64,000 nt of DNA from Mesorhizobium japonicum MAFF 303099 (lineage in GTDB: Bacteria; Pseudomonadota; Alphaproteobacteria; Rhizobiales; Rhizobiaceae). The notes under the pieces are model-generated. The model saw nothing but the letters and a program-made list of their open reading frames with translations. It was not told the DNA's origin and ran no database searches. The position numbers and the translations under genes were made by a program. This document shows, in pieces, positions 1 to 64,000 of the stretch (positions are counted from its first letter, which is position 1; each line of letters begins with the position of its first letter). Where the stretch lies: assembly GCF_000009625.1 (NCBI RefSeq), contig NC_002678.2:1674001-1738000 (forward strand), given 5' to 3'.

Positions 1-9
1 GCCGAGACC

Positions 10-65
10 GATGAGGGGTGCTCCAGCGGAAGGAGACGTTGGCGTTCCCTGGAGCACCCCTCATC
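10..65. repeat. Intergenic inverted repeat (17-bp arms)
   Basis: Arms at 10-26 and 49-65 are perfect inverse complements (GATGAGGGGTGCTCCAG and its complement) around a 22-nt loop. The sequence that follows to about 120 has the CTTCTCCC...GGGAGAAGG motif seen again at 8655-8690, 41500-41540 and 60595-60635. It looks like a dispersed palindromic intergenic element typical of mesorhizobia. Function is unknown; as RNA it would form a stable hairpin. Confidence 0.7.
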
Positions 66-243
66 CGACCTCGCTTCGCGAGGCCACCTTCTCCCACAAG
101 GGGAGAAGGGAAAACCCTGCCAGACACACTTCAGAAACAAGATTCAACATGCGGGAAAAACTGAAGAAAAGATCGTCTGCGATAACCATCCTCGTAGCAA
201 CCGGACAGCGGTCGCCACATAACGCGAAGGGATGGTCCCGACA

Positions 244-555
244 ATGCAACGACGTTCGACCGGATGGATGGGTGCCCTCGCAGGCATTTCGCTCTCCATG
301 CTTGCGGTCGCGCCATCGGGTGCGGAAGCGGCGGTTACCCGGAGCGAATATTGCAGCCGGCTCGGTTCTCAACTCGACGGAGCCATCCGGACCAAGGCCG
401 AACCCGGTGCCAGTGCGAGCCAGATCGCCACGGCAACGGCACTGCAGGACAAGGCAAACCGGTTTTGTGCCGAGCGCAAGGAGGCGCAAGGCATCCGGAC
501 CTACGCCAACGCCCTGAAACTTCTTGGAGTGACACCGGTCGACCTCGACCAGTGA
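244..555 (+). CDS. Small secreted hypothetical protein
   Basis: About 103 residues. The N-terminus has two arginines, a hydrophobic stretch (GALAGISLSMLAVAPSG) and an AEA/AV site, so it is a probable Sec-exported periplasmic protein. The mature part has two cysteines, is helical and polar, and carries no motif I recognise. An in-frame ATG at 232 is an alternative start; 244 gives the cleaner signal peptide. It lies 26 bp before the His-rich gene at 582 on the same strand and may be cotranscribed. Function unknown. Confidence 0.6.
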   Translation: MQRRSTGWMGALAGISLSMLAVAPSGAEAAVTRSEYCSRLGSQLDGAIRTKAEPGASASQIATATALQDKANRFCAERKEAQGIRTYANALKLLGVTPVDLDQ

Positions 556-581
556 CAGCAGCCATCAAAGGAAAGCCTATC

Positions 582-929
582 ATGAACAAGCCCCTCCTCT
601 GCGCCCTTGGTTTCGCCATCGCGCTCGGTCTGGCTATGCCGGTTGTCGGCACCGCCACGGCCAATGCGGCCGCCACCACCACCGCTGCGCCGACCACGGC
701 TCCGGCTCCCGCCGCGCCGACCACGGCTCCCGCCGCCGCTGCGTCGACTACGGCTCCCGCTGCCACGGCCAAGCCGGCCCAGGCTGCCGCGCACAAGCAC
801 GTCAAGAAGCATGTCAGGCACGGCAAGAAGCACCACCGGCATCTGAGGAAGCACGGCCACCGGCACGTCGCCAAGAAGCACACCCTCAAGCGTACCCACA
901 AGAAGCACGGCCACGCCAAGGCGGCTTGA
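582..929 (+). CDS. Secreted Ala/Thr/Pro- and His/Lys-rich low-complexity protein
   Basis: 115 residues starting at ATG 582 behind AAAGGAAAG. A signal peptide (about residues 1-31, ending ANA-A) is followed by degenerate TTAPA/APTTAPA repeats (about 35-65) and a strongly basic His/Lys/Arg tail (about 72-115) full of KH, HH and KKH pairs. The tail could bind metal, nucleic acid or anionic polysaccharide, but that is inference from composition. Similar short Ala-rich exported proteins occur in rhizobia without assigned function. A rho-independent terminator follows at 961-1000. Confidence 0.7.
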   Translation: MNKPLLCALGFAIALGLAMPVVGTATANAAATTTAAPTTAPAPAAPTTAPAAAASTTAPAATAKPAQAAAHKHVKKHVRHGKKHHRHLRKHGHRHVAKKHTLKRTHKKHGHAKAA

Positions 930-960
930 TCGCCAGCTTTCTTTCTGACTTCCTCCCGGG

Positions 961-1000
961 AAAAGGCCGCCATTCGCTGAAAAGCGCGGGCGGCTTTTTC
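961..1000 (+). terminator. Rho-independent terminator
   Basis: GCCGCC (966-971) pairs with GGCGGC (989-994) and is followed by TTTTT (995-999), with AAAA on the 5' side. It lies 31 bp after the stop of the His-rich gene. The flanking A and T runs let it act in both directions, so it may also serve the converging gene ending at 1088. Confidence 0.8.
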
Positions 1001-1087
1001 TTGCCTGCAGCAAGGCAAGTCAGATCCGCTGAAAGTTCGTCAAAACAGAAACTTACGGCAATTCCACGATTCAGATCGTGAACCGCC

Positions 1088-1717
1088 TCAAGCCACACCG
1101 AGTGCGGCCCGAACCTGCGGCCCGCTCATGCCGCTGTCGAAGACTGATGTGCCGGGATCGAAGCGGCGGCCCTGCGACAGCGGTCCGACCACGACCGGGT
1201 CGAAGCCGGCATCGCCCACCAGCCGCGCCGCGAGCGCAATAGCCTCATCGTCATCGCCGGCAAGCGGGATGCCGACCCTGTCGCCGGCGCGATGTGCCTG
1301 CGATTGCAGCGTCGTCCACATGACCGTGCTGAAAGCGCGAACCAGTTTCGCGCGCGGCAGCAGCAGGGCGACCGCGAAAGCCACGCCGTCTTTGCGGGCA
1401 AGTGCGGCGTCGCCGAAGGCGCCGTCACGCGGCGGGTCGGGCACCGTGGCGTCGAGCAGCACCTTGTCGCCGAGCGCGGCCGCGATCTCGGCCGCGACAC
1501 CGGGCCAGGCCCGAAACGGGATGGCGGCCAGCACGGCATCCGCGCCGGCAACGGCATCGAGGGCCGATCCCGCCGTGGCCTTGCCGCCAAGGCCGGAAAG
1601 CATCGAACGCAGCCGTTCGGGATGCCGCACGCCAAAGCTCACCTCATGTCCAGCCTGCGCCCACAGCCGTCCGACCGTGCCGCCGATCATGCCGGCGCCC
1701 AGAATTCCAACTCTCAT
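1088..1717 (-). CDS. NADP-dependent (F420-dependent-type) oxidoreductase
   Basis: 209 residues. The N-terminus MRVGILGAGMIGGTVGRLW is a Rossmann GxGxxG dinucleotide-binding fold of the family named after coenzyme-F420-dependent NADP oxidoreductase (related to ProC and the 6-phosphogluconate dehydrogenase N-domain). Most bacterial members bind NAD(P)H and have unknown substrates. The start at 1717 is supported by AGGAGG 6 nt upstream; an in-frame ATG at 1741 would overlap the upstream SDR gene. The C-terminal part (PLSQGRRFDPG...) fits the family. It follows the SDR by 17 bp and is probably an operon partner. Confidence 0.8.
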   Translation of the reverse strand: MRVGILGAGMIGGTVGRLWAQAGHEVSFGVRHPERLRSMLSGLGGKATAGSALDAVAGADAVLAAIPFRAWPGVAAEIAAALGDKVLLDATVPDPPRDGAFGDAALARKDGVAFAVALLLPRAKLVRAFSTVMWTTLQSQAHRAGDRVGIPLAGDDDEAIALAARLVGDAGFDPVVVGPLSQGRRFDPGTSVFDSGMSGPQVRAALGVA

Positions 1718-1734
1718 CGTCGCCTCCTGTTCGC

Positions 1735-2433
1735 TCACCACGGCAGTTTCTTGCCGTCGCGGAAAAAGCCGCCGGTCGGGCCGTCATCAGGCAAGGTGGC
1801 GGCCCAGACGATGCCGGCCGCCCCTTGCGCCACCGGGCGTCCGCCCGCCCCGCCCATGTCGGTGGCGACCCAGCCGGGGCAGATGGCATTGACCAGCACG
1901 CCGGAGCCGCGCAGTTCCGCCGCCAAAACGCAGGTCAGCGCATTGAGCGTCGCCTTCGATGTCGAATAGGCTGGCGCCCCCGCTCCCATCGAGGCCAGCG
2001 AACCACCTTCGGACGACACATTGACCAGTCTGCCGTGGCCGCCGGCCTTCAGCAGCGGCGCAAAGGCGGCCGCCACCCGCCAGGCGCCGAAGACATTGGT
2101 CTCGAACGCCTCGCGGATAACCGTCCAGTCCGGCCGCAAAGCGCGCGAGCCGGTGTCGTAGTGGATGGCGGCATTGTTGATCAGCACGTCGAGCCGGCCG
2201 AACCGGCGCTGCACCTCATCGGCTGCCGTTGTCGCCGCGTCGGGTGCTGCGACATCGAGCGCGATGGCCTCGACGTGACCCTCGAGCCCTTTCGCCGCGG
2301 CCTCGCCCTTGGCCAGATCGCGCACGCCGAGCAGCACGGTGAAACCAAGTTTCGCCAGCTGGCGGCCGGTTTCCAGCCCGATGCCGCGATTGGCGCCGGT
2401 GATGAGCGCGACTTTGTTGGGGCGCGTGGTCAT
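1735..2433 (-). CDS. Short-chain dehydrogenase/reductase (SDR)
   Basis: 232 residues, usual length for classical SDRs. The cofactor motif TGANRGIG is at residues 12-19, NNAA at about 85, the catalytic Ser lies in NVSSEGG, and YSTSK is the YxxxK pair. The PGWVATDM motif after the active site is typical. It resembles carbonyl-reductase-like SDRs acting with NADPH. Substrate cannot be deduced. Probable first gene of a two-gene unit with the dinucleotide-binding oxidoreductase downstream; the start lies within 250 bp of a divergent glutathione transferase. Confidence 0.88.
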   Translation of the reverse strand: MTTRPNKVALITGANRGIGLETGRQLAKLGFTVLLGVRDLAKGEAAAKGLEGHVEAIALDVAAPDAATTAADEVQRRFGRLDVLINNAAIHYDTGSRALRPDWTVIREAFETNVFGAWRVAAAFAPLLKAGGHGRLVNVSSEGGSLASMGAGAPAYSTSKATLNALTCVLAAELRGSGVLVNAICPGWVATDMGGAGGRPVAQGAAGIVWAATLPDDGPTGGFFRDGKKLPW

Positions 2434-2674
2434 GGGCCACTCCTGGATTTCGATTGCTTGGAGAAAAATGGCACGAGGCAGATTGATTTATTAGGCGGCC
2501 GAGGTCGCAATCATTATGCGATCGGATGCATGAGTTGAGGGGTTGATTTCCAACATTGCATTCTCTGTCGCTCCCCAATCCCGCACTCAGCATCGCTACG
2601 AATGCTCCGCCGCAGGAATCGGGTGTCGTCCGATGTCGTGCCATGCGATCGTCCACCCACAACGGGGACCTGCC

Positions 2675-3304
2675 ATGCTCACGCTTCACGATTATCTGCC
2701 ATCGCAAAATGGCTGGAAAGTCAGGGTCCTGCTCGGCCTTCTGAAGATCCCTTACGAGACCCACATGGTCTCGATCTTCGAGGGCGAGAGCCACAGCGAT
2801 GCATTTCACGAACTCAACCCCGCAGGCGCGGTCCCCGTGCTCCAGCTCGAAAATGGCAGCGCCATTGCCGAGTCCAATGCGATCCTCACCTATCTCGCCG
2901 AAGGAACGCCCCTGCTGCCGGCGGACCGCTTCCGGCGTGCCAAGGTGATGCAGTGGCTGTTCTTCGAACAATACAATGTCGAGCCCGTCATCGGCTCGCT
3001 GCGCTTCTGGACCTTGACCGGAAGGCTCGAACGCAACCACGCCATGGTTGCCGGCAAGCGCGAGGCCGGCGCCCGCACGCTGGCCGCCCTGGACCGCAGC
3101 CTTGGTAAGACGCCGTTCCTCACCGGAGACGACCTCACCATCGCCGACGTCGCCATCTACGCCTACAGCCACCGCGCCGGCGATTGCGGCTTCTCGCCGG
3201 CGGACTATCCCGCATTCCTCGCCTGGACCGGCCGCGTGCGCGACGCCATCGGCCCCGGCTACCCCGTCCACCCCTACAGCATCGACCCGCATTCGGGCGG
3301 CTGA
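2675..3304 (+). CDS. Glutathione S-transferase family protein
   Basis: 209 residues from ATG 2675. Residues 1-78 form a thioredoxin-like N-domain (MLTLHDYLPSQNGWKVRVLL), with the family cis-Pro region in NPAGAVPVLQ and the glutathione-contacting ESNAI. The helical C-domain contains LTGDDLTIADVAIYAY, the conserved N-capping box. Serine-type bacterial glutathione transferase of uncertain substrate, presumably cytosolic detoxification or reductive chemistry. The frame is open upstream to 2543 but family N-termini begin at 2675. Confidence 0.88.
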   Translation: MLTLHDYLPSQNGWKVRVLLGLLKIPYETHMVSIFEGESHSDAFHELNPAGAVPVLQLENGSAIAESNAILTYLAEGTPLLPADRFRRAKVMQWLFFEQYNVEPVIGSLRFWTLTGRLERNHAMVAGKREAGARTLAALDRSLGKTPFLTGDDLTIADVAIYAYSHRAGDCGFSPADYPAFLAWTGRVRDAIGPGYPVHPYSIDPHSGG

Positions 3305-3307
3305 GAG

Positions 3308-3907
3308 CTACTTCTTGCCCTGCGGATAGATCGTCTCGCCACGCTTCAGCATCGCGACGAAGGTCTCGATCTTCTTCTTGCGGCCGGCCTCGGTCTTCAT
3401 GTTGTGGGTGCGGAAGGCGAGCGAGAAGCGGTTTTGCGCGCTGAGTTTTTCCAGCATCGCCTTCGCCGCCGGCTCGGCATCGATGGCCGCCTGCAAATCG
3501 TCGGGGATTTTCATCTCCTTGCTGCCGCCATAGGCGCGCGCCCAGCGCCCGTCGGCCTTGGCGGCTTCGACCTGTTTCAGCCCATGCCCGGTCATGCGGC
3601 CCTCCTCCACCAGCCGCGCGACATTGTCGATGTTGATCTTGCTCCAGATGCTCTTCTTGCCGCGCGGCGTGTAGCGCTGGAGAAAACTGTTCTCGTCCAG
3701 CCCCTTACGCACCGCGTCGATCCAGCCGAAGCACAGCACCACATCGATGGCCTCCTTCGGCGTGATCGACTTCAGTCCCGACCCGACCTTGTGCACCTTG
3801 ATCCACACTTCGTTTTCCGTGGCGTGGTGCTGGCCGAGCCAGGCATAAAAACTCGCAGCGTCGGGGAATTCCCGGACCTTGTCGGGATCGACCTTGACCG
3901 GCGCCAT
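3308..3907 (-). CDS. YdeI/OmpD-associated family protein
   Basis: 199 residues beginning MAPVKVDPDKVREF. The segment VWIKVHKVGSGLKSITPKEAIDVVLCFGWIDAVRKGLDE matches the YdeI family, followed by FLQRYTPRGKKSIWSKIN and a Lys-rich tail ending YPQGKK. The E. coli relative YdeI is linked to resistance to cationic peptides, but the biochemical role is unknown. No strong SD precedes 3907; an in-frame ATG at 3994 is an alternative. It converges on the glutathione transferase gene with only 3 bp between the stops. Confidence 0.85.
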   Translation of the reverse strand: MAPVKVDPDKVREFPDAASFYAWLGQHHATENEVWIKVHKVGSGLKSITPKEAIDVVLCFGWIDAVRKGLDENSFLQRYTPRGKKSIWSKINIDNVARLVEEGRMTGHGLKQVEAAKADGRWARAYGGSKEMKIPDDLQAAIDAEPAAKAMLEKLSAQNRFSLAFRTHNMKTEAGRKKKIETFVAMLKRGETIYPQGKK

Positions 3908-4166
3908 CAGCGGGCCTGCCGGTTCTGTGCCGTTGTCGTTTGCTCCACGATTTCTCCTGCTTTCACTGTCGTCCTGCCTCCTGCATCGTGGCACGGATCA
4001 CTGCCAGTTTCCGTCAGCAGAAAAACGTGCGGCTGCGGCTGCGAAGCGACGGAACGCATCATCCATCGCCGTGCGGTTTGAACGCAACCGACCAGATGGA
4101 GGAGCGCGACACTTTCCCCACCGTGCTATATCACCGCAAGCCGTCGGGCTTTGGGGACATGCCACA

Positions 4167-4778
4167 ATGAAATCTCTGCTCTTCGGCCTCGCCTTGTTGC
4201 TGCCGGGCGTGGCGCTGGCCGAACCGATCGAGACCCGCAAGATCATCACGGCGCTGACCGGCGACTTCAACGGCGACGGCGCTCCCGACCTTGCCATGGT
4301 GGTCGAGACCGGGCCGACCGACCCGATGGACATCCATTTCTTCCTCGGGGACAAGGAGCACCATTACCTCAAGCCCGTCGAAATCGTGCGCGAACAGATC
4401 GGTGGCGAGTGGAACGGTTACGACCAGCCGGGCTATGAGAACTCCGACGCCGAGCCGGAGCTGACGATGCTGCCCAACGGCTCGATCAAATTCTATCTGC
4501 CGGCGCCGGAGATCGGCAGCGAGCGCACCAACCAGACGCTGATTATCGCCTACCGCAACGGCGCCTTCATCGTTGCCGGCTTCGCCTATGATTCCGATGA
4601 TTACCTGCAGGAGAATGCCGCCAGCGCCTGCGACTACAACGTGCTGACCGGCAAGGGCACCAGCTCGAAGCAGCAGCCGGACGGCGGCACCAAGCACAAG
4701 ACCGTGTCGGCTGAAGGCCGGACCATCGCATTCCGGGACTGGAACTCGGGCGACGCCTTCGCCGCTTGCCAGGAATAA
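4167..4778 (+). CDS. Secreted protein with FG-GAP/EF-hand-like calcium motif
   Basis: 203 residues. A signal peptide (MKSLLFGLALLLPGVALA) is followed by TGDFNGDGAPDLAMVVE, the DxNxDGxxD loop of FG-GAP/VCBS or dockerin-like repeats that typically binds calcium. Only one such loop is visible. The rest is a polar beta-rich domain with a late pair of cysteines (SACDY, AACQE). A periplasmic location is likely. Function unknown. It converges on the cupin gene 27 bp downstream. Confidence 0.7.
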   Translation: MKSLLFGLALLLPGVALAEPIETRKIITALTGDFNGDGAPDLAMVVETGPTDPMDIHFFLGDKEHHYLKPVEIVREQIGGEWNGYDQPGYENSDAEPELTMLPNGSIKFYLPAPEIGSERTNQTLIIAYRNGAFIVAGFAYDSDDYLQENAASACDYNVLTGKGTSSKQQPDGGTKHKTVSAEGRTIAFRDWNSGDAFAACQE

Positions 4779-4805
4779 GGGGCGCGCCCTGCCCTTCGGC
4801 CGGCA

Positions 4806-5279
4806 TCAGGCCGGTGGTGGCATTGCCGGCGTCAGGCCATGGCGGCGCATGATCTCCATCATCGCAGCTTTGTCAGGCGGCCCGCCGGCAGCGGCGTTGA
4901 GCAAGCCGAAGGCCTCGCGGAAATAGTCCGGACCAATTGCCGCCGGCGTGATGACGCACAGCGCCTTGGCATCCCTTGTGCCATTATTGTCGAAGCGATG
5001 CACGGCGCCGCGTGGGATGCACAGCGCCTCCCCCGGCCCAACCTCGATCGGCTTGCCGTTCACGGTCCAGGTCAGGACCCCGTCAATGCCGTAGATCGTT
5101 TCCTCGTAATGATCGTGGCTGTGCGCCGGCGCGGGCAAGCGCTGCGCTCCCGGCACCATCAGTTCGAAAGCGGCGACGCTGCCATTCGAATTCTCGCCCG
5201 ACACCAGGAAACGGACCGACAGCCCCTTGGTGCCGATGGTCTCATTGGCCGGGTTGACCTGAAGATCCATGGCTGACAT
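4806..5279 (-). CDS. Cupin-domain protein
   Basis: 157 residues with one cupin barrel. The first motif PAHSHDHYEETIYGIDG gives the His/His/Glu metal ligands, and the second, PRGAVHRFDNNG, gives the last His. Small cupins of this kind are metal-dependent dioxygenases, isomerases or binding proteins; the reaction cannot be read from sequence. The gene is divergent from marR, with a double-palindrome operator between them, so it is probably the regulator's main target. Confidence 0.85.
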   Translation of the reverse strand: MSAMDLQVNPANETIGTKGLSVRFLVSGENSNGSVAAFELMVPGAQRLPAPAHSHDHYEETIYGIDGVLTWTVNGKPIEVGPGEALCIPRGAVHRFDNNGTRDAKALCVITPAAIGPDYFREAFGLLNAAAGGPPDKAAMMEIMRRHGLTPAMPPPA

Positions 5280-5292
5280 TGCGCAAACCCCT

Positions 5293-5337
5293 CCGGTAAA
5301 TTACATTTACTAGCCATCAGTAAACTCAATTTACCGG
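5293..5337. promoter_or_regulatory. Double-palindrome operator between cupin and marR genes
   Basis: Two 15-bp sites, GTAAATTACATTTAC (5296-5310) and GTAAACTCAATTTAC (5320-5334), each follow GTAAA-N5-TTTAC and lie 24 bp apart centre to centre. The whole 45 bp is one dyad about position 5315, with outer arms CCGGTAAATT (5293-5302) and AATTTACCGG (5328-5337). This fits binding of two MarR dimers covering both divergent start regions. The marR start codon follows at 5345. Confidence 0.8.
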
Positions 5338-5344
5338 ATCGTCA

Positions 5345-5800
5345 ATGGCCACCTCAGCCGAAGTCCTGCAGACCAAGACCACCGACCTTTTGATCGGCGC
5401 CCTGCTGCGCGTGCCGGCGCAGGCCATCCAGCGCCGGTTGATCAAGGAGCTCAACGCCGCCGGTTTCGACGAATTGCGCCTGCCGCACATGGCCGTGCTG
5501 CAGTTTCCCGGCCCGGACGGCACGCGCCCCGGCACCATCGCCGAACGTGCCGGCATGAGCAAACAGGCGATCAACCAGCTGCTCAGCAGCCTCGAAGGCT
5601 ACGGCTATATCGTCCGCTCCGACGGCGAAGGCAGCGCGCGCGTGGTTCACGCCACCGAACGCGGCCACGCCGCCTTCTGGAAGATGGTCGACATATTGCG
5701 CGACATCGAGGAGGAGTGGCGCACCGAGCTCGGACCGGAGCGCTTCGACCAGCTCAAAGCGCTGCTGTTCACCGTCTGGGACAGCCCACTGGTGCGCTGA
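5345..5800 (+). CDS. MarR-family transcriptional regulator
   Basis: 151 residues. The winged HTH spans about residues 55-115: PGTIAERAGMSKQAINQLLSSLE is the recognition region and YIVRSDGEGSARVVHATERG is the wing. Flanking helices give the MarR dimer interface. It probably represses itself and the divergent cupin gene through the operator at 5293-5337, and would be relieved by a small phenolic or oxidised ligand, as is usual for the family. Ligand not deducible. Confidence 0.88.
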   Translation: MATSAEVLQTKTTDLLIGALLRVPAQAIQRRLIKELNAAGFDELRLPHMAVLQFPGPDGTRPGTIAERAGMSKQAINQLLSSLEGYGYIVRSDGEGSARVVHATERGHAAFWKMVDILRDIEEEWRTELGPERFDQLKALLFTVWDSPLVR

Positions 5801-5927
5801 CCGCAGCCGCGTTCATGTGAGGCATCATCGGCATTTCCGATGGCGCTATCGGTTTTTTCCGTTTTCCGTCGGCACACCGGCCTGCCAATCCCCTGCCCTT
5901 GTCCCATCAAAGCAAAGGCAGAGCGAC

Positions 5928-6656
5928 ATGAACCTTTCGAACCAGAAGATCCTGATCGTCGGCGGCGGCTCCGGCATGGGCCTGGCGCTGGCCAGGCGTT
6001 GCGTCGAGGCTGGTGCCACGGTCATCATCGCAGGACGTAGCGACGACAGGTTGCGACAGGCGCGCGAGACACTTGGCAATCCCGCCGGCCTGGAGGTAGC
6101 CGTCGTCGACATCGCCAGGGAAGACCAGGTTGCGGCGCTGTTCGCCGAGGTCGGTGGCCTCGACCACATCGTCAGCACGGCGGCCGACATAGAAGGCGCC
6201 TACAGGCTGCTGCCGGAGCTTGACCTGAAGGCGGCGCAGCGCATGGTCAACAGCAAGCTCTTTGGCCCGCTACTGCTTGCCAAGCACGGCGCGCCACGGC
6301 TTGCCGCGAGCGGCTCGATGACCTTGATCTCCGGCATCGCCGCTTACCGGCCGGCCGCGCGCGGCTCGGTCGTCGCCGCCGTCAATGCCGCGCTCGAAGG
6401 GCTGGTGCGGGCGCTGGCCGTCGAACTCGCGCCGCTCCGCGTCAACGCCGTTTCGCCCGGCTGGGTCGACACCGAGATCTGGGCGCAGGTCGCCGGCGAC
6501 CGCAAGGCCGAAATGCTTGCAGCGATGGCCGAGCGGCTGCCGGTCGGCAGGGTCGGCCAGCCCGAAGACATCGCCGACGCTATTTTCTTCCTCATCGGCA
6601 ACGGATTTACGACCGGCACGACGCTGCATGTCGAAGGCGGGCACCGGCTGGTTTAG
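5928..6656 (+). CDS. SDR-family protein lacking the YxxxK catalytic pair
   Basis: 242 residues from ATG 5928. The glycine motif GGGSGMG and the Rossmann N-half are intact, as are PGWVDTEIW and a C-terminal FLIGNGFTTGTTLHVEGGH typical of FabG-like SDRs. After the catalytic-type serine (TLISG, about 135), the usual YxxxK is replaced: aligning NAALEGL with the standard helix puts Val149 at Tyr and Asn153 at Lys. It may bind NAD(P) without classical reductase chemistry or use other residues. It converges on and overlaps the LysR gene by 4 bp. Confidence 0.85.
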   Translation: MNLSNQKILIVGGGSGMGLALARRCVEAGATVIIAGRSDDRLRQARETLGNPAGLEVAVVDIAREDQVAALFAEVGGLDHIVSTAADIEGAYRLLPELDLKAAQRMVNSKLFGPLLLAKHGAPRLAASGSMTLISGIAAYRPAARGSVVAAVNAALEGLVRALAVELAPLRVNAVSPGWVDTEIWAQVAGDRKAEMLAAMAERLPVGRVGQPEDIADAIFFLIGNGFTTGTTLHVEGGHRLV

Positions 6657-7642
6657 CTGGCGACAGTCTTCGCCAGGGAGTTGTTTGGAAACAATGCCTT
6701 GGAGCTGTCAGCCGATTCAACTTCTGAGCCCGTCTCGAGCCGTTCCGGCGCCAGCGTGTCGCGCGCGGCGGCAAGCAATTGCCTGAGCGCCGGCGGCTGG
6801 ATGCGCCGGCGTCGCCAGACCATCGTCAGCGGTGCCGGCCGCATTCGACCGGGCCACGGCAATTCCACGAGCTCGCCGCGCGCCAGCGCACCGCTGACGG
6901 CGAGACGGGGAATGAGGCCGAGCCCGGCACCCGTCGCCACCAGCCGGGCAATGGCGCCGATGCTGCCGACTTCGGCCGCGGGTTTGGGCGGAGCCATATC
7001 CGCCTCGGCAAAAGCAGTGTCGAGCATGTGCCGGTAGATGCATCCGGGCTCCGTCGCCACGAAGCGCAGCGCGGCAAGGTCTGCCAGGCCACCCGGCGCG
7101 AGGGCTTGCCCGGGAGCAGCGACCAGCACCAGCGGTTCGGCCCCTATCGTGCGCCTGGCCAGGCGTCCGTCGGCCGCGCCCCGCGCACCGTCCCGACGCT
7201 CGAAGCAGAAAGCGACGTCGATGTCGCCGTCCTCCAGCAGGCGCCGCAGCGTGCCGCTGTCGGCCACCTTCATCCGCACGGTGATGTCTGGATGTCCGGC
7301 CTGGAACCCCGGCAGCCAGGGCGCCAGCCGGGCCGCGGCGATCGTCTCCAGCGCGCCGATGGTCAGCGCCCCGCTGGTGCGTCCGGCAGCCGCCAGCACC
7401 GCCGCGCGCGCCTCGCCGTCGAGCCGCAGCAGCTCTTCTGCGATCGGCATCAGCGCCAGTCCTGCCGGCGTCAGTTCAAGACCGGACTTCGAGCGCGTGA
7501 ACAGGGCAGCGCCCAGTTCGGCCTCGAGGGTCTGGATCTGGTCGCTGACACTCGATTGCGCGAGATGCACCGCCTCGGCGGCACGCGTGATATTGCGGCT
7601 GCGCGCCACCGCGAGAAAGGTCTTGAGCAGTCTTGGATGCAT
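6653..7642 (-). CDS. LysR-family transcriptional regulator
   Basis: 329 residues. The N-terminal winged HTH (residues 1-60) shows FLAVARSRNITRAAEAVHLAQSSVSDQIQTLE, the LysR hallmark. The periplasmic-binding-protein-like effector domain follows (about 90-295), including GALTIGALETIAAARLAPWL. The gene lies 19 bp downstream of the protease-like PDZ gene on the same strand, so the two may be cotranscribed. The target could not be identified; the convergent SDR is the nearest metabolic gene but shares no divergent promoter with it. Confidence 0.88.
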   Translation of the reverse strand: MHPRLLKTFLAVARSRNITRAAEAVHLAQSSVSDQIQTLEAELGAALFTRSKSGLELTPAGLALMPIAEELLRLDGEARAAVLAAAGRTSGALTIGALETIAAARLAPWLPGFQAGHPDITVRMKVADSGTLRRLLEDGDIDVAFCFERRDGARGAADGRLARRTIGAEPLVLVAAPGQALAPGGLADLAALRFVATEPGCIYRHMLDTAFAEADMAPPKPAAEVGSIGAIARLVATGAGLGLIPRLAVSGALARGELVELPWPGRMRPAPLTMVWRRRRIQPPALRQLLAAARDTLAPERLETGSEVESADSSKALFPNNSLAKTVAS

Positions 7643-7661
7643 CGCGCGGCCGACACCAGGC

Positions 7662-8567
7662 CTATTGCAGCTGCGGCTTCTTCAGAAAACTGCCGCGATC
7701 GGCGGATTTGACGCGCAGCCAGGTCTCGCGGCCGTCGCGCACCACGCGCATCGGGATCTCGGCGCCGGCCGAGCCGCTGTCCCACAGCTTGCGATAGAAA
7801 TCGGCGAGACCGTCGACCGCGCCGTCGCGGACCTCGGAGATGACGTCGCCCTGGCGCAGGCCGGCTTTTGCCGCCGGGCCGCCCTCGGTCACGCTCATCA
7901 CCACCACCTTGCCGTCGCTTTCGGCCGACAGGGCGCCGAGCCACGGACGCGGCGGCTTGGCCACCTGGCCGCGCGTCAAGAGATCGTCGAGGATCGGCGG
8001 CAACAGGTCGATCGGCACCACCATGTTGATATCGGCGACCTCGCCGGCGCGGCTCATCTGCAGGCGCAGCGAACCGATGCCGAGCAGCGCGCCATCGGCA
8101 CCGAACAGCGGCGCACCGCCCCAGGACGGATGCGCCGGCGCGATGAAGATCGCCTCGTCGAGCAGATACTCCCAATAGCCGGCGAATTCCTGCTTGGTGA
8201 CGATCTTGGCTTCGACCGCCCGGCCGATGCCGTCGGCAAGCACCACCGCGTCGCCGATCCTGGCCTTGCCGGCATCGCCAAGCGCCACGGCCGGCAGGCC
8301 GGTCGGCGCCAGCGCCTGGACCAGGCCGAAACCGGATTCCTGGTCATAGGCCAGCGCGTGCGCCGGGATGACGCGGCCGTCATACGCGGTCAGCCAGACC
8401 TCCTCGGCCTCGGTGATGAGATAGCCGATGGTCAGCACCAGCCCGTCATTGCGAATGACGACGCCGCTGCCCTCCCTGAGCGTACCCAGCGCGCCGGCCG
8501 TGAAGGCATCCTCGGGAACGGTCGCGCGCACGGCAACGACGGAGCGCGGATTGGGATTGATGGCCAT
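7662..8567 (-). CDS. HtrA-like PDZ protein with a lost catalytic triad
   Basis: 301 residues built like an S1C protease followed by one PDZ domain (about 205-295: GALSAESDGKVVVMSVTEGG...AGLRQGDVIS). The protease fold is recognisable, but all three triad positions differ: TNxHV is replaced by TIGYL (Tyr49), DxALI by GFGLV (Gly79) and GNSGG by PSWGG (Trp149). No signal peptide is visible, so it is probably cytoplasmic. It is likely a non-proteolytic peptide-binding or scaffold protein. It precedes the LysR gene by 19 bp. Confidence 0.82.
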   Translation of the reverse strand: MAINPNPRSVVAVRATVPEDAFTAGALGTLREGSGVVIRNDGLVLTIGYLITEAEEVWLTAYDGRVIPAHALAYDQESGFGLVQALAPTGLPAVALGDAGKARIGDAVVLADGIGRAVEAKIVTKQEFAGYWEYLLDEAIFIAPAHPSWGGAPLFGADGALLGIGSLRLQMSRAGEVADINMVVPIDLLPPILDDLLTRGQVAKPPRPWLGALSAESDGKVVVMSVTEGGPAAKAGLRQGDVISEVRDGAVDGLADFYRKLWDSGSAGAEIPMRVVRDGRETWLRVKSADRGSFLKKPQLQ

Positions 8568-8795
8568 GATTTTGTCCTGCGATGCAAATGCTTGGCGGCT
8601 TCTTCTATAGGTATGCCTCGGAGGGGATGGTGCAAGGTGCGCATCGCTAGTTCTTCCTTCTCCCCCTGTGGGAGAAGGACAAGCGCAGCACCCGCATAAA
8701 ACAATAGTTCAATGCAAGTTGAACTTCCACCTCCGCAGCCCTAGCTATAGATGTGTCCGCTCAATCCCGTCCTTCCCTTCCCCATGAGGCCCGAC

Positions 8796-9662
8796 ATGAC
8801 AGACTACACCCCGCCGAAAGTATGGACCTGGAACAAGGCAAATGGCGGCACCTTTGCCAGCATCAACCGTCCGATCGCCGGGCCGACGCATGACAAGGAA
8901 TTGCCCATCGGCAAGCACCCCTTGCAGCTTTATTCGCTGGCAACGCCGAACGGCGTCAAAGTCACGGTGATGCTGGAGGAACTTCTGGCGCTGGGCCACA
9001 AGGGCGCCGAATACGACGCCTGGCTCATCCGGATCAACGAAGGCGACCAGTTCGGCAGCGGCTTCGTCGAGGTCAATCCCAACTCCAAGATCCCGGCCCT
9101 GATGGACCGCAGCGGCGCCACCCCGGTGCGCATCTTCGAATCCGGCTCGATCCTGGTCTATCTCGCCGAAAAGTTCGGCGAATTCCTGCCCACCGAGCAG
9201 CCGGCGCGCGCGGAAGTCCTGTCCTGGCTGTTCTGGCAGATGGGTTCGGCGCCGTATCTGGGCGGCGGCTTCGGCCATTTCTATGCCTACGCGCCGCAGA
9301 AATTCGAATATGCCATCGACCGCTTCGCCATGGAAACCAAGCGGCAGCTCGATGTGCTCGACCGCCGGCTGGCCGAAACTGAATATCTCGGCGGCAAGGA
9401 CTACACGATCGCCGACATGGCGGTGTGGCCCTGGTATGGCGGGCTGGCGCTCGGGCGCATGTACAATGATTCCGGCGAGTTCCTGTCCGTGCAGGAATAC
9501 AAGCACGTCCAGCGCTGGGCGAAGGCGATCGACGCCCGCCCGGCGGTCAAGCGCGGCCGCATGGTCAACCGCGCCTTCGGCGAGCCGGCCATGCAGTTGC
9601 ATGAGCGCCACGACGCCAGCGATTTCGACACGAATACGCAGGACAAGCTCGCCGCCGAATAG
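8796..9662 (+). CDS. yghU: Glutathione transferase, YghU-type disulfide-bond oxidoreductase
   Basis: 288 residues. The long N-terminus (PPKVWTWNKANGGTFASINRPIAG) before the thioredoxin-like domain is characteristic of YghU/YfcG nu-class enzymes, which reduce disulfides with two bound glutathiones. LYSLATPNGVKVTVMLEEL starts the thioredoxin fold; ESGSILVYLAEKFG binds the gamma-glutamyl group; GGKDYTIADMAVWPW is the helical-domain box. ATG 8796 has GAGG 8 nt upstream; 8751 and 8784 are alternatives. A terminator follows at 9683-9715. Confidence 0.9.
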   Translation: MTDYTPPKVWTWNKANGGTFASINRPIAGPTHDKELPIGKHPLQLYSLATPNGVKVTVMLEELLALGHKGAEYDAWLIRINEGDQFGSGFVEVNPNSKIPALMDRSGATPVRIFESGSILVYLAEKFGEFLPTEQPARAEVLSWLFWQMGSAPYLGGGFGHFYAYAPQKFEYAIDRFAMETKRQLDVLDRRLAETEYLGGKDYTIADMAVWPWYGGLALGRMYNDSGEFLSVQEYKHVQRWAKAIDARPAVKRGRMVNRAFGEPAMQLHERHDASDFDTNTQDKLAAE

Positions 9663-9682
9663 GCGGCGGCAAGGCTGACAAG

Positions 9683-9715
9683 AAAAACCCGCCACCAGAT
9701 TGGTAGCGGGTTTTT
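9683..9715. terminator. Bidirectional rho-independent terminator
   Basis: AAAAACCCGC (9683-9692) and GCGGGTTTTT (9706-9715) are perfect inverse complements, with an inner ACC/GGT pairing. The T-run is present on both strands. It sits between the converging yghU and DUF1236 genes and can end both transcripts. Confidence 0.9.
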
Positions 9716-9737
9716 CAAATGCCAGATGTTGAACCAG

Positions 9738-10037
9738 TTAGTGCAGCACTTCGACGATCTGACGGGTCTCCGGGTCGACCAGGACAGTCTGGTCGTTGAT
9801 CACGGCGACGCGATACTTGACGTTAGGCACTTCGCGCAGTTCGACCTTGTCGGGCACCGGCGAGCCGAGCTTGAGCTCGAGGCCCAGCAGATTGACCGAC
9901 GCCAGCGGCTGTTTCTTGACGTATTCGCGAACCACCGTCTCCTGCTCCGGCTGGACGACGATGGTGTCCGCCAGAGCCGTACCGATGCCGCCCATCAGGA
10001 TGATCGCGGCTGCCGCACTCGAAAGATAATGTTTCAT
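9738..10037 (-). CDS. DUF1236 exported protein
   Basis: 99 residues. A signal peptide (MKHYLSSAAAAIILMGGIGTALA) is followed by the DUF1236 pattern: VVREYVKKQPLASVNLLGLELKLG, then PDKVELREVPNVKYRVAVINDQTVLVDPETRQIVEVLH. This family of small periplasmic proteins is widespread in Rhizobiales; many carry SH3-like or tandem DUF1236 units. Function unknown, possibly envelope-associated. AAGGAGG lies just upstream of the start (10041-10047). Confidence 0.85.
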   Translation of the reverse strand: MKHYLSSAAAAIILMGGIGTALADTIVVQPEQETVVREYVKKQPLASVNLLGLELKLGSPVPDKVELREVPNVKYRVAVINDQTVLVDPETRQIVEVLH

Positions 10038-10678
10038 AACAAACCTCCTTGGTAGCTATCTGGGTTCCGCCCTTGAGGAAAACTCTGACGTCACCGCAAG
10101 GTTCCACTCCAATTTGTGGAATAGATGTACGGCTTTCACGATATGATGATTTCAATTTTTCTCGGAATGGAGCGACGTTCCGAAATTCTGCTTGAGAAAT
10201 CCGGAGATCATTACGAATATCAGAATATTATACACTTTCCTCGGAAGGCGCATATCAGGTGCTTTCTTCCGAAGGGGCCGCGATCCGCCGAATGCCTTAG
10301 AGACAGCTAACGTAGAGCGCACCGTGTCGTTCCCAGATGCCGTCGTGGAAGGCATCAAAAAGGCCCGCCCGGCCGGGAGCAGGGCGAGCCTCAAACGGTG
10401 CCGGCGGAGGTGGCAGCCTCACCGGTCACATTGGGAAAACGCCGGCGCCGGCATCCGGTTCCAGCGCCGATAACGTGACCCATTCAGCGGCAACCATGTG
10501 ACGGTCATGACGTTGTCCGCCCGGACGAAATCTCCAGCAAGAATGCTCACGCCATGGCTCCCCCCGTGACCAAGCATCCCTTCATGCTGGTCGTTATCGC
10601 GCTGACGGCGCCCTTTGCCGGCCTTGCCTGGCGCACGCGCGAATGGATGGGCTGGCAGCGAGTCGTCTCACTGCCGAT
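10038..10678. other. 641-bp stretch with no supported gene
   Basis: The part at 10120-10260 is distinctly AT-richer than its surroundings and 10350-10480 is GC-rich with short hairpins. Short open frames exist on both strands, but none has a convincing start, composition or recognisable domain. The AT-rich part adjoins the promoter side of the DUF1236 gene. Confidence 0.5.
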
Positions 10679-10924
10679 CTATCCCCGGTGCCCACCGTCG
10701 CGATGCAGCGGCCGAACAGCGTTGGCCTCACCCTGATCTGCGGCTTTGCGCGCGCGACTGTAGATCAGCCGGATGACGAGCGCGAAGTAACCGACCTGGA
10801 GGACAACCAGCACCGCTATCGTCCAGCCCAGCGCCTTCCAGAAAGAACCGGTGGCCATATAAGTCCAGACCGCGACGATGATGGTCGTGGCTGACATTCC
10901 TACGAGAAACTGCCCAAGATACAT
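10679..10924 (-). CDS. SyrA/ExoX-type exopolysaccharide production repressor
   Basis: 81 residues starting MYLGQFLVGMSATTI. Two transmembrane helices (about 5-24 and 32-54, the latter LGWTIAVLVVLQVGYFALVIRLIY) precede a polar tail. This matches the small membrane-protein family that modulates exopolysaccharide synthesis in rhizobia (ExoX, SyrA). A clear paralogue lies at 44058-44297: both share Q-F-L-V-G-M-S-A-T-T near the start and LQVGY in helix two. Inner membrane. The frame is open upstream to 10996, but the paralogue supports 10924. Confidence 0.8.
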   Translation of the reverse strand: MYLGQFLVGMSATTIIVAVWTYMATGSFWKALGWTIAVLVVLQVGYFALVIRLIYSRARKAADQGEANAVRPLHRDGGHRG

Positions 10925-11142
10925 CGATACCCAAAGCCGCCGAAACTGCCCGTTTCGAACGACTCTCCCGCTTGGAGTCCCAATGCCCGCACACAACGTT
11001 TCATTATTTTAGCAACTGCGCAACTATGTGATCGTCCGACCCGTAACCACCCTCGAAATTTGTTGCGCGCTGACCCGGTCAGGAGCAATTTGATGCTCAC
11101 GGACTGAGGTAATGCAGAAAACAAGTCCGGGGGGATGGGGAA

Positions 11143-11883
11143 ATGACGCTCAAACTGATCGGAGCCGGTTTCGGCCGCACCGGCACGTGGTCGACTTTTG
11201 CCGCGCTGAACAGGCTCGGCCTGCCCTGCTATCACATGCAGGAAGTGATTATGAACAAGGCCAACAAGGGCCATCTCGATTTCTGGCGCAAGGTCGCCAA
11301 CAGCCCGCCCGGCAGCCAGCATGACTGGAACCGCGTCTTCGCCAACTATACGGCGACCGTCGACAATCCCGGCTGCTGCGTGTGGAAGGAATTGCTGGCC
11401 GCCTACCCCGACGCCAAGGTGCTCTTGACCCTGCATCCGCGCGGCGCCGAGGCGTGGTACGAAAGCACGATCGACACGATCTACTTCACCGAGAATGTCT
11501 GGCAATTCAAGATCCTGGAATGGCTGACGCCCTTCGGTTGGAAATTCGGCGACATGTCGCGCAAGCTGATATGGGGCCGCACGCTGGACGGCGTGATGAA
11601 CGACCGCGCCAAGGCGGTGGCGCGCTACAACACCTATGTCGAGCAGGTGAAGGCCGCGGTGCCGCCGCACAAGCTGCTGGTCTACAAGGTGACCGAAGGC
11701 TGGGCGCCGCTCTGCGATTTCCTCGGTGTGGCGCTGCCCAACGAACCCTTCCCCAACCTCAACGACCGCGAGACGATCAAGAAGATCATCCGCGACATCA
11801 TCAAGGGGTCGTATATCATGCTGGGGCTGGCAATCGCTGCCATAGTGGCGGTGGTCGCAGCGCTGTGGTGGTGGCTAGGCTAG
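11143..11883 (+). CDS. Sulfotransferase-family protein with C-terminal membrane anchor
   Basis: 246 residues. IGAGFGRTGTWS (about 6-17) is the PAPS-binding P-loop-like motif of sulfotransferases; KVLLTLHPRGAEAWYESTIDTIY carries the RxxxxxxxS-like 3'-phosphate segment. This is the group of sulfotransferase-domain proteins common in alphaproteobacteria (also annotated as NAD-dependent-epimerase-linked), substrate unknown. The last 25 residues (GLAIAAIVAVVAALWWWLG) form a single membrane helix, so the enzyme is probably tail-anchored. GGGGAA precedes the start. Confidence 0.8.
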   Translation: MTLKLIGAGFGRTGTWSTFAALNRLGLPCYHMQEVIMNKANKGHLDFWRKVANSPPGSQHDWNRVFANYTATVDNPGCCVWKELLAAYPDAKVLLTLHPRGAEAWYESTIDTIYFTENVWQFKILEWLTPFGWKFGDMSRKLIWGRTLDGVMNDRAKAVARYNTYVEQVKAAVPPHKLLVYKVTEGWAPLCDFLGVALPNEPFPNLNDRETIKKIIRDIIKGSYIMLGLAIAAIVAVVAALWWWLG

Positions 11884-11995
11884 TCACACCCGCACGCTCA
11901 AGTCCGAAGGCGTCCGAATCCCTAGCTGCGAGGACCGGGAACTAACCATCGCACCCCGAGTTTCGCTTTCAGTCTTTCAAGGATTGGAGGCCAGC

Positions 11996-12274
11996 ATGGC
12001 ACCGCGCAGCAAACCACGCACCGGCGATGACGACAGCCCTGACGTCGAGGGGCCGACGATCGAGCAGCAGAACGCGATCAAGCGCGGCCAGATCCTGCCC
12101 GGCTCCGTGTCGGAAAACGGCGACATGCGCTACGGCGTCGAAAAGGACGGTGACCTGACGGAGGAGGACGACGACAACGCCCTCCAGGACAGCGATGACG
12201 CCTTGCCGAACGACGAAGAAGAAGCGGCAATCAAGCGGCACCCGACGCGCGAAGGTCGGTTCGACGAGACATGA
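11996..12274 (+). CDS. Small acidic hypothetical protein
   Basis: 92 residues. ATG 11996 has GGAGG 5 nt upstream. The sequence is Asp/Glu-rich, especially EEDDDNALQDSDDALPNDEEE in the second half, with no hydrophobic core segments. It is probably disordered and soluble. No family recognised. A terminator begins at the base after the stop codon. Confidence 0.65.
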   Translation: MAPRSKPRTGDDDSPDVEGPTIEQQNAIKRGQILPGSVSENGDMRYGVEKDGDLTEEDDDNALQDSDDALPNDEEEAAIKRHPTREGRFDET

Positions 12275-12298
12275 GGGCTGGAAATTCCCAGCCCTTTT
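12275..12298 (+). terminator. Rho-independent terminator
   Basis: GGGCTGG (12275-12281) pairs with CCAGCCC (12288-12294) around a 6-nt loop, followed by TTTT. It starts immediately after the TGA at 12272-12274. Confidence 0.85.
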
Positions 12299-12792
12299 CA
12301 GAGCTGCAAGCGCTCCCTCCCCGCAATGCCCGCGTAATCCGTCCATGCCCGTGCGCAACCGCGACATGGCAGCGCCGCTCAGCCGGCGCGAGGTCTGCAA
12401 GTTCGAATTCCTGAACATCGGCAAGAGCCTGTTTGCCTCGCCGCTCAGACTAAACGAAGTTCAATTTGACCTGCCTGCGCAAAGGCCTTGTGTGGTGGAA
12501 GGTAGCACACCATCGTCGGACGGCAGGAGACCGATATTCCGCCCTTTCCGCCGCCCGCTTTTGCCCCTCGACAGGGTACAGGAACTATATCTCAATTGGC
12601 TAAAATAGCGGAACATCCAATGGACATTGCCGGAACCGAACATGACCCATCGGACCTTTGCTTCAGCCACCTAAGACCTTGGTCCCAAAAGGAAACGCAA
12701 AAGGCCGATGAGGCTCTCCCTCGGGAACATCCTGCGTCCGCCGTCGTTTGCGGCAAGGTCTCCGGACCGGACTGGATTTCGGAGGATGAGCG
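12299..12792. other. 494-bp stretch with no supported gene
   Basis: Only short frames with unconvincing composition are present. The part at 12560-12610 is AT-richer (CAGGAACTATATCTCAATTGG) and could hold a promoter for the small membrane protein at 12793. Nothing else is supported. Confidence 0.45.
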
Positions 12793-12999
12793 ATGCGCCA
12801 TCGGTCCATCATCACCAGAACAGGCCACGGCCCGGGTACGGCGGTCGCCGTGTTGATAGTCGGGCTGGCGGTGGTGGGGATTGTGTTCCTCGTCCTGGGC
12901 GGCTTGCTCTATTTCGGCGAGCAGCCGCCTGATCAACGCGCGCTGTCTTCCGTGCCAGCCCGGTCGGCCCAGGCGGCCGATCACAGGGCGGTCGATTGA
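12793..12999 (+). CDS. Small single-pass membrane protein, hypothetical
   Basis: 68 residues. GGAGGATGAGCG places a strong SD 7 nt before the ATG. After a short basic N-terminus (MRHRSIITRTGHGPG), one long hydrophobic helix (AVAVLIVGLAVVGIVFLVLGGLLYF) spans the membrane, with a polar tail outside. No family recognised. The good SD and membrane segment argue that it is a real gene despite its size. Confidence 0.55.
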   Translation: MRHRSIITRTGHGPGTAVAVLIVGLAVVGIVFLVLGGLLYFGEQPPDQRALSSVPARSAQAADHRAVD

Positions 13000-13069
13000 T
13001 AAGGCCCTGCGCGGCCGTCATGCATCATCAAAGATTGCGGCGGCCGCCGCCGAGAACCGGCCTGTCGCC

Positions 13070-13732
13070 TCAGAATTTGTAGTTGATCTTGCCGACCACG
13101 ACATTTTCCGTGTTGCGATTGTCGACGAAGAAGCCCGGAATTGTGTCGCTTTCGCCGCTTTTCGTGCCAAAATCATAATAATTCCATTCGACGCCGGCGG
13201 TCCAATGGTCGGTCAATGCATATTCGGCGCCCAGGCCTGCCGTCCAGCCGACCCGGGATCCCCCGCCAAATGACTGGTGAAAACCGTCGACCTCAGCGAT
13301 TTTATACTTGGTGAAGGCGACACCGGCATCGCCATAAATCAGGATCCGGTCGATCGCATATCCCAGGCGGCCACGCACCGAGCCCAGATAATCCTGCTTG
13401 GTCTCGCAAGTTGTGCCCAGGGCAGTAGAGCATTGACCGTCGCCCTTCACGGTCGAGCCCGCAAGGTCGCCCTCAATGCCGATGACGAATTGGTTGATCT
13501 GGTAGTTGTAGCCGATCTGGCCGCCGAAAATGCCGCCAGACCCGTTTGTGTTGAAACTGTCGAACGTGGCGCCCGACCAGCGACTGTCGTTCCAGCCACC
13601 GCCCGCCTGGACACCGCCATAAAACCCGGTCCAGGAAAAAGGCATGGCGGCGACAGGTTCGACGATATCCGCCGCCAGAACCGGAGACGCGGCTGCAAGA
13701 AATGCAACGGAACACAGCAGTGCGAGCTTCAT
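13070..13732 (-). CDS. Outer-membrane beta-barrel protein (Omp25/Omp31-like)
   Basis: 220 residues. A signal peptide (MKLALLCSVAFLAAASPVLA) is followed by FSWTGFYGGVQAGGGW, the typical first strand of rhizobial Omp25/31-like porins. Alternating Gly/aromatic strands follow (GIFGGQIGYNYQINQFVIGIEGD; GSVRGRLGYAIDRILIYGDAG), and the chain ends in KINYKF with the C-terminal Phe needed for BAM recognition. Eight strands fit the length. Located in the outer membrane. It converges on the small membrane protein upstream. Confidence 0.88.
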   Translation of the reverse strand: MKLALLCSVAFLAAASPVLAADIVEPVAAMPFSWTGFYGGVQAGGGWNDSRWSGATFDSFNTNGSGGIFGGQIGYNYQINQFVIGIEGDLAGSTVKGDGQCSTALGTTCETKQDYLGSVRGRLGYAIDRILIYGDAGVAFTKYKIAEVDGFHQSFGGGSRVGWTAGLGAEYALTDHWTAGVEWNYYDFGTKSGESDTIPGFFVDNRNTENVVVGKINYKF

Positions 13733-13892
13733 CGATATCTCCGCATCAGTCGCCCTTCCCCCCGCGTCACATCGATACCACAAGACCGATCGCCGGCTGT
13801 AACTGAAAGAACGGAAAGTTTCAGGCGAGCGTGTTTTTAAGTGCGTCCCGTTGCACGGCAGCAACAAATAGGCCGCAGCTTGGCAGGAAAGC

Positions 13893-15140
13893 CTAATAAG
13901 AGGTGCTGACGCCCAGCATCTTGCCAACCCTCGCCACCGCTTTGCCCCGCCGATAGACCGTGCGGTCCTTCGGCACGGCCACCACCGCTTCGGGCACGTG
14001 CTGCGCCGGCATGGCGACGAAGTCGGCGCTGGCGCCGACGGCAATGCCATAGTCCGCCAGCCCCAGCGCCCTGGCGCCGGCATGGGTCACCACATCGAAG
14101 GCCGCCTCGAGCTCGCGGTCCTCGTAGAAGCCGGAGCGGTAGCCGATCATATTGGCCCGGTTCAGCATGTCGCCATCGCCATAGGGCCACCAGGAATCGC
14201 GGATGTTGTCGGAACCGCTGAACACGGTGACGCCGGCCTGCCGCAGGGCCGCCACCGGCGGGAAGGCATGGTTGCCGGGCGCGTTGGTCATGATCGCCAC
14301 GCCAGCCGCCGCCAGCATCGCGCCGGCCTTCGCCAGGGCGTCGGCCGGGATGTCGCCAAGACCATAGGCGTGGCTGACGGCGACATGGCCCGCCATGCCG
14401 AGCGCCTTTGTCCGCGCGGCGATCTCCTCGACCTGGAACAGGCCGAGCGCGCCGCCATCATGCAGGTGGATGTCGACGCCGGCGCCATGCTTCTGCGCCA
14501 GGGCGAAGACCACATCGAGATGGCCGTTCACGTCACGGTCGAAGCTGGCGGGGTCGAGCCCGCCGATGAGATCGCAGCCGAGCTTCAGCGCCTCGTCCAG
14601 CAGTTCCGCCGTGCCCGGCGAGGACAGGATGCCGCTTTGCGGGAAGGCGACGAGCTGGATGTCGATGAGGTCGCGGTATTTTTCGCGGACGGCCAGGATG
14701 GTTTCGACATGGCGGAGTCCGACCGAGGCGTCGACCATGACATGGCTGCGCATGGCCAGGCTGCCATTGCCGACGCAGAGCTCGAGCTGGTTCTTCGCGC
14801 GCTCCGCCATCGGCGCGGCGGCGGCAAGGTTTCGCGCCTGGAAGGCGACACGCTCGCGCACGTCGAAGCCGTTGGTGCAGGGAATGTGCGGGCGCCAGGC
14901 ATCGCCATAAAACGAGGTGTCGAGATGGATGTGCCCCTCGACGAAGGCCGGCACGACAAGCTGGCCGCTGAGATCGATGTCAGCGGGGTCGATGGCGGCG
15001 AAATCGGCCGGCGGCGCCTTGCCGGCCGGCGCGATGGCGCGGAAGCGGCCGCCGGTGACGAAGAGATCCGCCAGCGACCCATCGGCCAGTTTCGCATTGC
15101 GGAAAATCGTCTGCTCGCTCAAAATCGCTTGCTCGCTCAT
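13893..15140 (-). CDS. Amidohydrolase-family protein (cytosine-deaminase-like)
   Basis: 415 residues from the ATG at 15140; 15149 is an alternative. EGHIHLDTSF carries the HxH metal motif; DIHLHDGG and SHAYGLGD supply further His ligands, and FSGSDNIRDSW the last Asp. The layout matches CodA-like deaminases and related ring hydrolases that act on cyclic amides or pyrimidines. The C-terminal beta-sandwich strand (IAVGASADFVAMPAQHVPEAV) is standard. Cytosolic metalloenzyme; exact substrate not determined. Confidence 0.87.
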   Translation of the reverse strand: MSEQAILSEQTIFRNAKLADGSLADLFVTGGRFRAIAPAGKAPPADFAAIDPADIDLSGQLVVPAFVEGHIHLDTSFYGDAWRPHIPCTNGFDVRERVAFQARNLAAAAPMAERAKNQLELCVGNGSLAMRSHVMVDASVGLRHVETILAVREKYRDLIDIQLVAFPQSGILSSPGTAELLDEALKLGCDLIGGLDPASFDRDVNGHLDVVFALAQKHGAGVDIHLHDGGALGLFQVEEIAARTKALGMAGHVAVSHAYGLGDIPADALAKAGAMLAAAGVAIMTNAPGNHAFPPVAALRQAGVTVFSGSDNIRDSWWPYGDGDMLNRANMIGYRSGFYEDRELEAAFDVVTHAGARALGLADYGIAVGASADFVAMPAQHVPEAVVAVPKDRTVYRRGKAVARVGKMLGVSTSY

Positions 15141-15149
15141 GGGCGCCAT

Positions 15150-15468
15150 CCCTGCCGAAAGCGCCAGTCCTCGCCGCCCGCCCGCTGCGGGTCAATGCGG
15201 CAGCGACGAAAAACTGTTTCGCGCATTGCCCCTGGTTCCGGCGAGGCGGGGCGCGAATCCGCACCGCGGCTCTTGCCTATTCCGCTTTCACGGAAGTTTC
15301 GGCGGCCCCGCAATGTGCCATTGTGTTATCGCGGCGGTACGAGCCGCCCTGGTTGACGCGGGCGCCCAGCCATCCCAACAATGCGCCCCCCGCCCGCGTC
15401 GACCATGGCAGGAGCCGGTGTTGTGACCCGATCCGGTAGGTCCGGCCTACTGCGACCCCGTTGCCGCT
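15150..15468. other. Intergenic stretch without a supported gene
   Basis: It separates the amidohydrolase start from the end of the frameshifted hydrolase gene. It is GC-rich, with no good SD-start pairs or recognisable protein, and presumably holds the promoter of the amidohydrolase gene. Confidence 0.4.
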
Positions 15469-16021
15469 TCAGCCGCCAACCAGCGCCTTTGTCGTCACCA
15501 GATTGACGCCGGCCTCGGCGAATTCGCGATTATGTCGGGCGATGATCTGCTCGGCGCTCTCGGCGGCACTGTCCAGCGTGCTGTGGGCATCGGAAACCAC
15601 GGTGACGCCGAGCCCCCTGGCGATCGCGCCCTTGACGGTTGCCGCGACGCAAAAATCGCTCTGCGCGCCGAGGATCACAACCCCACCGGCCCCCTTGCCC
15701 GACCACCCAGTCGCCAAAGGCGGGATTGCTGAAGGCGTCGCGCACGGATTTGGCGAAAGTCGGCTCGTCCTCAGCCTGGCCAAGGGCGGACCATACCGGC
15801 CAACCTGCCTCACCCGGCGCCAGCGGATCGCCCTCAGGTCCATCATGCCTGACGAAAGCGACCTTGCGTCCACCGCGCCTTGCCCAGTCGATCACCGCCC
15901 GGGCACGCTCCGCAATGGCGGGCGCGTCGTGGATCGGCGGCTCGTGCAGGCCGTCGAACATACCGGTCTGGAGGTCGATGACGATGAGGGGCGCGTTCGC
16001 AGTGAGGCTGGGGACTGACAT
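15469..16021 (-). pseudogene. Isochorismatase-like cysteine hydrolase, frameshifted
   Basis: Translation from ATG 16021 gives PLIVIDLQTGMFDG (catalytic Asp), KVAFVRHDG (catalytic Lys region) and runs to AFGDWVVGQG. The family sequence then continues in another frame as AGGVVILGAQSDFCVAATVKGA, with the nucleophilic Cys, to the end at 15469. The switch falls in a run of five C on the + strand (15690-15694); deleting one C restores a single 183-residue open frame. All catalytic residues remain, so the break is very recent or a sequencing error. Confidence 0.8.
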
Positions 16022-16080
16022 GGTTTTTACATAGCATGCAGGAATCAAGGCTCAAGGATTATGCCGACGGCCGCCCACAA

Positions 16081-16683
16081 CTAGGGCAGCCTTGCCAATC
16101 CGACAAAAGCCAGCAGCGGGGTGATATCGTGGCGGTCGGCGGCTTTGAGCGCCGCGATATAACCCGCCCGCCTTTCGTTCATTTTCTGCAGATCGGAGCC
16201 GGCGGTCCAGTCTATCGGGTCGACCTTGTATATTTTCTCTAACACGGCATCGGCAAGGATGCGGGCATGGCGCCCATTGCCGTTCGCGAACGGATGGACG
16301 AACACGATCCGGTGGTGCAAACGCACCGCAGCCTCTCTGGGCATATAGGTGCCCTTATCCGCCCAGTATCGCGCGTCATCAAGAACCACCCGCAATTGCG
16401 ACCCGATTTGCGCGGGATCGACGCCGATGTTCTTGCCGGTAGTCCTGAAGGCTCCTGCCCAGTTCCAGACCTGGCCAAACAGCTGCCGGTGAAGCTCTAT
16501 GGCAAAGCCGTCGCTGAGAATGTCCTTCCTTCTTGTCCGGGAAAGCCAAAGCAGGCCGGAGGTGATGTTGGCTTGCTCCAGCTCATCGAGTTCGGCCTGC
16601 GTGGTGATGTGCCTGTGCTTCAATCCGGCGAGCTCGTTGGGATCAAGCGGCGTCGCGCCCACGGGATAGTCGGGCGCAATCAT
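16081..16683 (-). CDS. Mobile mystery protein B (Fic-domain AMP-transferase)
   Basis: 200 residues. The Fic core HPFANGNGRHAR at residues 130-141 matches HxFx(D/E)GNGRxxR, with Asn where many Fic proteins have Asp/Glu. ELDELEQANITSGLLWL and WNWAGAFRTTGKNIGV are typical of mobile mystery protein B (TIGR02613), found in pairs with protein A on mobile elements. Fic enzymes transfer AMP or other nucleotides to a target hydroxyl. The start overlaps the upstream HTH gene by 4 bp (ATGA), indicating translational coupling. Confidence 0.85.
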   Translation of the reverse strand: MIAPDYPVGATPLDPNELAGLKHRHITTQAELDELEQANITSGLLWLSRTRRKDILSDGFAIELHRQLFGQVWNWAGAFRTTGKNIGVDPAQIGSQLRVVLDDARYWADKGTYMPREAAVRLHHRIVFVHPFANGNGRHARILADAVLEKIYKVDPIDWTAGSDLQKMNERRAGYIAALKAADRHDITPLLAFVGLARLP

Positions 16684-17138
16684 TTGTCCTGCCAGAAATC
16701 GGACGGCATCTCATACAGCAACTCGCTTGTCAGGCGGCTCACTTCCCGTTCCGTCCGGTTGCCCCCCACTGCCTGGTCTTCGAGGGCCATGTGCTTGCCG
16801 GCGGTGGCGACAATCGCCTTCGCCTTTTTGCGTGCCTGGGCAACGATGATGGCCTCGATCGTCTCGGGCGGAACGAACGCATAGACGAACCGGCACCCCA
16901 TCGCCTCGGCCGTGGCCTGCATCGACTTCAGGGTGACGCCACCTTCGAGTTCGGCCTGCTCCACCTGGGCAATGCGGGCGCGGGTTACGCCCATGCGCCC
17001 TGCAAGCTGCGCGCCCGACATGCCGAGCGCCTTCCGCACAGTTCTTATCCAACCTTCAACAGGTATCTGGATATTCCCGGCTTGGGCGAGATCCACCACT
17101 GCCTGGTATTGTTGGCGAACAGCCTGTTTTAAGCTCAT
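16680..17138 (-). CDS. Mobile mystery protein A (XRE-type HTH)
   Basis: 152 residues from ATG 17138; a TTG at 17159 would add seven. The HTH MSGAQLAGRMGVTRARIAQVEQAE (about 40-65) is followed by GGVTLKSMQATAEAMGCRFVYAFVP, the TIGR02612 signature. It is probably the DNA-binding partner and autoregulator of the Fic protein, analogous to an antitoxin. The upstream region is unusually AT-rich and has two identical 11-bp sites (17148-17224), plausible operators. Confidence 0.82.
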   Translation of the reverse strand: MSLKQAVRQQYQAVVDLAQAGNIQIPVEGWIRTVRKALGMSGAQLAGRMGVTRARIAQVEQAELEGGVTLKSMQATAEAMGCRFVYAFVPPETIEAIIVAQARKKAKAIVATAGKHMALEDQAVGGNRTEREVSRLTSELLYEMPSDFWQDK

Positions 17139-17147
17139 TGTAAACTC

Positions 17148-17224
17148 ATATATTGACAAACGGCTGCATACTGTAAATATTTATGTATACAAATTTTTCT
17201 GAAAAGTCAACTTATATATTGACA
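17148..17224. promoter_or_regulatory. AT-rich promoter with direct repeats ATATATTGACA
   Basis: ATATATTGACA occurs at 17148-17158 and 17214-17224, 66 bp apart, bracketing an AT-rich stretch. On the minus strand the sequence TTGACT (17208-17203) and TATACA downstream resemble -35/-10 elements, though the 15-bp spacer is short. The proximal repeat ends 9 bp before the mystery-protein-A start codon. Autoregulation by the HTH protein is the simplest reading, and is inference. Confidence 0.5.
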
Positions 17225-17246
17225 TTTTCAAAGCTCTCCAGCATGT

Positions 17247-18833
17247 TCACCCCGGTGCCCCTGCAAACAGCACCACCCCATCCCCTCCAGCCGCGGGCCA
17301 ATCCCTGATGGTTCGGTCGTAGCCGCCGGTCAGCACCGTGCCGTCGGGGGCGAAGGCCACTGCGTAGATCGGGCCGGTCTGGCTGTCGAATAGGGCGATC
17401 TGGTTGCCGGTTTCCATGTCCCACAGCCGCGCCGTGCCGTCGAGCGAACCTGACAGCAGGCGCTTGCCGTCGGCCGACAGCGCCAGCGCATAGACCGTGC
17501 CTTCATGGCCCTCGAAGCGCTTCACCTCGCGGCCGCTGTCGAGATCCCAGACCTTGATCGTCAGGTCGCCGCTGCCGGTGATCAGACGATGCGCGTCGGC
17601 GGTGAACACGGCGCCATAGGTGCCTTGCTCGTGGCCGTGCCAGCTGCGCAATTGCTTGCCGCTTTCGATGTCCCAGAGTTTCAGCGTGCCGTCGATGCTG
17701 CCGCTGAGCGCCTGCTTGCCGTCGGGCGAAACGGCGACCGCGCTGATCGACCAGTCGTGCCCGGTCAGCACATGCAGAACGGAATTGTTGACGAGGTCCC
17801 AGACGATGACGTTGCCGGTGTCATGCCCGCTGACGGCGCGCTTGCCGTCCGGGCTGATCGCGAGCTTGTTGACGCCGCCATTCTGGCCAGCCTGGAAGAC
17901 ATGCAGCACAGCGCCATCGGCGAGTTTGCGCAGCACGATCTCGCCATCGTCGCCACCCGTCAGCGCGCTGACGCCGTCGGGCATGTAGAGCGCCGTGCGC
18001 GCCATGTCCTTGTGGACACCGAGATTTCGGATCAGCTGCTTGCCGCCAATGTCCCACAGCTTGATCACACGATCGGTGCTGGCGCTCATGATCGATCGGC
18101 CGTCCGGCGCCACCGCAAGCCAGACGACCGCGTCGCGATGGCCGTCGGGCTGCGTCGGCGCCGCCGGCGGCGGTGGCGGCAACGGCGCCACGGTGGGCGG
18201 CGGAATGACCGCGACCTCCGGCGGCGCGACGGGCGCCGGCGGCATGGCCACGGGTGGCGCCGCCGGCACAGCCACCGGCGGCGGGTTGGCGGCTATCGGT
18301 GGCGGGGCGGGTTGCGGGGCTGGAGCTGGCACAGGGGCCGGTGGCGCGCTGGCGACATCCTGGCCCTTCGGCTCGGCAGGTTTGGGTTCGGTAAGTTTGG
18401 GTTCGTCGGGCTTGGGTTCACTGGGCTTGGGCTCGGCCATCTTCGGTTCATTCGGCCGGGCGGTCACCTCGCCGCCGCCCCACGGGCCGAACCGGTCGAC
18501 GGCCAGCGCCGCCAGCACGATCAACGGCAAGGCGAGGAAGATCTTGCGCAGACCGGGCCTGCCGGTCTCCTGCACTTCGGCCGCGCGGCCGAACAGCGGC
18601 GCTCCGGTCAGATGCGCAGGCCGCCCCGGCAACAGCCCGGCCCAGAACAGCACCGCGCCGGCGAGGCAGGCGAACGCCAGCAGCGAGAAGGCCACCAGCT
18701 GCGTTGCCCAGGGCTCACGCATGGCCGTCAGGCCGAAATCCTTGCCGCCCGGCAAGAGATAGAGATGGACGAGGCAAGCCGCGGCCAGCGCCATCAACAG
18801 CACCGCAAGCAATCTGTCGGCGAGCCTGGTCAT
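17247..18833 (-). CDS. Membrane-anchored WD40 beta-propeller protein
   Basis: 528 residues. Three hydrophobic helices near the N-terminus (about 8-26, 40-66 and 98-114) are followed by a linker of repeated EPK-x units and a long Pro/Ala-rich stretch. The C-terminal half has seven WD40 repeats, each with the H/D...SPDGK...SGS.DGT.KLWD pattern, enough for a closed seven-bladed propeller. The propeller probably serves as a protein-docking platform outside or inside the inner membrane. Partner unknown. An in-frame start up to 19007 is possible, but 18833 begins the first helix. Confidence 0.82.
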   Translation of the reverse strand: MTRLADRLLAVLLMALAAACLVHLYLLPGGKDFGLTAMREPWATQLVAFSLLAFACLAGAVLFWAGLLPGRPAHLTGAPLFGRAAEVQETGRPGLRKIFLALPLIVLAALAVDRFGPWGGGEVTARPNEPKMAEPKPSEPKPDEPKLTEPKPAEPKGQDVASAPPAPVPAPAPQPAPPPIAANPPPVAVPAAPPVAMPPAPVAPPEVAVIPPPTVAPLPPPPPAAPTQPDGHRDAVVWLAVAPDGRSIMSASTDRVIKLWDIGGKQLIRNLGVHKDMARTALYMPDGVSALTGGDDGEIVLRKLADGAVLHVFQAGQNGGVNKLAISPDGKRAVSGHDTGNVIVWDLVNNSVLHVLTGHDWSISAVAVSPDGKQALSGSIDGTLKLWDIESGKQLRSWHGHEQGTYGAVFTADAHRLITGSGDLTIKVWDLDSGREVKRFEGHEGTVYALALSADGKRLLSGSLDGTARLWDMETGNQIALFDSQTGPIYAVAFAPDGTVLTGGYDRTIRDWPAAGGDGVVLFAGAPG

Positions 18834-19029
18834 GGTGCGGGGCTCATGCGGTAACCCCGCCGGTGACGGCATCGGCGTCGATATCGGCAGGTTGTGGTCG
18901 CATCGAATTCCCTCGCCGCAGCCAATCTTACGCAAGGCCGCGGCGGAGTCGAGTGGCCGCCGGTGCGAATGCCGCGTGGGCGCGAACGCACGGAAATGGC
19001 TGGACATTCCTTGCTTCGTTGGGCGCGAC

Positions 19030-19800
19030 CTACTTCAGCTCCACCCAGACAGGCGCGTGGTCGCTGGCGCCGTCCTCACCGCGCACGTCGCGGTCGATAC
19101 CCGCCCCTTTCAGCCGGCGGGCGAGCGTCTTCGACAGCAAGATGTGGTCGAGCCTGAGGCCCGCATCGCGCGGCCAGCGGTTCCGCCGATAGTCCCAGAA
19201 GGTGTAGAGCGTCTCTTTCGGATAGATTTTTCGCAGCGCGTCGACCCAGCCCTGCTCGATGAGGGCGGCGAAGGCGGCGCGGCTTTCCGGCTGCACCAGC
19301 GCGTTGTCGTCATAGGAGCGCGTGGCATAGATGTCGCGCGGCTCGGGCACGATGTTGTAGTCGCCGGCCAGCACGACCGGCAGGCCGGTGTCGAGAAGCT
19401 GCGCCGCATGCGCCTCCAGCCGCGCGTGCCAGGCAAGCTTGTACTGGAATTTCGGCCCCGGCTGCGGATTGCCGTTCGGCGCATAGAGGCAAGCGATGAC
19501 GATGCCGTCGACCGCCGCCTCGATATAGCGGCTTTGCCGGTCGGCATCGTCGCCGGGCAAGGCATCGCGGGTCAGCACCGGCTCCGCGCCGCGCGCCAGG
19601 ATGGCGACGCCGTTCCATGTCGGCTCGCCCTTCCACACCGCGCCATAGCCGGCATCGGCAAGCGCGGTGCGCGGAAACTGCATGTCGCGCGCCTTGAGTT
19701 CCTGCAGGCAGACGACATCGGGCTTTGCCGCCGCCAGCCAGGCCAGCAGGTTTTCCAGCCGGCTGTTGATGTTGTTGATGTTGAAGGTGGCGAGTTTCAT
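19030..19800 (-). CDS. xth: Exodeoxyribonuclease III
   Basis: 256 residues, family length. MKLATFNINNINSRL and VCLQELKARDMQFP (metal-binding Glu), GDYNIVP (Asn/Asp pair), YTFWDYR, LRLDHILLS and the terminal SDHAPVWVE (catalytic Asp-His) all match the ExoIII/AP endonuclease fold. It cleaves 5' to abasic sites and degrades 3' ends in base-excision repair. Cytoplasmic. It lies 7 bp downstream of the alpha/beta hydrolase on the same strand, likely an operon. Distinguishing XthA1 from XthA2 is not possible here. Confidence 0.93.
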   Translation of the reverse strand: MKLATFNINNINSRLENLLAWLAAAKPDVVCLQELKARDMQFPRTALADAGYGAVWKGEPTWNGVAILARGAEPVLTRDALPGDDADRQSRYIEAAVDGIVIACLYAPNGNPQPGPKFQYKLAWHARLEAHAAQLLDTGLPVVLAGDYNIVPEPRDIYATRSYDDNALVQPESRAAFAALIEQGWVDALRKIYPKETLYTFWDYRRNRWPRDAGLRLDHILLSKTLARRLKGAGIDRDVRGEDGASDHAPVWVELK

Positions 19801-19807
19801 GGTTGGA

Positions 19808-20452
19808 TCAGGAGGCGATCCGGCCTGCCCAAGCCTTCACCGTCTCCGCCAGCGTCTTCAGATGATCGGCGGTGGAGAATCCCGAAATGCCCTTGCGCGG
19901 CTTGAGATCGTGGTCGCCATCCTCCAGCCAGATCACCTCGATCTGGTCCGACAGCCCATACCCCGCCACTTCGTCGCGCGTGCCGAACTCGTCTCGCGTG
20001 CCTTGAAAGATCAGCGTCGGCGTCTTCAGCCCGGTCAAATGTTTGGTGCGCAGCTGGTCGGGCTTTCCAGGCGGATGGAAGGGATAGCCGAGACAGACCA
20101 GCCCTGAAATCTCCCCCTTGGCGAACATCTCGTCCGCAACCATGGAAGCGACACGCCCACCCATCGACTTGCCGCCGATGATCAGCTTCCCGGTCACGCC
20201 CCTGGCCCTGAGGTCAGCGATCGCCTTGATATATTCCGGATTGACCGTCTCGGCGCGCGGCGGCGGCTTGCGGTGGCCGTAACGGCGCGCCGCCATATAG
20301 TGGAATTCGAAGCGCGCGACCTGGACACCGGCCGTGGCCAAAGCCTTGGCGGTTGCGGTCATCGAGGGAGAATCCATCGATGCGCCGGCGCCGTGGGCGA
20401 GCAGGATGGTGACGGGAGCGGTGTCGAAGCCGTCGAAGAGGAAGCTGGTCAT
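19808..20452 (-). CDS. Alpha/beta hydrolase (KANL3/Tex30-like)
   Basis: 214 residues. LAHGAGASMDSPSM is the oxyanion-hole loop, GGKSMGGRVAS the nucleophile elbow with Ser, followed by a late Asp (FQGTRDEFG) and His (EDGDHDLK). This matches the dienelactone-hydrolase-like group that also contains Tex30/KANL3. Cytoplasmic hydrolase; substrate unknown. The start codon is followed downstream by xth at 7 bp. A dispersed inverted repeat lies immediately upstream. Confidence 0.88.
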   Translation of the reverse strand: MTSFLFDGFDTAPVTILLAHGAGASMDSPSMTATAKALATAGVQVARFEFHYMAARRYGHRKPPPRAETVNPEYIKAIADLRARGVTGKLIIGGKSMGGRVASMVADEMFAKGEISGLVCLGYPFHPPGKPDQLRTKHLTGLKTPTLIFQGTRDEFGTRDEVAGYGLSDQIEVIWLEDGDHDLKPRKGISGFSTADHLKTLAETVKAWAGRIAS

Positions 20453-20479
20453 GGGACGTCTCGCGCGGCAGTGACGCTG

Positions 20480-20653
20480 CCAATCTCCCCCCTCGTGGGG
20501 GAGATGCCCGGCAGGGCAGAGGGGGGCGCCAAGGAATGCCGGCCTTCAGTCAAATCTCTCCAGGGCGAGACGGCCTGAAATGAGCCGATCCGTTGGCGGG
20601 ACAGCGCCCCCCTCTGTCCTGCCGGACATCTCCCCCACAAGGGGGGAGATCGG
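20480..20653. repeat. Long imperfect inverted repeat (dispersed element pair)
   Basis: The left arm (about 20480-20529) begins CAATCTCCCCCCTCGTGGG; the right arm (about 20604-20653) is its near-exact inverse complement, with a few differences over about 48 bp. Each arm also contains its own small hairpin (CTCCCCC...GGGGGAG). The 74-bp spacer has no gene. The paired arms could fold into a large stem in the intergenic RNA between the hydrolase and the TPR gene. Confidence 0.75.
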
Positions 20654-20681
20654 CTGTCATCGCGACCTTCGCCAATCATCC

Positions 20682-21806
20682 TCACCCCGCCGTCCGAGCC
20701 AGCTGCATATCCACGAACTGCACGCCTTTGGCCGCCACCCCGGCCCATTCGCTATCCGCATCGAGTTCCAGATACCGCACCCAGAGCCGCCGCGCCTCGG
20801 GCAGATTGCCGGCGTCGAATTCCAGCCTGGCCAGGTTGAACACCGGATCGGCATAGCTCTTGTCGAGCGCGATCGCCTTCTGCAAATGCCGCCGCGCGGA
20901 GGCGTCGCGGCCCTGCTCGTTCATCAGCCCGGCGAGATTGAACCAGGCTTCGACGAAGGCCGGATCGAGCTTTATCGCACGCGCATAGTCATGTGCCGCT
21001 TCCGCCGCGTGGCCGCCGGCGCGCAGGCAGTTGGCGCGGTTGAAGGCGGCGATGGCGTCGCTCGGGTCGATGGCGAGGCAGCGCTGGTAGAGCGCGGCGG
21101 CACCATCATGGTCGCCCCCCTCCTCCACCGCTTCGGCCTCGGCAAAAAGCTCTTCCAACGTGTCGTCACCACTGGCGGCGGCGCCCAGATCGAACAGCAA
21201 TTGCCCGTCGAGCTCGCTCTGGCCGCCTTCGAGATAGATCGCGTCGGGGCGGCCGTGCTGCGAGCCGACATTGAGCGATTTGGCGGTGAGCGAGGCCACC
21301 GGGCCTGAGCGGTGCACGGAGCGCGCGATCGCGCCCCAGGTCGCCCCGCCGGCCACCAGCCCGGCATATTTGCGCGCCAGGATCAGGTCGCGGAAGGAGT
21401 AGGGTTCGCAATCATGCTCGAAGGCATCGAACAGGCTGAGCAGGTCGAGGTCGGTGCCCGACAGCCTGGATTGGTCGATCAGCGATTGCCGCGACAGTGA
21501 CGACGCCTCCGGCGCCTTCATCAGGCCGAGCAGGCGCAGAAAACCGTTCTCGCTGATCAGTATGCGCCCGGCCGCGCGCTCGGCGGCGACGCGGCGCTCG
21601 ATCCCGGCATCGCCGTTTTTCGTTAATCCGGCCTTGGCCAACAACGCCCGGCCGAACACGACATGCGTCGTGCGCCTGGTGATGCCGCGCCTCAGCTGGC
21701 CGTGCTGGCGCTCGACCTCCCGCGCGGCGAGCCGCAAGGGAAACGCCGCCAGCGCACCGATGGTACCGAAAACGGCCCCCGGAACCGAAACGGCCGGTGC
21801 CGTCAT
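20682..21806 (-). CDS. BRCT-like/MerR-HTH-like/TPR protein coupled to Ku
   Basis: 374 residues. Residues about 30-95 look like a BRCT domain (RRGITRRTTHVVFGRALL...RILISENGFLRLLGL). Residues about 136-170 (YSFRDLILARKYAGLVAGG...IARSVHRSG) resemble a MerR-type HTH. Residues about 217-350 hold three to four tetratricopeptide repeats (AAFNRANCLRAGGHAAEAA; AWFNLAGLMNEQGRDASA). The start codon overlaps the ku stop by 4 bp (ATGA), so the two are translationally coupled. The architecture suggests a DNA-repair adaptor; this is inference. Cytoplasmic. Confidence 0.75.
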   Translation of the reverse strand: MTAPAVSVPGAVFGTIGALAAFPLRLAAREVERQHGQLRRGITRRTTHVVFGRALLAKAGLTKNGDAGIERRVAAERAAGRILISENGFLRLLGLMKAPEASSLSRQSLIDQSRLSGTDLDLLSLFDAFEHDCEPYSFRDLILARKYAGLVAGGATWGAIARSVHRSGPVASLTAKSLNVGSQHGRPDAIYLEGGQSELDGQLLFDLGAAASGDDTLEELFAEAEAVEEGGDHDGAAALYQRCLAIDPSDAIAAFNRANCLRAGGHAAEAAHDYARAIKLDPAFVEAWFNLAGLMNEQGRDASARRHLQKAIALDKSYADPVFNLARLEFDAGNLPEARRLWVRYLELDADSEWAGVAAKGVQFVDMQLARTAG

Positions 21807-22711
21807 TTCTTGCTCTTGCCGACCGCCTTGAGCAGACTGGCCTTCAACGGATTCTCAGGCGCGCCACCCGCTGCCGCCTTCTTGGCGGCGGGTTTGGCCG
21901 CCACTTCGTCGGCCTTGCTCTTCGACTTGGCCGGCGGCTTCGACTGCGACAGGCTGGCCTTCAGCGCGTCCATCAGATTGATGACATTGCCACGCTCGGG
22001 CGCGGCCGCGATGATCGGCTTGTGGCCCTTCAGCTTCTCGCGGATCATCGCCATCAGCGCGATCTCGTAGCGGTCCTCATAATCCTTCGGATCGAAGGTG
22101 GTTTCCTTCTGCTTGATCAGCGCTTCGGCGAGTTCGAGCATTTCCGGGTCGGGTTTGCCGGCCGGGATATTGCCGAAATATTCAGCTGTGCCACGCACTT
22201 CGTTCGGATTCCTCAACGTACACACGAACATGCCGTTTTCGCGCGCGCCGATCGTCACCACCCGCTCGCGGCTGGACAGGACCAGCCGGGCGATCGCCAG
22301 CTTGCCGGATTTGCGCATGGCTTCGCGCAGCACGGCGAAGGTTTCCTCGGCCATCGCGCCATCCGGCGCCAGGTAATAGGGCGCGTCCTGGTAGATGACA
22401 TCGACCTCGCCCTCGTCGACGAAGGCCTCGATGTTCATCGTATGGTTGGATTCGATACGCACCGTGTCGAGGTCGGCATCATCGATGATGATGTACTGCT
22501 TGTCCTCATACTCGTAGCCCTTGACCAGGTCCGAGCGCTCGACGAGCCCGAGTTCGGGATCGACCGGCTTCATGTTGATGCGGTTATGGGTCTTCTTGTG
22601 CAGCTGATTGAACGAGATGCGCTCGCTGGTCGTCGTCGCCGGATAGAGCCGGACCGGACAGCTGACGAGGCTGAGCTTGAGATAACCCTTCCAACTTGCC
22701 CTGGGCGCCAT
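21803..22711 (-). CDS. ku: Ku protein, non-homologous end joining
   Basis: 302 residues. MAPRASWKGYLKLSLVSCPVRLYPA is the bacterial Ku N-terminus; the central ring domain includes VKGYEYEDKQYIIIDDADLD and YYLAPDGAMAEETFAVLREAM. After about residue 255 comes a Lys/Ala-rich tail (KPPAKSKSKADEVAAKPAAKK) that in homologues binds DNA and contacts LigD. Ku forms a dimeric ring on double-strand ends and recruits LigD. ligD lies 800 bp upstream on the same strand with a GIY-YIG gene between. Confidence 0.95.
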   Translation of the reverse strand: MAPRASWKGYLKLSLVSCPVRLYPATTTSERISFNQLHKKTHNRINMKPVDPELGLVERSDLVKGYEYEDKQYIIIDDADLDTVRIESNHTMNIEAFVDEGEVDVIYQDAPYYLAPDGAMAEETFAVLREAMRKSGKLAIARLVLSSRERVVTIGARENGMFVCTLRNPNEVRGTAEYFGNIPAGKPDPEMLELAEALIKQKETTFDPKDYEDRYEIALMAMIREKLKGHKPIIAAAPERGNVINLMDALKASLSQSKPPAKSKSKADEVAAKPAAKKAAAGGAPENPLKASLLKAVGKSKK

Positions 22712-22939
22712 GATACACTCCTACGCGGCCATGCACTGATACTGCTCAGCGCTTTTCGTCCGAAGGACGATTGACGCCGTGGAAATCCTACACCGACCCC
22801 GCACAATAGCGGCAAATCCCTGACGAAATGTTTTAGGCTGCCGGAGGGTCACGGGCGCAGAATAATTCAAATTGTATGAAGCGTCGATGGCACCCAGCCC
22901 TTCGGATCAAGCCGAGGAAGATGACCCGGCATCCCTCTT

Positions 22940-23100
22940 CTTCGTCATCCTAGGGCGGAGCAAGGAGCGAAGCGACGCGGCGCAGACCCTAGGATCCATG
23001 CCGTGACCTTTAAGCGTCGCTACGGTCCAGAATTCTGATCCGCCGTATTCCACGACCGTCGTCACGGCATGGATCCTCGGGTCAGGCCCGAGGATGACGA
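22940..23100. repeat. Dispersed palindromic repeats, two copies in opposite orientation
   Basis: Copy A (22943-23007) runs CGTCATCCTAGGGCGGAGC... to CCCTAGGATCCATGCCGTGAC. Copy B (about 23061-23100) is an inverted, shorter form: GTCACGGCATGGATCCTCGG ... CCGAGGATGACG. The 56 bp at 22940-22995 are identical to 34771-34826. Copy C lies beyond the GIY-YIG gene at 23466-23529. The unit ends CGTCATCC/GGATGACG are constant while the interior varies. No coding content. Confidence 0.85.
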
Positions 23101-23114
23101 AGCGCGAGGTGGCC

Positions 23115-23402
23115 TCACCATCCAGTTCCGCGAAACAGTTCGAACCAGTCTGGATTCGCCTTTTCGATCAGGTCGATCTTCCATTGGCGCAGCCGGCGCT
23201 TCAACGATTTCTCGCGCTGGATGGCGTCGGTGATGTCGAAGTATTCCTCATACCAGACCAGTCGTTGCACACCGTATTGGCTGGTGAAGCGCGAGCCTTC
23301 GCCTGACTTGTGCTCGGGCATACGGCGGCCAAGGTCGTTGGTCACCCCGATGTAGATCGTGCCGCGTTTCTGACTCGCGGTCATGTAGACGTAGCCGGTC
23401 AT
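23115..23402 (-). CDS. GIY-YIG nuclease-domain protein
   Basis: 95 residues. GYVYMTASQKRGTIYIGVTN carries the two signature strands (GIY as VYM, YIG intact), followed by RRMPEHKSGEGSRFT, then LVWYEEYFDITDAIQREKSLKR with the catalytic Glu and WKIDLIEKANPDW. This is the small single-domain (YhbQ/UPF0213-like) form. Such proteins may cut DNA, but cellular roles are unknown. It lies between repeat copies B and C, which share an 18-bp direct repeat on either side. Confidence 0.88.
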   Translation of the reverse strand: MTGYVYMTASQKRGTIYIGVTNDLGRRMPEHKSGEGSRFTSQYGVQRLVWYEEYFDITDAIQREKSLKRRLRQWKIDLIEKANPDWFELFRGTGW

Positions 23403-23465
23403 GCGACGACTTTAGCCGGCGCTACAGTTGGCGACCATTCTGAACCCGCTGCATTCTAAGGCCAA

Positions 23466-23529
23466 CGTCACGGCATGGATCCTAGGGTCTACGCGTCGCT
23501 TCGCTCCTTGCTTCGCCTAGGATGACGAA
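23466..23529. repeat. Dispersed palindromic repeat, copy C, overlapping the ligD 3' end
   Basis: CGTCACGGCATGGATCCT (23466-23483) repeats 23060-23077 exactly. The remainder to 23529 is an inverted, slightly diverged copy of 22940-22995 (GGGTCTACGCGTCGC... to GGATGACGAA). On the minus strand its first bases, TCGTCATCCTAG, read as the last three codons plus stop of ligD. Confidence 0.85.
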
Positions 23530-26018
23530 AGATAGGTAGGCAAATCCCGGGCAAAGTCCTCGATATCTGCCCAGGGATCACCCGACGTCTCCAGCAGCCC
23601 CGGCAGCGACGAATAGTTCAGGTCCTGCGGCGCATCGATCGCCTCCAGATCGCTCCAGCTCACCGGGGTCGAAGCCGGCAAATTGGTGCGGGCGCGCAGC
23701 GAATAGGGCGCCGCGGAGGTGTGGCCGCGGGCGTTGCGGTGATAGTCGATGAAGATACGCTTCTTGCGGTTTTCCTTGCCCATGGTGGTGGTGAATGTGT
23801 CGGGCGCGGTCGCCGCCAGATGCGTGGAGATGGCGCTGGTCGCCTGGTGCAGCTTCTTCCAGTTCTGCTTTGACGTCACCGGCACGGTGATGTGGATGCC
23901 GCTGCCTCCTGACGTCTTGGCGAACGGCACCAGCCCCAGCCCCTCGAGCTCGCCCTTGATGTGGACGGCGGCTTCCACCACTTCGCGCCAGGAAATCCCC
24001 GCGCCCGGATCGAGGTCGAAGACGATCTGATCGGGCTTGTCGAGGCTGGTGCGGTGCGTGCCCCAGGTGTGGAACTCGACGACGCCGAACTGCGCCAGAG
24101 CCAGATAGCCTTTTGCGCCCTCGACCGAGAGATAGGATTTGGTCTCGCCCTCGGAATTGGTCGCCTGGAACGTTACCACCGAAGGCGGCATGCCGGTGAA
24201 GGCGTGGCGCTGGAAGAAGCAATCTTTCGGCAGGCCGGTCGGGCAGCGCACCAGCGACACCGGGCGGCCAAGGATGTGCGGCAGCATGAAGTCGCCGACC
24301 AGCGCGTAATAGACGGCGATGTCGAGTTTGGTCGGACCCGTCTTGCCGAACAGCCGCCGCTCCGGATTGGTCACCCAGATGGTGGCGAGATCCGCCTCCG
24401 AGATCAGCCGCTTGCGCTTGGCCGAGACCGGCGTCGACAGGCCGACATCCCTGAGACCGCGAAACACGCCATGGCGCAACGCATTGTCCGCCGTGCGGTT
24501 GGCGTAATGGATGCGCGCCGAAAACAGCGGCTTGACCCAGTGCATCTCGCGCATGATCTCGCGCGGCACGCCTTCCGGCGCCGTGGCGCCCGATGTCAGC
24601 GGCTCCAGCCGGGCGAGCAGGTCGGCTGCCGTCGCGGCATCGAAGCCGGTGCCGACCTTGCCGCGATAGTGCAGCTCGCCTTCCTCCCACTCGGCCATGC
24701 CGAGTGCCGCCAGCCCTTCCGCCGCGTCCGAAATCGTGTAACCCGCGATGACGAAATCGTCCTTCTGCAGCGCCTTGCACTTGGTCCAGCTCTTGGTGCG
24801 GCCGCTCTGGTAGATCGCGCTGGCGCGCTTGGAGATGACGCCTTCGAGCCCGAGCTCCGTCGCCTGGTCGTACAGCCCCTGCCCTGAGCCCTCGACATGG
24901 TCGGAGAACTGGATGGCGGAATTCGCCCCGAGCCCGCCAAGCAGCTCGGCCAACAGCGCCTTGCGCCGGATCAGCGGTGCCTTCAGCAAATCCCAGCCGT
25001 CGAGATGCAGGAGGTCGAAGGCATAGAAATGCAGCTTGCTGCCGGCGCCCTCGGCCAGCGCATCCTGCAGCAGCGCGAAGCGGCTGATGCCCTTGGCGTC
25101 GAGCACGACGATCTCGCCGTCGATGATCGCCTCGCGGCAGGGCAGTTTGGCGAAGGCATGCGGCAGGTCGCCATAGCGCTTCGTCCAGTCGATGCCGCCG
25201 CGGGTGATCAGCCGCACCTGCCCGTCGGACAGATGCGCCATGGTGCGGTAGCCATCGAATTTGATCTCGTGCAGCCAGAGTTCGTTGGTGTTCTCGGCGG
25301 GGCCTTCGCCGCCCGGCGGCCTCAGCGCCTGCGTTGCCAGCTGCGGCTCGATGCGGCTGAGCGCCGGCGCCTTCACCGCGCCCGGCAGTTCGCCGGGCTT
25401 TAGGGAACCCGGCTTTGGCGCGGACCTGGCCGCCGGTTTCGCGGCGGCCGCCAGTTCCTCGATAAGCAATCCGGACTTCACGCTTTCCGGCCGCGCTTCG
25501 AGGATGTCCAGCGCCGTGTCGGCGGCGAGGTCGCGCTCCTTGAACAGCAGCCAGTTCTTCTTGTTCTCGTCCTCGCCAGGCTTGGGCTTCAGGCGGGTCA
25601 GCATCCAGCCGCCATTGAGCTTTTCTCCGGCGAGGCGAAACTTGAAAGCGCCGGTGCGCAGGCTCTTCTCGACATCGTCCATCGGCGCCCAGGTGCCGGT
25701 GTCCCAGACGATCATCGGCCCGCCGCCATATTCACCCTCGGGAATGACGCCCTCGAAATCGATATATTCGAGCGGATGGTCCTCGGTCTCGACCGCCAGC
25801 CTCTTGTCGGCTGGATTGAGCGAGGGCCCGCGCGGCACTGCCCAGCTCTTCAACACGTCGCCGACCTGCAGGCGCAGATCGTAGTGGTCCGCCGTCGCGT
25901 GGTGCTTGTGGACGACAAAGCGGTTGCCGTCGCCGCTGATCAGCCCGCCGGCCGGTTCCGGCGTTTTGGAGAATTCGCGCTTGGCGCGATAGGTCTTGAG
26001 TTTGGCGGGAGCAGGCAT
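23517..26018 (-). CDS. ligD: Multidomain DNA ligase D (phosphoesterase-ligase-polymerase)
   Basis: 833 residues in the order PE, ligase, polymerase. The 3'-phosphoesterase (about 20-180) has VVHKHHATADHYDLRLQ and PEGEYGGGP. The ATP-dependent ligase (about 220-530) has EIKFDGYR with the adenylated Lys253, and DGEIVVLD. The AEP/primase-like polymerase (about 550-833) has VFDLDPG (metal Asp668/Asp670) and KTSGGSGIHITVPV. It works with Ku to process and seal double-strand breaks. The last codons (SSS-stop) lie inside dispersed repeat copy C. Confidence 0.95.
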   Translation of the reverse strand: MPAPAKLKTYRAKREFSKTPEPAGGLISGDGNRFVVHKHHATADHYDLRLQVGDVLKSWAVPRGPSLNPADKRLAVETEDHPLEYIDFEGVIPEGEYGGGPMIVWDTGTWAPMDDVEKSLRTGAFKFRLAGEKLNGGWMLTRLKPKPGEDENKKNWLLFKERDLAADTALDILEARPESVKSGLLIEELAAAAKPAARSAPKPGSLKPGELPGAVKAPALSRIEPQLATQALRPPGGEGPAENTNELWLHEIKFDGYRTMAHLSDGQVRLITRGGIDWTKRYGDLPHAFAKLPCREAIIDGEIVVLDAKGISRFALLQDALAEGAGSKLHFYAFDLLHLDGWDLLKAPLIRRKALLAELLGGLGANSAIQFSDHVEGSGQGLYDQATELGLEGVISKRASAIYQSGRTKSWTKCKALQKDDFVIAGYTISDAAEGLAALGMAEWEEGELHYRGKVGTGFDAATAADLLARLEPLTSGATAPEGVPREIMREMHWVKPLFSARIHYANRTADNALRHGVFRGLRDVGLSTPVSAKRKRLISEADLATIWVTNPERRLFGKTGPTKLDIAVYYALVGDFMLPHILGRPVSLVRCPTGLPKDCFFQRHAFTGMPPSVVTFQATNSEGETKSYLSVEGAKGYLALAQFGVVEFHTWGTHRTSLDKPDQIVFDLDPGAGISWREVVEAAVHIKGELEGLGLVPFAKTSGGSGIHITVPVTSKQNWKKLHQATSAISTHLAATAPDTFTTTMGKENRKKRIFIDYHRNARGHTSAAPYSLRARTNLPASTPVSWSDLEAIDAPQDLNYSSLPGLLETSGDPWADIEDFARDLPTYLSSS

Positions 26019-26088
26019 GGGTCAGCGCCCGAAGCGCTTGGCAAGCAGGAGCAACCGCCGCGTTCCGGAACGGATGGCAGTCACGCTG

Positions 26089-26313
26089 TCAATCGTCGGC
26101 AGCCGGCGTCAGCTCGAGCTCGGCCGGCGACAGGCCCTGCTGCAGCTGGCTCAGCCGGAACTCATCCACCCAATAAGCCTCGCCGTCGACCAGCACGCGT
26201 GCACGGTAGGCACCGTCCGAAAAGCTTTGCGCGGTGATGTAGACCTTGTGGCGGTCGAGCGCCTTGCGCACCGCGGCGCGCTTGGCATTCTGGCCGGTGA
26301 CGGGACTGAACAT
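26089..26313 (-). CDS. Small hypothetical protein upstream of ligD
   Basis: 74 residues from the ATG at 26313; 26358 is an alternative. It begins MFSPVTGQNAKRAAVRKAL and continues with a compact beta-rich segment (KVYITAQSFSDGAYRARVLVDGEAYWVDEF). No family recognised. It lies 70 bp upstream of ligD on the same strand and may be cotranscribed. SD is weak. Confidence 0.55.
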   Translation of the reverse strand: MFSPVTGQNAKRAAVRKALDRHKVYITAQSFSDGAYRARVLVDGEAYWVDEFRLSQLQQGLSPAELELTPAADD

Positions 26314-26510
26314 GACGCTGCCCTCGGTCGCCCTGACACATCGGGCGACTGGGCTCAAGGATGACGGAGACTAGCTGTCCTGTCAATTTCAAGCGCCGGA
26401 GCCGACCCTTGGTCTCGCGAAAACCCGCATCCCTGTCGAAATCCGCTCCCGGCGAACGACATTGGTGCGGCGCCAACGAGGCGCGATCATCTCAAACTGG
26501 GAGCACCACC

Positions 26511-26825
26511 ATGGCCAAGATGCTTGTCATCTACAAAACCCCCGCCGATCCGGCGGCCTTCGAGCGCCATTACCACGACATTCACGTGCCGCTGGCCAAG
26601 CAATTGCCCGGACTGCATCGCTATGAGATCAGCAGGGCGCCGATCATGAATGTCCTGCCGGGCGAGACGCCCTACAGGGTCGCGACGCTCTACTTCGACA
26701 GTCTGGAGGCCATTCGCACGGCCTTTGACAGCGAGATCGGCCGGGCCTGTGCGGTGGACCGGCGCAAATTCGCCGGGGACGACGATCTGGTGACGATGCT
26801 GCTCTTCGACACCGAGACGCTGTGA
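26511..26825 (+). CDS. EthD-family protein
   Basis: 104 residues from ATG 26511. MAKMLVIYKTPADPAAFERHYHDIHVPLAKQLPGLHRYEIS is the EthD ferredoxin-like dimer fold, with the conserved YxxxHxP region. The second half has the YFDSLEAIRTAF helix. These small dimeric proteins either stabilise ring-degradation pathways or act as lactone decarboxylase-like enzymes; the substrate is unknown. The frame is open back to 26361 but family N-termini start here. Confidence 0.85.
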   Translation: MAKMLVIYKTPADPAAFERHYHDIHVPLAKQLPGLHRYEISRAPIMNVLPGETPYRVATLYFDSLEAIRTAFDSEIGRACAVDRRKFAGDDDLVTMLLFDTETL

Positions 26826-26858
26826 GCCGTCAGTTGTCGCGCACGGCCATCAATTCCT

Positions 26859-26881
26859 GCTCCCGAAGCCGCTTCGGGAGC
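26859..26881. terminator. Strong hairpin between converging genes
   Basis: GCTCCCGAAG (26859-26868) and CTTCGGGAGC (26872-26881) form a perfect 10-bp stem with a 3-nt loop. The 3' side is T-rich (CGTTCTTCAATTCTTCAATT) rather than a pure T-run, with the 9-bp unit TTCTTCAAT repeated. It probably terminates the ethD transcript, and perhaps the opposing acyltransferase transcript. Confidence 0.6.
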
Positions 26882-26895
26882 CGTTCTTCAATTCT

Positions 26896-28119
26896 TCAAT
26901 TCTTCAACCGCCGAAATCGCCGCATCACGCCCTGCACGGCCTTGTACAGCCCGGGCTTGGAGCGCACGAAAAGCTCGATCTTCCCGCGCAGCTGGATATA
27001 GGTGGTCGAGCCCCGGCCGCGCAGCGTCACCGCCTCGCACAATTCTGCCAGCACCGCGCTCGAAGCGCCGATGTGCTGCTTGTAGCCCTGGCTGCCGACC
27101 GACAGGTCGAAACAGTCGAGCCCCTGCGCCACCCCCCACATCATCAGCTTGCCGATCGTCGTCAGGCCTGGCGAGGCGTTGGCCACCGCGTCGTGGTCGA
27201 TCCCGAGCAGAAGCGCGTGCAAGGTGCCCTTCATGACAAGTACGTACATGACGGCGAGATAGGCTTCACCGACACGCAGCCCAAACAGCCGCACCGAGCC
27301 GTCGGACAGGCCTTGCAAGGCGGCGTTGCGGTAGAAATCGACGACCGGCGCCTGGGTCAGGAGGTCAAAGCGCCCGAGTTCGCGGAAGCGGTTGAGCCTG
27401 AGCTCGAGCAGCGTCGCGAAATGCGCCTCCACCATGTCGGGCGTCTCGGCTTCGACCAGATCGAGCTTGCCCATCTGTTCGAAGCGGCGGCAGTGCTTGT
27501 GGAAATTCTTGGCGAAGGACGATTTGCAGATGCGCTTGATCAGCGTCTGGGGATCGCCATGCAGGGCCAGGCTCGAAGCGATCTGGATGGAATCGCGCGC
27601 CTGCGAAAGCAGCGCCAGCGGATTGGCGACGCCGTGAATCTCTCGCGGAATCCCCTCTATGTGGAAGCGGTCCGTCGGCGGCAGCACGGCGCGCACCGCG
27701 GCCCAGGCGGCGTCGGCGCTCTGCGTGGTCCAGGGTCTCGCATCGGCCAGCAGCGGCGCGGAATAATCGCACACGCCGCAGCTCAGCCATTCGATCACAT
27801 AATGGCCCATGGCCCGGCGGCGCATCAACGGCAACAGCATGACCGGCGCGCCCGTTGCGGCGTCGTTGACCTCGACGACCAGCAGTTCCGCGCTTTTGGG
27901 CATCAGCCGGTTTGCGATCCCTTCCACCCAGGCAAGGCCCTGATGGCCCGTGCACACGCCGGTCGCCTCGAGGCGCAGCCACAGCGGCCTTACGGAATCG
28001 AAACTGGTGTGCAGCCGCGCGGCAAAGCGCGCGGCGGCGCCCCAACCGGCGATAATTGGGGAAAGGGGTTGGCCCGGTGCATCCCCCACCGCGACTATTC
28101 GCACTGCCTGGCCTGTCAC
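26896..28119 (-). CDS. CelD/BcsL-like GNAT-fold acyltransferase, copy 2
   Basis: 407 residues. IEWLSCGVCDYSAPLLADA, then a GNAT-like C-domain (SVRLFGLRVGEAYLAVMYVLVMKGTLHALLLGID; SPGLTTIGKLMMWGVAQGLDCFDLSVGSQGYKQHIG), typical of the acetyltransferase_6/CelD group found in exopolysaccharide and cellulose clusters. Presumably it acylates a sugar residue or precursor in the cytoplasm. It is a paralogue of the gene at 28147-29382, 27 bp upstream. The C-terminus ends in a basic helix. Confidence 0.85.
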   Translation of the reverse strand: MTGQAVRIVAVGDAPGQPLSPIIAGWGAAARFAARLHTSFDSVRPLWLRLEATGVCTGHQGLAWVEGIANRLMPKSAELLVVEVNDAATGAPVMLLPLMRRRAMGHYVIEWLSCGVCDYSAPLLADARPWTTQSADAAWAAVRAVLPPTDRFHIEGIPREIHGVANPLALLSQARDSIQIASSLALHGDPQTLIKRICKSSFAKNFHKHCRRFEQMGKLDLVEAETPDMVEAHFATLLELRLNRFRELGRFDLLTQAPVVDFYRNAALQGLSDGSVRLFGLRVGEAYLAVMYVLVMKGTLHALLLGIDHDAVANASPGLTTIGKLMMWGVAQGLDCFDLSVGSQGYKQHIGASSAVLAELCEAVTLRGRGSTTYIQLRGKIELFVRSKPGLYKAVQGVMRRFRRLKN

Positions 28120-28146
28120 GTACTTCTCCGTCGTTCAGGCCTGCAC

Positions 28147-29382
28147 TCAACGTCCTCCACGCGAACGCCGCAAACCTCGCATCAGTCTCTGGGCCACATT
28201 GAGCAGCCCTGGTTTGGATCGCACGAAGGCCTCGGTCCGGTTGCGTAGATCGATGGCGTTGCTCGCCGCCCTGCCCCGCATCGTGTATCCATGGCAGAGT
28301 TCCACAAGAACCGAACCCTTGGCGCCCATATGTTCCTTGTAGCTCTGGTTGCCGACCGACAGGTCGAAATAGCCGAAGTCTTGCTCGCGTGCCCACCTCA
28401 TCAACCTGCCAATGATCGCCATTCCAGGTGAGACATTGGGCACGGCGCTCTGGTCCATTGCTATCAGCAGAGCATGAACAGTCCCTTGATGGACCAGCAG
28501 ATATTGAACCGCGATCAGGGAGCCGCCGACGCGCAGCCCGAAGAGCCGCACCGAACCGTCCGACAAGCCCTGAATGGCCGCGTCACGGTAGAAATCGACA
28601 ACCGCCTCCTGCGTCAGCAGGTCGAAGCGGCCAAGCTCGCGGAACCGGCTGAGCCGCATCCGGACCAGTTCGCCGAAGATTTCCTCCACCTGGTCCGCCG
28701 AAACGGCCTGGACGAGTTCCACATCGCCGAGCCTTTCGAGCCGGCGCCAGTCCTTGCCGAATTCCTTGACGAAAGATGGCCTGCAGAGACGCTTGAGCAC
28801 GGTTTCCGGGTCGCCGTCGATGGCAAGACCGAAGGTGGTCTGGACGGAATCGCGCGCGGTCGTCAGCAACGCCAGGGGATTGGCGACGCCGCCGATCTGC
28901 TGCGGTATTCCCGTGATATGGAAGCGATCCGCCGACGGCAGCACGGAACGCACCGCGGCCCACGCAGCCTGCGCCGATTGGGCGGTCCACGTACCCGCAT
29001 CGGCCAGCAACGGTGCCGAATAGTCGCACACGCCACAGCTCAGCCACTCGATCACCCGATGCTGGAAGGCTGATCGCAGCATCAGCGGCACCAGCATCAA
29101 GGGCGCGCCCGTCACCGCGTCGTTCACCTCAACGATGAGCGGCTCCGCGCCTGCCGGCATCAGCCGCGCCACGATTCCCTCCACCCACGCAAAATGCTGG
29201 TGGGCGGTGCAGACACCGTCCCTTTGGAAGCGCAGCCAGAGCGGCCTGACCGCTTCAAGGCTTGTGTGCAATCGCGCCGTATATGCATCGTTCGCCCGGA
29301 CGATCACCGGACGGGAGGTTTCCCCAACGGGCAAGCCGTCATCCACCGTAGCAATTTGCACCGCCTGGCCAGCCACATCCAT
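28147..29382 (-). CDS. CelD/BcsL-like GNAT-fold acyltransferase, copy 1
   Basis: 411 residues. It shares the same layout and many identical blocks with the next gene (IEWLSCGVCDYSAPLLADA; RFRELGRFDLLTQ; VDFYRDAAIQGLSDGSVRLFGLRVG). The most variable part is the segment around 165-235, which may set specificity. Likely cytoplasmic acyl-CoA-dependent transferase decorating exopolysaccharide precursors. The start is 3 bp after the flippase stop, within one operon running 31853 to 26896. Confidence 0.85.
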   Translation of the reverse strand: MDVAGQAVQIATVDDGLPVGETSRPVIVRANDAYTARLHTSLEAVRPLWLRFQRDGVCTAHQHFAWVEGIVARLMPAGAEPLIVEVNDAVTGAPLMLVPLMLRSAFQHRVIEWLSCGVCDYSAPLLADAGTWTAQSAQAAWAAVRSVLPSADRFHITGIPQQIGGVANPLALLTTARDSVQTTFGLAIDGDPETVLKRLCRPSFVKEFGKDWRRLERLGDVELVQAVSADQVEEIFGELVRMRLSRFRELGRFDLLTQEAVVDFYRDAAIQGLSDGSVRLFGLRVGGSLIAVQYLLVHQGTVHALLIAMDQSAVPNVSPGMAIIGRLMRWAREQDFGYFDLSVGNQSYKEHMGAKGSVLVELCHGYTMRGRAASNAIDLRNRTEAFVRSKPGLLNVAQRLMRGLRRSRGGR

Positions 29383-29385
29383 CTC

Positions 29386-30687
29386 CTATCGCTTTACCGC
29401 GGCGAACGTGACCGCCCGCCGCCAGGAGCCCAAGCGGCTGTTACGCTGCTGGTCCGGATGCTCGATGTTCCACATGCGGTGATGCGCGAAATACCATGAT
29501 GCCGCGAGCACGAAGGTCTCGGAGACCGCGGAGCCCAGCAGCGCCCATGGTGGGGACGCCACGGCCAGCAGAACGGCGATCAGCGCCAGCCCGACGATGG
29601 CGCCGCCCATGGTGATGAAGGCGACGATGCGGAAATCACCGAAGATCTCCAGGACGATGCGGGGCATGATGTAGAGCATGATCGGGATGAAATTCACTGT
29701 CACCAGAAGCCCGATGAACCCGACCGAGGCATCCTGCAGGGCCTGGGATTTGATCATCGGCAGGACGAACAGGATGGCGCATCCATAGGCCAGGCCGCCG
29801 AGCCCCATGACGACCGACCAGATCTTCGCCTGCGACCAGACGCGGCGCGTTTCATTGTGCCGCATCAGCTTGGCAAGCTCCGGCTGCGTCATGTTCACGA
29901 AGGCAAGACTGATGATGCGCAGCGGCGCGAACAGCACGATCACCGCCGCCAACGGCGCGTAAGCCGCGGGTCCGGCAATGCCGGCGACCAGCAGCGCCAG
30001 GCACTGGCCCTGGATGTTGGTGGTGGTCGCGCTGAACGCCGACCAGCACAGCTGGCGCCAGAGTCTGGTATAGCGCCGCCGCGTCGGCATGCGGAAGCTG
30101 ATGCGAAGCGTGCGGCGCGCCAGCCGGGCCAGGACGAAGATGCCGATCACATTGGCTGCGGCAAGGGCATAGAAGACGGTCTGCAGCGCGGCGTCGGCGT
30201 ACCAGATCGCTAGGCCGGCGAACACGGTGCCGGCGATTGTGAAAGCCGCGTCGCTGACGGAGACGATCACCTGCTGGCGGCGGGCGAAGAATGCCGTGCG
30301 CATATGGCTGCGCAGCGACCATGCGCCGACGAAGCAGCCGGCCGCAATGCCGCTCGGGTCGCCCAGGAGGCGCATCAGAACAGCCGTGCCGACGGCCATC
30401 AGCAGCGCCACCACCAGCGCCGCGGATCCAAAGGCCACGTCATGGGCGTCGACGCCGGCACTGTTGGTGCTCTTGCCCATCCATATCGAGGCCGGAACCG
30501 CGGTGAGCGACCTGATGTAGGACAGTCCGACGCCGCCCATCACCATGGCTATGGCGAAAAGGCCGTAGCCTTGCGCCGACAGCATGTGCAGCAGCGCGAT
30601 GTTGAGGGCAAAGTGAAAGCCGCTCTGCATCGCCTCGCCGCCGATCATCAGCACGAGGCGCCGCACCAGATGGAGGGGGAACTTCAC
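29386..30687 (-). CDS. Polysaccharide flippase (Wzx/MATE-like)
   Basis: 433 residues with about twelve to fourteen hydrophobic helices, for example GYGLFAIAMVMGGVGLSYI, GSAALVVALLMAVGTAVLM, CLALLVAGIAGPAAYAPLAAV and LLGSAVSETFVLAASWYF. The pattern matches the MurJ/Wzx oligosaccharide-lipid flippase superfamily. It would move lipid-linked repeat units across the inner membrane for polymerisation. The start overlaps the upstream GT4 gene by 4 bp (ATGA). Confidence 0.85.
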   Translation of the reverse strand: MKFPLHLVRRLVLMIGGEAMQSGFHFALNIALLHMLSAQGYGLFAIAMVMGGVGLSYIRSLTAVPASIWMGKSTNSAGVDAHDVAFGSAALVVALLMAVGTAVLMRLLGDPSGIAAGCFVGAWSLRSHMRTAFFARRQQVIVSVSDAAFTIAGTVFAGLAIWYADAALQTVFYALAAANVIGIFVLARLARRTLRISFRMPTRRRYTRLWRQLCWSAFSATTTNIQGQCLALLVAGIAGPAAYAPLAAVIVLFAPLRIISLAFVNMTQPELAKLMRHNETRRVWSQAKIWSVVMGLGGLAYGCAILFVLPMIKSQALQDASVGFIGLLVTVNFIPIMLYIMPRIVLEIFGDFRIVAFITMGGAIVGLALIAVLLAVASPPWALLGSAVSETFVLAASWYFAHHRMWNIEHPDQQRNSRLGSWRRAVTFAAVKR

Positions 30688-31853
30688 GGCCGCGTCTCCG
30701 CCTGCCGGGTGCTTGCCGTCCGGCCCGGCCTGGCGATGGCAGCCTTTAGCTTGTCGGCGGCGATCGCCGCGATCGCGGCCGCGGCGACCGGTTCGCTGAA
30801 CACCGTCTCGTAGCGCTTGCGCCCGGCGGCGACGAAACCGCGCCAGGTCTCGGGGGCGAGGATGATCTCCTGCAACTTCGCGGCCAACGCCGCTGCATTG
30901 CCTGGCGGAACATGCCAGCCGGTCTCGCCGTCGGCCACCACTTCGACCAGCCCGCCGATCGCCGACACCAGCGGCGGCCGACCATAGGCCATCGCCTCGA
31001 TGGCGACACGGCCGAGCGATTCCGGACGCCGCGACGGCACGGTGACGATGTCGGCCCAGCGATAATGCTCCGAAGGGTCCGGGATGAAGGGCAAGGCGCT
31101 GACCTGACTGGCCAGCCCCATGCTCTCGACCAGGTCGGCCAGCGCGCGCTCGCGCTCGACGCTTTCGAAGGCGCCGCCGACCAGCCGCACCTCGATCCTT
31201 GACTTCAGTTCGGCCGGCAGCGAGGCGATCGCCTCCAACAGCACTTCCTGGCCCTTGATCCGGTTTACGCGGCCAAGCAGCAGCACCCGCAGCGGGCGCT
31301 TGCCGTCATAGGTCATCGCCTCCGCCGCCGCCGGACCGGCAACGCCATTGTAAACAACGTAGGAGCGCGCGGATCTCGGCTCGCCGAACGTGTCGCGCGT
31401 CGCTTTCGAGTTGAAGATGAGATCGGCACGGCTCCAGTGCATCAGGCCGACGAGGATCCGGCGCAGCACGCCTTCGGGAATTTCATGGATGTGCAGCAGC
31501 GCCTTGGCCGGCAGCAGGCGCGAGGCCAGCGCATAATCGGCGACGATCGAGGTGTTGACATAGACGAGGTCGCAAGCGCTGAGGCGCCGCCATGCCCGCC
31601 ACAGCGCCACCGGCAGCCGCGCCATCTCGATGGTCGCCAGCCTCAGCATGGCCTGGCGCCTGAGCACCCAGAGCGGCTCGAAGACGATGCGGCTGGCATG
31701 GGGCTCCAGGATTTCGACGATCGGCCCGCTGCGCGGCAGCACCACTTCGATGTCGGCCAACGGAAACGCGGCGCGCAGCGCCGCCACGCTCTCCGCGAAG
31801 CTGCGGTCGGAGCCGTAGAGTTCGTACCCCTGATGGATGCAGGCAATCCGCAT
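30684..31853 (-). CDS. GT4-family glycosyltransferase
   Basis: 389 residues from ATG 31853. The N-domain starts MRIACIHQGYELYGSDRSF, and the C-domain begins PLRVLLLGRVNRIKGQEVLLEAI. The donor-binding site is VPSRRPESLGRVAIEAMAYGRPPLVSAIGG, with the second Glu of EX7E intact (position of E in VAIEAM). GT-B fold, retaining, probably uses a nucleotide sugar to extend a lipid-linked unit at the cytoplasmic face. First gene of the four-gene minus-strand operon ending at 26896. Confidence 0.88.
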   Translation of the reverse strand: MRIACIHQGYELYGSDRSFAESVAALRAAFPLADIEVVLPRSGPIVEILEPHASRIVFEPLWVLRRQAMLRLATIEMARLPVALWRAWRRLSACDLVYVNTSIVADYALASRLLPAKALLHIHEIPEGVLRRILVGLMHWSRADLIFNSKATRDTFGEPRSARSYVVYNGVAGPAAAEAMTYDGKRPLRVLLLGRVNRIKGQEVLLEAIASLPAELKSRIEVRLVGGAFESVERERALADLVESMGLASQVSALPFIPDPSEHYRWADIVTVPSRRPESLGRVAIEAMAYGRPPLVSAIGGLVEVVADGETGWHVPPGNAAALAAKLQEIILAPETWRGFVAAGRKRYETVFSEPVAAAAIAAIAADKLKAAIARPGRTASTRQAETRP

Positions 31854-32295
31854 CTTCACGCGCATCTTTCTGTCAAGGGTGGTGTGACGATTCCGCCGCC
31901 TGACGCTATCGGCGACCGGAGACGTCAAGCCCAAGACCCCTTTGGACTTCACTGGTTTTCAGTGCGGTCACGAAACGGATCTGGATCCGGTTCACCACAC
32001 CAACGCTGCACGCCTTCCGCCGATTCTGGCGCGCAGAAGTCCATCAGCAAGGTTCATGCCGGGCTAATATATCCATTTATATCCATTCGCGGGCCGACTG
32101 GCCCCGGCATCGCCTCGTTTCGGTACACATACGTTCGGAAGGTTGACCGATAGTGAAACAACTCCGGCGGCTGGAACAAATATTTTACAACCCGGATGCG
32201 ACAATGGCTGGAATCGGGCCTGGCAGGCTTATTGCAAGGCCGAGACGGGACAGCCTTCCACAGCGGATTGGACGGATTTGAAAGCGCCAGCAGCC
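31854..32295. other. Divergent promoter region of the exopolysaccharide cluster
   Basis: 442 bp between two divergent glycosyltransferase starts. Much of it (31854-31952 and 32143-32295) stays open in the frames of the adjacent genes, but the extra residues do not resemble family N-termini. The part at 32060-32170 is AT-richer (TATATCCATTTATATCCATTCG contains a short direct repeat) and is the best promoter candidate. No RNA gene recognised. Confidence 0.45.
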
Positions 32296-33465
32296 ATGAA
32301 ACCGGAACAGCCTTCCATCCTGATCCTGGGAACGCGCGGCATCCCCGCGGCCCATGGCGGCTTCGAAACCTTCGCCGAGAGACTGGCGCTTTTCCTGGTC
32401 GCACGCGGCTGGAAGGTCGGCGTCTACTGCCAGGAAGAGGTCGAGCGGGTCGACCAGCGGGTGCGCCTCGACAGCTGGCGCGGCATCGACCTCATCCACG
32501 TCCAGGTCGCCTCGGAGGGCCCGCGCGCGACGCTGGAATTCGACTGGCAATGCGTGCTCGACGCCGCGCGCCGGCCCGGCGTCTGCCTGGTGCTTGGCTA
32601 CAATGGCGCGGTGTTCCTCACCTGGCTCAGGCTGATGCGGCGCAAGGTCATCACCAATATGGACGGCATCGAGTGGCGCCGCCCCAAATGGGGGCGCGCG
32701 GCGCGCACCTGGTTCTGGCTCAATGAGTGGATCGGCGCCTGGGCCTCGCACAGGCTGGTCGCCGACCATCCCGTCATTGCCGATCACCTGGCGACGCGCC
32801 GGCCGCGCAGCGCCATTTCCACCATCGCCTATGGCGCAGATCCGGTGACATCGGCACCCGAGGCGCCGGTGCGCGCGCTCGGCCTCGAGCCCGGCAAATA
32901 CCTGATCTCGATCGCGCGCATCGAGCCCGACAACAGCATCCTGCCGATCGTCGAAGCCTTCTGCAGCAAGAAGCGCGACATGAAGCTGGTGGTGCTGGGC
33001 ACGCTGTCCGACCAGATTCCCTATCATGTCGCGGTCCGCAAGGCGGCGAACGCCTCGGTGGTCCTGCCCGGCGCCATCTACGACCAGGCGGCGGTCAAGG
33101 CGCTGCGCTATCACGCCCGCGCCTATATGCATGGCCACACGGTCGGCGGCACCAACCCGTCGCTGGTCGAGGCGCTGGCCGCCGGCAACATGGTGATCGC
33201 GCACGACAATCCTTACAACAGATGGGTCGCCGGGGCCGCCGCCATCTATTTCACCGACACGCAGAGCTGCGCCGAGCGGATGCAACAGGCGATGGAGGAT
33301 GACGTGCTGGTCAAGGCTTGCGGCGAGGCCGCCAGGACGCGCGCCCGCGAAGCCTTCCGCTGGGAGGATGTGCTGCAGGCCTACGAGAATGAAGCCTACC
33401 GGCTGCTCGGCGTGACATCAGACCGAACGGCCGCTATCGACCGCCCCTCGCCCGGCGCGGTATGA
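32296..33465 (+). CDS. DUF1972 glycosyltransferase
   Basis: 389 residues from ATG 32296; a TTG at 32143 is an in-frame alternative. ILGTRGIPAAHGGFETFAERL is the DUF1972 hallmark of rhamnosyl/fucosyl-type transferases in O-antigen and exopolysaccharide loci. The GT4-like C-domain has YLISIARIEPDN and HTVGGTNPSLVEALAAGN, the donor loop with its conserved Glu. It presumably adds a sugar to the lipid-linked repeat unit. The stop overlaps the GH5 gene start by 4 bp. Confidence 0.88.
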   Translation: MKPEQPSILILGTRGIPAAHGGFETFAERLALFLVARGWKVGVYCQEEVERVDQRVRLDSWRGIDLIHVQVASEGPRATLEFDWQCVLDAARRPGVCLVLGYNGAVFLTWLRLMRRKVITNMDGIEWRRPKWGRAARTWFWLNEWIGAWASHRLVADHPVIADHLATRRPRSAISTIAYGADPVTSAPEAPVRALGLEPGKYLISIARIEPDNSILPIVEAFCSKKRDMKLVVLGTLSDQIPYHVAVRKAANASVVLPGAIYDQAAVKALRYHARAYMHGHTVGGTNPSLVEALAAGNMVIAHDNPYNRWVAGAAAIYFTDTQSCAERMQQAMEDDVLVKACGEAARTRAREAFRWEDVLQAYENEAYRLLGVTSDRTAAIDRPSPGAV

Positions 33466-34736
33466 CGGGCTGGTCGCGCCGGCGGCTTCTCACCACCGCG
33501 CTGTCGACAGCGCTGGTGCCCGCCGCCGCATCGCTGGCGCCACTTTCCACCTCCTCCGCCCTTGCCGCCAATAGCGAATGGCGTTTCCGCCGCGGCGTCA
33601 ACGCCTGGCCCTGGTTCGCGCTGACACGCGAATTTCCCGCACCGCGCACCGACTATGACTGGCCGCCCTTCCAGTCGCAGCGGCCGGTGCCGACCCCGGA
33701 CGACCTTGGTCGGCTACGCCAGACCGGGCTCGATTTCATCCGCCTGCCCGTCGATCCCGGCCCGTTCCTCGCTGGAGACGACGCCACGCGCGGCAAATTG
33801 CTGGACATGCTGGACGCCGCCGTCGCCGTCACGCTCGACGCCGGCCTCGGCATCATCGTCAACGTCCAGGCCAATGGCGCCACCCATTACTGGAACCCCG
33901 ATCGCATGCTTTCCAGCACCGAGGCTCCGGCCTTCCACCTCTACCGGGCGCTGGTCGGCGAGCTTGCCGGCAGGCTGGCGCGCTTCGCCCCAGGCATGGT
34001 GGCGCTGGAACCGGTCAACGAACCGGCACAATCCTGCGATTCCAACGTCTGGTCGCAGGTCCAGGCATCCCTGCTGACGGCGGCCCGGGCGTCATCCCGC
34101 ACCTTACCGCTGGTCGTCACCGGCGGCTGCGGCTCGATGGTGAGCGGGCTGGCGGCACTCGATCCGGCGCCGCTGGCATCCTTCGAGCCGATCCTGTTCA
34201 CCTTCCACTTCTACGAGCCCTATCTGTTCAGCCACCAGGGCGCGCCCTGGATGCGCGAGCCGGTCTACCGTTCGCTGAACAATGTGCCGTGGCCGGCCTC
34301 CGCCGGTTCGCTCGACGCGACGCTCGCCTCGGTCAGGGCGCGCATGGCGCAGGATAGCGAGACCCCGGAAGCGGACAAGCAGGCCGCCTATGCCGAAACC
34401 GAGCGCGTGCTGAAAGTCTATTTCGACGCCCGGCCCGACCGCTGGTTCATCGACAAATATCTCGGCCAGGCGCGCGCCTGGGCCGATGCCCACGGCATCG
34501 CCCCGGAACGCGTCATCATGGGCGAATTCGGCGCGCTGCGCACCGATGCCCGCTATGTGGCGGCGCCCAACCCCGACCGCGCCCGCTACATATCAGATGT
34601 CCGCCAGAGCGCCGAGGCGGCCGGTTTCCCCTGGGCCTTCTGGGACCTCTTCGACGGCATGGGCATGATGGACGACACCACGCGGGCGCTGGACCCGGCA
34701 ATCGTCGAAGCGCTGGGGTTGAGGATGCCGGGGTAG
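33462..34736 (+). CDS. GH5-family glycanase (cellulase-like), exported
   Basis: 424 residues. The N-terminus WSRRRLLTTALSTALVP... is twin-arginine-like and ends near ALAAN. The TIM barrel carries RRGVNAWPWF at the start, ALEPVNEPAQ (acid/base Glu) and VIMGEFGAL (nucleophile Glu), the GH5 pair, plus FTFHFYEP. It probably cleaves beta-1,4-linked polymer in the periplasm to control exopolysaccharide length or release chains. It is cotranscribed with the DUF1972 glycosyltransferase through a 4-bp overlap. Confidence 0.87.
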   Translation: MTGWSRRRLLTTALSTALVPAAASLAPLSTSSALAANSEWRFRRGVNAWPWFALTREFPAPRTDYDWPPFQSQRPVPTPDDLGRLRQTGLDFIRLPVDPGPFLAGDDATRGKLLDMLDAAVAVTLDAGLGIIVNVQANGATHYWNPDRMLSSTEAPAFHLYRALVGELAGRLARFAPGMVALEPVNEPAQSCDSNVWSQVQASLLTAARASSRTLPLVVTGGCGSMVSGLAALDPAPLASFEPILFTFHFYEPYLFSHQGAPWMREPVYRSLNNVPWPASAGSLDATLASVRARMAQDSETPEADKQAAYAETERVLKVYFDARPDRWFIDKYLGQARAWADAHGIAPERVIMGEFGALRTDARYVAAPNPDRARYISDVRQSAEAAGFPWAFWDLFDGMGMMDDTTRALDPAIVEALGLRMPG

Positions 34737-34770
34737 CGCCGACCGTCGAGATTAGCCGAAAGCTTCGTCG

Positions 34771-34830
34771 CTTCGTCATCCTAGGGCGGAGCAAGGAGCG
34801 AAGCGACGCGGCGCAGACCCTAGGATGACG
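34771..34830. repeat. Dispersed palindromic repeat, copy D
   Basis: 34774-34830 runs CGTCATCCTAGGGCGGAGC... to ...CCCTAGGATGACG, so its ends are perfect inverse complements. 34771-34826 is identical over 56 bp to 22940-22995. It lies between the converging GH5 and VpsF-like genes, where a hairpin could act as a transcription barrier. Confidence 0.88.
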
Positions 34831-34849
34831 AGACGCGGGGAACCCGACG

Positions 34850-36220
34850 CTAACGACGCAGCGGCAAGCCCTTTGGCTGGCCATCCCCCGGTTCGCGCGC
34901 CCGTTGCCCCACCACCACCCTTGCCGGCCGGTACAGCACCAGCGCGATTACCACGAATTTGGTCATCAGCGTGGTCTTCGACGCCAGGCTTTCTGAGGTG
35001 TTGAGCAGGATCAGCCAGCCCAGCATCAGCAGCCAGATGCCGGCATGGCAGCGGCGCGCCACTTCGTGCATGAACAGCGCGAAGCCGACGAACAGCAGCA
35101 AGGTGAAGAAGGCGCCCTGGTAGAGCACCATGCGGATGATCGGGTTCTCGATGCCCTGCTCGAGGCCGCTGATGCGGCGCAGGCTTTCGATGAGGTCGAT
35201 GTCCGGCCCGACGATCAGGTCGCGCAGTTCGAAATGTTTGAACAGTTCGAACATCTCGACGCGGGCATTGGCGCTGCCGGAGTCCGACACGAAGCGCTCG
35301 AGCAGCGCATCGAAAAAGCCGTAGGCCGCCGCGACCGCGATGACCACCGGCACCAGCGCGGCAAGGATCAGGCCGAGTGCCGCGCCAAGCAGGTTGACGC
35401 GCCCCGTGCGCAAGCCGCGCAGCCCCTGGATGAGCAGGTAGCAACCGCCGAGCACGATGGTCAGCACCATCGCCGAGCGGCCGCCAAAGGCGACGAGAGC
35501 CGCAAATTGCAGGCCGATCAGCCCGAGCCGCAGCGGCATGGACAGGGATCTCGAACCGGAGAGCAGCGCCAGCACATAGATCGAGGTGACCGTGGCATTG
35601 GACAGCGGATGGCCCTGGAGCGCCGTCGAGCGCAGGTCGCTCATGAACACCTCGCCGTCGAGGCGATAGGGAAAGATCAGCGTCTTGGTGGCGAACTCGA
35701 ACAAAGCGAGCAGCGCGTTCACGGTCATGATGGCGTGAACAACGGTCTGCATCCGTGCGAATGTCTTCTCGTCGTCCTCGGCCAGCATCATCACCAGCAG
35801 CGCCGGCGCCACGAAAGTGTCGATCATGCCGGCCATGCCGGGACGCTGCCTGGCGACGACGACCACCAAGAGCACGATCGAGATGACCGCCATCAGCGCG
35901 CTGGCCGGCCGCCGGTCGGCGACGGCCACCATATAGCCGATCGGATTGCCGAAGGTGCAGGCGCGCCAGGCAAACACCAGCACGAGCAGATAGGTTGACG
36001 GATGGATCTTGGTCGCCGGATTGCCGGTCAGGCCATCGTAATTGTAGCCCACCAGCCACAGCATGCCGCCGGAGATGGCGAACAGCAGCGCCACCGTCGC
36101 GACCAGGCCGAAGCGCGTGATCCAGTCGACAGTATCGCCGGTGCGGCCGGAGACTTGACCCGAACCGACCCAGCCGGCCGCCGGGTTGGCCGCCCGGGTG
36201 GCGGTCCCCGTCGCGGCCAT
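34850..36220 (-). CDS. VpsF-like polysaccharide polymerase
   Basis: 456 residues with about eleven membrane helices (for example LVATVALLFAISGGMLWLVGY, ALMAVISIVLLVVVVARQ, LLGAALGLILAALVPVVIAVAAAYGF). A large loop after ERFVSDSGSANARVEMFELF corresponds to the periplasmic loop of Wzy/O-antigen ligase proteins. It probably polymerises lipid-linked repeats at the outer face of the inner membrane. It lies 1 bp downstream of the GumC-like gene on the same strand. Confidence 0.82.
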   Translation of the reverse strand: MAATGTATRAANPAAGWVGSGQVSGRTGDTVDWITRFGLVATVALLFAISGGMLWLVGYNYDGLTGNPATKIHPSTYLLVLVFAWRACTFGNPIGYMVAVADRRPASALMAVISIVLLVVVVARQRPGMAGMIDTFVAPALLVMMLAEDDEKTFARMQTVVHAIMTVNALLALFEFATKTLIFPYRLDGEVFMSDLRSTALQGHPLSNATVTSIYVLALLSGSRSLSMPLRLGLIGLQFAALVAFGGRSAMVLTIVLGGCYLLIQGLRGLRTGRVNLLGAALGLILAALVPVVIAVAAAYGFFDALLERFVSDSGSANARVEMFELFKHFELRDLIVGPDIDLIESLRRISGLEQGIENPIIRMVLYQGAFFTLLLFVGFALFMHEVARRCHAGIWLLMLGWLILLNTSESLASKTTLMTKFVVIALVLYRPARVVVGQRAREPGDGQPKGLPLRR

Positions 36221-36221
36221 G

Positions 36222-38393
36222 TCAGGCCGCCTCGTCGACCAGCAAGGCGCCGGTCGGCAACCGCCCCATGACGGAAATGGCCTGCGAGGCCGCCGTGACG
36301 TCGCGCATCGGCGTCGAGTTCAGCGTCGCGACCATCACGATCTCGTCGACCATGGCGACCAGCGGCGAGGCGTTGAGATTGTCGGCCAGCGCGCCGCCGT
36401 CGACGACGACGAGGTCGAAGTTGCGGCCCGCCTGGGCCAGCATGTGCTGCGTGAAATAGACGCCCTGCGCCTCGGAGAAGACGGCCTTTTGCCGGCCCCT
36501 GCCCAGAACCGCGACATTACTGCCGGCGGTGTGCTGGCTCACCGCCTCGAAGGCATATTCGCCGCGCAGCACGTCGAGCAGACCGGGCTGCGGCTCCTTC
36601 TTGCCGCCGCTGGCATTGTTGGTGTCGATGAACAGGACCCGGCTGCCCCTGGCGGCCGCGGCATTGGCGAGCAACCGCGCCACCCGCCCGCGATGCGCGG
36701 CGTCTTCCGGCGGCGACGTCAGCAGGATGGACGGCACCAGCGGCCAGTTCGGCGGACGCCGGCTGGAGGCGAACAGCCGCCTCAGCGCCAGGCCCGCGAC
36801 CGCATCCGTCTTCTGCCCGGCCGCGGCGGCGCCGCCGCCGAAAGGCCACCAGCGGCGGCCACTGCCTGCCTTTGCGGGCAGCACGCCGAACACCGGTGCG
36901 TCGATGGCCGATTGCATCTGCGCGCTGGAAAGCACGGTCGGCGAGGAATATTCCATGATCAGCGCCAGCGCGGTGCCCAGCCCCAGCCCGCCGAAGAGGG
37001 CGCCGAAAACCAGCAGCGGCAAAGGCGGCCAGCTCTTGTTCAGGGCGGGCATGGCGTTGGAGATGATGCGCGCATTGGTGCTGTCGACATTGATCTGCTC
37101 GCGCGTTTCCTGCGCCCGCTGCAGATAGGTGGCGTAGACCGAGCGCACCGCCTCGAGGTCGCGCTGCAATTCGCGCAGCCTGACCGAGGCCTGGTCGGTG
37201 TCAAGCGACTTGCTCTTCATGCCGGCGACCTTGGCCTCCAGCGCCTGCTGGTTTGCCAGCGCCCGCTCGTAGTCGGTTTCGGCGGCGGCGCCGATGCGTC
37301 CGAGTTCGCGCGCGATGAGGGCGCGCGTGTCGCGCAGCTGCTGCTGCGCCGCGATCATCGAGGGGTGGCGCGGCCCAAGTTCCGTGCCAAGCTGCGAGAC
37401 CTGGTCGACAAGCGTCGCCTCCTGCGCCCGCAGGCTCGAGATGACCGACGAGCGCATCGCTTCCGAGGTGGCGTCCGGCGCGCCGCCGGAGCGGCGCAGC
37501 TGGTCGACCTGCGCCTTCAGCGCCGCGGTGCGGCTCTGTGCGGCCGAAAGCTGCGTGTTGATCTCGGTCAGTTCCTGGTCGCTGACCAGATTGCCCGCCG
37601 CCATCACCATATTGTGGGCGGATTTGTAGGCCTCGACGGCGTTCTCGGCCTGCTGCACCCGCTTGCGCTGCTCCTCCAGCCGCGCGGTGATGGAATCGGA
37701 AGCGTCCGTGGCCATTTTCGCGCGCGCGCTCGCCTGATCGGCCAGATAGGCCTGCGCGATGGCATTGGCGAGCTTCGCCGCCTTGTCGGCGCTCTTGGCG
37801 GTGACGATCACGTCGAGCACCAGCACCTTGTCGGCACGCTTCACCGCCAGCCGGCGGCGCAGCGCATCGAGCGTCTTGCCCGTTCTGTCGGTTTCGGCCG
37901 ACCCCGAGCCCAGCACGCCGCCGAGCAAGCGGCCCAGCAACCCGCCCTGCCCGTTGAATTCCGGATCCTCGGTCAGGTTGGTCGCCTCGATGGCCCGCAG
38001 CAGCACGCCCGTCGACTGAACGACGCTGACCTGGCTTTCCACCATGGTGATGCCGCCATCGGGCGGAACGCGGCTCGGATTGACGTCGTTGGTGACCACT
38101 TGCAGATCTTGCGGATCGATGAGGATTTCCGCCACCGAACTGTAGAGCGCCGGCGTCAGCAAGCCATAGGCCAGCGCCCCGAGGGTCAGCAGCGCGGCGG
38201 TCAACAAGATAAGGAAGCGGCGGCGCACCAATATGCGCTTGAGGTCACCCAGCTCGACGGTCGAGGATGCATAGGACGCCGTCGGCACTGGCTCCGGGGC
38301 GGCATATTGCATCGCCTCCGGAGCGGGTTGTTGCGGCAACGAGAGCAGGGATGATTGCAAAGGTCGCTCCGACAACACTCCGTGTGCCTGCAA
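36222..38393 (-). CDS. GumC/ExoP-type polysaccharide co-polymerase with degenerate kinase P-loop
   Basis: 723 residues. Wzz domain (about 48-135) with a first membrane helix at 60-80, a long coiled-coil region (about 225-430), a second helix (456-480), then a BY-kinase-like cytoplasmic domain. The Walker A segment reads LLTSPPEDAAHRGRVA (about 557-572), with no GK(S/T). VLFIDTN (about 587-592) and FDLVVVDGG (about 665) keep the other two motifs. There is no C-terminal tyrosine cluster. It controls chain length and export with Wza, probably without autophosphorylation. Confidence 0.88.
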   Translation of the reverse strand: MQAHGVLSERPLQSSLLSLPQQPAPEAMQYAAPEPVPTASYASSTVELGDLKRILVRRRFLILLTAALLTLGALAYGLLTPALYSSVAEILIDPQDLQVVTNDVNPSRVPPDGGITMVESQVSVVQSTGVLLRAIEATNLTEDPEFNGQGGLLGRLLGGVLGSGSAETDRTGKTLDALRRRLAVKRADKVLVLDVIVTAKSADKAAKLANAIAQAYLADQASARAKMATDASDSITARLEEQRKRVQQAENAVEAYKSAHNMVMAAGNLVSDQELTEINTQLSAAQSRTAALKAQVDQLRRSGGAPDATSEAMRSSVISSLRAQEATLVDQVSQLGTELGPRHPSMIAAQQQLRDTRALIARELGRIGAAAETDYERALANQQALEAKVAGMKSKSLDTDQASVRLRELQRDLEAVRSVYATYLQRAQETREQINVDSTNARIISNAMPALNKSWPPLPLLVFGALFGGLGLGTALALIMEYSSPTVLSSAQMQSAIDAPVFGVLPAKAGSGRRWWPFGGGAAAAGQKTDAVAGLALRRLFASSRRPPNWPLVPSILLTSPPEDAAHRGRVARLLANAAAARGSRVLFIDTNNASGGKKEPQPGLLDVLRGEYAFEAVSQHTAGSNVAVLGRGRQKAVFSEAQGVYFTQHMLAQAGRNFDLVVVDGGALADNLNASPLVAMVDEIVMVATLNSTPMRDVTAASQAISVMGRLPTGALLVDEAA

Positions 38394-38640
38394 GTTTAAA
38401 TTGCAGCTTCGACCTAGCTATTCCTCCAACTGTTAAAACACTGTTAATTATGTTGAGAGCTCTTCTGATTTTTGGCACGGAGTTTGCCTAATAAAGGCAC
38501 GTGCGTGTCGACACGGGGCCAGCGAGCAGGAGACGGATGGAAATGGGGCAGCAGATCAGTCCAGACCATCCGTGCGGCCATCTCTCCTGCCCTATTTTCG
38601 AACACCAGCCCGATACCGATCACGATGCTGGGGGTGCGAC
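38394..38640. promoter_or_regulatory. Divergent promoter region with 11-bp-phased repeats
   Basis: It lies between the GumC-like gene and the plus-strand gene at 38641. ACTGTTAA occurs at 38429-38436 and 38440-38447, exactly one helical turn apart, inside an AT-rich stretch (to about 38490). This is a plausible activator or repressor site for both units. No gene supported. Confidence 0.5.
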
Positions 38641-40173
38641 ATGCAAGTGAGCCTGCGACTGGACAGCGAATGCGTCCGTGCTTTTCACCTGCTGCTGTTG
38701 GAGCGCCTGGCGGCACTGGCGCAGGTCGAGGTGTCCGTCGATGCCAGGCCGGCTGGAAGCGGCATTCCAGGCAGCGCCGCGGCATTGTTCCAGCTTGAGA
38801 CAGCCATCCACGGCCTGCCGGCGGACGGGCTGGCCAAGCGCCTGCCCCTATCGGCGCTGGCGCCCTACCGGACGCAGCCGCCCGCTTCTCCCGATCTGGT
38901 GATCGACCTCTGCGGCGACGTGAGCCTGGAGGGAACGCGGGTCTGGCGCGTCACCTATGACGGCGCCGCCGGTGAAGCGGCCTTGCTGGCGCTGATCCTC
39001 GACGGCCGCACGCCGATTTCCCGCATTGAGGAGCGCGCCGCCACCGTCGCCGAAGGACGCCTGGGCACCGAATATGGCGGCATCGCGCTCGCCTCCTTCC
39101 AGGACATGCTGGCGCGCACCGCAAGCCTGATCCTCGCGGCAATGCCCCCCTCGGCAACGAATGGCGCGGCGCGGGCCGCCCTGCCGGTGCTGCCCGAACC
39201 GGCGCAGGCCGTCGCCCCGCCGCAGATACCCTCGCCCGCCAAACTCGGCATCAGGGCGGGCAAGGCGCTGGCGCGGCGCATCGTCCAGAAGATCTACCAT
39301 CTCTGCTACAACGCCCCGCACTGGAAGGTCGGCTGGCGCGAGACCAAGGGGCTGGATCTGTTCGACCTGCGCGCCCATCCGGCAACCGGCTGGCAGGTGC
39401 TGCCCGACGATGGCAGCCGCTTCTACGCCGATCCATTTCCGATCCTGTACCAGGGGCAAGTGACCCTTTTCGTCGAGGATTATATCCACCGCCTGGGTCG
39501 GGCCATCATCTCCGCCGTGCCATTCGGTCCGTCCGGGCCGATCGGGCGTCCCGAGCCGGTGCTCGACCTGCCCTACCACCTCTCCTATCCCTTCGTCTTC
39601 GAGCGCGACGGCGAGGTCTGGATGGTGCCGGAAAGCTGCGCAAACCGCACCGTCGATCTCTACCGCGCCACCGCCTTCCCCGGCGGATGGGTCAAGGAAG
39701 CCACGCTCTTGTCCGACATCGTCGCCAGCGACGCCACTCTGGTCGAGCATGGCGGGCGCTGGTGGCTGTTCGCCACTGTCCGGGACGGCGGCGGCGCCTT
39801 TTCCGATGCGCTGCATCTGTGGTCGGCGCCCGACTTCCGCGGACCCTGGACACCGCATCCCAAAAACCCCGTGCTGGTCGACATCGCCTCTGCCCGGCCG
39901 GCCGGCCGCATGGTTGAGCGCAACGGCCAATTGCTGCGTCCGGTGCAGGATTGCCGCAGGAGTTATGGCGCGGCCCTTGGCATCGCACGTGTCGCTCACC
40001 TTGATTTGAACTGCATGGAGCAAGTCGTCGAGACCATCTTAACTCCTGGGGCGCTATGGAATGGGCGCAAGCTGCACACGCTCAACGAGGCGGGCGGCCT
40101 GGAATTCATCGATGGCTCGGCGATCGCGCCGCGCTGGAAACACTGGAAACAGAAGCGTTCGCCGTTAACGTAA
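38641..40173 (+). CDS. Glucosamine-inositolphosphorylceramide-transferase-like protein
   Basis: 510 residues from ATG 38641, behind GGGGG. The N-terminal part (1-170) looks like the formyltransferase-like half of a broader family. The C-terminal half (about 250-500) has repeated beta-propeller-like blades: SRFYADPFPILYQGQVTLFVEDY, HLSYPFVFERDGEVWMVPES and SDATLVEHGGRWWLFATV, the pattern of the GIPC transferase 1 N-terminal domain and GH43-like folds. Probable sugar or acyl transfer in exopolysaccharide assembly. Cytoplasmic. Specific reaction unknown. Confidence 0.75.
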   Translation: MQVSLRLDSECVRAFHLLLLERLAALAQVEVSVDARPAGSGIPGSAAALFQLETAIHGLPADGLAKRLPLSALAPYRTQPPASPDLVIDLCGDVSLEGTRVWRVTYDGAAGEAALLALILDGRTPISRIEERAATVAEGRLGTEYGGIALASFQDMLARTASLILAAMPPSATNGAARAALPVLPEPAQAVAPPQIPSPAKLGIRAGKALARRIVQKIYHLCYNAPHWKVGWRETKGLDLFDLRAHPATGWQVLPDDGSRFYADPFPILYQGQVTLFVEDYIHRLGRAIISAVPFGPSGPIGRPEPVLDLPYHLSYPFVFERDGEVWMVPESCANRTVDLYRATAFPGGWVKEATLLSDIVASDATLVEHGGRWWLFATVRDGGGAFSDALHLWSAPDFRGPWTPHPKNPVLVDIASARPAGRMVERNGQLLRPVQDCRRSYGAALGIARVAHLDLNCMEQVVETILTPGALWNGRKLHTLNEAGGLEFIDGSAIAPRWKHWKQKRSPLT

Positions 40174-40285
40174 ACAATCGTTACTACCAGCCACCCGTGC
40201 TGGTTGCTTGAGGTTGATATGGGGCCGGAAGATATTTCCACTGCAGATTGTGCAGGCGCAAGATGACCAGCAGAAAGGCAAAGAC

Positions 40286-41470
40286 ATGACCACCGCCGCG
40301 GCTGGCCCGACCGAAGTCGACGTAGCGATCATCGGCGCCGGAATGGCCGGCACCACCCTGGCAACGCTGTTGGGAAACGCCGGCCGCAAGGTGGCGCTGA
40401 TCGATCCGCACCGCGTTCATCACGACGAGTTCCGGGCCGAGAAGATCGGTGCGGATCAGATGCAGCTGTTCGAGAAGCTCGGCCTCGACAAGATGGTCAT
40501 GCCGCTCGTCACCCCGTTTACCGACATAGATGTCTTCCGCCTCGGCCAATTCTTCGCCCGTGAAAAGAAGTGGGAGTACGCATTTTCCTATGGGGCGCTG
40601 ATCAATGGCCTGCGCGACGCATTGCCGCCGCAAGTGCCGATCACGATCGGCAAGGTGGCCGAAGTGTCGACCGGACCTAACCGGCAGCGGCTTGTGCTGG
40701 CCGACGGCGCCGTCATCGATGCCCGCCTGCTGGTGGTGGCCACCGGCTACAGCGAATTGGTGCGGCGCGCCATCGGCGTCGAGCGCATCGAACTGTCGAA
40801 GGCGCATTCGCTGTCCATGGGATTCGACCTCGCCATTGCGCCGCGTGACTGCGCCTATCGGGCGGTCACCTGCTACGGCAAGCGGGCCTCGGACCGTGTC
40901 GCCTATCTCACCGTCTTTCCCATCGGCGACAAGATGCGCGCGAACATGTTCGTCTATCGCACCGTCGCCGAACAATGGACGCGGGACTTCCGCGCCGATC
41001 CGCAGAAAATGCTTTGCGAGCTCATGCCCGAAATCGCGACGCAGTGTGGTAACTTCGAGGTGGCGAGCCCTGTCGAGGTCAGGCAGGTCAATCTGACCAC
41101 GACGCAGGGCCATCGCCGCGACGGCGTCGTCTTCATCGGCGACGCATTCGTGACGACATGCCCGACGCCGGGCGTCGGCATCGGGCGGGTCATGGTCGAT
41201 GTCGATCAGCTCCATTCCGTTCACATTCCGCGCTGGCTGGAAACACCAGGCATGGCGGCTGACAAGATCGGCGCTTTCTATGACGACCCGGTCAAGGTGG
41301 CCGCCGACAAGGCAGGCATGCGAGTGAGCTTCTACGCCAAGCAGATCACCACCGAAACCGGACTGGAATGGCGCGTGCGGCGCCTGCGCAACAACGCGGC
41401 GCGTCAACTGATGATCATCGGCCGCAAGATGCGCCATTTGGGACCGCGGCGGGAGCCCGGCATGGCGTGA
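40286..41470 (+). CDS. FAD-dependent monooxygenase-like oxidoreductase
   Basis: 394 residues from ATG 40286, with AAAGG upstream. AIIGAGMAGTTLATLL is the FAD dinucleotide motif; VVATGYSELVRRAI, and VFIGDAFVTTCPTPGVGIGR (the GD motif) complete the PHBH-type fold of flavin hydroxylases and halogenases. The substrate is unknown; no halogenase WxWxIP motif was seen. It lies 112 bp after the GIPC-transferase-like gene and may be outside the polysaccharide operon. Confidence 0.8.
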   Translation: MTTAAAGPTEVDVAIIGAGMAGTTLATLLGNAGRKVALIDPHRVHHDEFRAEKIGADQMQLFEKLGLDKMVMPLVTPFTDIDVFRLGQFFAREKKWEYAFSYGALINGLRDALPPQVPITIGKVAEVSTGPNRQRLVLADGAVIDARLLVVATGYSELVRRAIGVERIELSKAHSLSMGFDLAIAPRDCAYRAVTCYGKRASDRVAYLTVFPIGDKMRANMFVYRTVAEQWTRDFRADPQKMLCELMPEIATQCGNFEVASPVEVRQVNLTTTQGHRRDGVVFIGDAFVTTCPTPGVGIGRVMVDVDQLHSVHIPRWLETPGMAADKIGAFYDDPVKVAADKAGMRVSFYAKQITTETGLEWRVRRLRNNAARQLMIIGRKMRHLGPRREPGMA

Positions 41471-41593
41471 GGGTCCTCCACCCTCTCCCCCATTGAAGGC
41501 AGAGGCGTGTTCCCTTCTTCTCCCTTCAGGGAGAAGGGAAGCGCGCCAGCCTTGTGATTGCGGTGGCTGGCGGACGGTGGCAGTCGCGGGCTC

Positions 41594-42628
41594 TCAGGAT
41601 TGGCCGTTGCCTGGCGAGCCAACGGATTCCCGCATCAAGACCCGGCAAGGTTCGAGCCGCGCTCTCGGCGGCCCCTCCTCGCCTTCAATCCGGGCAAACA
41701 GCGCCTCCATGGCGTGGCCGGCGATCTGGTGCACCGGTTGCACCACGGCGGCAATGGCCGGCCATGTCACCTGCATCCATTCGGCGTCGTCGAAGCCGAC
41801 CAGCGAAATGTCATCGGGGCAGTGCCAGCCGCGCCGCCGGAACTCCGACAGCGCCACCAGCGTGCCCTTGAGGAACAGCGAATAGACGGCCGTCGGCCGC
41901 TCGCCTTTCGCAAAATAGTCGCGCAGCTGCGCCCTGAGCGGCTCGACATCGGTTTCGGCAAGCACGACATCGATGCGCACGTCCGGCGCCAGGTGCAGCG
42001 CGGTGGTGCGGAACCCGTCGAGGCGGGCGCGTACCGTGGCAGCCTGCTCGCCAAGGCCGACGACAAGGATGTGACGATGGCCCTTGCCGATCAGTTCGCG
42101 CGCCACTTCGGCGCTGGCCGCCGCACTGTCGGCCGACACCGTGTCGAAGGCGTCGTCCGACAGCACGCGGTCGATCAGCACGCCGGTCATGCCGTTGGCC
42201 TTCATGAAGGCGGCCGCCGGGCCATGCTCGTTGCGCACCGGCGCCAGCACCACGCCTGCCACCCGCCAGTCATGCATGCGGGCGAGGATTTCCGTTTCGC
42301 GCGCTTCGGATTCGCGGCTCGACGCCGCCACCAGCGTGTAGCCCCGCTGTTCGGCGAGGCTTTCGAGTTGCGTGACCATCTGGCCGAAGAACTCGCTTTC
42401 GAATTCCGGCATGATGGCGCCGATGATGCGGCGCTTGGCCCGGCGCATGTCGGAGGCCAGCGGATCGACGCGGTAACCGAGCTGTTCAATGGCATCTAAG
42501 ACGCGCTGCGCATTCTCGGGCTTGACCGTGGCGACGCCGGCCATGACCTTGGAGACGGTGGCGGCCGACACGCCGGCGCGGCTCGCCACGTCGTGGATCG
42601 ACGGACGCCGCTGCTGATCTTGCGCCAT
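41594..42628 (-). CDS. LacI/GalR-family transcriptional regulator
   Basis: 344 residues. The HTH with hinge helix (about 9-62) reads SIHDVASRAGVSAATVSKVMAG...NAQRVLDAIEQLGY. The periplasmic-binding-protein-like core follows, including IGAIMPEFESEFFGQMV and a PDDISLVGFDDAEWMQVTWP effector segment. It is divergent from the 2-hydroxyacid dehydrogenase with AAATCGATTT-type operators between, so it probably represses that gene and itself in response to a sugar-derived ligand. Confidence 0.9.
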   Translation of the reverse strand: MAQDQQRRPSIHDVASRAGVSAATVSKVMAGVATVKPENAQRVLDAIEQLGYRVDPLASDMRRAKRRIIGAIMPEFESEFFGQMVTQLESLAEQRGYTLVAASSRESEARETEILARMHDWRVAGVVLAPVRNEHGPAAAFMKANGMTGVLIDRVLSDDAFDTVSADSAAASAEVARELIGKGHRHILVVGLGEQAATVRARLDGFRTTALHLAPDVRIDVVLAETDVEPLRAQLRDYFAKGERPTAVYSLFLKGTLVALSEFRRRGWHCPDDISLVGFDDAEWMQVTWPAIAAVVQPVHQIAGHAMEALFARIEGEEGPPRARLEPCRVLMRESVGSPGNGQS

Positions 42629-42679
42629 TGCTCCTCCCGAGGCGCGGACAGAGGCATTTTCTGTCCGTCGCAGAAACGA

Positions 42680-42716
42680 GTAAATCGATTTTTCGCAGTT
42701 GTAAATCGGTTCATCG
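42680..42716. promoter_or_regulatory. Two LacI-type operator sites
   Basis: AAATCGATTT (42682-42691) is a perfect 10-bp palindrome with the central CG expected of LacI/GalR operators. A second, imperfect site TAAATCGGTTCA starts at 42702. The centre-to-centre distance is about 21 bp, two helical turns. They lie between the lacI-type gene start and the divergent dehydrogenase. Confidence 0.6.
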
Positions 42717-42828
42717 GCGGTATTTTAGCCGCGAAGCCACATGTCGCCCAAAACTGAAAAACGGTTTTGGACAACGACATGGGCAAAGCAAAAATGCGCG
42801 GCGTCGGACCGCGCCGGGAGGAATCGTC

Positions 42829-43860
42829 GTGCCAGACAAGGATTTGCCGCTGGTGATCAGCGCGCCGGAACCGCGCTCGCTGGAGCTGATCTTCACGCCG
42901 CCGCAGCTGGCGCGCTTTCGGGCGAAATACCGCATCGTGGAGACCACGGCCGACGGCGTCGCCAAGCTCCCGGCCGATGTGCTGGCGCAGGCCCGCTATA
43001 TCGTCGGCCAGCCGCCGATCTCTTCCGAGACGCTGGGTCGGATGACGGCGCTGCGCTGCGTCTTCAATGTGGAGTCCAACCTCCTCAACAACATGCCTTA
43101 CGAGACGCTGTTCGCGCGCGGCATCCATGTCGTCACCACCGGTCTGGTCTTCGCCGAGCCGGTGGCCGAGCTCGGCCTTGCCATGGCGCTGAACCTTGCC
43201 CGCGACATCGTCGATGCCGACCTCGCCTTCCGCAAGGGCGAAGAGCTGTGGGGCGGCGACGGCAACCAGACGGCGCGGCTGCTGTCGGGCGCCAATGTCG
43301 GCATCATCGGCTTCGGCGATCTCGGCCGCGCGCTGAACCGGCTGCTGACGGGTTTCCGCGTCAGCACCAAAGTCTTCGATCCCTGGCTGCCGCCGTCGAT
43401 CCTGATCGACAATGGCGTCGAGCCGGCTTCGCTGGACGAGGTGCTGACATCGAGCGACTTCGTCTTCGTCGTCGCCTCGGTGACCTCCGAGAACCAGGGC
43501 TTTCTCGGCGCGGACGCTTTCGCCAGCATGCGCAAGGGCGCCGCCTTCATCCTGCTCAGCCGCGCCGGCGTCGTCGATTTCCCCGCCCTTATGGCGGCGG
43601 TGAAGAGCGGCCATATCGTCGCCGCCAGCGACGTCTTCCCAGAAGAGCCGCTGGCGAGCGACCATCCGGTCCGCACCTTGCCCGGCTTCCTGCGCTCGGC
43701 CCACCGCGCCGGGGCGCTCGACATCGCTTTCAAGCGCATGGGCGACATGGTGCTGGAGGACATGGACCTGATCGACCGCGGCCTGCCGCCGCTGCGCTCC
43801 AAGCGCGCCGAGCGCGAAACGGTCTCGCGCATGCGCTCCAGGCCGGTGGACCGGAACTGA
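42829..43860 (+). CDS. D-isomer-specific 2-hydroxyacid dehydrogenase
   Basis: 343 residues starting at GTG 42829, with GGGAGG 8 nt upstream. NVGIIGFGDLGRALNRLL is the NAD-binding motif; the catalytic Arg lies in LLSRAGVVD, the Glu in VFPEEPL and the His in FLRSAHRAGAL. It reduces or oxidises a 2-keto/2-hydroxy acid, probably within sugar-acid catabolism given the LacI neighbour. Cytosolic. An extended frame upstream to 42628 lacks SD support. Confidence 0.88.
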   Translation: MPDKDLPLVISAPEPRSLELIFTPPQLARFRAKYRIVETTADGVAKLPADVLAQARYIVGQPPISSETLGRMTALRCVFNVESNLLNNMPYETLFARGIHVVTTGLVFAEPVAELGLAMALNLARDIVDADLAFRKGEELWGGDGNQTARLLSGANVGIIGFGDLGRALNRLLTGFRVSTKVFDPWLPPSILIDNGVEPASLDEVLTSSDFVFVVASVTSENQGFLGADAFASMRKGAAFILLSRAGVVDFPALMAAVKSGHIVAASDVFPEEPLASDHPVRTLPGFLRSAHRAGALDIAFKRMGDMVLEDMDLIDRGLPPLRSKRAERETVSRMRSRPVDRN

Positions 43861-44057
43861 CGGAGGCGGCCGTTCAGGCGATTTGTCCGTGGCTTGATAA
43901 ACACCGCACTCCACAGACAAGCTCAAACCGCAATGGCGCGCGCCATAACGTGACCCTGGTCGGCGGCATAGCAATTGCATATTACTAAATTAGTGAGAAC
44001 TTAACTAAAGAGCAAATGAGGGCAGATTCCAACCTGAGGGTTGGGCTGGAAAGAGAC

Positions 44058-44297
44058 ATGTACTTTCCGCAATTTCTGGTCGGTATGTCTGCAACGACAA
44101 TTGGCGTTGCGATCTGGGCCTGTTTGGAGACCGGGTCGATCTGGGCGACCCTCGGCTGGTCGGTGCTGACGCTGGTCATCTTGCAGGTCGGTTACGTCGG
44201 CCTGGTCGTTCACCTGGTGTTTATGCGATCATCGGAACCATCGGACGCACGCTCGGCAGCGGATCCGACAAGCCCGCTTTTGTTCCAGACTTTTTGA
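44058..44297 (+). CDS. SyrA/ExoX-type exopolysaccharide production repressor
   Basis: 79 residues from ATG 44058, with GGAAAG upstream. MYFPQFLVGMSATTIGVAIWACL is the first membrane helix, LGWSVLTLVILQVGYVGLVVHLVFM the second, followed by a polar tail. It parallels the protein at 10679-10924 closely. In rhizobia these small inner-membrane proteins modulate exopolysaccharide synthesis through an unclear mechanism. An AT-rich promoter lies at 43975-44030. Confidence 0.82.
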   Translation: MYFPQFLVGMSATTIGVAIWACLETGSIWATLGWSVLTLVILQVGYVGLVVHLVFMRSSEPSDARSAADPTSPLLFQTF

Positions 44298-44357
44298 ACG
44301 GGCAGGATTGAACGCCGCGCCGGCGCCGCATGGGTGACATGGCGAGGGGCTAGCTCC

Positions 44358-44759
44358 ATGAGACAGTTGCTAGGACACGTTGCATTGGCATGGCTTGTGC
44401 TGCCAGGCGATGCAGACTCCCATGATTGGTATACGGGCAAGACTGATCCCGTTCTTCACTATGACTGCTGCGGTAACAAGGATTGCTACCCGATCGATTC
44501 CAACAACGTCAGGATGACAAAAGACGGCTATTTTGTCAGGATGCCGCGACCTGCTTACTTGAATGAGTCCCAGGAAGAGGAGTGGTTTATCCCTAGAGAG
44601 CGTGTCCAGACGTCGCGTGACGATCGATACCATATCTGCGAGCGCTTGATGACGTTCTACCGGACGATCATTCCTCACTTGAGGTTCGAGGCCTATCACA
44701 GATTCAGGTGGACGTGTTTCTTCGCGCCGATGGGCACTGGTTCAATCCAACCGGAATGA
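44358..44759 (+). CDS. Small exported Cys-containing hypothetical protein
   Basis: 133 residues from ATG 44358. A hydrophobic N-terminus (RQLLGHVALAWLVLPGDA) suggests export. DWYTGKTDPVLHYDCCGNKDCYPID has a CC...C motif that, with later cysteines (HICERL, WTCFF), could form disulfides. The pattern recalls small secreted rhizobial proteins of unknown function. GC content is lower than in neighbouring genes. No family recognised. Confidence 0.6.
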   Translation: MRQLLGHVALAWLVLPGDADSHDWYTGKTDPVLHYDCCGNKDCYPIDSNNVRMTKDGYFVRMPRPAYLNESQEEEWFIPRERVQTSRDDRYHICERLMTFYRTIIPHLRFEAYHRFRWTCFFAPMGTGSIQPE

Positions 44760-45134
44760 ACATTCCGCTGACTGGGGGATGACGAAGCTATCTGGAGGCG
44801 CGTCACAGCCATGCGACCCGCTCGGCCCGGCCTGCCGAAGGCCTGGCGACAGCTTCAGGAACAGGCGAGGCCTTGCGGCCTCGTGCCGAAGATCTGGCTG
44901 ATTCGTAAGCCCGGAAGCCCGCGGGCCTCTCGTTGTGATGGAACGATCGTCCTCCTGAAAGGTTTTGCAAAAGGCCGGGCGGCGGGACGCCCGACCTACT
45001 CCAGAAGGCCCGTCACGATTCGCGTCGGTGGCGGGCCTTTTCGTTTTGCTGCGCTCATGACATGCGGAACCTTCCTGACAAAGCGACGTTGGTCCTCGCC
45101 GGTCAGGCAGACAATTCGCAAAAAGGAACATTCC
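44760..45134. other. 375-bp stretch with hairpins and no supported gene
   Basis: AAGGCCCG (45005-45012) pairs with CGGGCCTT (45032-45039), followed by TTCGTTTTG, a likely terminator-type hairpin. A second small hairpin sits near 44972-44993 (GGCGGGACGCCCG). Open frames here lack starts or recognisable content. Confidence 0.45.
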
Positions 45135-45350
45135 ATGGGAAGCACCAGCGACAAGGCCTCGGGTCTCGCCAATGAGGCCGTAGGCAAGGCCAAGGAAGGC
45201 GTCGGCAAGGCCGTCGGCAACGACCGCCTGCGCGCCGAAGGCGCGGCGCAAGAAGCCAAGGGCAAGGTCCAGAAGGCCGTCGGCGACGCCAAGTCCGCCG
45301 TCAAGGACGCGACCAACAAGACCGCGGCCGCGATCAACAAGAACCTCTGA
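45135..45350 (+). CDS. CsbD-family stress-response protein
   Basis: 71 residues from ATG 45135, with AAAAGGAA upstream. [21 protein letters not shown] and [20 protein letters not shown] are the repeated CsbD-type amphipathic helices. These small basic, Ala/Lys-rich proteins are induced by general stress; molecular function is unknown. A strong terminator follows at 45375-45400, so it is probably monocistronic. Confidence 0.9.
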
Positions 45351-45374
45351 GGGTACTTTGCTTTCTAAAGAGAA

Positions 45375-45403
45375 GGCCGCCGTCGAACCGGCGGCCTTTC
45401 TTC
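45375..45403 (+). terminator. Rho-independent terminator
   Basis: GGCCGCC (45375-45381) pairs with GGCGGCC (45390-45396) around an 8-nt loop, followed by TTTCTTC. It starts 24 bp after the csbD-family stop codon. Confidence 0.85.
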
Positions 45404-45495
45404 ATTCGCGGATTTGAAATCGGCGGGGAACGCATTGCCACCCCAGAGATTGAGGAACCAGCGCAGCCCGCGCATTGACCCAGGGATTTTCAGTC

Positions 45496-47604
45496 ATGGC
45501 GAAGCAAGCATCCAAATTGGCCGGAACGGCCGCGACCATCCACGATCAGAAACTGCAGCGCGGCGAAGGCGGCGAACTGCACCAGACCGCGTCCGGTTCG
45601 ACAGCCGTACTGACCACCGCACAGGGCGGCCCTGTCTCGGACGACCAGAACTCGCTGAGGATCGGTGCGCGTGGGCCAACCGTGCTCGAGGACTTCCACT
45701 TCCGCGAAAAGATCTTCCATTTCGATCACGAGCGCATTCCCGAGCGCGTCGTCCATGCGCGTGGCTATGGCGCGCACGGCTATTTCGAAACCTATGAATC
45801 GCTGGCCAAATACACCCGCGCCGACATCTTCCAGCGCGCCGGCGAAAAGACGCCGGCTTTCGTGCGCTTCTCCACCGTTGCCGGCAATAAGGGCTCCGCC
45901 GATCTTGCCCGCGACGTCCGTGGCTTCGCCGTAAAACTCTACACGCAGGAAGGCAATTGGGACATTGTCGGCAACAACATGCCGGTGTTCTTCATCCAGG
46001 ATGCGATCAAGTTTCCCGACCTGATCCATGCCGCGAAGGCCGAGCCCAACAGCGATTTCCCGCAGGCACAGACCGCGCACGACAATTTCTGGGATTTCAT
46101 CTCGCTCACGCCGGAAAGCATGCACATGATCATGTGGGCGATGTCCGACCGCGCCATCCCGCGCTCGCTGCGCTTCATGGAAGGGTTCGGCGTCCACACT
46201 TTCCGGCTGCTCAACGCGAAGGATGAATCGACCTTCGTCAAATTCCTCTGGAAGCCGAAGCTCGGCCTCCAGTCGGTCGCCTGGAACGAGGCGGTCAAGA
46301 TCAACGGCGCCGACCCCGACTTCCATCGCCGCGACCTCTGGGACGCGATCCACGCCGGGAATTTCCCCGAATGGGAACTGCAGCTGCAGCTCTTCGACCA
46401 GGCCTTCGCCGACAGCTTCGACTTCGACATCCTCGATCCGACCAAACTCATCCCCGAGGAGGTGCTGCCGCCGATCGCGGTCGGCCGACTGGTCCTCGAT
46501 CGCATGCCCGACAATTTCTTCGCCGAGACCGAGCAGGTGGCGTTCATGACGCAGAACGTGCCGCCCGGCGTCGACTTCTCCAACGACCCGCTGCTGCAGG
46601 GCCGCAATTTTTCCTATCTCGACACGCAGATCAAACGGCTGGGCAGCACCAACTTCACCCACCTCCCGATCAACGCGCCGAAATGCCCCTTCCACACTTT
46701 CCAGCAGGACGGGCACATGGCGATGCGCAACCCGGTGGGCCGCGCCAACTACCAGCCCAATTCATGGGATGAAGGCCCGCGCGAATCTCCGCAAAAGGGC
46801 TTCCGATCCTTTGCCGAAGCCGAAGCCGGACCGAAGGCCCGCCTGCGGGCGGAAAGCTTTGCCGATCACTACAGCCAGGCACGCCAATTCTACATCAGCC
46901 AGCACCCCGTGGAACAAGGCCACATCGCCTCGGCGCTGACCTTCGAACTGAGCAAGGTGCACACCCCGGTCATCCGCGAGCGCATCGTATCCCACCTCCT
47001 CAATATCGATGATGCGTTGGCTCGCAAGGTGGCGGATGCGCTGGGCCTGAAGGCGATGCCGAAGCCCGCCGATGCGGGGGCGCCGACGCGCACCGACCTT
47101 CCCGCGTCCGACGCGCTCAGCATCCTCAAGAACGGCCCCGGCCGCTTCGAGGGACGCAAGCTCGGCATCCTGGTGACCGACGGCACCGACGCAGCTCTGC
47201 TCAATGCTCTGAAGCAGGCGCTGACCAAGGCCGGCGCCAAGTTCGAGATCATCGCGCCGAAGGTCGGCGGCGCCAAGGCCAGCGACGGCAGCTGGATGGA
47301 CGCGCAGCAGATGATCGCCGGCGCGCCGTCTGTTCTCTACGACGCCATTGCGCTGCTGGCGGCAAAGCCTGCAATGGCCGGGCTGCTGAGGGAATCGACC
47401 GCCCGCGACTTCGTCGCCGACGCCTTTGCGCACTGCAAATTCATCGGCTTCGTCGAGGCGGCGGCACCACTGCTGGACAAGGCCGGAGTTGTCGAGGACG
47501 AGGCGGTGATCCCGCTTGCATCCGCCAAGGATGTCGCGGGCTTCATCACCAGGCTCGGCGACCTGCGCCTCTGGGCACGCGAGCCGAAGGTGAAGCTGGG
47601 CTGA
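45496..47604 (+). CDS. katE: Large-subunit (clade II) catalase
   Basis: 702 residues. The heme-pocket His lies in [15 protein letters not shown], Asn in [15 protein letters not shown], and the proximal Tyr in [15 protein letters not shown]. After about residue 550 a flavodoxin-like C-terminal domain follows ([37 protein letters not shown]), as in E. coli HPII. It removes hydrogen peroxide in the cytoplasm. ATG 45496 was chosen over an in-frame start at 45475. Strong terminators upstream imply its own promoter. Confidence 0.95.
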
Positions 47605-47715
47605 ACCACGAACTGAACCTGGCTGCGCCCACGCGACCGAGGCGCGGCCAGATCCAGCCGCGTGCGCATTGAGGCATCCGTGCAGCCAGATCAGCCAAGA
47701 CCTGCCGGGTGAGCG

Positions 47716-48009
47716 TCAGGCGGCGCGGCCGAACTCGTTCTCGACAATGTCGAGCAGCAGGCCATTATTGTCTGCGCCGACGGGTGCCCTCGACCGCCAG
47801 TCGCATGCTGAGCGGTCGAACTCGATCGGTGCCGCGTAGAGCTGGGCGAAGCCAAGCACCAGCCGTTCGGCGTCCGCAAGCGACAGGTCGCAATGGCGGC
47901 TGGCCAGTCCAGCGGCCAGGACCGGGACGTTGACGATTCCAAGATCGTAAATGGTCTTGATCAGCATGCGATTGAGGTCGTCACGCAGTTCGATCGGGTA
48001 GTTGTGCAT
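47716..48009 (-). CDS. Hypothetical protein
   Basis: 97 residues. CAGGAG lies 7 nt upstream of the ATG at 48009. The sequence (MHNYPIELRDDLNRMLIKTIYDLGIVN... then DAERLVLGFAQLYAAPIEFD) is soluble and helical, with no recognised family. It converges on the catalase gene and is preceded by a distinctly AT-rich intergenic stretch. Confidence 0.6.
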   Translation of the reverse strand: MHNYPIELRDDLNRMLIKTIYDLGIVNVPVLAAGLASRHCDLSLADAERLVLGFAQLYAAPIEFDRSACDWRSRAPVGADNNGLLLDIVENEFGRAA

Positions 48010-48281
48010 GGCAAACTCCTGTCCAGCGGACTGGGTTTTCCCTCGCTTTCACCATGCGCTCAGCGATTCGTTAAAGCAAGCAGATTGTCAAAAAAGTATT
48101 AATAAAATCAATTAGTTAGTATATTGGGCCAGTGATGCAACCGAAGCATTTTGAGTGGCTGATGCAACAAATGTATTTGACTACCTCGGAACCAAACAGG
48201 CCATTGGCAGATTGTGAGGCCCATAAGTCACTTACTCATTCGGCTCACCGGCTGCATCGCCGGAAGGAAGGGACCTCCACG
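48010..48281. promoter_or_regulatory. AT-rich divergent promoter region
   Basis: The sequence is unusually AT-rich at 48075-48130 (AAAAAAGTATTAATAAAATC). TGATGCAACCGAAGCATTTTGA (48131-48152) is echoed by TGATGCAACAAATGTATTTGA (48160-48180), a degenerate direct repeat. It separates the divergent genes at 47716-48009 and 48282-48527 and is a likely site for the ribbon-helix-helix protein. No gene supported. Confidence 0.45.
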
Positions 48282-48527
48282 ATGGCTGACAATCTCGAGC
48301 GTCCTGAACGGCTGCAGGTGATGCTGAACGAGGAAGAATTCGCGGCCCTCGACACATGGCGTTTCGACAAGCGCATGCCGAGCCGCGCGGCCGCCGTGCG
48401 TGAGCTGCTGCGCCGTGGCCTGGCCGCCGAGGGCTTCCTGCATGCCGACAGCGGCACGCGTTCCGGGGATTTCGGTCTTCTGAATGGCGAACAGCACGCC
48501 CGCAAGACGAAGCCTTCGGAGGGGTGA
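48282..48527 (+). CDS. Ribbon-helix-helix (CopG-like) protein
   Basis: 81 residues from ATG 48282, behind GGAAGGAAGGG. LQVMLNEEEFAALDTWRFDKRMPSRAAAVRELLRRGL has the short beta strand followed by two helices typical of MetJ/Arc DNA-binding dimers. The C-terminal tail (GDFGLLNGEQHARKTKPSEG) is polar. Probably a small transcription factor or orphan antitoxin; no toxin gene is adjacent. Similar single-domain proteins are common in Rhizobiales. Confidence 0.75.
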   Translation: MADNLERPERLQVMLNEEEFAALDTWRFDKRMPSRAAAVRELLRRGLAAEGFLHADSGTRSGDFGLLNGEQHARKTKPSEG

Positions 48528-48788
48528 GGATGCACGGCGCGGCCCACAGGGCGGACGGCGGTTGCCGACGCGCACAACAACAAAGGTGATGTCGTTTCCG
48601 CACTGAACTATCAGCGACTTCGGTCTTCCGGGGAGGCGTTTTATTTCCATTCCCTCGGAACCTGCCCTGTTCCACGACATTACGTCAGCTAGTCCGATCG
48701 GTCACTCCAAGCAGGTTGCCGATTGGGCAAGAGCCCGCCGGCCTTATCGGCATGGCGGGTTCTCTGCATCTCTCGCGCGGAGATTTGG

Positions 48789-49139
48789 GTGGACAGACCC
48801 CTATATGCCCTCGCCGAGTTTTTCTCCAAGCCGCCCGGCTTCTACGTGATGCTGGCGGCTGCCCTTGTCTGTGCGCTGCTCACCAGCGCGACGCTCGGAA
48901 CCTACATCATCTCGATTTCCGCCTTGTGCCTGACGGGCGTGGTTCTCATCCAGAACTACCGCGACACCGCGGCCATGCAGGCGAAGCTCAACGAAATAAT
49001 CGTCGCCCTGGACACCGCCCGCAACGAGGTGGTGGGGCTGGAACACGCCTCGCCCAAAGCCATCGATGCCGAGCTGAAAAACGTAGAAAACCGCGCCTCG
49101 ACCGCCCCGGCACACGAGACGACCCAGCCAGACGCCTAG
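48789..49139 (+). CDS. Low-affinity iron permease-like small membrane protein
   Basis: 116 residues from GTG 48789, with GGAGA upstream. Two membrane helices (GFYVMLAAALVCALLTSATLG; ISISALCLTGVVLIQNYRD) precede a polar helix, MQAKLNEIIVALDTARNEVVGLEHASPKAIDAELKNV. The IQNxxDxxAxQxKLxE(I/L)I pattern matches the bacterial family annotated as low-affinity iron permease (Fet4-like). Substrate transport is not proven. Its stop overlaps the convergent gene's stop by 4 bp. Confidence 0.78.
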   Translation: MDRPLYALAEFFSKPPGFYVMLAAALVCALLTSATLGTYIISISALCLTGVVLIQNYRDTAAMQAKLNEIIVALDTARNEVVGLEHASPKAIDAELKNVENRASTAPAHETTQPDA

Positions 49140-49501
49140 CCTTTACTTGCCTTGGCGGTTTTGGCCGCCTCGCAGGCGCGGCGAAACGCCTCCACCTCCC
49201 TTTCGGTGAGGTGCTCTATGCCGATAAAGTCATTCTTGCCGAGACCGGACCGGATCAGTTCGTCGAGCTTGACCTGGATCGCCGCGCCGTCCCTGTTCTG
49301 CGTGTTCTGGATGAGAAAGACCATCAGGAAGGTGATGATGGTGGTCCCGGTGTTGATGACCAGCTGCCAGGTTTCGGAATAGTGGAAGACCGGGCCGGTT
49401 GCCGCCCAGATCAACACCGATGCCGTGCACAGGGCGAAGGCCCATGGCCTGCCGGTGGCATGAGCGACCGCGCCGGCCATGCGGTTGAACGTCTTTTCCA
49501 T
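49136..49501 (-). CDS. Low-affinity iron permease-like membrane protein
   Basis: 121 residues from the ATG at 49501. Two helices (RPWAFALCTASVLIWAATGPVF; WQLVINTGTTIITFLMVFLIQNTQNRDG) are followed by AAIQVKLDELIRSGLGKNDFIGIEHLTEREVEAF. The conserved FLIQNTQNRDxxAxxxKLDELI motif is the family signature. It converges tail-to-tail with the related gene at 48789, and the two could form a pair in the inner membrane. An in-frame start further upstream (49702) is unlikely. Confidence 0.85.
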   Translation of the reverse strand: MEKTFNRMAGAVAHATGRPWAFALCTASVLIWAATGPVFHYSETWQLVINTGTTIITFLMVFLIQNTQNRDGAAIQVKLDELIRSGLGKNDFIGIEHLTEREVEAFRRACEAAKTAKASKG

Positions 49502-49637
49502 GAAGATGCTTTCGAAAGTTGGAGGTTTGCCACAACTTCCGTGTCGATTCTCGGTTCCGAGATTTTCGCCCTCGCACCCCTCGCGGCGGAACATTTCCTC
49601 GCGGCGCGCATTTTGGCTGCCATTGAAGGAGAACCCC

Positions 49638-49853
49638 TTGGCCCGACTGCCGCAGGACAAAAACCGGATTGAACGCGCCACCCGCGCGTCGCAGTCGATC
49701 ATTGCCGGAGAGCGTCAGGCGCGTGAGGACAAGACGGCGCGGCTGCGGGCACTGCGGCTCTCTTCGGACGCCCCGTCGTCGGCCGCGCCCGCCCCGCCCA
49801 AGCGCAAGGCCGCCGCTCGCAAAACACCACGAGAAACGAGCCGCGTCGACTGA
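49638..49853 (+). CDS. Small basic hypothetical protein
   Basis: 71 residues from TTG 49638, with GAAGGAG 6 nt upstream. It starts MARLPQDKNRIERATRASQSI (TTG read as Met), is rich in Arg/Lys/Ala and ends in a Pro/Lys/Arg-rich tail. It looks soluble, partly disordered and possibly nucleic-acid binding; no family recognised. Divergent from the iron-permease-like gene at 49136-49501. Confidence 0.5.
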   Translation: MARLPQDKNRIERATRASQSIIAGERQAREDKTARLRALRLSSDAPSSAAPAPPKRKAAARKTPRETSRVD

Positions 49854-49950
49854 CGTCGTGCGCGGGTCAGCTTTACTACATCGTCCACGCTCATGCTTTG
49901 CTGCGCTTGGCCGGGTAATGCTTGCTGGCGTTAGCACTTGGCCGACTGGC

Positions 49951-50181
49951 TCAGCCGGTCCGCTGCCAAAGGCGATCGCGCTGCGAACGTATCTCAGCCA
50001 GCAACGCCGCTTCGTCGGTAAAGCCGTGCTGGAACGCCAGCAACACGCTTGCCGCCAATTCCTCGCTCTCGACGGCCGACCGTTCCCAATTCGCGTCGGC
50101 ACGGACCTGATCGAAGATCCGCTGGCACATGGCGAGGTCTTCCGGTCCAAGAAAGACAGACTGCCAGGCAAAGCCGAACAT
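49951..50181 (-). CDS. Hypothetical protein
   Basis: 76 residues from the ATG at 50181, with GAGGGTGG upstream. MFGFAWQSVFLGPEDLAMCQRIFDQVRADANWERSAVE... then LAASVLLAFQHGFTDEAALLAEI. Short, helical and soluble. Similar small proteins are annotated as hypothetical in mesorhizobia. A longer frame begins at 50244 but lacks SD support. Confidence 0.55.
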   Translation of the reverse strand: MFGFAWQSVFLGPEDLAMCQRIFDQVRADANWERSAVESEELAASVLLAFQHGFTDEAALLAEIRSQRDRLWQRTG

Positions 50182-50286
50182 TGAAACCACCCTCAATGGC
50201 AGAGGCCGCGTGCCACAGTCGTCATATGATCGTCCGAATTTCAAACTGGCCTACTACGCGCGCTGCCATTCGTAGGCCGGCAATAC

Positions 50287-50481
50287 TTATTTGCGTACGA
50301 TCCAGTCCAGAATGTCCGGATCGATCTCGTCCAGTTCGGTCAATTCGCGCGCCAGCACCCGGGCGTGCATGCGCCATTCCCGTTCGGCGACGCGATGTTC
50401 CACGACCGATTTCCTGAAGGCGCCGCGCAGGATCTCGCAGTCCAGCGCAGTAACTTTTTTGTCTGAATGGTCCTCCGCCAT
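50287..50481 (-). CDS. Small hypothetical protein
   Basis: 64 residues from the ATG at 50481, with GGAGA upstream. MAEDHSDKKVTALDCEILRGAFRKSVVEHRVAE... is a highly charged, helical soluble protein ending ILDWIVRK. No family recognised. It follows the neighbouring small genes in orientation. Confidence 0.55.
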   Translation of the reverse strand: MAEDHSDKKVTALDCEILRGAFRKSVVEHRVAEREWRMHARVLARELTELDEIDPDILDWIVRK

Positions 50482-51164
50482 TTCAGTCTCCGCGTAGATG
50501 GCGGGAGCACCTGAGTTGGCTACCAAGCGTCCGTATGCCGTGGAAGGCGGACGACGTGGGGAGTGTACGCTTTCGTACAGAAATGGCGAGTCAATTCGTC
50601 GTGGGGAACGTTGCCGCCGCTTCATGGTTGTGCCTGCAAGGAGGCCGTCAAACCAACCCAGCGTTGTCGAGACCTTGCGGATTGTCAGGGGGCTCCTCGG
50701 TCTCGCGCGAAAGGCAGTCATCGATGCCCATCACCTGGAGGCAATGATGGAGATTGATACGCTGATGCAGGCCGCGTAGGCAGAGACGGACAGGCGGATT
50801 GCCGTCCTCGAACGGACCGCCCTGGCAACGAGATAGGCGCCTTCACGGGACCAGGCTGGCCTAGGTCCAATAAACTGCCTTTCCAACTAGCCGGCGGATT
50901 TTTCCGGAGAGCGCCCGAACATGGCGCACCGACAAGGGATATGTCGGTTTCGTACCAAGAGGCGCTTGGTACGTTTCCGACACTAACTTTGACGTCGATC
51001 TTTTCGTATGCGAGCGGCGAGAGGGAACGACGTGGATCGAATTCAGTGCCGCATTCCTAGGTCTTTTCGGTCCAGGCCCCTATATACGGGTTATCGTTCG
51101 CACGTAATCACGGGCGCGGACGGCTGGGAGTTCGGGTGGCTCTTGCCCTGCATTGGGCGGTGCT
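50482..51164. other. 683-bp stretch with a large dyad and no supported gene
   Basis: 50942-50982 is a near-perfect dyad: TGTCGG-TTT-CGTACCAAG-AGGCG-CTTGGTACG-TTT-CCGACA, with symmetric T/T mismatches inside each arm. It sits about 180 bp upstream of the Crp/Fnr-like gene. The rest has scattered short frames (for example 50498-50779) without convincing coding character. Confidence 0.55.
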
Positions 51165-51896
51165 ATGTCTGATCCCACATGGGACGGAAGTCCTCAATAC
51201 CGAAATGAACTGCTGCGATTCATGCCTGCGGATGATCTCGCATTGCTGGCGCCGCATATGCAGCGCTGCGCGTTGCCTGTGCGCATGATGCTGGTGACAC
51301 CCAATATCCCGATAGAGGCCGTCTATTTCATCGAACAGGGCATTGGTTCGGTGGTCGCCAGCACGGCGAGCGGCCATGATGCGGAGATTGGGTTCATCGG
51401 CTTCGAAGGCATGACCGGTTCCGCCCTGGTGATGGGAGATGACCGTGCCGCGCATGCCTGTTTTGTGCAGCTCGAAGGTGAAGCCATCCGCATCGATGCC
51501 GCCCCGTTCAACGCGGCCCTTGCGGCGAGCCCGACCTTGCGCCTGTTCCTGCTGCACTTCGTCAACACGCTGCACACCCAGACCGGCTGCACCGCGCTGG
51601 TCAACGCCAGGCTGAAACTCGAAGAGCGGCTGGCACGCTGGCTGCTGATGTGCGACGATCGGGTGCCGGGCGAGAGCCTCGCCATGACGCACGAATTCCT
51701 TTCCATCATGCTTGGCGTGCGGCGGCCGGGCGTCACGGTCGCCCTGCAATTGCTGGAAGGCCGCGCGCTGATCCGCTCGCGCCGTGGCGAGATCGTCATT
51801 CGCGACCGCGCCGGGCTGCTGGAACTCGCCAATGGCGGTTACGGCCAGGCCGAGGCCGAATATGCCAGGCTCATCGGTGAAATCATGCCAGGCTGA
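51165..51896 (+). CDS. Crp/Fnr-family transcriptional regulator
   Basis: 243 residues from ATG 51165. The cyclic-nucleotide-binding-like barrel spans about 20-130 (VYFIEQGIGSVVASTASGHDAEIGFIGFEGMTG). A Crp-type HTH follows (about 180-225: THEFLSIMLGVRRPGVTVALQLLEGRALIRSRRGEIVI). No iron-sulfur cysteine cluster of Fnr is visible. It belongs to the large rhizobial group that senses unknown signals. The C-terminal residues LIGEIMPG are encoded by the first unit of a 23-bp tandem repeat. Confidence 0.88.
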   Translation: MSDPTWDGSPQYRNELLRFMPADDLALLAPHMQRCALPVRMMLVTPNIPIEAVYFIEQGIGSVVASTASGHDAEIGFIGFEGMTGSALVMGDDRAAHACFVQLEGEAIRIDAAPFNAALAASPTLRLFLLHFVNTLHTQTGCTALVNARLKLEERLARWLLMCDDRVPGESLAMTHEFLSIMLGVRRPGVTVALQLLEGRALIRSRRGEIVIRDRAGLLELANGGYGQAEAEYARLIGEIMPG

Positions 51897-51985
51897 TCGG
51901 CGAGATCATGCCAGGCTGATCGGTGAGATCATGCCAGGCTGATCGGTGAGATCATGCCGGGCGGATCCGCGAGATCGTCTCTCGC
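51871..51985 (+). repeat. 23-bp tandem repeat across the crp-like gene stop
   Basis: Four near-identical units, based on TGATCGGTGAGATCATGC plus CAGGC, start at 51871, 51894, 51917 and 51940, with a decayed fifth unit at 51963-51985. Units 2-4 differ at one or two positions. The first unit encodes the last eight codons of the regulator gene; the TGA stop is the first three bases of unit 2. Because 23 is not a multiple of 3, later units are out of frame. Confidence 0.9.
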
Positions 51986-52106
51986 TGAGCGCCGCCCGAT
52001 CAAGGGCTCATGCCTGGGTGGTCGCCCTTAACATTTGATATTGAAGGCGGCTTCGGACGAGCGCTATGAAAACCGACGTTCCCCATTGCTTTCCAGGGAG
52101 GTTGCG

Positions 52107-52298
52107 ATGGATAACATGATGCCGAACGGCAAGGTCCGCCCTTGTGTGGAAGTGGTCGAGGCCTGCGGCGAATGGTTCGTCCGCGTGGTCGAGGAAGACC
52201 AGGAACTCACCCGATCTTTTGAGATTGAATCCTTTGCCCTGGCCTTCGCGGAAGGCCACAGGATGCGCCTGGGTCTTGCCGACTTCATACGGCTTTAG
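52107..52298 (+). CDS. Small hypothetical protein
   Basis: 63 residues from ATG 52107, with GGGAGG 6 nt upstream. MDNMMPNGKVRPCVEVVEACGEWFVRVVEEDQELTRSFE... suggests one small beta-sheet plus helix (ALAFAEGHRMRLGLADFIRL). No family recognised. Its stop overlaps the convergent gene's end by 14 bp. Confidence 0.6.
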   Translation: MDNMMPNGKVRPCVEVVEACGEWFVRVVEEDQELTRSFEIESFALAFAEGHRMRLGLADFIRL

Positions 52299-52467
52299 GG
52301 CCCTTCGGATTCAATATCCGGGCCTCGCGCAAAAGCGAGGTCCAGTTATGCGGCCCAAGGAAGGCCACAAGCTCGTGGGCCTGCGCCGTGGTGATGCCGG
52401 TTTCATTGACCAGACGGCGTACAGTGTCGTTCGTCGCAGCCGATAGCCTCTCGTGCTCGTCAACCAT
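52285..52467 (-). CDS. Small hypothetical protein
   Basis: 60 residues from the ATG at 52467. MVDEHERLSAATNDTVRRLVNETGITTAQAHELVAFLGPHNW... looks like a small helical domain ending in basic residues. No family recognised. A longer frame to 52554 exists, but the shorter start fits better. SD is only moderate. Confidence 0.5.
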   Translation of the reverse strand: MVDEHERLSAATNDTVRRLVNETGITTAQAHELVAFLGPHNWTSLLREARILNPKGPKAV

Positions 52468-52669
52468 TTTTCGGATGTCCCTTCCGTGCGACCCAACGGC
52501 TAGCCGCACGCAATGGTTCCTGGCCTGAACAAGGATTATCCCGCGGCTCCGCACCGCCGCGCACTATTGGCCGAAGGTCCCATTCGCGGCGCCGCGATGT
52601 TGTGCGAGATTGGCGCAATATAAGCGACTACTTGAATAATGGTTCGAACGGCTGTCGAGGGGCGGTGTC

Positions 52670-53413
52670 GTGCCAATTCGCAAGAATCTTGCCGCGAATC
52701 TGCGACGGCTGGTCAGCGGCCATGCGTCGGTGGCAGCGGTATGCCGCGGATTGAACATGAACCGCACCCAGTTCGAGCGCTATCTGCAAGGCAAGAGCGT
52801 GCCCAACCGGGCCACCGCCAGGCTGATCTGCACCTATTTCCGCATCGACGAGGATGATTTGTACCGCGCGCCGGAAGTCCCCGCGCCCGAACACAAGGCC
52901 CTGTTGCCGATCCACCAGACGCTCTACGAGAACATGGTGCGCGGCCCGGCTCCCGCGGTCGCCGGCGGCACCTATTTCACCTACTTCACGGTTCCCGACC
53001 GTCCCGACCTGCTGGTGCGGTCAGTTACCTTCGTGCGGCGCGAGGCCGAGCTGGTGACCTTCAGGCGCGTCACACGCTGGGCCGAGGGCCATCGCCAGGG
53101 CGGAGCGCGGGTGCTCGGCTGGCATTATGGCGTGGCGATCTCACGCCTGAACTGGATCTATTTCGCCGGCATCAACCGCCGCCAGACCAGGGAGCCGTCG
53201 GTGATGACCGTGCAATGGGCACCCTTCTCGGACCCGGTTCTGGTCGGCAAAGCCTTCGTCCTGACCGGTTCGGGACCGGCCTGCGTGTCGGTCATCATGC
53301 GCCAGGAAGTCGGCAGGATCAGCCTCAGGCAGGTGCTGGGGATGTGCCGACCCGTCAGCCTAGATGACCCGCGCCTCGACCAGCTTGTGGCCAGCCTTGT
53401 GCGCGAAGGCTAG
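52670..53413 (+). CDS. XRE-type HTH protein with sensory C-domain
   Basis: 247 residues from GTG 52670. An HTH of the Cro/XRE type (about 4-62: NLAANLRRLVSGHASVAAVCRGLNMNRTQFERYLQGKSVPNRATARLIC) precedes a C-terminal domain of unknown fold (about 85-240) with aromatic-rich beta segments (GTYFTYFTVPDRPDLLVRSVTF; GVAISRLNWIYFAGINRR). Probably a ligand-responsive regulator; ligand unknown. Transcribed in the same direction as the GntR gene 50 bp downstream. Confidence 0.78.
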   Translation: MPIRKNLAANLRRLVSGHASVAAVCRGLNMNRTQFERYLQGKSVPNRATARLICTYFRIDEDDLYRAPEVPAPEHKALLPIHQTLYENMVRGPAPAVAGGTYFTYFTVPDRPDLLVRSVTFVRREAELVTFRRVTRWAEGHRQGGARVLGWHYGVAISRLNWIYFAGINRRQTREPSVMTVQWAPFSDPVLVGKAFVLTGSGPACVSVIMRQEVGRISLRQVLGMCRPVSLDDPRLDQLVASLVREG

Positions 53414-53463
53414 AGTGCCGTCCCGAACCAACAGACATTGGCCCGGGCTAACAGGGATCCGCG

Positions 53464-54135
53464 ATGCTCAACAGCTTCGACTATGGCGGCAAGGAAGCCG
53501 ATACCGTGCATGCGCTGGAGGAGGACATCATCTTCGGCCGGCTGGCGCCCGGCACGCGCCTGGTCGAGGATGTGCTCTTGGCCCGCTTCCCGGTGTCGCG
53601 CCACACAATCCGCCAGGCGCTGTACCAATTGGAGAGGCTGGGAATCGTCACGCGCGAGCGCAACAAGGGCGCCATGGTGCGCCGGCTCTCGCCGGAGGAG
53701 GTGCGACAGATCTACGAAGTGCGCGAAATGCTGCAGCGCCAGGCCGCGCTGATGATCCCGCTGCCGGTCAGCGAGGCGCTGATCGCGCAACTGGAGGAGA
53801 TCCACCGCATCTACAGCGGCCATGTCGACGCAGGCTATCTCAGGGGCATCCACGAGGCCAATGACCGCTTCCACCTCACCATGTTCTCGGCCTGCGGCAA
53901 TGCCTATCTGGTCTCCTCGATCGAACACTATATGCGCCTCAGCCTGCCGGTTCGGGCCAACTCGCTGGCCGACCGGGAAAAGCTCGACGTCTCGCGCCAG
54001 CACCACGCGATGATGATCGAGGCGCTGAAGCGCCGGGACAATTGGGTGCTGGCGCAGCTCTGCGTCGACCATCTGCAGCCGAGCAAGGTGTTTTATCTCC
54101 AGGAGATCGAGACGGCGCCGGCAGCCACCGGCTAG
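53464..54135 (+). CDS. GntR-family regulator (FCD/FadR type)
   Basis: 223 residues. Winged HTH (about 15-75: EEDIIFGRLAPGTRLVEDVLLARFPVSRHTIRQALYQLE) and a helical FCD ligand domain (about 80-205), with EVREMLQRQAALM, FHLTMFSACGNAYL and SRQHHAMMIEALKRR providing the metal-coordinating Asp/His residues. Members control organic-acid or amino-acid catabolism. Target genes not identifiable from the neighbours. Confidence 0.88.
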   Translation: MLNSFDYGGKEADTVHALEEDIIFGRLAPGTRLVEDVLLARFPVSRHTIRQALYQLERLGIVTRERNKGAMVRRLSPEEVRQIYEVREMLQRQAALMIPLPVSEALIAQLEEIHRIYSGHVDAGYLRGIHEANDRFHLTMFSACGNAYLVSSIEHYMRLSLPVRANSLADREKLDVSRQHHAMMIEALKRRDNWVLAQLCVDHLQPSKVFYLQEIETAPAATG

Positions 54136-54201
54136 CTGAAGCAACGACCATGCGTCCGTAATGGCGCAAAGGGAACAAGGAGATAGTCGCCGAACGCTCG
54201 C

Positions 54202-55206
54202 CTATCTGACCTTGACGACGACCTTGCCCTTGGCACGCCCCGCTTCGACGTAGGCCAATGCCTCGTTCGTCTTCTCGAACGGAAAAATCCGATCGATGAC
54301 AGGGCGTATGAAGCCGGATTCGATGCGCGAGGTGATCTCGCCCAGCTGATCGCCCTGCGCCCACATGAACAGGAAAGAATATCCGACACCGGCACGTCTG
54401 GCCTTGCTGCGTATGCCGCGGCTCAGCAGGCGCAGGACTAGCTTCAGGACCATGTTCAGCTTCTGCTTTCCGGCAAAATCGGGATCCGGCGGGCCGGAAA
54501 TGGAGATGAGTTTCCCGCCCGGCTTCAGCACATGCAGCGATTTTTCGAGCGTTTTGGCGTCCTGGCTGTTCAGGACGACGTCGTAGCCTTGCAGGATTTT
54601 CTCGAAATCGTCTTTCTTGTAGTCGATGACGATATCGGCTCCGAGACCTTTCACCAGATCGGCATTCGCCGCGCTCGCCGTCGTCGCGACGGTCGCGCCG
54701 AGATGCTTCGCCAGTTGGATGGCGAAGGTCCCCACTCCGCCCGAGCCGGCCTGGATAAACACCTTCTGGCCCTTCTTCAGCCCGGCTGTCTCGACCAGCA
54801 CCTGCCAGGCGGTCAGGCCCACCAGCGGGATCGAGGCGGCTTCTTCCATGCTGAGGTTTTTTGGCTTCAGCGCCACGTCGGCTTCATCCATGGCGATGGA
54901 TTGGGCAAACGTGCCGATCCGCCCGTCGCGCGACCGCGCATAGACTTCGTCACCGAGCTTGAATTTGCGAGCTTTCGATCCGGCCCGCACGACGATCCCT
55001 GCCACGTCATGGCCCAGGATGAACGGCGGGCGATAGGGCAATATCGGCTTGAACTCCCCATCCCGAAGCTTGGAATCGAGAAGGTTCACCCCGGCGGCGT
55101 GAATTTCGACCAGGACATCATTGTCCCGCAACTCGGGTTCCGGCATCTCGGCGAGCCGCAGGGCGCCCTTCTTTTGATACTTGTCGACAACAAAGGCTTT
55201 CATCAT
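54202..55206 (-). CDS. Zinc-independent MDR alcohol dehydrogenase/quinone reductase
   Basis: 334 residues. GHDVAGIVVRAGSKARKFKLGDEVYA is the GroES-like N-domain and VFIQAGSGGVGTFAIQLAKHLGATVATT the NADPH-binding Rossmann motif. Structural-zinc cysteines are absent, so it belongs to the quinone-reductase/enoyl-reductase-like MDR group. The C-terminal end GRAKGKVVVKV is typical. It lies 121 bp downstream of the SDR gene on the same strand and may share its TetR control. Confidence 0.88.
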   Translation of the reverse strand: MMKAFVVDKYQKKGALRLAEMPEPELRDNDVLVEIHAAGVNLLDSKLRDGEFKPILPYRPPFILGHDVAGIVVRAGSKARKFKLGDEVYARSRDGRIGTFAQSIAMDEADVALKPKNLSMEEAASIPLVGLTAWQVLVETAGLKKGQKVFIQAGSGGVGTFAIQLAKHLGATVATTASAANADLVKGLGADIVIDYKKDDFEKILQGYDVVLNSQDAKTLEKSLHVLKPGGKLISISGPPDPDFAGKQKLNMVLKLVLRLLSRGIRSKARRAGVGYSFLFMWAQGDQLGEITSRIESGFIRPVIDRIFPFEKTNEALAYVEAGRAKGKVVVKVR

Positions 55207-55327
55207 GATCGCTTTCTAATGGTTTTCGGTGGCCGGCACGAACTGGCAAGCCGCAAGGCGTCGCTGGTCGCACTCGCGGATACGCCGGACAAGATCGGCG
55301 ATGTTGCTGTTAAATCCGCGGCTTCAT

Positions 55328-56143
55328 TCAGACAGGCAGGCGAAATTGCTTGCGCAAGATTTTGTCGAACATCCCTGTCGGCGCGAACCGGCGCAGCATG
55401 CTTACCTGCCGCGCTGCCTTGCCGGCGGTGTAGCGCCGCAGCGGATGCCGGTCGGTCGCAGCCCGCAGAACCACCTTCGCCACCACTTCCGGCAGATCGG
55501 CCTTGGGCATCACGTCGCGAAGCAATGCCTCCAAACCGGCCCGCGCCTCATCATATACCTTCATGACGGAATCGGGCTCGAATCCGTTCTGGTCGAACAC
55601 GGTGCGCACGAATGCCGGTTCGATGACCGAAACGCGAATATTGAAGGCGCGAACCTCATGGTCGAGCGATTCCGAATAGCCTTCAAGCGCGTGCTTGACG
55701 GCTGAATAATGGGCCGAGTACGGCGCAGGGACCAGCCCCAGGATCGAGCCGATATTGACGATGCGCCCCTCGCCCAGCCGCCGCATCGACGGCAGCACCG
55801 CGTTGGTCATCCGCATGACGCCAAAGAGGTTGACGTCGAACAGCGCCTGCGACTGCGAGACCGAGGACTCTTCCGCGCCTCCCAGCAGCCCGATACCGGC
55901 ATTGTTGACCAACAGGTCTATCCGGCCGGTCTTGCCGAGGACAGTTGAGACAAGGGACGCTACAGACGCGTCGTCGGTGACGTCGCAAACCAGCATCGAT
56001 ATCCCGTTCGAGCTCTGGCCGGATGCCTTGCGGCTGGTGCCGAAGACAGTGAAGCCGGCGCGTGCCAAAATCTCGGCGCTGGCACGGCCAATACCTGAGG
56101 AGGCGCCGGTCACGATCGCGGTCTTTCCCGAATTCCGGTTCAT
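55328..56143 (-). CDS. Short-chain dehydrogenase/reductase
   Basis: 271 residues. TGASSGIG (cofactor), NNAG (about 87), the Ser in NIGSILG and YSAVK as YxxxK are all present. The C-terminal extension (FAPTGMFDKILRKQFRLPV) is typical of oxidoreductases related to retinol/ketoreductase SDRs. Divergent from the TetR regulator with two operator-like sites between, so it is probably inducible by the TetR ligand. It precedes the MDR dehydrogenase. Confidence 0.9.
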   Translation of the reverse strand: MNRNSGKTAIVTGASSGIGRASAEILARAGFTVFGTSRKASGQSSNGISMLVCDVTDDASVASLVSTVLGKTGRIDLLVNNAGIGLLGGAEESSVSQSQALFDVNLFGVMRMTNAVLPSMRRLGEGRIVNIGSILGLVPAPYSAHYSAVKHALEGYSESLDHEVRAFNIRVSVIEPAFVRTVFDQNGFEPDSVMKVYDEARAGLEALLRDVMPKADLPEVVAKVVLRAATDRHPLRRYTAGKAARQVSMLRRFAPTGMFDKILRKQFRLPV

Positions 56144-56190
56144 TGTGAAGGCTCCAAACGTAAGAGGTCTTGCCTGCGATCGGCGATTGA

Positions 56191-56224
56191 ATTATGATCG
56201 TAATATCACATTATGCTCATAATG
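56191..56224. promoter_or_regulatory. TetR-type operator pair
   Basis: CATTATGCTCATAATG (56209-56224) is a perfect 16-bp palindrome. The adjacent ATTATGATCGTAAT (56191-56204) is palindromic at 12 of 14 positions and shares the ATTATG half-site. Both lie between the divergent SDR and TetR genes and overlap the expected promoter region. Binding by the neighbouring TetR protein is inferred. Confidence 0.7.
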
Positions 56225-56250
56225 CAATAGGGAAATGAGAAGGAACCATC

Positions 56251-56838
56251 ATGCGCTATGACAAGGGCCGGAAGGACGCATCACGCAGCCGGATCATGGA
56301 GGTGGCTTCGCACCGCTTCCGAGGTGACGGCATCGCCGCGTCCGGATTGGCCAGCATCATGAGCGACGCCGGGATGACGAATGGCGCCTTCTATCCGCAC
56401 TTCCAGTCAAAGGCCGACCTCGTCCGCGAGAGCATGGCATCGGCACTGGAGACCCAGTCGCAGCAATTGCAGCAGGCACTGGCCTCAGGCGGCCTGGAAC
56501 TGGCGATGGCGATGTATCTGTCGCCCGAGCACCGGGATCATCCGCAGACCGGCTGTGCTTCCGCCGCGCTGTTGCCGGAAATCGCGCGACAACCGCCCGA
56601 GACGCGCTCCCTCTACACCGAAAAGCTGCTGACCCTGGTGCACCAGTTGGCCAAGGACCTGCCGCCGCGCACCCGCGATCCCGAAGGCGTGGCGTTGGGT
56701 GTCTTCGCTGCGCTCATCGGCGCCCTTCAATTGGCCCGAGCGGTGGAGGGAACGGAATTGTCGGACCGCATCCTGGCGGCGGGCGCGGATGCGGCGCGTG
56801 CGCTGACCCAGCCGAGGCAGAAGGATGAAGCATCCTAG
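56251..56838 (+). CDS. TetR-family transcriptional regulator
   Basis: 195 residues. The N-terminal HTH (about 10-60) reads SRIMEVASHRFRGDGIAASGLASIMSDAGMTNGAFYPHFQSKADL, the TetR signature. The ligand domain (about 75-190) is helical with QTGCASAALLPEIARQPPETR. It probably represses itself and the divergent SDR via the sites at 56191-56224. The ligand is unknown, possibly an aldehyde or quinone given the two reductase genes. Confidence 0.88.
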   Translation: MRYDKGRKDASRSRIMEVASHRFRGDGIAASGLASIMSDAGMTNGAFYPHFQSKADLVRESMASALETQSQQLQQALASGGLELAMAMYLSPEHRDHPQTGCASAALLPEIARQPPETRSLYTEKLLTLVHQLAKDLPPRTRDPEGVALGVFAALIGALQLARAVEGTELSDRILAAGADAARALTQPRQKDEAS

Positions 56839-56883
56839 AGCCGTTGACGATCAGCTACTGCCTCGAAGTGTCGACGACAGAAG

Positions 56884-57048
56884 GTCAGAACCGACCGGCG
56901 GCGAAAGGCGCAAGTCTTTCGCTGTTGGGCCGCCGGCCGGCGATGAGGTCGCCAACCAGCCGCGCGGTGATAGCCGAGAGCGTCAGCCCGAGATGGCCAT
57001 GGCCGAAGGCGTAGAACCTGCTGGCCCGACGCGGCCAGGGCCGCCGGG
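56884..57048 (-). pseudogene. C-terminal remnant of a D-amino-acid dehydrogenase-like gene
   Basis: Translating the minus strand from about 57048 to the stop at 56884 gives RASRFYAFGHGHLGLTLSAI, then ITARLVGDLIAGRRPNSERL and a final AGRF. This is the conserved C-terminus of DadA-type FAD-binding oxidoreductases, where FYAFGHGHLGLT contacts the flavin. Nothing upstream continues the protein in any frame, so only about 50 residues remain. No start codon or SD supports expression. Confidence 0.65.
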
Positions 57049-57508
57049 CAGCAGGCGGCTGAGACCCGCCATCGGCGGCAGCCGGCGCGAAAAACGGTGA
57101 AACTTTTCGCGCGCCGTTCCCGTTGCTTTGGGGATCGCCTCGCAGGCGATCGCAGACCTCCGATCAATGCCTCGCCGGTCCTGCCGGTGGGGCCTTTTCG
57201 AGGCTGACGGCGCGGAACAATCAGACAGCCGGGAAGTTTTCAAATCGCCGGACGCCGCGATGTCCGGCCGATCCCGGCGCTGGCCACCGTTCACGCCAAC
57301 GGTGGGTTGTTGCGCAGCAATCCGACAGCAAAAAGAACTTTCGCTTGGGCATACGAGTGAAAAACGGGAAAGATTCAAGCTTTCGCATGACATATTTTAG
57401 AAAGCTGAGTTCGTTTCGCTCCGACAATTGGAACTTTTACCCAAATCCTCCCGTTACGCCCTTGATCGTTGCTTAGACGGTCACAAAGCAACAGGGAAGG
57501 ATCCTATT
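57049..57508. other. 460-bp stretch without a supported gene
   Basis: It lies upstream of the small secreted protein at 57509. The stretch at 57330-57430 is AT-richer and holds the likely promoter for that gene. No recognisable protein on either strand; some of it may be further decayed sequence of the lost oxidoreductase gene. Confidence 0.4.
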
Positions 57509-57817
57509 ATGAAAATCAAGATGATCTGCCTTGGCGCCATGGCGCTTTCGATGGTCGCCGGCTCGGCTCTCGCCGCATCGGGCAGCAGCGGCACGTCCGC
57601 TCTCGACGATCCGGCCAAGATGCAGCCCTTCTACACGGACTCCACCATGAAGAAGATGCGCAGCAATGATGAGTTCATCAAGGCCTGGAAAGCGCTGACG
57701 CCCGAAGACCAGAAGATGATGATGACGGCCTGCGAGGATGAGGCCAAGAACGCCAATGCAACCAACAGCCATCCGGAATTCTGCAGCAGCGTGAAGGCCA
57801 ACGGCGGCAGCAAGTAA
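57509..57817 (+). CDS. Small exported hypothetical protein
   Basis: 102 residues from ATG 57509, with GGGAAGG upstream. A signal peptide (MKIKMICLGAMALSMVAGSALA) precedes a small acidic domain with MKKMRSNDEFIKAWKALTPEDQKMMMTACEDEAKN and two cysteines. The pattern of a helical, EF-hand-poor periplasmic protein recurs in rhizobia as hypothetical. A terminator follows at 57841-57866. Confidence 0.75.
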   Translation: MKIKMICLGAMALSMVAGSALAASGSSGTSALDDPAKMQPFYTDSTMKKMRSNDEFIKAWKALTPEDQKMMMTACEDEAKNANATNSHPEFCSSVKANGGSK

Positions 57818-57840
57818 ACGCGCCCGCCACGACCATGCAA

Positions 57841-57866
57841 ACAGCCCCGCACGCGGGGCTGTTTTG
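57841..57866 (+). terminator. Rho-independent terminator
   Basis: ACAGCCCCG (57841-57849) pairs with CGGGGCTGT (57854-57862) across a 4-nt loop, followed by TTTG. It begins 24 bp after the stop of the small exported protein. Confidence 0.85.
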
Positions 57867-57952
57867 TCAGTGGACGACCAGCCCTCGGTCGCCATCGCCC
57901 TTGCCGCCCGAGCGCGCCCTCGGCCATAATCCGCCATTCCGCGGAGACACCG

Positions 57953-58450
57953 ATGTCGCTCAGCCCCTTGCTCAATGCCTCGCCCGTCATCCAGCTCCAC
58001 GCGCTGATCGCCATCGCCGCGCTGTTGCTCGGCGCGGTGCAGCTCTGGCGCACCAAGGGCGACCGGCTGCACCGCGCGCTTGGCCGCGTCTGGGTGGCAC
58101 TGATGGCGACGGTCGCCGGCTCCGGCCTGTTCATCTGGACGATCCGGCTGTGGGGGCCGTTCAGCCCGATCCACCTTCTGTCACTGTTCGTGCTGGCGAT
58201 GCTGTGGCGCGGCGTGCGCGCCGCGCGCGGCGGCAACATTGCCGCCCACCGCCGCATCATGCAGGGCACCTACATTTTCGGCCTGATCGTCACCGGGCTT
58301 TTGACCTTCATTCCCGGCCGCACCATGTATGCCGTCGCCTTCGGCCCGCAGGGCGCGACACCACAGAAGCTGGCGATCTTCGCCGCTTTGGTCATCCTCG
58401 CGGCAGCGGCCGGCCTCTATGCCGCGCGTGGTGCGCGGGTGCCAGGCTAA
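57953..58450 (+). CDS. DUF2306 membrane protein
   Basis: 165 residues from ATG 57953, with GGAGA upstream. Four hydrophobic helices, including VIQLHALIAIAALLLGAVQLW, VWVALMATVAGSGLFIWTI, YIFGLIVTGLLTFIP and LAIFAALVILAAAAGLYAA. HRALGRVWV and AHRRIMQGTYIFGLIV are the conserved DUF2306 stretches. Inner membrane, unknown function. The following acyltransferase gene starts 152 bp downstream. Confidence 0.85.
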   Translation: MSLSPLLNASPVIQLHALIAIAALLLGAVQLWRTKGDRLHRALGRVWVALMATVAGSGLFIWTIRLWGPFSPIHLLSLFVLAMLWRGVRAARGGNIAAHRRIMQGTYIFGLIVTGLLTFIPGRTMYAVAFGPQGATPQKLAIFAALVILAAAAGLYAARGARVPG

Positions 58451-58602
58451 GTGTCAGCCTATCCCGGCGGAGCCTCGGTATCCCGCCCTTTCCGACCGCC
58501 TCCTTGTTCTGGCCATGTTGCACTGCGAAAAGCATGTTGCATTGCGATTTCGGCCGGTCGGGCCGAGACGCGGGGCGGGCTGGGCGCAACGAAGGAGCTG
58601 TC

Positions 58603-60579
58603 GTGGCGGCATCGTTTCGGCCTGATATACAGGGATTGCGCGCGCTGGCGGTCGGCGGCGTCGTGGCCTATCATTTCGGCCTCACCGCACTGCCGGGCGG
58701 CTTTGCCGGCGTCGACATCTTCTTCGTCATTTCCGGCTGGCTGATCACCACGCACCTGATGGGCGAGATCACCGAGACCGGCCGGCTCGACCTCTGGCGT
58801 TTCTATGCCAGGCGCGCCCGGCGCCTTCTGCCGGCGGCGCTGTTCGTCATCCTGGCGACGCTTGGCCTTGGCTATTTCATCCTGGCGCCGCAGGAGCAGG
58901 CGCTCTATTCGCGCGGCGCCATGTTCGCCTCGGCCTACGCCATCAATCTATGGCTGCTGCGCTGGTCGTTCGACTATTTCGCCGCGGATGCCTTGAGCAA
59001 TCCCTTCATCCATTTCTGGTCACTGTCGGTGGAAGAGCAGTTCTATCTCGTCTGGCCGGCGCTGTTGCTGTTCGCTGCCTGGCTGCGCCCGGGTCGGCGC
59101 ATGGCTGTGGTGGTGATCGGCGTCGCCGGCCTCGCCTCCTTCGCCGCTTGCTTGTGGCTCACCAGCCTCTCACCGGCCTGGGCCTTCTACTTCTCGCCGC
59201 TGCGCGCCTGGGAGTTCGCCGCCGGCGGCCTGGCGACGCTGGCGCCGGCGGCCTTGTGGCGGCAGCGGCCATGGCTACGATCGGCGCAGGGCTGGCTCGG
59301 CCTGGCGCTGATCGCAGCGGCCTATCTCAGCTTGAGCGAAGACCTGCCCTTCCCCGGCTGGTACGCGCTGTTGCCGGTGGCAGGCACGGTGCTGGTGCTG
59401 CTGAGCGGCGCCGGCGAAGAACACGACGAGCAGCCAGCCAGGCCGGCTCGCTGGCAGGCCCTCGCGCCCGCTTCCCTGCTTTCGCTAGCGCCCCTGCAGT
59501 GGGTCGGCACGCTCTCCTATTCGCTCTATCTCTGGCACTGGCCGGTCATCGTCTATGCCGGCATGCTGGCGCCGGATCTCACCACCCCGCAGCGCTTCGG
59601 CTGCGGCGCGCTGGCGCTGGCGCTGGCATTCCTGACCTATCATTTGATCGAGAACCCGGCGGGGCGCGGCGGCTGGCTGACCGTTGGCAAATGGGCGCTC
59701 GCCCCCGCACTGGCCCTGACAAGTGTGGGCGTGGCGGCGGCCTATGCCAACGCGCATCTGGCGACACGCAACATCGACCCCGCCCAGCGCGGCATCGAGC
59801 GGGCCGCCGAACAGCCCTCCATCGCGCGCGCCGTCGACAAGAACTGCCTGCTCGACTTCCACACGGTGAAGCCCAAACCCTGCACTTTCGGCCCGGCCGA
59901 CGCCGCCCAGACCATCGTGCTGTTCGGCGATTCGCACGCCGACCACTGGTCGACGCCGCTGGTCGAGGCGGCCAAGCGCAACGGCACCAAGGTGGTCACC
60001 TATCTCAAATCCTCCTGCCGCGCCTCGCGGCTTTCGACCTTCAACACGGTGCTGAAGCGCGACTACACCGAATGCGACGCCTGGCGCGAACAGGCGATCG
60101 CGGACATCATCCGCCGCAAGCCGCGCCTGGTGGTGATCTCGGAATTCTCGATCGGTAACCTGACGCGCGACATGCCCGCCGCGGGCCGCAAGGCCGAGAC
60201 CGCGCGCTGGCAGGCCGGCCTGCGCTCCACGCTGCAGGCCTTCAGCCAGGCCGGCGTCGAGACCGCCGTCATCCGCGACACGCCGATCGACGACAGTTTC
60301 GCCGATTCCTGCGTGGCGCGTGCGCTATGGTGGCGCGAAGCCCCCTCGCGCTGCGACACGCCGAGGGCCGAGGCCGCCAACGACAACGCCGCGGCGCAAG
60401 AGCGCGCCGTGGTCAAAAGCATGCCCGACACGCGCTATGTCGACCTCACCGACCGCTTCTGCGGTCCGACGGAGTGTCACGTATTCATCGGCGGTAAACT
60501 CGCTTTCCGTGACCGGCATCATCTGGCGACAGCATTTGCCGAGACGCTGGAGGGCCCGTTGGAGAAGGCGCTGTTTTGA
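58603..60579 (+). CDS. Membrane acyltransferase with SGNH domain (OatA-like)
   Basis: 658 residues from GTG 58603, with GAAGGAG 5 nt upstream. The acyltransferase-3 half (about 1-360) begins FRPDIQGLRALAVGGVVAYHFG and has FFVISGWLITTHL, PFIHFWSLSVEEQFYLVWP and ten or so membrane helices. The periplasmic SGNH domain (about 400-650) has VLFGDSHADHW (nucleophile Ser) and a C-terminal D-x-x-H (FRDRHHLATAF). It O-acetylates a cell-surface polymer such as peptidoglycan or polysaccharide. Confidence 0.9.
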   Translation: MAASFRPDIQGLRALAVGGVVAYHFGLTALPGGFAGVDIFFVISGWLITTHLMGEITETGRLDLWRFYARRARRLLPAALFVILATLGLGYFILAPQEQALYSRGAMFASAYAINLWLLRWSFDYFAADALSNPFIHFWSLSVEEQFYLVWPALLLFAAWLRPGRRMAVVVIGVAGLASFAACLWLTSLSPAWAFYFSPLRAWEFAAGGLATLAPAALWRQRPWLRSAQGWLGLALIAAAYLSLSEDLPFPGWYALLPVAGTVLVLLSGAGEEHDEQPARPARWQALAPASLLSLAPLQWVGTLSYSLYLWHWPVIVYAGMLAPDLTTPQRFGCGALALALAFLTYHLIENPAGRGGWLTVGKWALAPALALTSVGVAAAYANAHLATRNIDPAQRGIERAAEQPSIARAVDKNCLLDFHTVKPKPCTFGPADAAQTIVLFGDSHADHWSTPLVEAAKRNGTKVVTYLKSSCRASRLSTFNTVLKRDYTECDAWREQAIADIIRRKPRLVVISEFSIGNLTRDMPAAGRKAETARWQAGLRSTLQAFSQAGVETAVIRDTPIDDSFADSCVARALWWREAPSRCDTPRAEAANDNAAAQERAVVKSMPDTRYVDLTDRFCGPTECHVFIGGKLAFRDRHHLATAFAETLEGPLEKALF

Positions 60580-60769
60580 GGCGGTAAAGCGGTCTTCCCT
60601 CTCCCTTGTCGGAGAAGGGAAGAGCCACTCACCTAGCCTCGGCCAGTTCCGCCACATAGCGCTCAAGTGTATCTCTCCGCGCTCTGGTCTGGTCGGTGGA
60701 TCGTAAAATCCATGGAACAGGCCCGCCTCCCGAGAGTTATATTAGACCAACCTTGAAAAGGAGATAGCC

Positions 60770-61072
60770 ATGAAGAAGCTCCTGCTTGTCTCGGTTATCG
60801 CCATTGCTTCGGCGGCGGCGATGATCGCCCCGGCCGCCGCCCGCAGTCACGTCTTTATCGGCATCGGCGGCTACGACAATTATTACGGCAGTGACTATTA
60901 CGATCGCTATGGGGACTATGGTGGCGGGCGTTATGTCTATAGCCCCTACGACCCCTATGATGACGGTTACAGGCCGCGTTATTTCCACCGGCACCACCGT
61001 TGCCATATCGAAGTGATCAATCACTGGCGTCATCATCACAGGATCGTCGAGGAAGTCCGCGTCTGCGGATAA
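60770..61072 (+). CDS. Tyr/Gly/Asp-rich exported protein
   Basis: 100 residues. A signal peptide (MKKLLLVSVIAIASAAAMIAPAAA) precedes a low-complexity part dominated by Y-D-x-Y and G-Y units (about 33-70: YDNYYGSDYYDRYGDYGGG), then a His-rich segment (HRHHRCHIEVINHWRHHHR) with a C-terminal cysteine. AAGGAG lies upstream. Such small envelope proteins are common in Rhizobiales; function unknown. A terminator follows. Confidence 0.75.
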   Translation: MKKLLLVSVIAIASAAAMIAPAAARSHVFIGIGGYDNYYGSDYYDRYGDYGGGRYVYSPYDPYDDGYRPRYFHRHHRCHIEVINHWRHHHRIVEEVRVCG

Positions 61073-61090
61073 TCTGATCCCCGTGAACTG

Positions 61091-61120
61091 ATCCGGCCGG
61101 CATCGCCGGCCGGATTGTTT
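61091..61120 (+). terminator. Rho-independent terminator
   Basis: ATCCGGCCGG (61091-61100) and CCGGCCGGAT (61106-61115) form a perfect 10-bp stem with a 5-nt loop, followed by TGTTTC. It lies between the secreted Tyr-rich gene and the converging gene ending at 61131. Confidence 0.75.
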
Positions 61121-61130
61121 CGCGCCCCCC

Positions 61131-61727
61131 TCACCGCCCCATCATCATCATCCCATAGTGCACCGCCAGCAGGTCCAGCCCGACCTTCAACAGCTTCGTC
61201 ACCACATCCCTGCCCTCGCCCGTCTGTTCCGCCAGGCTCTTGATCGAGCCGCCGGCGCAGCAGACTTGTCGCACCACGGCAGCCACTTCCCAATGCCCCA
61301 GTGCCCTGGTGGCGGCGGCATGCGCCCGGCCGGCGTCGAGCACGCTGTCGGCGATGCCGCCGCCCTTGCGGCCGCCGTCGACGCGCTCGGTCCAGCGCAT
61401 CGGCTTCACGCTCGCCTGCTGGCTGCACTGGAAATCCTCGCGATAACGCTGGCCGGCCTCGCGCTGCTGGCGCGACAGCGAGGTGATGCCGAGGAGCGGA
61501 TCGACATTGCGCACCCGCACGATGCCGCCGGTGGAGGTGTAGCCGTCATTCGACACTTCATAGACGCGCCGTGCTTCAGCCGTGCCGGCGGCCAGCCGCT
61601 TGCGGCCGAAGGCGTCGTCGCTGAGCGCGAAATCATGGCCGAGCTCGCGGCGGATGCGCACCTGCTCGGCCTCACCCTTCGGCAGTTTCGGCGCCTGCGG
61701 TTTGGCGGCTTTGGCTTTTTTGGGCAT
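61131..61727 (-). CDS. DUF6456-like protein
   Basis: 198 residues. The C-terminal half (about 90-190) has YREDFQCSQQASVKPMRW, ERVDGGRKGGGIADSVLDAG, ALGHWEVAAVVRQVCC and the helix TGEGRDVVTKLLKVGLDLLAVHYG, which I recall as the DUF6456 region found in alphaproteobacterial phage-like or regulatory proteins. The N-terminus is Lys/Pro-rich. Possibly DNA-associated. Transcribed after the two short genes upstream in the same direction. Family name is tentative. Confidence 0.6.
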   Translation of the reverse strand: MPKKAKAAKPQAPKLPKGEAEQVRIRRELGHDFALSDDAFGRKRLAAGTAEARRVYEVSNDGYTSTGGIVRVRNVDPLLGITSLSRQQREAGQRYREDFQCSQQASVKPMRWTERVDGGRKGGGIADSVLDAGRAHAAATRALGHWEVAAVVRQVCCAGGSIKSLAEQTGEGRDVVTKLLKVGLDLLAVHYGMMMMGR

Positions 61728-61775
61728 GGGGTGGCTCCTTGGGTTTTGGGGTGGTGTTTTTGGTTAGAGAGATCA

Positions 61776-62081
61776 TCAAGCAATCACCGGCCTCGCGGGC
61801 GCTTGCACCGCTCGCCGCGCCAGCAACTCGCGCATCGTCCGCCGCTCCCGCACCTCGATGCAGAGCTGCGCGCTTGACGGGCAGAACTGGGCGTTGCCGG
61901 TCTTAACCTCGCCGCGCACGAAGCGCTGGATGGCCGCCTGCAGATCGGCAAGCTCGGCGTCGCGCACCGCGCCGAGATAGCCGCGCATCTGCATCTCGAC
62001 GTCAGTCAGGGCGGATTGCGGGAAGCATGAGAACATCGCGGCCAGCGCCTTCGTCGCCTGCTGCAGTTCGGCTGCGGTCAT
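61776..62081 (-). CDS. Short hypothetical protein of a phage-replication-like group
   Basis: 101 residues from the ATG at 62081. MTAAELQQATKALAAMFSCFPQSALTDVEMQMRGYLGAVRDAELADLQ... is helical and soluble with a late basic RERRTMREL segment. It overlaps the DUF1376 gene by 80 bp in another frame, typical of compact phage gene packing. Similar short proteins sit after replication initiators in lambdoid phages, but no homologue is certain. Confidence 0.55.
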   Translation of the reverse strand: MTAAELQQATKALAAMFSCFPQSALTDVEMQMRGYLGAVRDAELADLQAAIQRFVRGEVKTGNAQFCPSSAQLCIEVRERRTMRELLARRAVQAPARPVIA

Positions 62082-62700
62082 GGCTGCGGATCTCCTCGAT
62101 GATGGCGTTGGCGGCGTCGGTGTGGGTTTTCGGCCGCTGCCAGCCGGACTTCTTCCCCGAAAAACCGGGAGTTGGTGTGTTCCTGCCCGCAGGAGGCAAA
62201 TGCTGCGCATTTTCAGGGGAAGACACACCCATCCCTTTCTCTTCACGAGCCGAAAAATGCTGCGCATTTTCAGGGGAAAAAGCGGAAGCTTTTTCACTCT
62301 GGTTTCTGGAGTCTGGAGAATGCCGCGGCAAAGCGCCGGCATTTGCCGCCCCATGCGCCTTTGTTTTCAGGGCGGTAACGGCGCCGCCGCGTGCGCCGGC
62401 GGCGGCCCTCGCCTCGCTTTTGACCTGCGCCTTGTGCAATTCCCTGGTCAGCCTCTTGTGGCCGATCTCGCCCGCCTCGCGCTCGAAGAAGCTCAACAGA
62501 TCGGCGCTGATGGCGCGCCATCTTTTCAGGGAAAGGCGCGCGACCCGCGCCAGCTTGGCGTCATCGTCGGGCAGCCGGCCGCCGGCGTTCCACATCGCCA
62601 TCAGGATGAGCATGTAGGCGCCGATCTGCTCGGTGGAGAGTTGCAACGTGTCGCCGACGAAATCGGAGACGTAGAGCTGCATGAAGGGCCGCTCGCTCAT
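62002..62700 (-). CDS. DUF1376 (YdaU-like) replication-associated protein
   Basis: 232 residues. The N-terminus FMQLYVSDFVGDTLQLSTEQIGAYMLILMAMWNAGGRLPDDDAKLARVARLSLKRW matches DUF1376, found in prophage replication loci and the YdaU protein. The second half is low complexity with two SPENAQH units coded by a 24-bp direct repeat (62198-62221 and 62255-62278). It probably helps load replication proteins. No other phage genes are adjacent, so this looks like a relic or captured module. Confidence 0.75.
   Translation of the reverse strand: MSERPFMQLYVSDFVGDTLQLSTEQIGAYMLILMAMWNAGGRLPDDDAKLARVARLSLKRWRAISADLLSFFEREAGEIGHKRLTRELHKAQVKSEARAAAGARGGAVTALKTKAHGAANAGALPRHSPDSRNQSEKASAFSPENAQHFSAREEKGMGVSSPENAQHLPPAGRNTPTPGFSGKKSGWQRPKTHTDAANAIIEEIRSHDRSRTAAGDEGAGRDVLMLPAIRPD
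62198..62278. repeat. 24-bp direct repeat inside the DUF1376 gene
   Basis: AAATGCTGCGCATTTTCAGG plus GGAA occurs at 62198-62221 and 62255-62278, 57 bp apart. The unit contains the near-palindrome AAATGCTGCGCATTT. On the coding strand it gives SPENAQH twice. Confidence 0.75.
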
Positions 62701-62786
62701 GCCGGCCCCATGTCTGCACGCAAGCTAATGGAACCAGCCGCCGGCCTGCACGTTATGACGCGTCGATGCCAAGGGGAGGTTTGCCG

Positions 62787-63068
62787 ATGACGGCGTTCAT
62801 GCCGATTACGCTGCGCTTTTGCGACAACAAGACCATGCTGGTCGGCTCGGTGGCCGACGCCGAGACGGCATTGCGACACCAGTGGCCCGACAAGACTGCA
62901 CCCGCCTTTCTCGAAGCCGCAAGGCTGGTCCGGCTGTCGGTCGAGGGCAGTTGCTGCCCACGCACCGCCTTCGAGGCCTTCAGCAAGACTGCCAGGCAAC
63001 AGGGCATATTGGTGGTGAAGCCGAGAAGCCGCGCGCATGACTGGCTCGACGCCGCCGCCGGCCCGTGA
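62787..63068 (+). CDS. DUF982-domain protein
   Basis: 93 residues from ATG 62787, with AAGGGGAGG upstream. It opens TAFMPITLRFCDNKTMLVGS, then SVADAETALRHQWPDKTAPAFLEAARL and TAFEAFSKTARQQGILVV, the DUF982 helical pattern widespread in rhizobia. Function unknown. A second DUF982 gene follows in the same direction at 63144. Confidence 0.8.
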   Translation: MTAFMPITLRFCDNKTMLVGSVADAETALRHQWPDKTAPAFLEAARLVRLSVEGSCCPRTAFEAFSKTARQQGILVVKPRSRAHDWLDAAAGP

Positions 63069-63143
63069 CGCCGGGGCGATGCAACCGCGTGGCGGCCTTG
63101 CGCGTTTATAAGCGCGGGCTTTATAGTCTCGCTGAGATCGAAG

Positions 63144-63470
63144 GTGAACGCCGTGGGTACGCTGAAAACCGGAGTGCCGCTCAAAGTCAGCTTGGAAGGG
63201 CAGGTCGAGGAGATCGACAGCGTCAGCGACGCGGCAGATTTCCTGCAGCGCTGGCCGATCGAGCGGCGCGGTCACATCTACCGCAGCGCGCTCAACGCCT
63301 GCAGTGCCGCGATCGCCGCGCAGATCTCCGAATCCGACGCGATAAAGGTGTTCACCGGCTTTGCCCGCGTGTCCGGCATCCTGGTTGCCGAAGGTGGCCC
63401 GCCGATGCGGCTGGAGGCGCGGACCGTGCAAAGCCGCATGCCCAAACAGGGCCGGCAGATACCGAAATAG
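63144..63470 (+). CDS. DUF982-domain protein
   Basis: 108 residues from GTG 63144. VPLKVSLEGQVEEIDSVSDAADFLQRWPIERRGHIYRSALNACSAA... AIKVFTGFARVSGILV follows the same pattern as the previous gene, with a longer basic tail. The pair is probably a local duplication and may be cotranscribed (75 bp apart). Function unknown. Confidence 0.78.
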   Translation: MNAVGTLKTGVPLKVSLEGQVEEIDSVSDAADFLQRWPIERRGHIYRSALNACSAAIAAQISESDAIKVFTGFARVSGILVAEGGPPMRLEARTVQSRMPKQGRQIPK

Positions 63471-63472
63471 GC

Positions 63473-64000
63473 TCACTGGCAAACCCGCCGCTGAAACCGC
63501 TCCTGGTGGTAGCCGCAGTAGCTTTTCTGCCCCTTGGTTCGCATGCCGCAGCACAGCATATCGGCGCCGGGCCGGCCGCCTGGCGGGTCGTTTTCCGGAT
63601 CCTCTTCCAGCGTCAGGTCGAGCGGCGCGCGGCAGCGATCGAACAGGCAGGCGATGAAGCGCATCGCCACGCCATGCGGCTGGCGGCCGATCGGTCCACG
63701 CTGCGGCGCCGGCACTTCCAGACGATAGGCTTCGCCATCGGCGATCAGCACGCCCACTTCGCGCACGAACAGGCGCGTCGGCAGCCAGGCCGGCGAGGAA
63801 TCGCGCCTGGGCCGCGCCTTGTTCTTGCGCCCGCCCTCGGCGGCATAGACGCCGGCGCGCTTTTGCGCCACCGTCTCGCCGCTGGCCCTGCCATTTGCCC
63901 GCTTTGCGGCCGCCGGCTTGCGCATTGTCCTTTCGCCGGCGCCTTGTCTCGCGACCGGCGGCATCCCCCGGCCATTGGCAAAGCCGATCGCGCCCAGCAT
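63473..64000 (-). CDS. GcrA-like protein, N-terminus beyond the window
   Basis: The gene continues past the right edge; 175 residues are visible. The C-terminal part has CLFDRCRAPL, then DMLCCGMRTKGQKSYCGYHQERF, resembling the Cys/His-rich end of GcrA cell-cycle regulators. The middle is basic and Ala/Gly-rich. GcrA normally begins with a WTDE-type HTH, which would lie outside the window. Assignment is tentative, and another zinc-containing DNA-associated protein is possible. Confidence 0.5.
   Translation of the reverse strand: MLGAIGFANGRGMPPVARQGAGERTMRKPAAAKRANGRASGETVAQKRAGVYAAEGGRKNKARPRRDSSPAWLPTRLFVREVGVLIADGEAYRLEVPAPQRGPIGRQPHGVAMRFIACLFDRCRAPLDLTLEEDPENDPPGGRPGADMLCCGMRTKGQKSYCGYHQERFQRRVCQ

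What the first reader, a model, noticed from the sequence alone, without database searches (positions are those of the whole stretch)
20682..22711. Ku coupled to a BRCT-like + MerR-HTH-like + TPR protein
The gene at 20682-21806 overlaps the ku stop by 4 bp, so it is made with Ku. Its N-terminus reads as a BRCT-type fold, its middle as a MerR-type HTH and its C-terminal third as TPRs. BRCT domains bind phosphopeptides or DNA ends and TPRs recruit partners, so the protein could be an undescribed accessory factor of bacterial NHEJ. The domain reading is by eye.
Basis: partly seen in the sequence, partly recalled or inferred. Interest (0 to 1): 0.7.

Follow-up and report, generated by a model that had tools for sequence, protein, structure and literature searches.

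The report
Ku-linked BRCT-HTH-TPR repair protein family
Next to the bacterial gene for Ku, the protein that grips broken DNA ends, sits an unstudied gene that was found almost only beside ku and is probably a missing third part of the bacterial break-joining machine.

Summary
Confirmed, and larger than first read. The 374-residue gene (20682-21806, minus strand) overlaps ku by 4 bases. Its N-terminus is a BRCT domain: the family profile matches solved RFC1 and LigA BRCTs at E about 1e-7 to 1e-6 and the predicted fold agrees. The middle is a degenerate MerR-type HTH plus a beta-hairpin, shown through relatives. The C-terminus is TPRs.

Ku lies directly upstream in 90 of 90 loci. In divergent members the ku-partner pair stays while ligD moves and xthA is gone. 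Burkholderiales carry a BRCT-less HTH-TPR form: 12 of 12 genome loci and 32 of 33 plasmid records lie beside ku; the one orphan is truncated. Records call these genes 'tetratricopeptide repeat protein' or 'MerR regulator'.

Best reading: a dedicated Ku partner, a third, accessory component of bacterial NHEJ. Linkage and domains are shown; binding to Ku and DNA is inferred. The main rival is a local transcription regulator. About 41 of 55 Ku-bearing alphaproteobacterial genomes lack it, so it is not universal. Nine searches of open papers found no description.

The parts
20682..21806 (-). BRCT-HTH-TPR gene, 374 codons, the Ku-linked partner
   Evidence: ORF; ku directly upstream in 90 of 90 loci; dN/dS 0.12-0.15 in 5 comparisons
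21522..21779 (-). BRCT domain, about residues 10-95
21183..21497 (-). degenerate MerR-type HTH, beta-hairpin and GQ motif, about residues 104-208
   Evidence: hhalign to BRCT-less relatives, probability 98.1, which hit MerR_1 in 12 of 12; model
20688..21161 (-). TPR domain, about residues 216-373, with asparagines 256, 290 and 324 in register
   Evidence: Pfam TPR_2 E=5.7e-17; model pLDDT above 95 in most blocks; asparagine columns 20/20, 19/20, 19/20
21803..21806 (-). ATGA overlap: start of the partner within the stop of ku
   Evidence: sequence; ku ends ATGA in 48 and GTGA in 40 of 90 loci
21803..22711 (-). ku (302 codons); its disordered basic C-terminal tail is about 21806-21949
   Evidence: Pfam Ku E=9.9e-45, NCBIfam Ku_bact; tails listed
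23517..26018 (-). ligD (833 codons), same operon direction
   Evidence: Pfam LigD_Prim-Pol, LigD_N, ligase domains; NCBIfam NHEJ_ligase_prk
19808..20452 (-). alpha/beta hydrolase next downstream; kept in near relatives only
   Evidence: Pfam Abhydrolase_11; found in most near loci, not in the 9 divergent loci
19030..19800 (-). exodeoxyribonuclease III gene; kept in near relatives only
   Evidence: NCBIfam xth; as above

Best explanation
The gene encodes a dedicated partner of Ku: a third, accessory component of bacterial non-homologous end joining. SHOWN: it is a BRCT-HTH-TPR protein; the family keeps to ku, overlapping it by four bases in near relatives, across Alphaproteobacteria and Burkholderiales while ligD changes place; a BRCT-less HTH-TPR form holds the same position in Burkholderiales. 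INFERRED: it is made with Ku and binds it. Its TPR groove, acidic and with an OGT-like row of asparagines, would clasp an extended peptide, most likely Ku's disordered basic C-terminal tail. Its N-terminal part would touch DNA at the end: the basic BRCT (RFC1/LigA type) in Alphaproteobacteria, the basic HTH in Burkholderiales. It would thereby hold or limit Ku at the end, help align two ends, hand over to LigD, or release Ku.
For: Ku directly upstream in 90 of 90 loci. In 385 alphaproteobacterial genomes all 10 members found by profile lie beside ku although Ku is in only 55 of 385; 3 more divergent members and one cut by a contig end also follow ku. Burkholderiales form: 12 of 12 strong hits within 276-434 bases of the Ku match, same strand; plasmids, 31 of 33 beside ku, 1 across a record start, 1 orphan. 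ligD upstream, downstream, divergent or not detected while the pair stays. BRCT nearest to DNA-binding RFC1 and LigA BRCTs. Net charges: BRCT +8.2, HTH -3.0 (with BRCT) or +6.7 (without), TPR -10.9 and -10.2. Asparagine ladder.
Against: No function or binding was tested. About 41 of 55 Ku-bearing alphaproteobacterial genomes and the Gemmatirosa ku lack it, and Ku with LigD is described as a sufficient two-component machine. Ku tails are basic in unpartnered Kus too (median +8), so charge is no sign of specific binding. The tail motif that tracks the partner is not significant once descent is allowed for. The threonine of the RFC1 phosphate pocket is kept in 1 of 22 only. One member (L170) lacks the HTH.
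Confidence: 0.62

Rival explanations
1. It is a MerR-type transcription regulator of its own ku (and ligD) genes; TPR and BRCT sense a partner or damage and set NHEJ expression.
For: MerR_1 matches 12 of 12 BRCT-less members, whose HTH is basic (+6.7); one is annotated 'MerR family transcriptional regulator'; regulators often sit in the operon they control (established knowledge).
Against: It follows ku rather than preceding or diverging from it in the loci compared; the alphaproteobacterial HTH is acidic (-3.0); the models show no long dimerisation helix after the HTH, as MerR regulators have (the MerR feature is recalled); a BRCT is unusual for a regulator.
Confidence: 0.2
2. It is a Ku-specific chaperone or assembly and stability factor: the TPR groove holds Ku's tail during folding or dimerisation, with no role at the break.
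For: Overlapping genes and TPR groove; TPR proteins are often co-chaperones (established knowledge).
Against: A basic RFC1/LigA-type BRCT suggests DNA contact; most alphaproteobacterial Ku genes manage without it.
Confidence: 0.1
3. It is a passenger: inherited or transferred with the NHEJ cassette, without a role in end joining.
For: In near relatives the whole row ligD-ku-partner-hydrolase-xthA is kept, so inherited synteny is real there; many copies are on plasmids.
Against: In the divergent loci other neighbours are shuffled or lost while the ku-partner pair stays; purifying selection; the two forms are only about 25% identical yet hold the same position.
Confidence: 0.05

Closest known systems
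BRCT domains of replication factor C subunit 1 (RFC1) and of NAD-dependent DNA ligase LigA
   Same: Nearest solved relatives by sequence profile and by fold; invariant glycine; a basic residue (R72, 18 of 22) at the place of an RFC1 lysine (that this lysine, K458, binds the 5' phosphate is recalled, and one search found no open paper naming it).
   Different: The threonine next to that glycine in RFC1 is replaced (T in 1 of 22); the BRCT is N-terminal on an HTH-TPR protein, not part of a clamp loader or ligase.
MerR-family HTH regulators (Pfam MerR_1)
   Same: The HTH of the BRCT-less relatives is MerR_1 (12 of 12) and homologous to ours.
   Different: Followed by a beta-hairpin and TPRs instead of a dimerisation helix; degenerate and acidic in the BRCT branch; tied to ku.
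Two-component bacterial NHEJ (Ku + LigD)
   Same: Same operons, with ku and usually ligD.
   Different: An extra conserved protein coupled to ku; the 2020 comparative study of bacterial NHEJ contains neither 'tetratricopeptide' nor 'BRCT' (PMC7719229, term search and passages).
Asparagine-ladder TPRs of O-GlcNAc transferase
   Same: OGT TPRs are among the best PDB sequence matches and fold matches; asparagine in register in three repeats (the ladder's role in OGT is recalled).
   Different: Four or so repeats, no enzyme domain; designed consensus TPRs match as well, so this is a general TPR likeness.
BRCT-bearing factors of eukaryotic NHEJ (ligase IV, polymerases lambda and mu)
   Same: In concept only: BRCT-bearing proteins that work with Ku at breaks (polymerase BRCTs in passages of PMC9226535).
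   Different: Other architecture, no enzyme; no evidence of common descent of the arrangement.

Membership tests
BRCT domain | Significant profile match to known BRCT domains | tested here: met
   Family profile against PDB chains: RFC1 and LigA BRCT, E 1.8e-7 to 1.3e-6. The single sequence gives no Pfam BRCT hit at E<=1; 4 of 16 near members do, below cut-off.
BRCT domain | BRCT fold | tested here: met
BRCT domain | RFC1-type 5'-phosphate pocket (T, G, K; recalled) | tested here: inconclusive
   Glycine 22 of 22, basic residue 18 of 22, threonine 1 of 22.
MerR family | MerR-type HTH | tested here: met
   By homology: MerR_1 in 12 of 12 BRCT-less relatives, hhalign 98.1 to our HTH. Not by direct hit in the window protein.
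MerR family | Dimerisation helix after the HTH and binding to a promoter | tested here: inconclusive
   No long helix between HTH and TPR in the models, a beta-hairpin instead; that region has low confidence (residues 193-214 below 50). Promoter binding not testable here.
TPR proteins | Tandem TPR repeats | tested here: met
   Pfam TPR_2 E=5.7e-17, 4 stretches; helices in register in the model.
Bacterial NHEJ component | Genomic linkage to ku | tested here: met
   90 of 90 loci; 13 of 13 complete members in the class sample; 12 of 12 in the order of G667; 32 of 33 plasmid records, one of them across a record start.
Bacterial NHEJ component | Present wherever Ku and LigD act | tested here: not met
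   13 or 14 of 55 Ku-bearing alphaproteobacterial genomes and 11 of 23 in the order of G667 have it; so accessory, not core.
Bacterial NHEJ component | Needed for, or changes, end joining; binds Ku, LigD or DNA ends | not testable with these tools
   Needs bench work; see next steps.

The most novel reading that the evidence does not exclude
A widespread, undescribed third component of bacterial NHEJ: a Ku-dedicated adaptor that clasps Ku's disordered tail with its TPR groove and reads the DNA end with an interchangeable DNA-contact module (basic HTH in Burkholderiales, RFC1/LigA-type BRCT in Alphaproteobacteria). It would be a bacterial counterpart in function of the accessory end-bridging factors of eukaryotic NHEJ.
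Probability: 0.45. Interest if true: 0.86.

Novelty: new variant of a known kind. Interest (0 to 1): 0.74.

Why it matters
Bacterial NHEJ is described as Ku plus LigD. [quoted passage not shown] Another reports that Ku stays bound after repair, suggesting that something must remove it (PMC13201618, passages read). A gene that follows ku in two proteobacterial classes, with a DNA-end-type BRCT and a peptide-binding type of TPR, is a concrete candidate. It is present on pSymB of Sinorhizobium meliloti 1021, a laboratory strain, so the question can be tested directly. It could also matter for NHEJ-based genome editing in bacteria, where a Ku-LigD pair moved alone would lack this partner (inference).

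Tried and rejected
Single-sequence Pfam, NCBIfam and PDB searches show only TPR; alone they would have wrongly refuted the BRCT/HTH reading. A full-length profile search of 398 genomes was swamped by unrelated TPR proteins and is used only for near members. The Foldseek rows shown for the full model are TPR proteins, so residues 1-208 were predicted apart.

Passenger of the whole xthA cassette: disfavoured, since no hydrolase or xthA match (E<=1e-4) was found in the 9 divergent loci. Defence system: PADLOC gave only weak partial hits for the partner and for a BRCT-less relative (E 0.0019 and 0.0014) and none for Ku. Two of the 12 class hits (G331, G235) are DnaQ-type exonucleases with a C-terminal BRCT-like part, not members. 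Weak HTH hits at E>=1.2e-5 lie in short frames (105-178 codons) and were taken as ordinary MerR proteins, not opened and not counted.

Ku-tail motif [KR]PxAxS: 27 of 29 partnered alphaproteobacterial Kus, 1 of 22 Burkholderiales, 1 of 59 unpartnered. It was chosen after looking at the tails; on the Ku tree it gives 2 agreeing and 0 opposing of 4 independent pairs, not significant. It is a lead, not evidence. In that set L142 (contig ends inside the partner) and L170 (no HTH) were marked partnered by hand. Of the 195 Ku rows, 110 were used: all but four of the loci L001-L080, L087, L089, duplicate loci and matches under 200 columns were dropped. Unpartnered Burkholderiales Kus were not fetched, so they are not on the tree.

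Gemmatirosa, whose Ku is the best plasmid match outside Burkholderiales to the Cupriavidus-type Ku, has no partner after ku; a DUF72-like frame follows, by eye. No MerR structure is among the rows of VIA-align; the tool says this is no evidence either way.

Literature searches for a description, open-licence PMC papers only, judged by listing: 5 papers, none on this, none, 23 papers of which 20 listed, none, none, 28 papers of which 20 listed, none. Subscription papers could hold a description.

Full report
WHAT IS THERE. The window lies in a 7.6-Mb genome whose nearest named relatives are Mesorhizobium. On the minus strand the order is ligD (23517-26018), a small GIY-YIG gene (23115-23402), ku (21803-22711), the 374-codon gene of the finding (20682-21806), an alpha/beta hydrolase (19808-20452) and an exodeoxyribonuclease III gene (19030-19800). 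The last four bases of ku are the first four of the gene, ATGA. Over 90 loci of relatives (30, the window's own included, and 60; some species may be in both), ku ends in ATGA in 48, GTGA in 40 and CTGA in 2; coupled translation is a fair inference in most, though start codons were not tested. Five comparisons within Mesorhizobium give dN/dS of 0.12-0.15: a real, conserved protein.

The middle part is a MerR-type HTH by descent. Pfam MerR_1 is not found in the window protein, and of the BRCT-bearing members only in L107, E=0.01, but it is found in 12 of 12 BRCT-less relatives described below, best E=8.4e-10. With BRCT and TPR parts cut off, the two HTH alignments match at probability 98.1, E=7e-14 over 106 columns, beta-hairpin and closing GQ motif included; a control pairing of BRCT with HTH gives probability 0.2. 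The last 158 residues are TPRs, modelled with high confidence. The relative placement of the domains is uncertain (pTM 0.51).

LINKAGE WITH KU. In the 90 loci ku is directly upstream in 90. In the same genus 34 of 37 genomes have the protein; G006, G013 and G024 have TPR-only hits, and I did not test whether they have ku; in the 24 sampled genomes of other families of the order only TPR hits were listed. In an even sample of 385 alphaproteobacterial genomes the N-terminal profile matched 12. Two are DnaQ-type exonucleases with a BRCT-like part; the other 10, the own genome included, all have ku beside the gene, while Ku occurs in 55 of the 385. A profile scan of 57 further ku neighbourhoods from those genomes found three more divergent members beside ku, in G207, G074 and G284, and a fourth cut off by a contig end in G131. 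So 13 or 14 of 55 Ku-bearing genomes carry it, and about 41 do not.

Neighbours other than ku change. ligD is upstream in most, downstream in G375 and G182, not detected in the 15-kb stretch of G246, and divergent in G207 and G074. No hydrolase or xthA match was found in the 9 divergent loci.

A BRCT-LESS FORM. The A4 profile also hit two frames of 282 and 290 codons in G667 along its HTH half only. Both follow ku. With them as queries and as an HTH-only profile (A6) a second branch appears. In 130 genomes of the order of G667, 12 strong hits (E<=2.4e-36) in 11 genomes are followed by a gap up to E=1.2e-5; by the coordinates all 12 lie 276-434 bases after the Ku match on the same strand, while Ku is present in 23 of 130. 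On plasmids, 33 records hold a match covering 80% or more, all of Burkholderiales genera. Compared with Ku positions (with for Caballeronia zhejiangensis), 31 lie beside ku; one (CP086300) does so across the start of the circular record, by coordinates; one (L201, Paraburkholderia sp. PGU19) has no ku within 4 kb, has lost its last repeats and lies near what looks by eye like a transposase frame. Records name these genes 'tetratricopeptide repeat protein', 'TPR repeat-containing protein', 'helix-turn-helix domain-containing protein' or 'MerR family transcriptional regulator'. The BRCT form is on 87 plasmid records, of Sinorhizobium, Ensifer and Pararhizobium; I opened two, both with ku directly before the gene.

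HISTORY. On a tree of 110 Ku cores without tails the label 'partnered' needs 6 changes; well-supported branches force at least 4. The alphaproteobacterial partnered Kus fall in one large group plus several single lines. The Burkholderiales Kus form one group, but unpartnered Burkholderiales Kus were not included. The pair is thus spread over several deep Ku lines, by old inheritance with losses or by joint transfer; I cannot tell which. The own genome has 4 ku places and only this one has the partner.

HOW IT MAY WORK. Shown: a basic BRCT (mean net charge +8.2); an HTH part that is basic in the BRCT-less branch (+6.7) and acidic in the BRCT branch (-3.0); acidic TPRs in both (-10.9, -10.2); Ku tails basic in all groups (median +9, +10, and +8 in unpartnered). 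Three successive repeats carry asparagine at the same position (20, 19 and 19 of 20; in the other branch 8, 12 and 11 of 12), as in the ladder with which OGT holds extended peptides (recalled). Inferred: the TPR groove clasps an extended basic peptide, Ku's tail being the nearest candidate, and the N-terminal module touches DNA; the BRCT may have taken over DNA contact from the HTH. In Bacillus Ku the minimal C-terminal region recruits LigD and the extended one limits threading (PMC13201618, passages), so a protein on the tail could control loading, synapsis, hand-over or release. A tail motif that tracks the partner (27 of 29 against 1 of 59) is confounded with descent and not used as proof. 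The BRCT keeps the invariant glycine and mostly a basic residue at the place of an RFC1 lysine, but not the threonine, so 5'-phosphate binding is open.

WHAT SPEAKS AGAINST. Nothing functional was tested. Most sampled Ku-bearing alphaproteobacteria, 12 of 23 Ku-bearing genomes in the order of G667 and Gemmatirosa lack the gene beside ku, and Ku with LigD is described as sufficient in mycobacteria. A regulator role remains possible, above all in the Burkholderiales branch, where the HTH looks functional. L170 has BRCT and TPR but no HTH, in a fragmented draft genome. Outside Pseudomonadota only one ku locus was looked at.

LITERATURE. In nine searches of the open PMC library, judged by listings, I found no description of the family. 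The 2020 comparative study of bacterial NHEJ has neither 'tetratricopeptide' nor 'BRCT' in its text (PMC7719229, term search and passages). The Rhizobium etli study reports that S. meliloti sku2 appears the more relevant ku for break repair (PMC10932983, passages); that sku2 is the pSymB ku beside the partner is recalled, not shown here (pSymB of strain 1021 has 3 Ku places by tblastn).

VERDICT. Observation confirmed; interpretation supported and extended. A new component of a known pathway, with parts of known kinds in a new combination and a conserved place.

Noticed in passing
window 23115-23402 (-): A GIY-YIG endonuclease-like gene sits between ligD and ku. A relative was found in 9 of the 90 loci (a lower bound, as many loci are short), once on the other strand (L050), so it looks like a recent, mobile insertion.
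   Followed up: partly
window 16081-17159 (-): A 'mobile mystery protein' A/B pair: XRE-type regulator and Fic-domain protein (NCBIfam TIGR02612 and TIGR02613), likely toxin-antitoxin like; PADLOC lists it near PDC-S04 and SoFic.
   Followed up: partly
window 20483-20506 and 20627-20650: Two copies, in opposite orientation, of a G+C-rich palindromic 24-base motif between the partner gene and the hydrolase gene; none expected in shuffles. Looks like a repetitive extragenic palindrome.
   Followed up: partly
L105 7767-9920 (-), genome G396: One open frame of 718 codons holds a match to LigD residues 6-453 followed by Ku residues 34-265: a possible LigD-Ku fusion without the polymerase domain, upstream of the partner gene.
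   Followed up: no
L170 1460-2143 (+), genome G284: A family member with BRCT joined directly to TPRs, without HTH, after a Ku match; draft genome, could be a real deletion or an assembly fault.
   Followed up: no
L100 1519-2379 (-), L101 895-1749 (+): DnaQ-type exonucleases whose C-terminal part resembles the family's BRCT; Pfam BRCT passes its cut-off in L101 only.
   Followed up: partly
genome G011, C1 6146362-6147458: The family member is found as two pieces in different frames (residues 4-232 and 229-374), so the gene may be broken there.
   Followed up: no
L201 3959-4699 (+): The only HTH-TPR copy seen without ku: truncated TPRs, on a 2.4-Mb Paraburkholderia replicon; looks like a decaying remnant.
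   Followed up: partly
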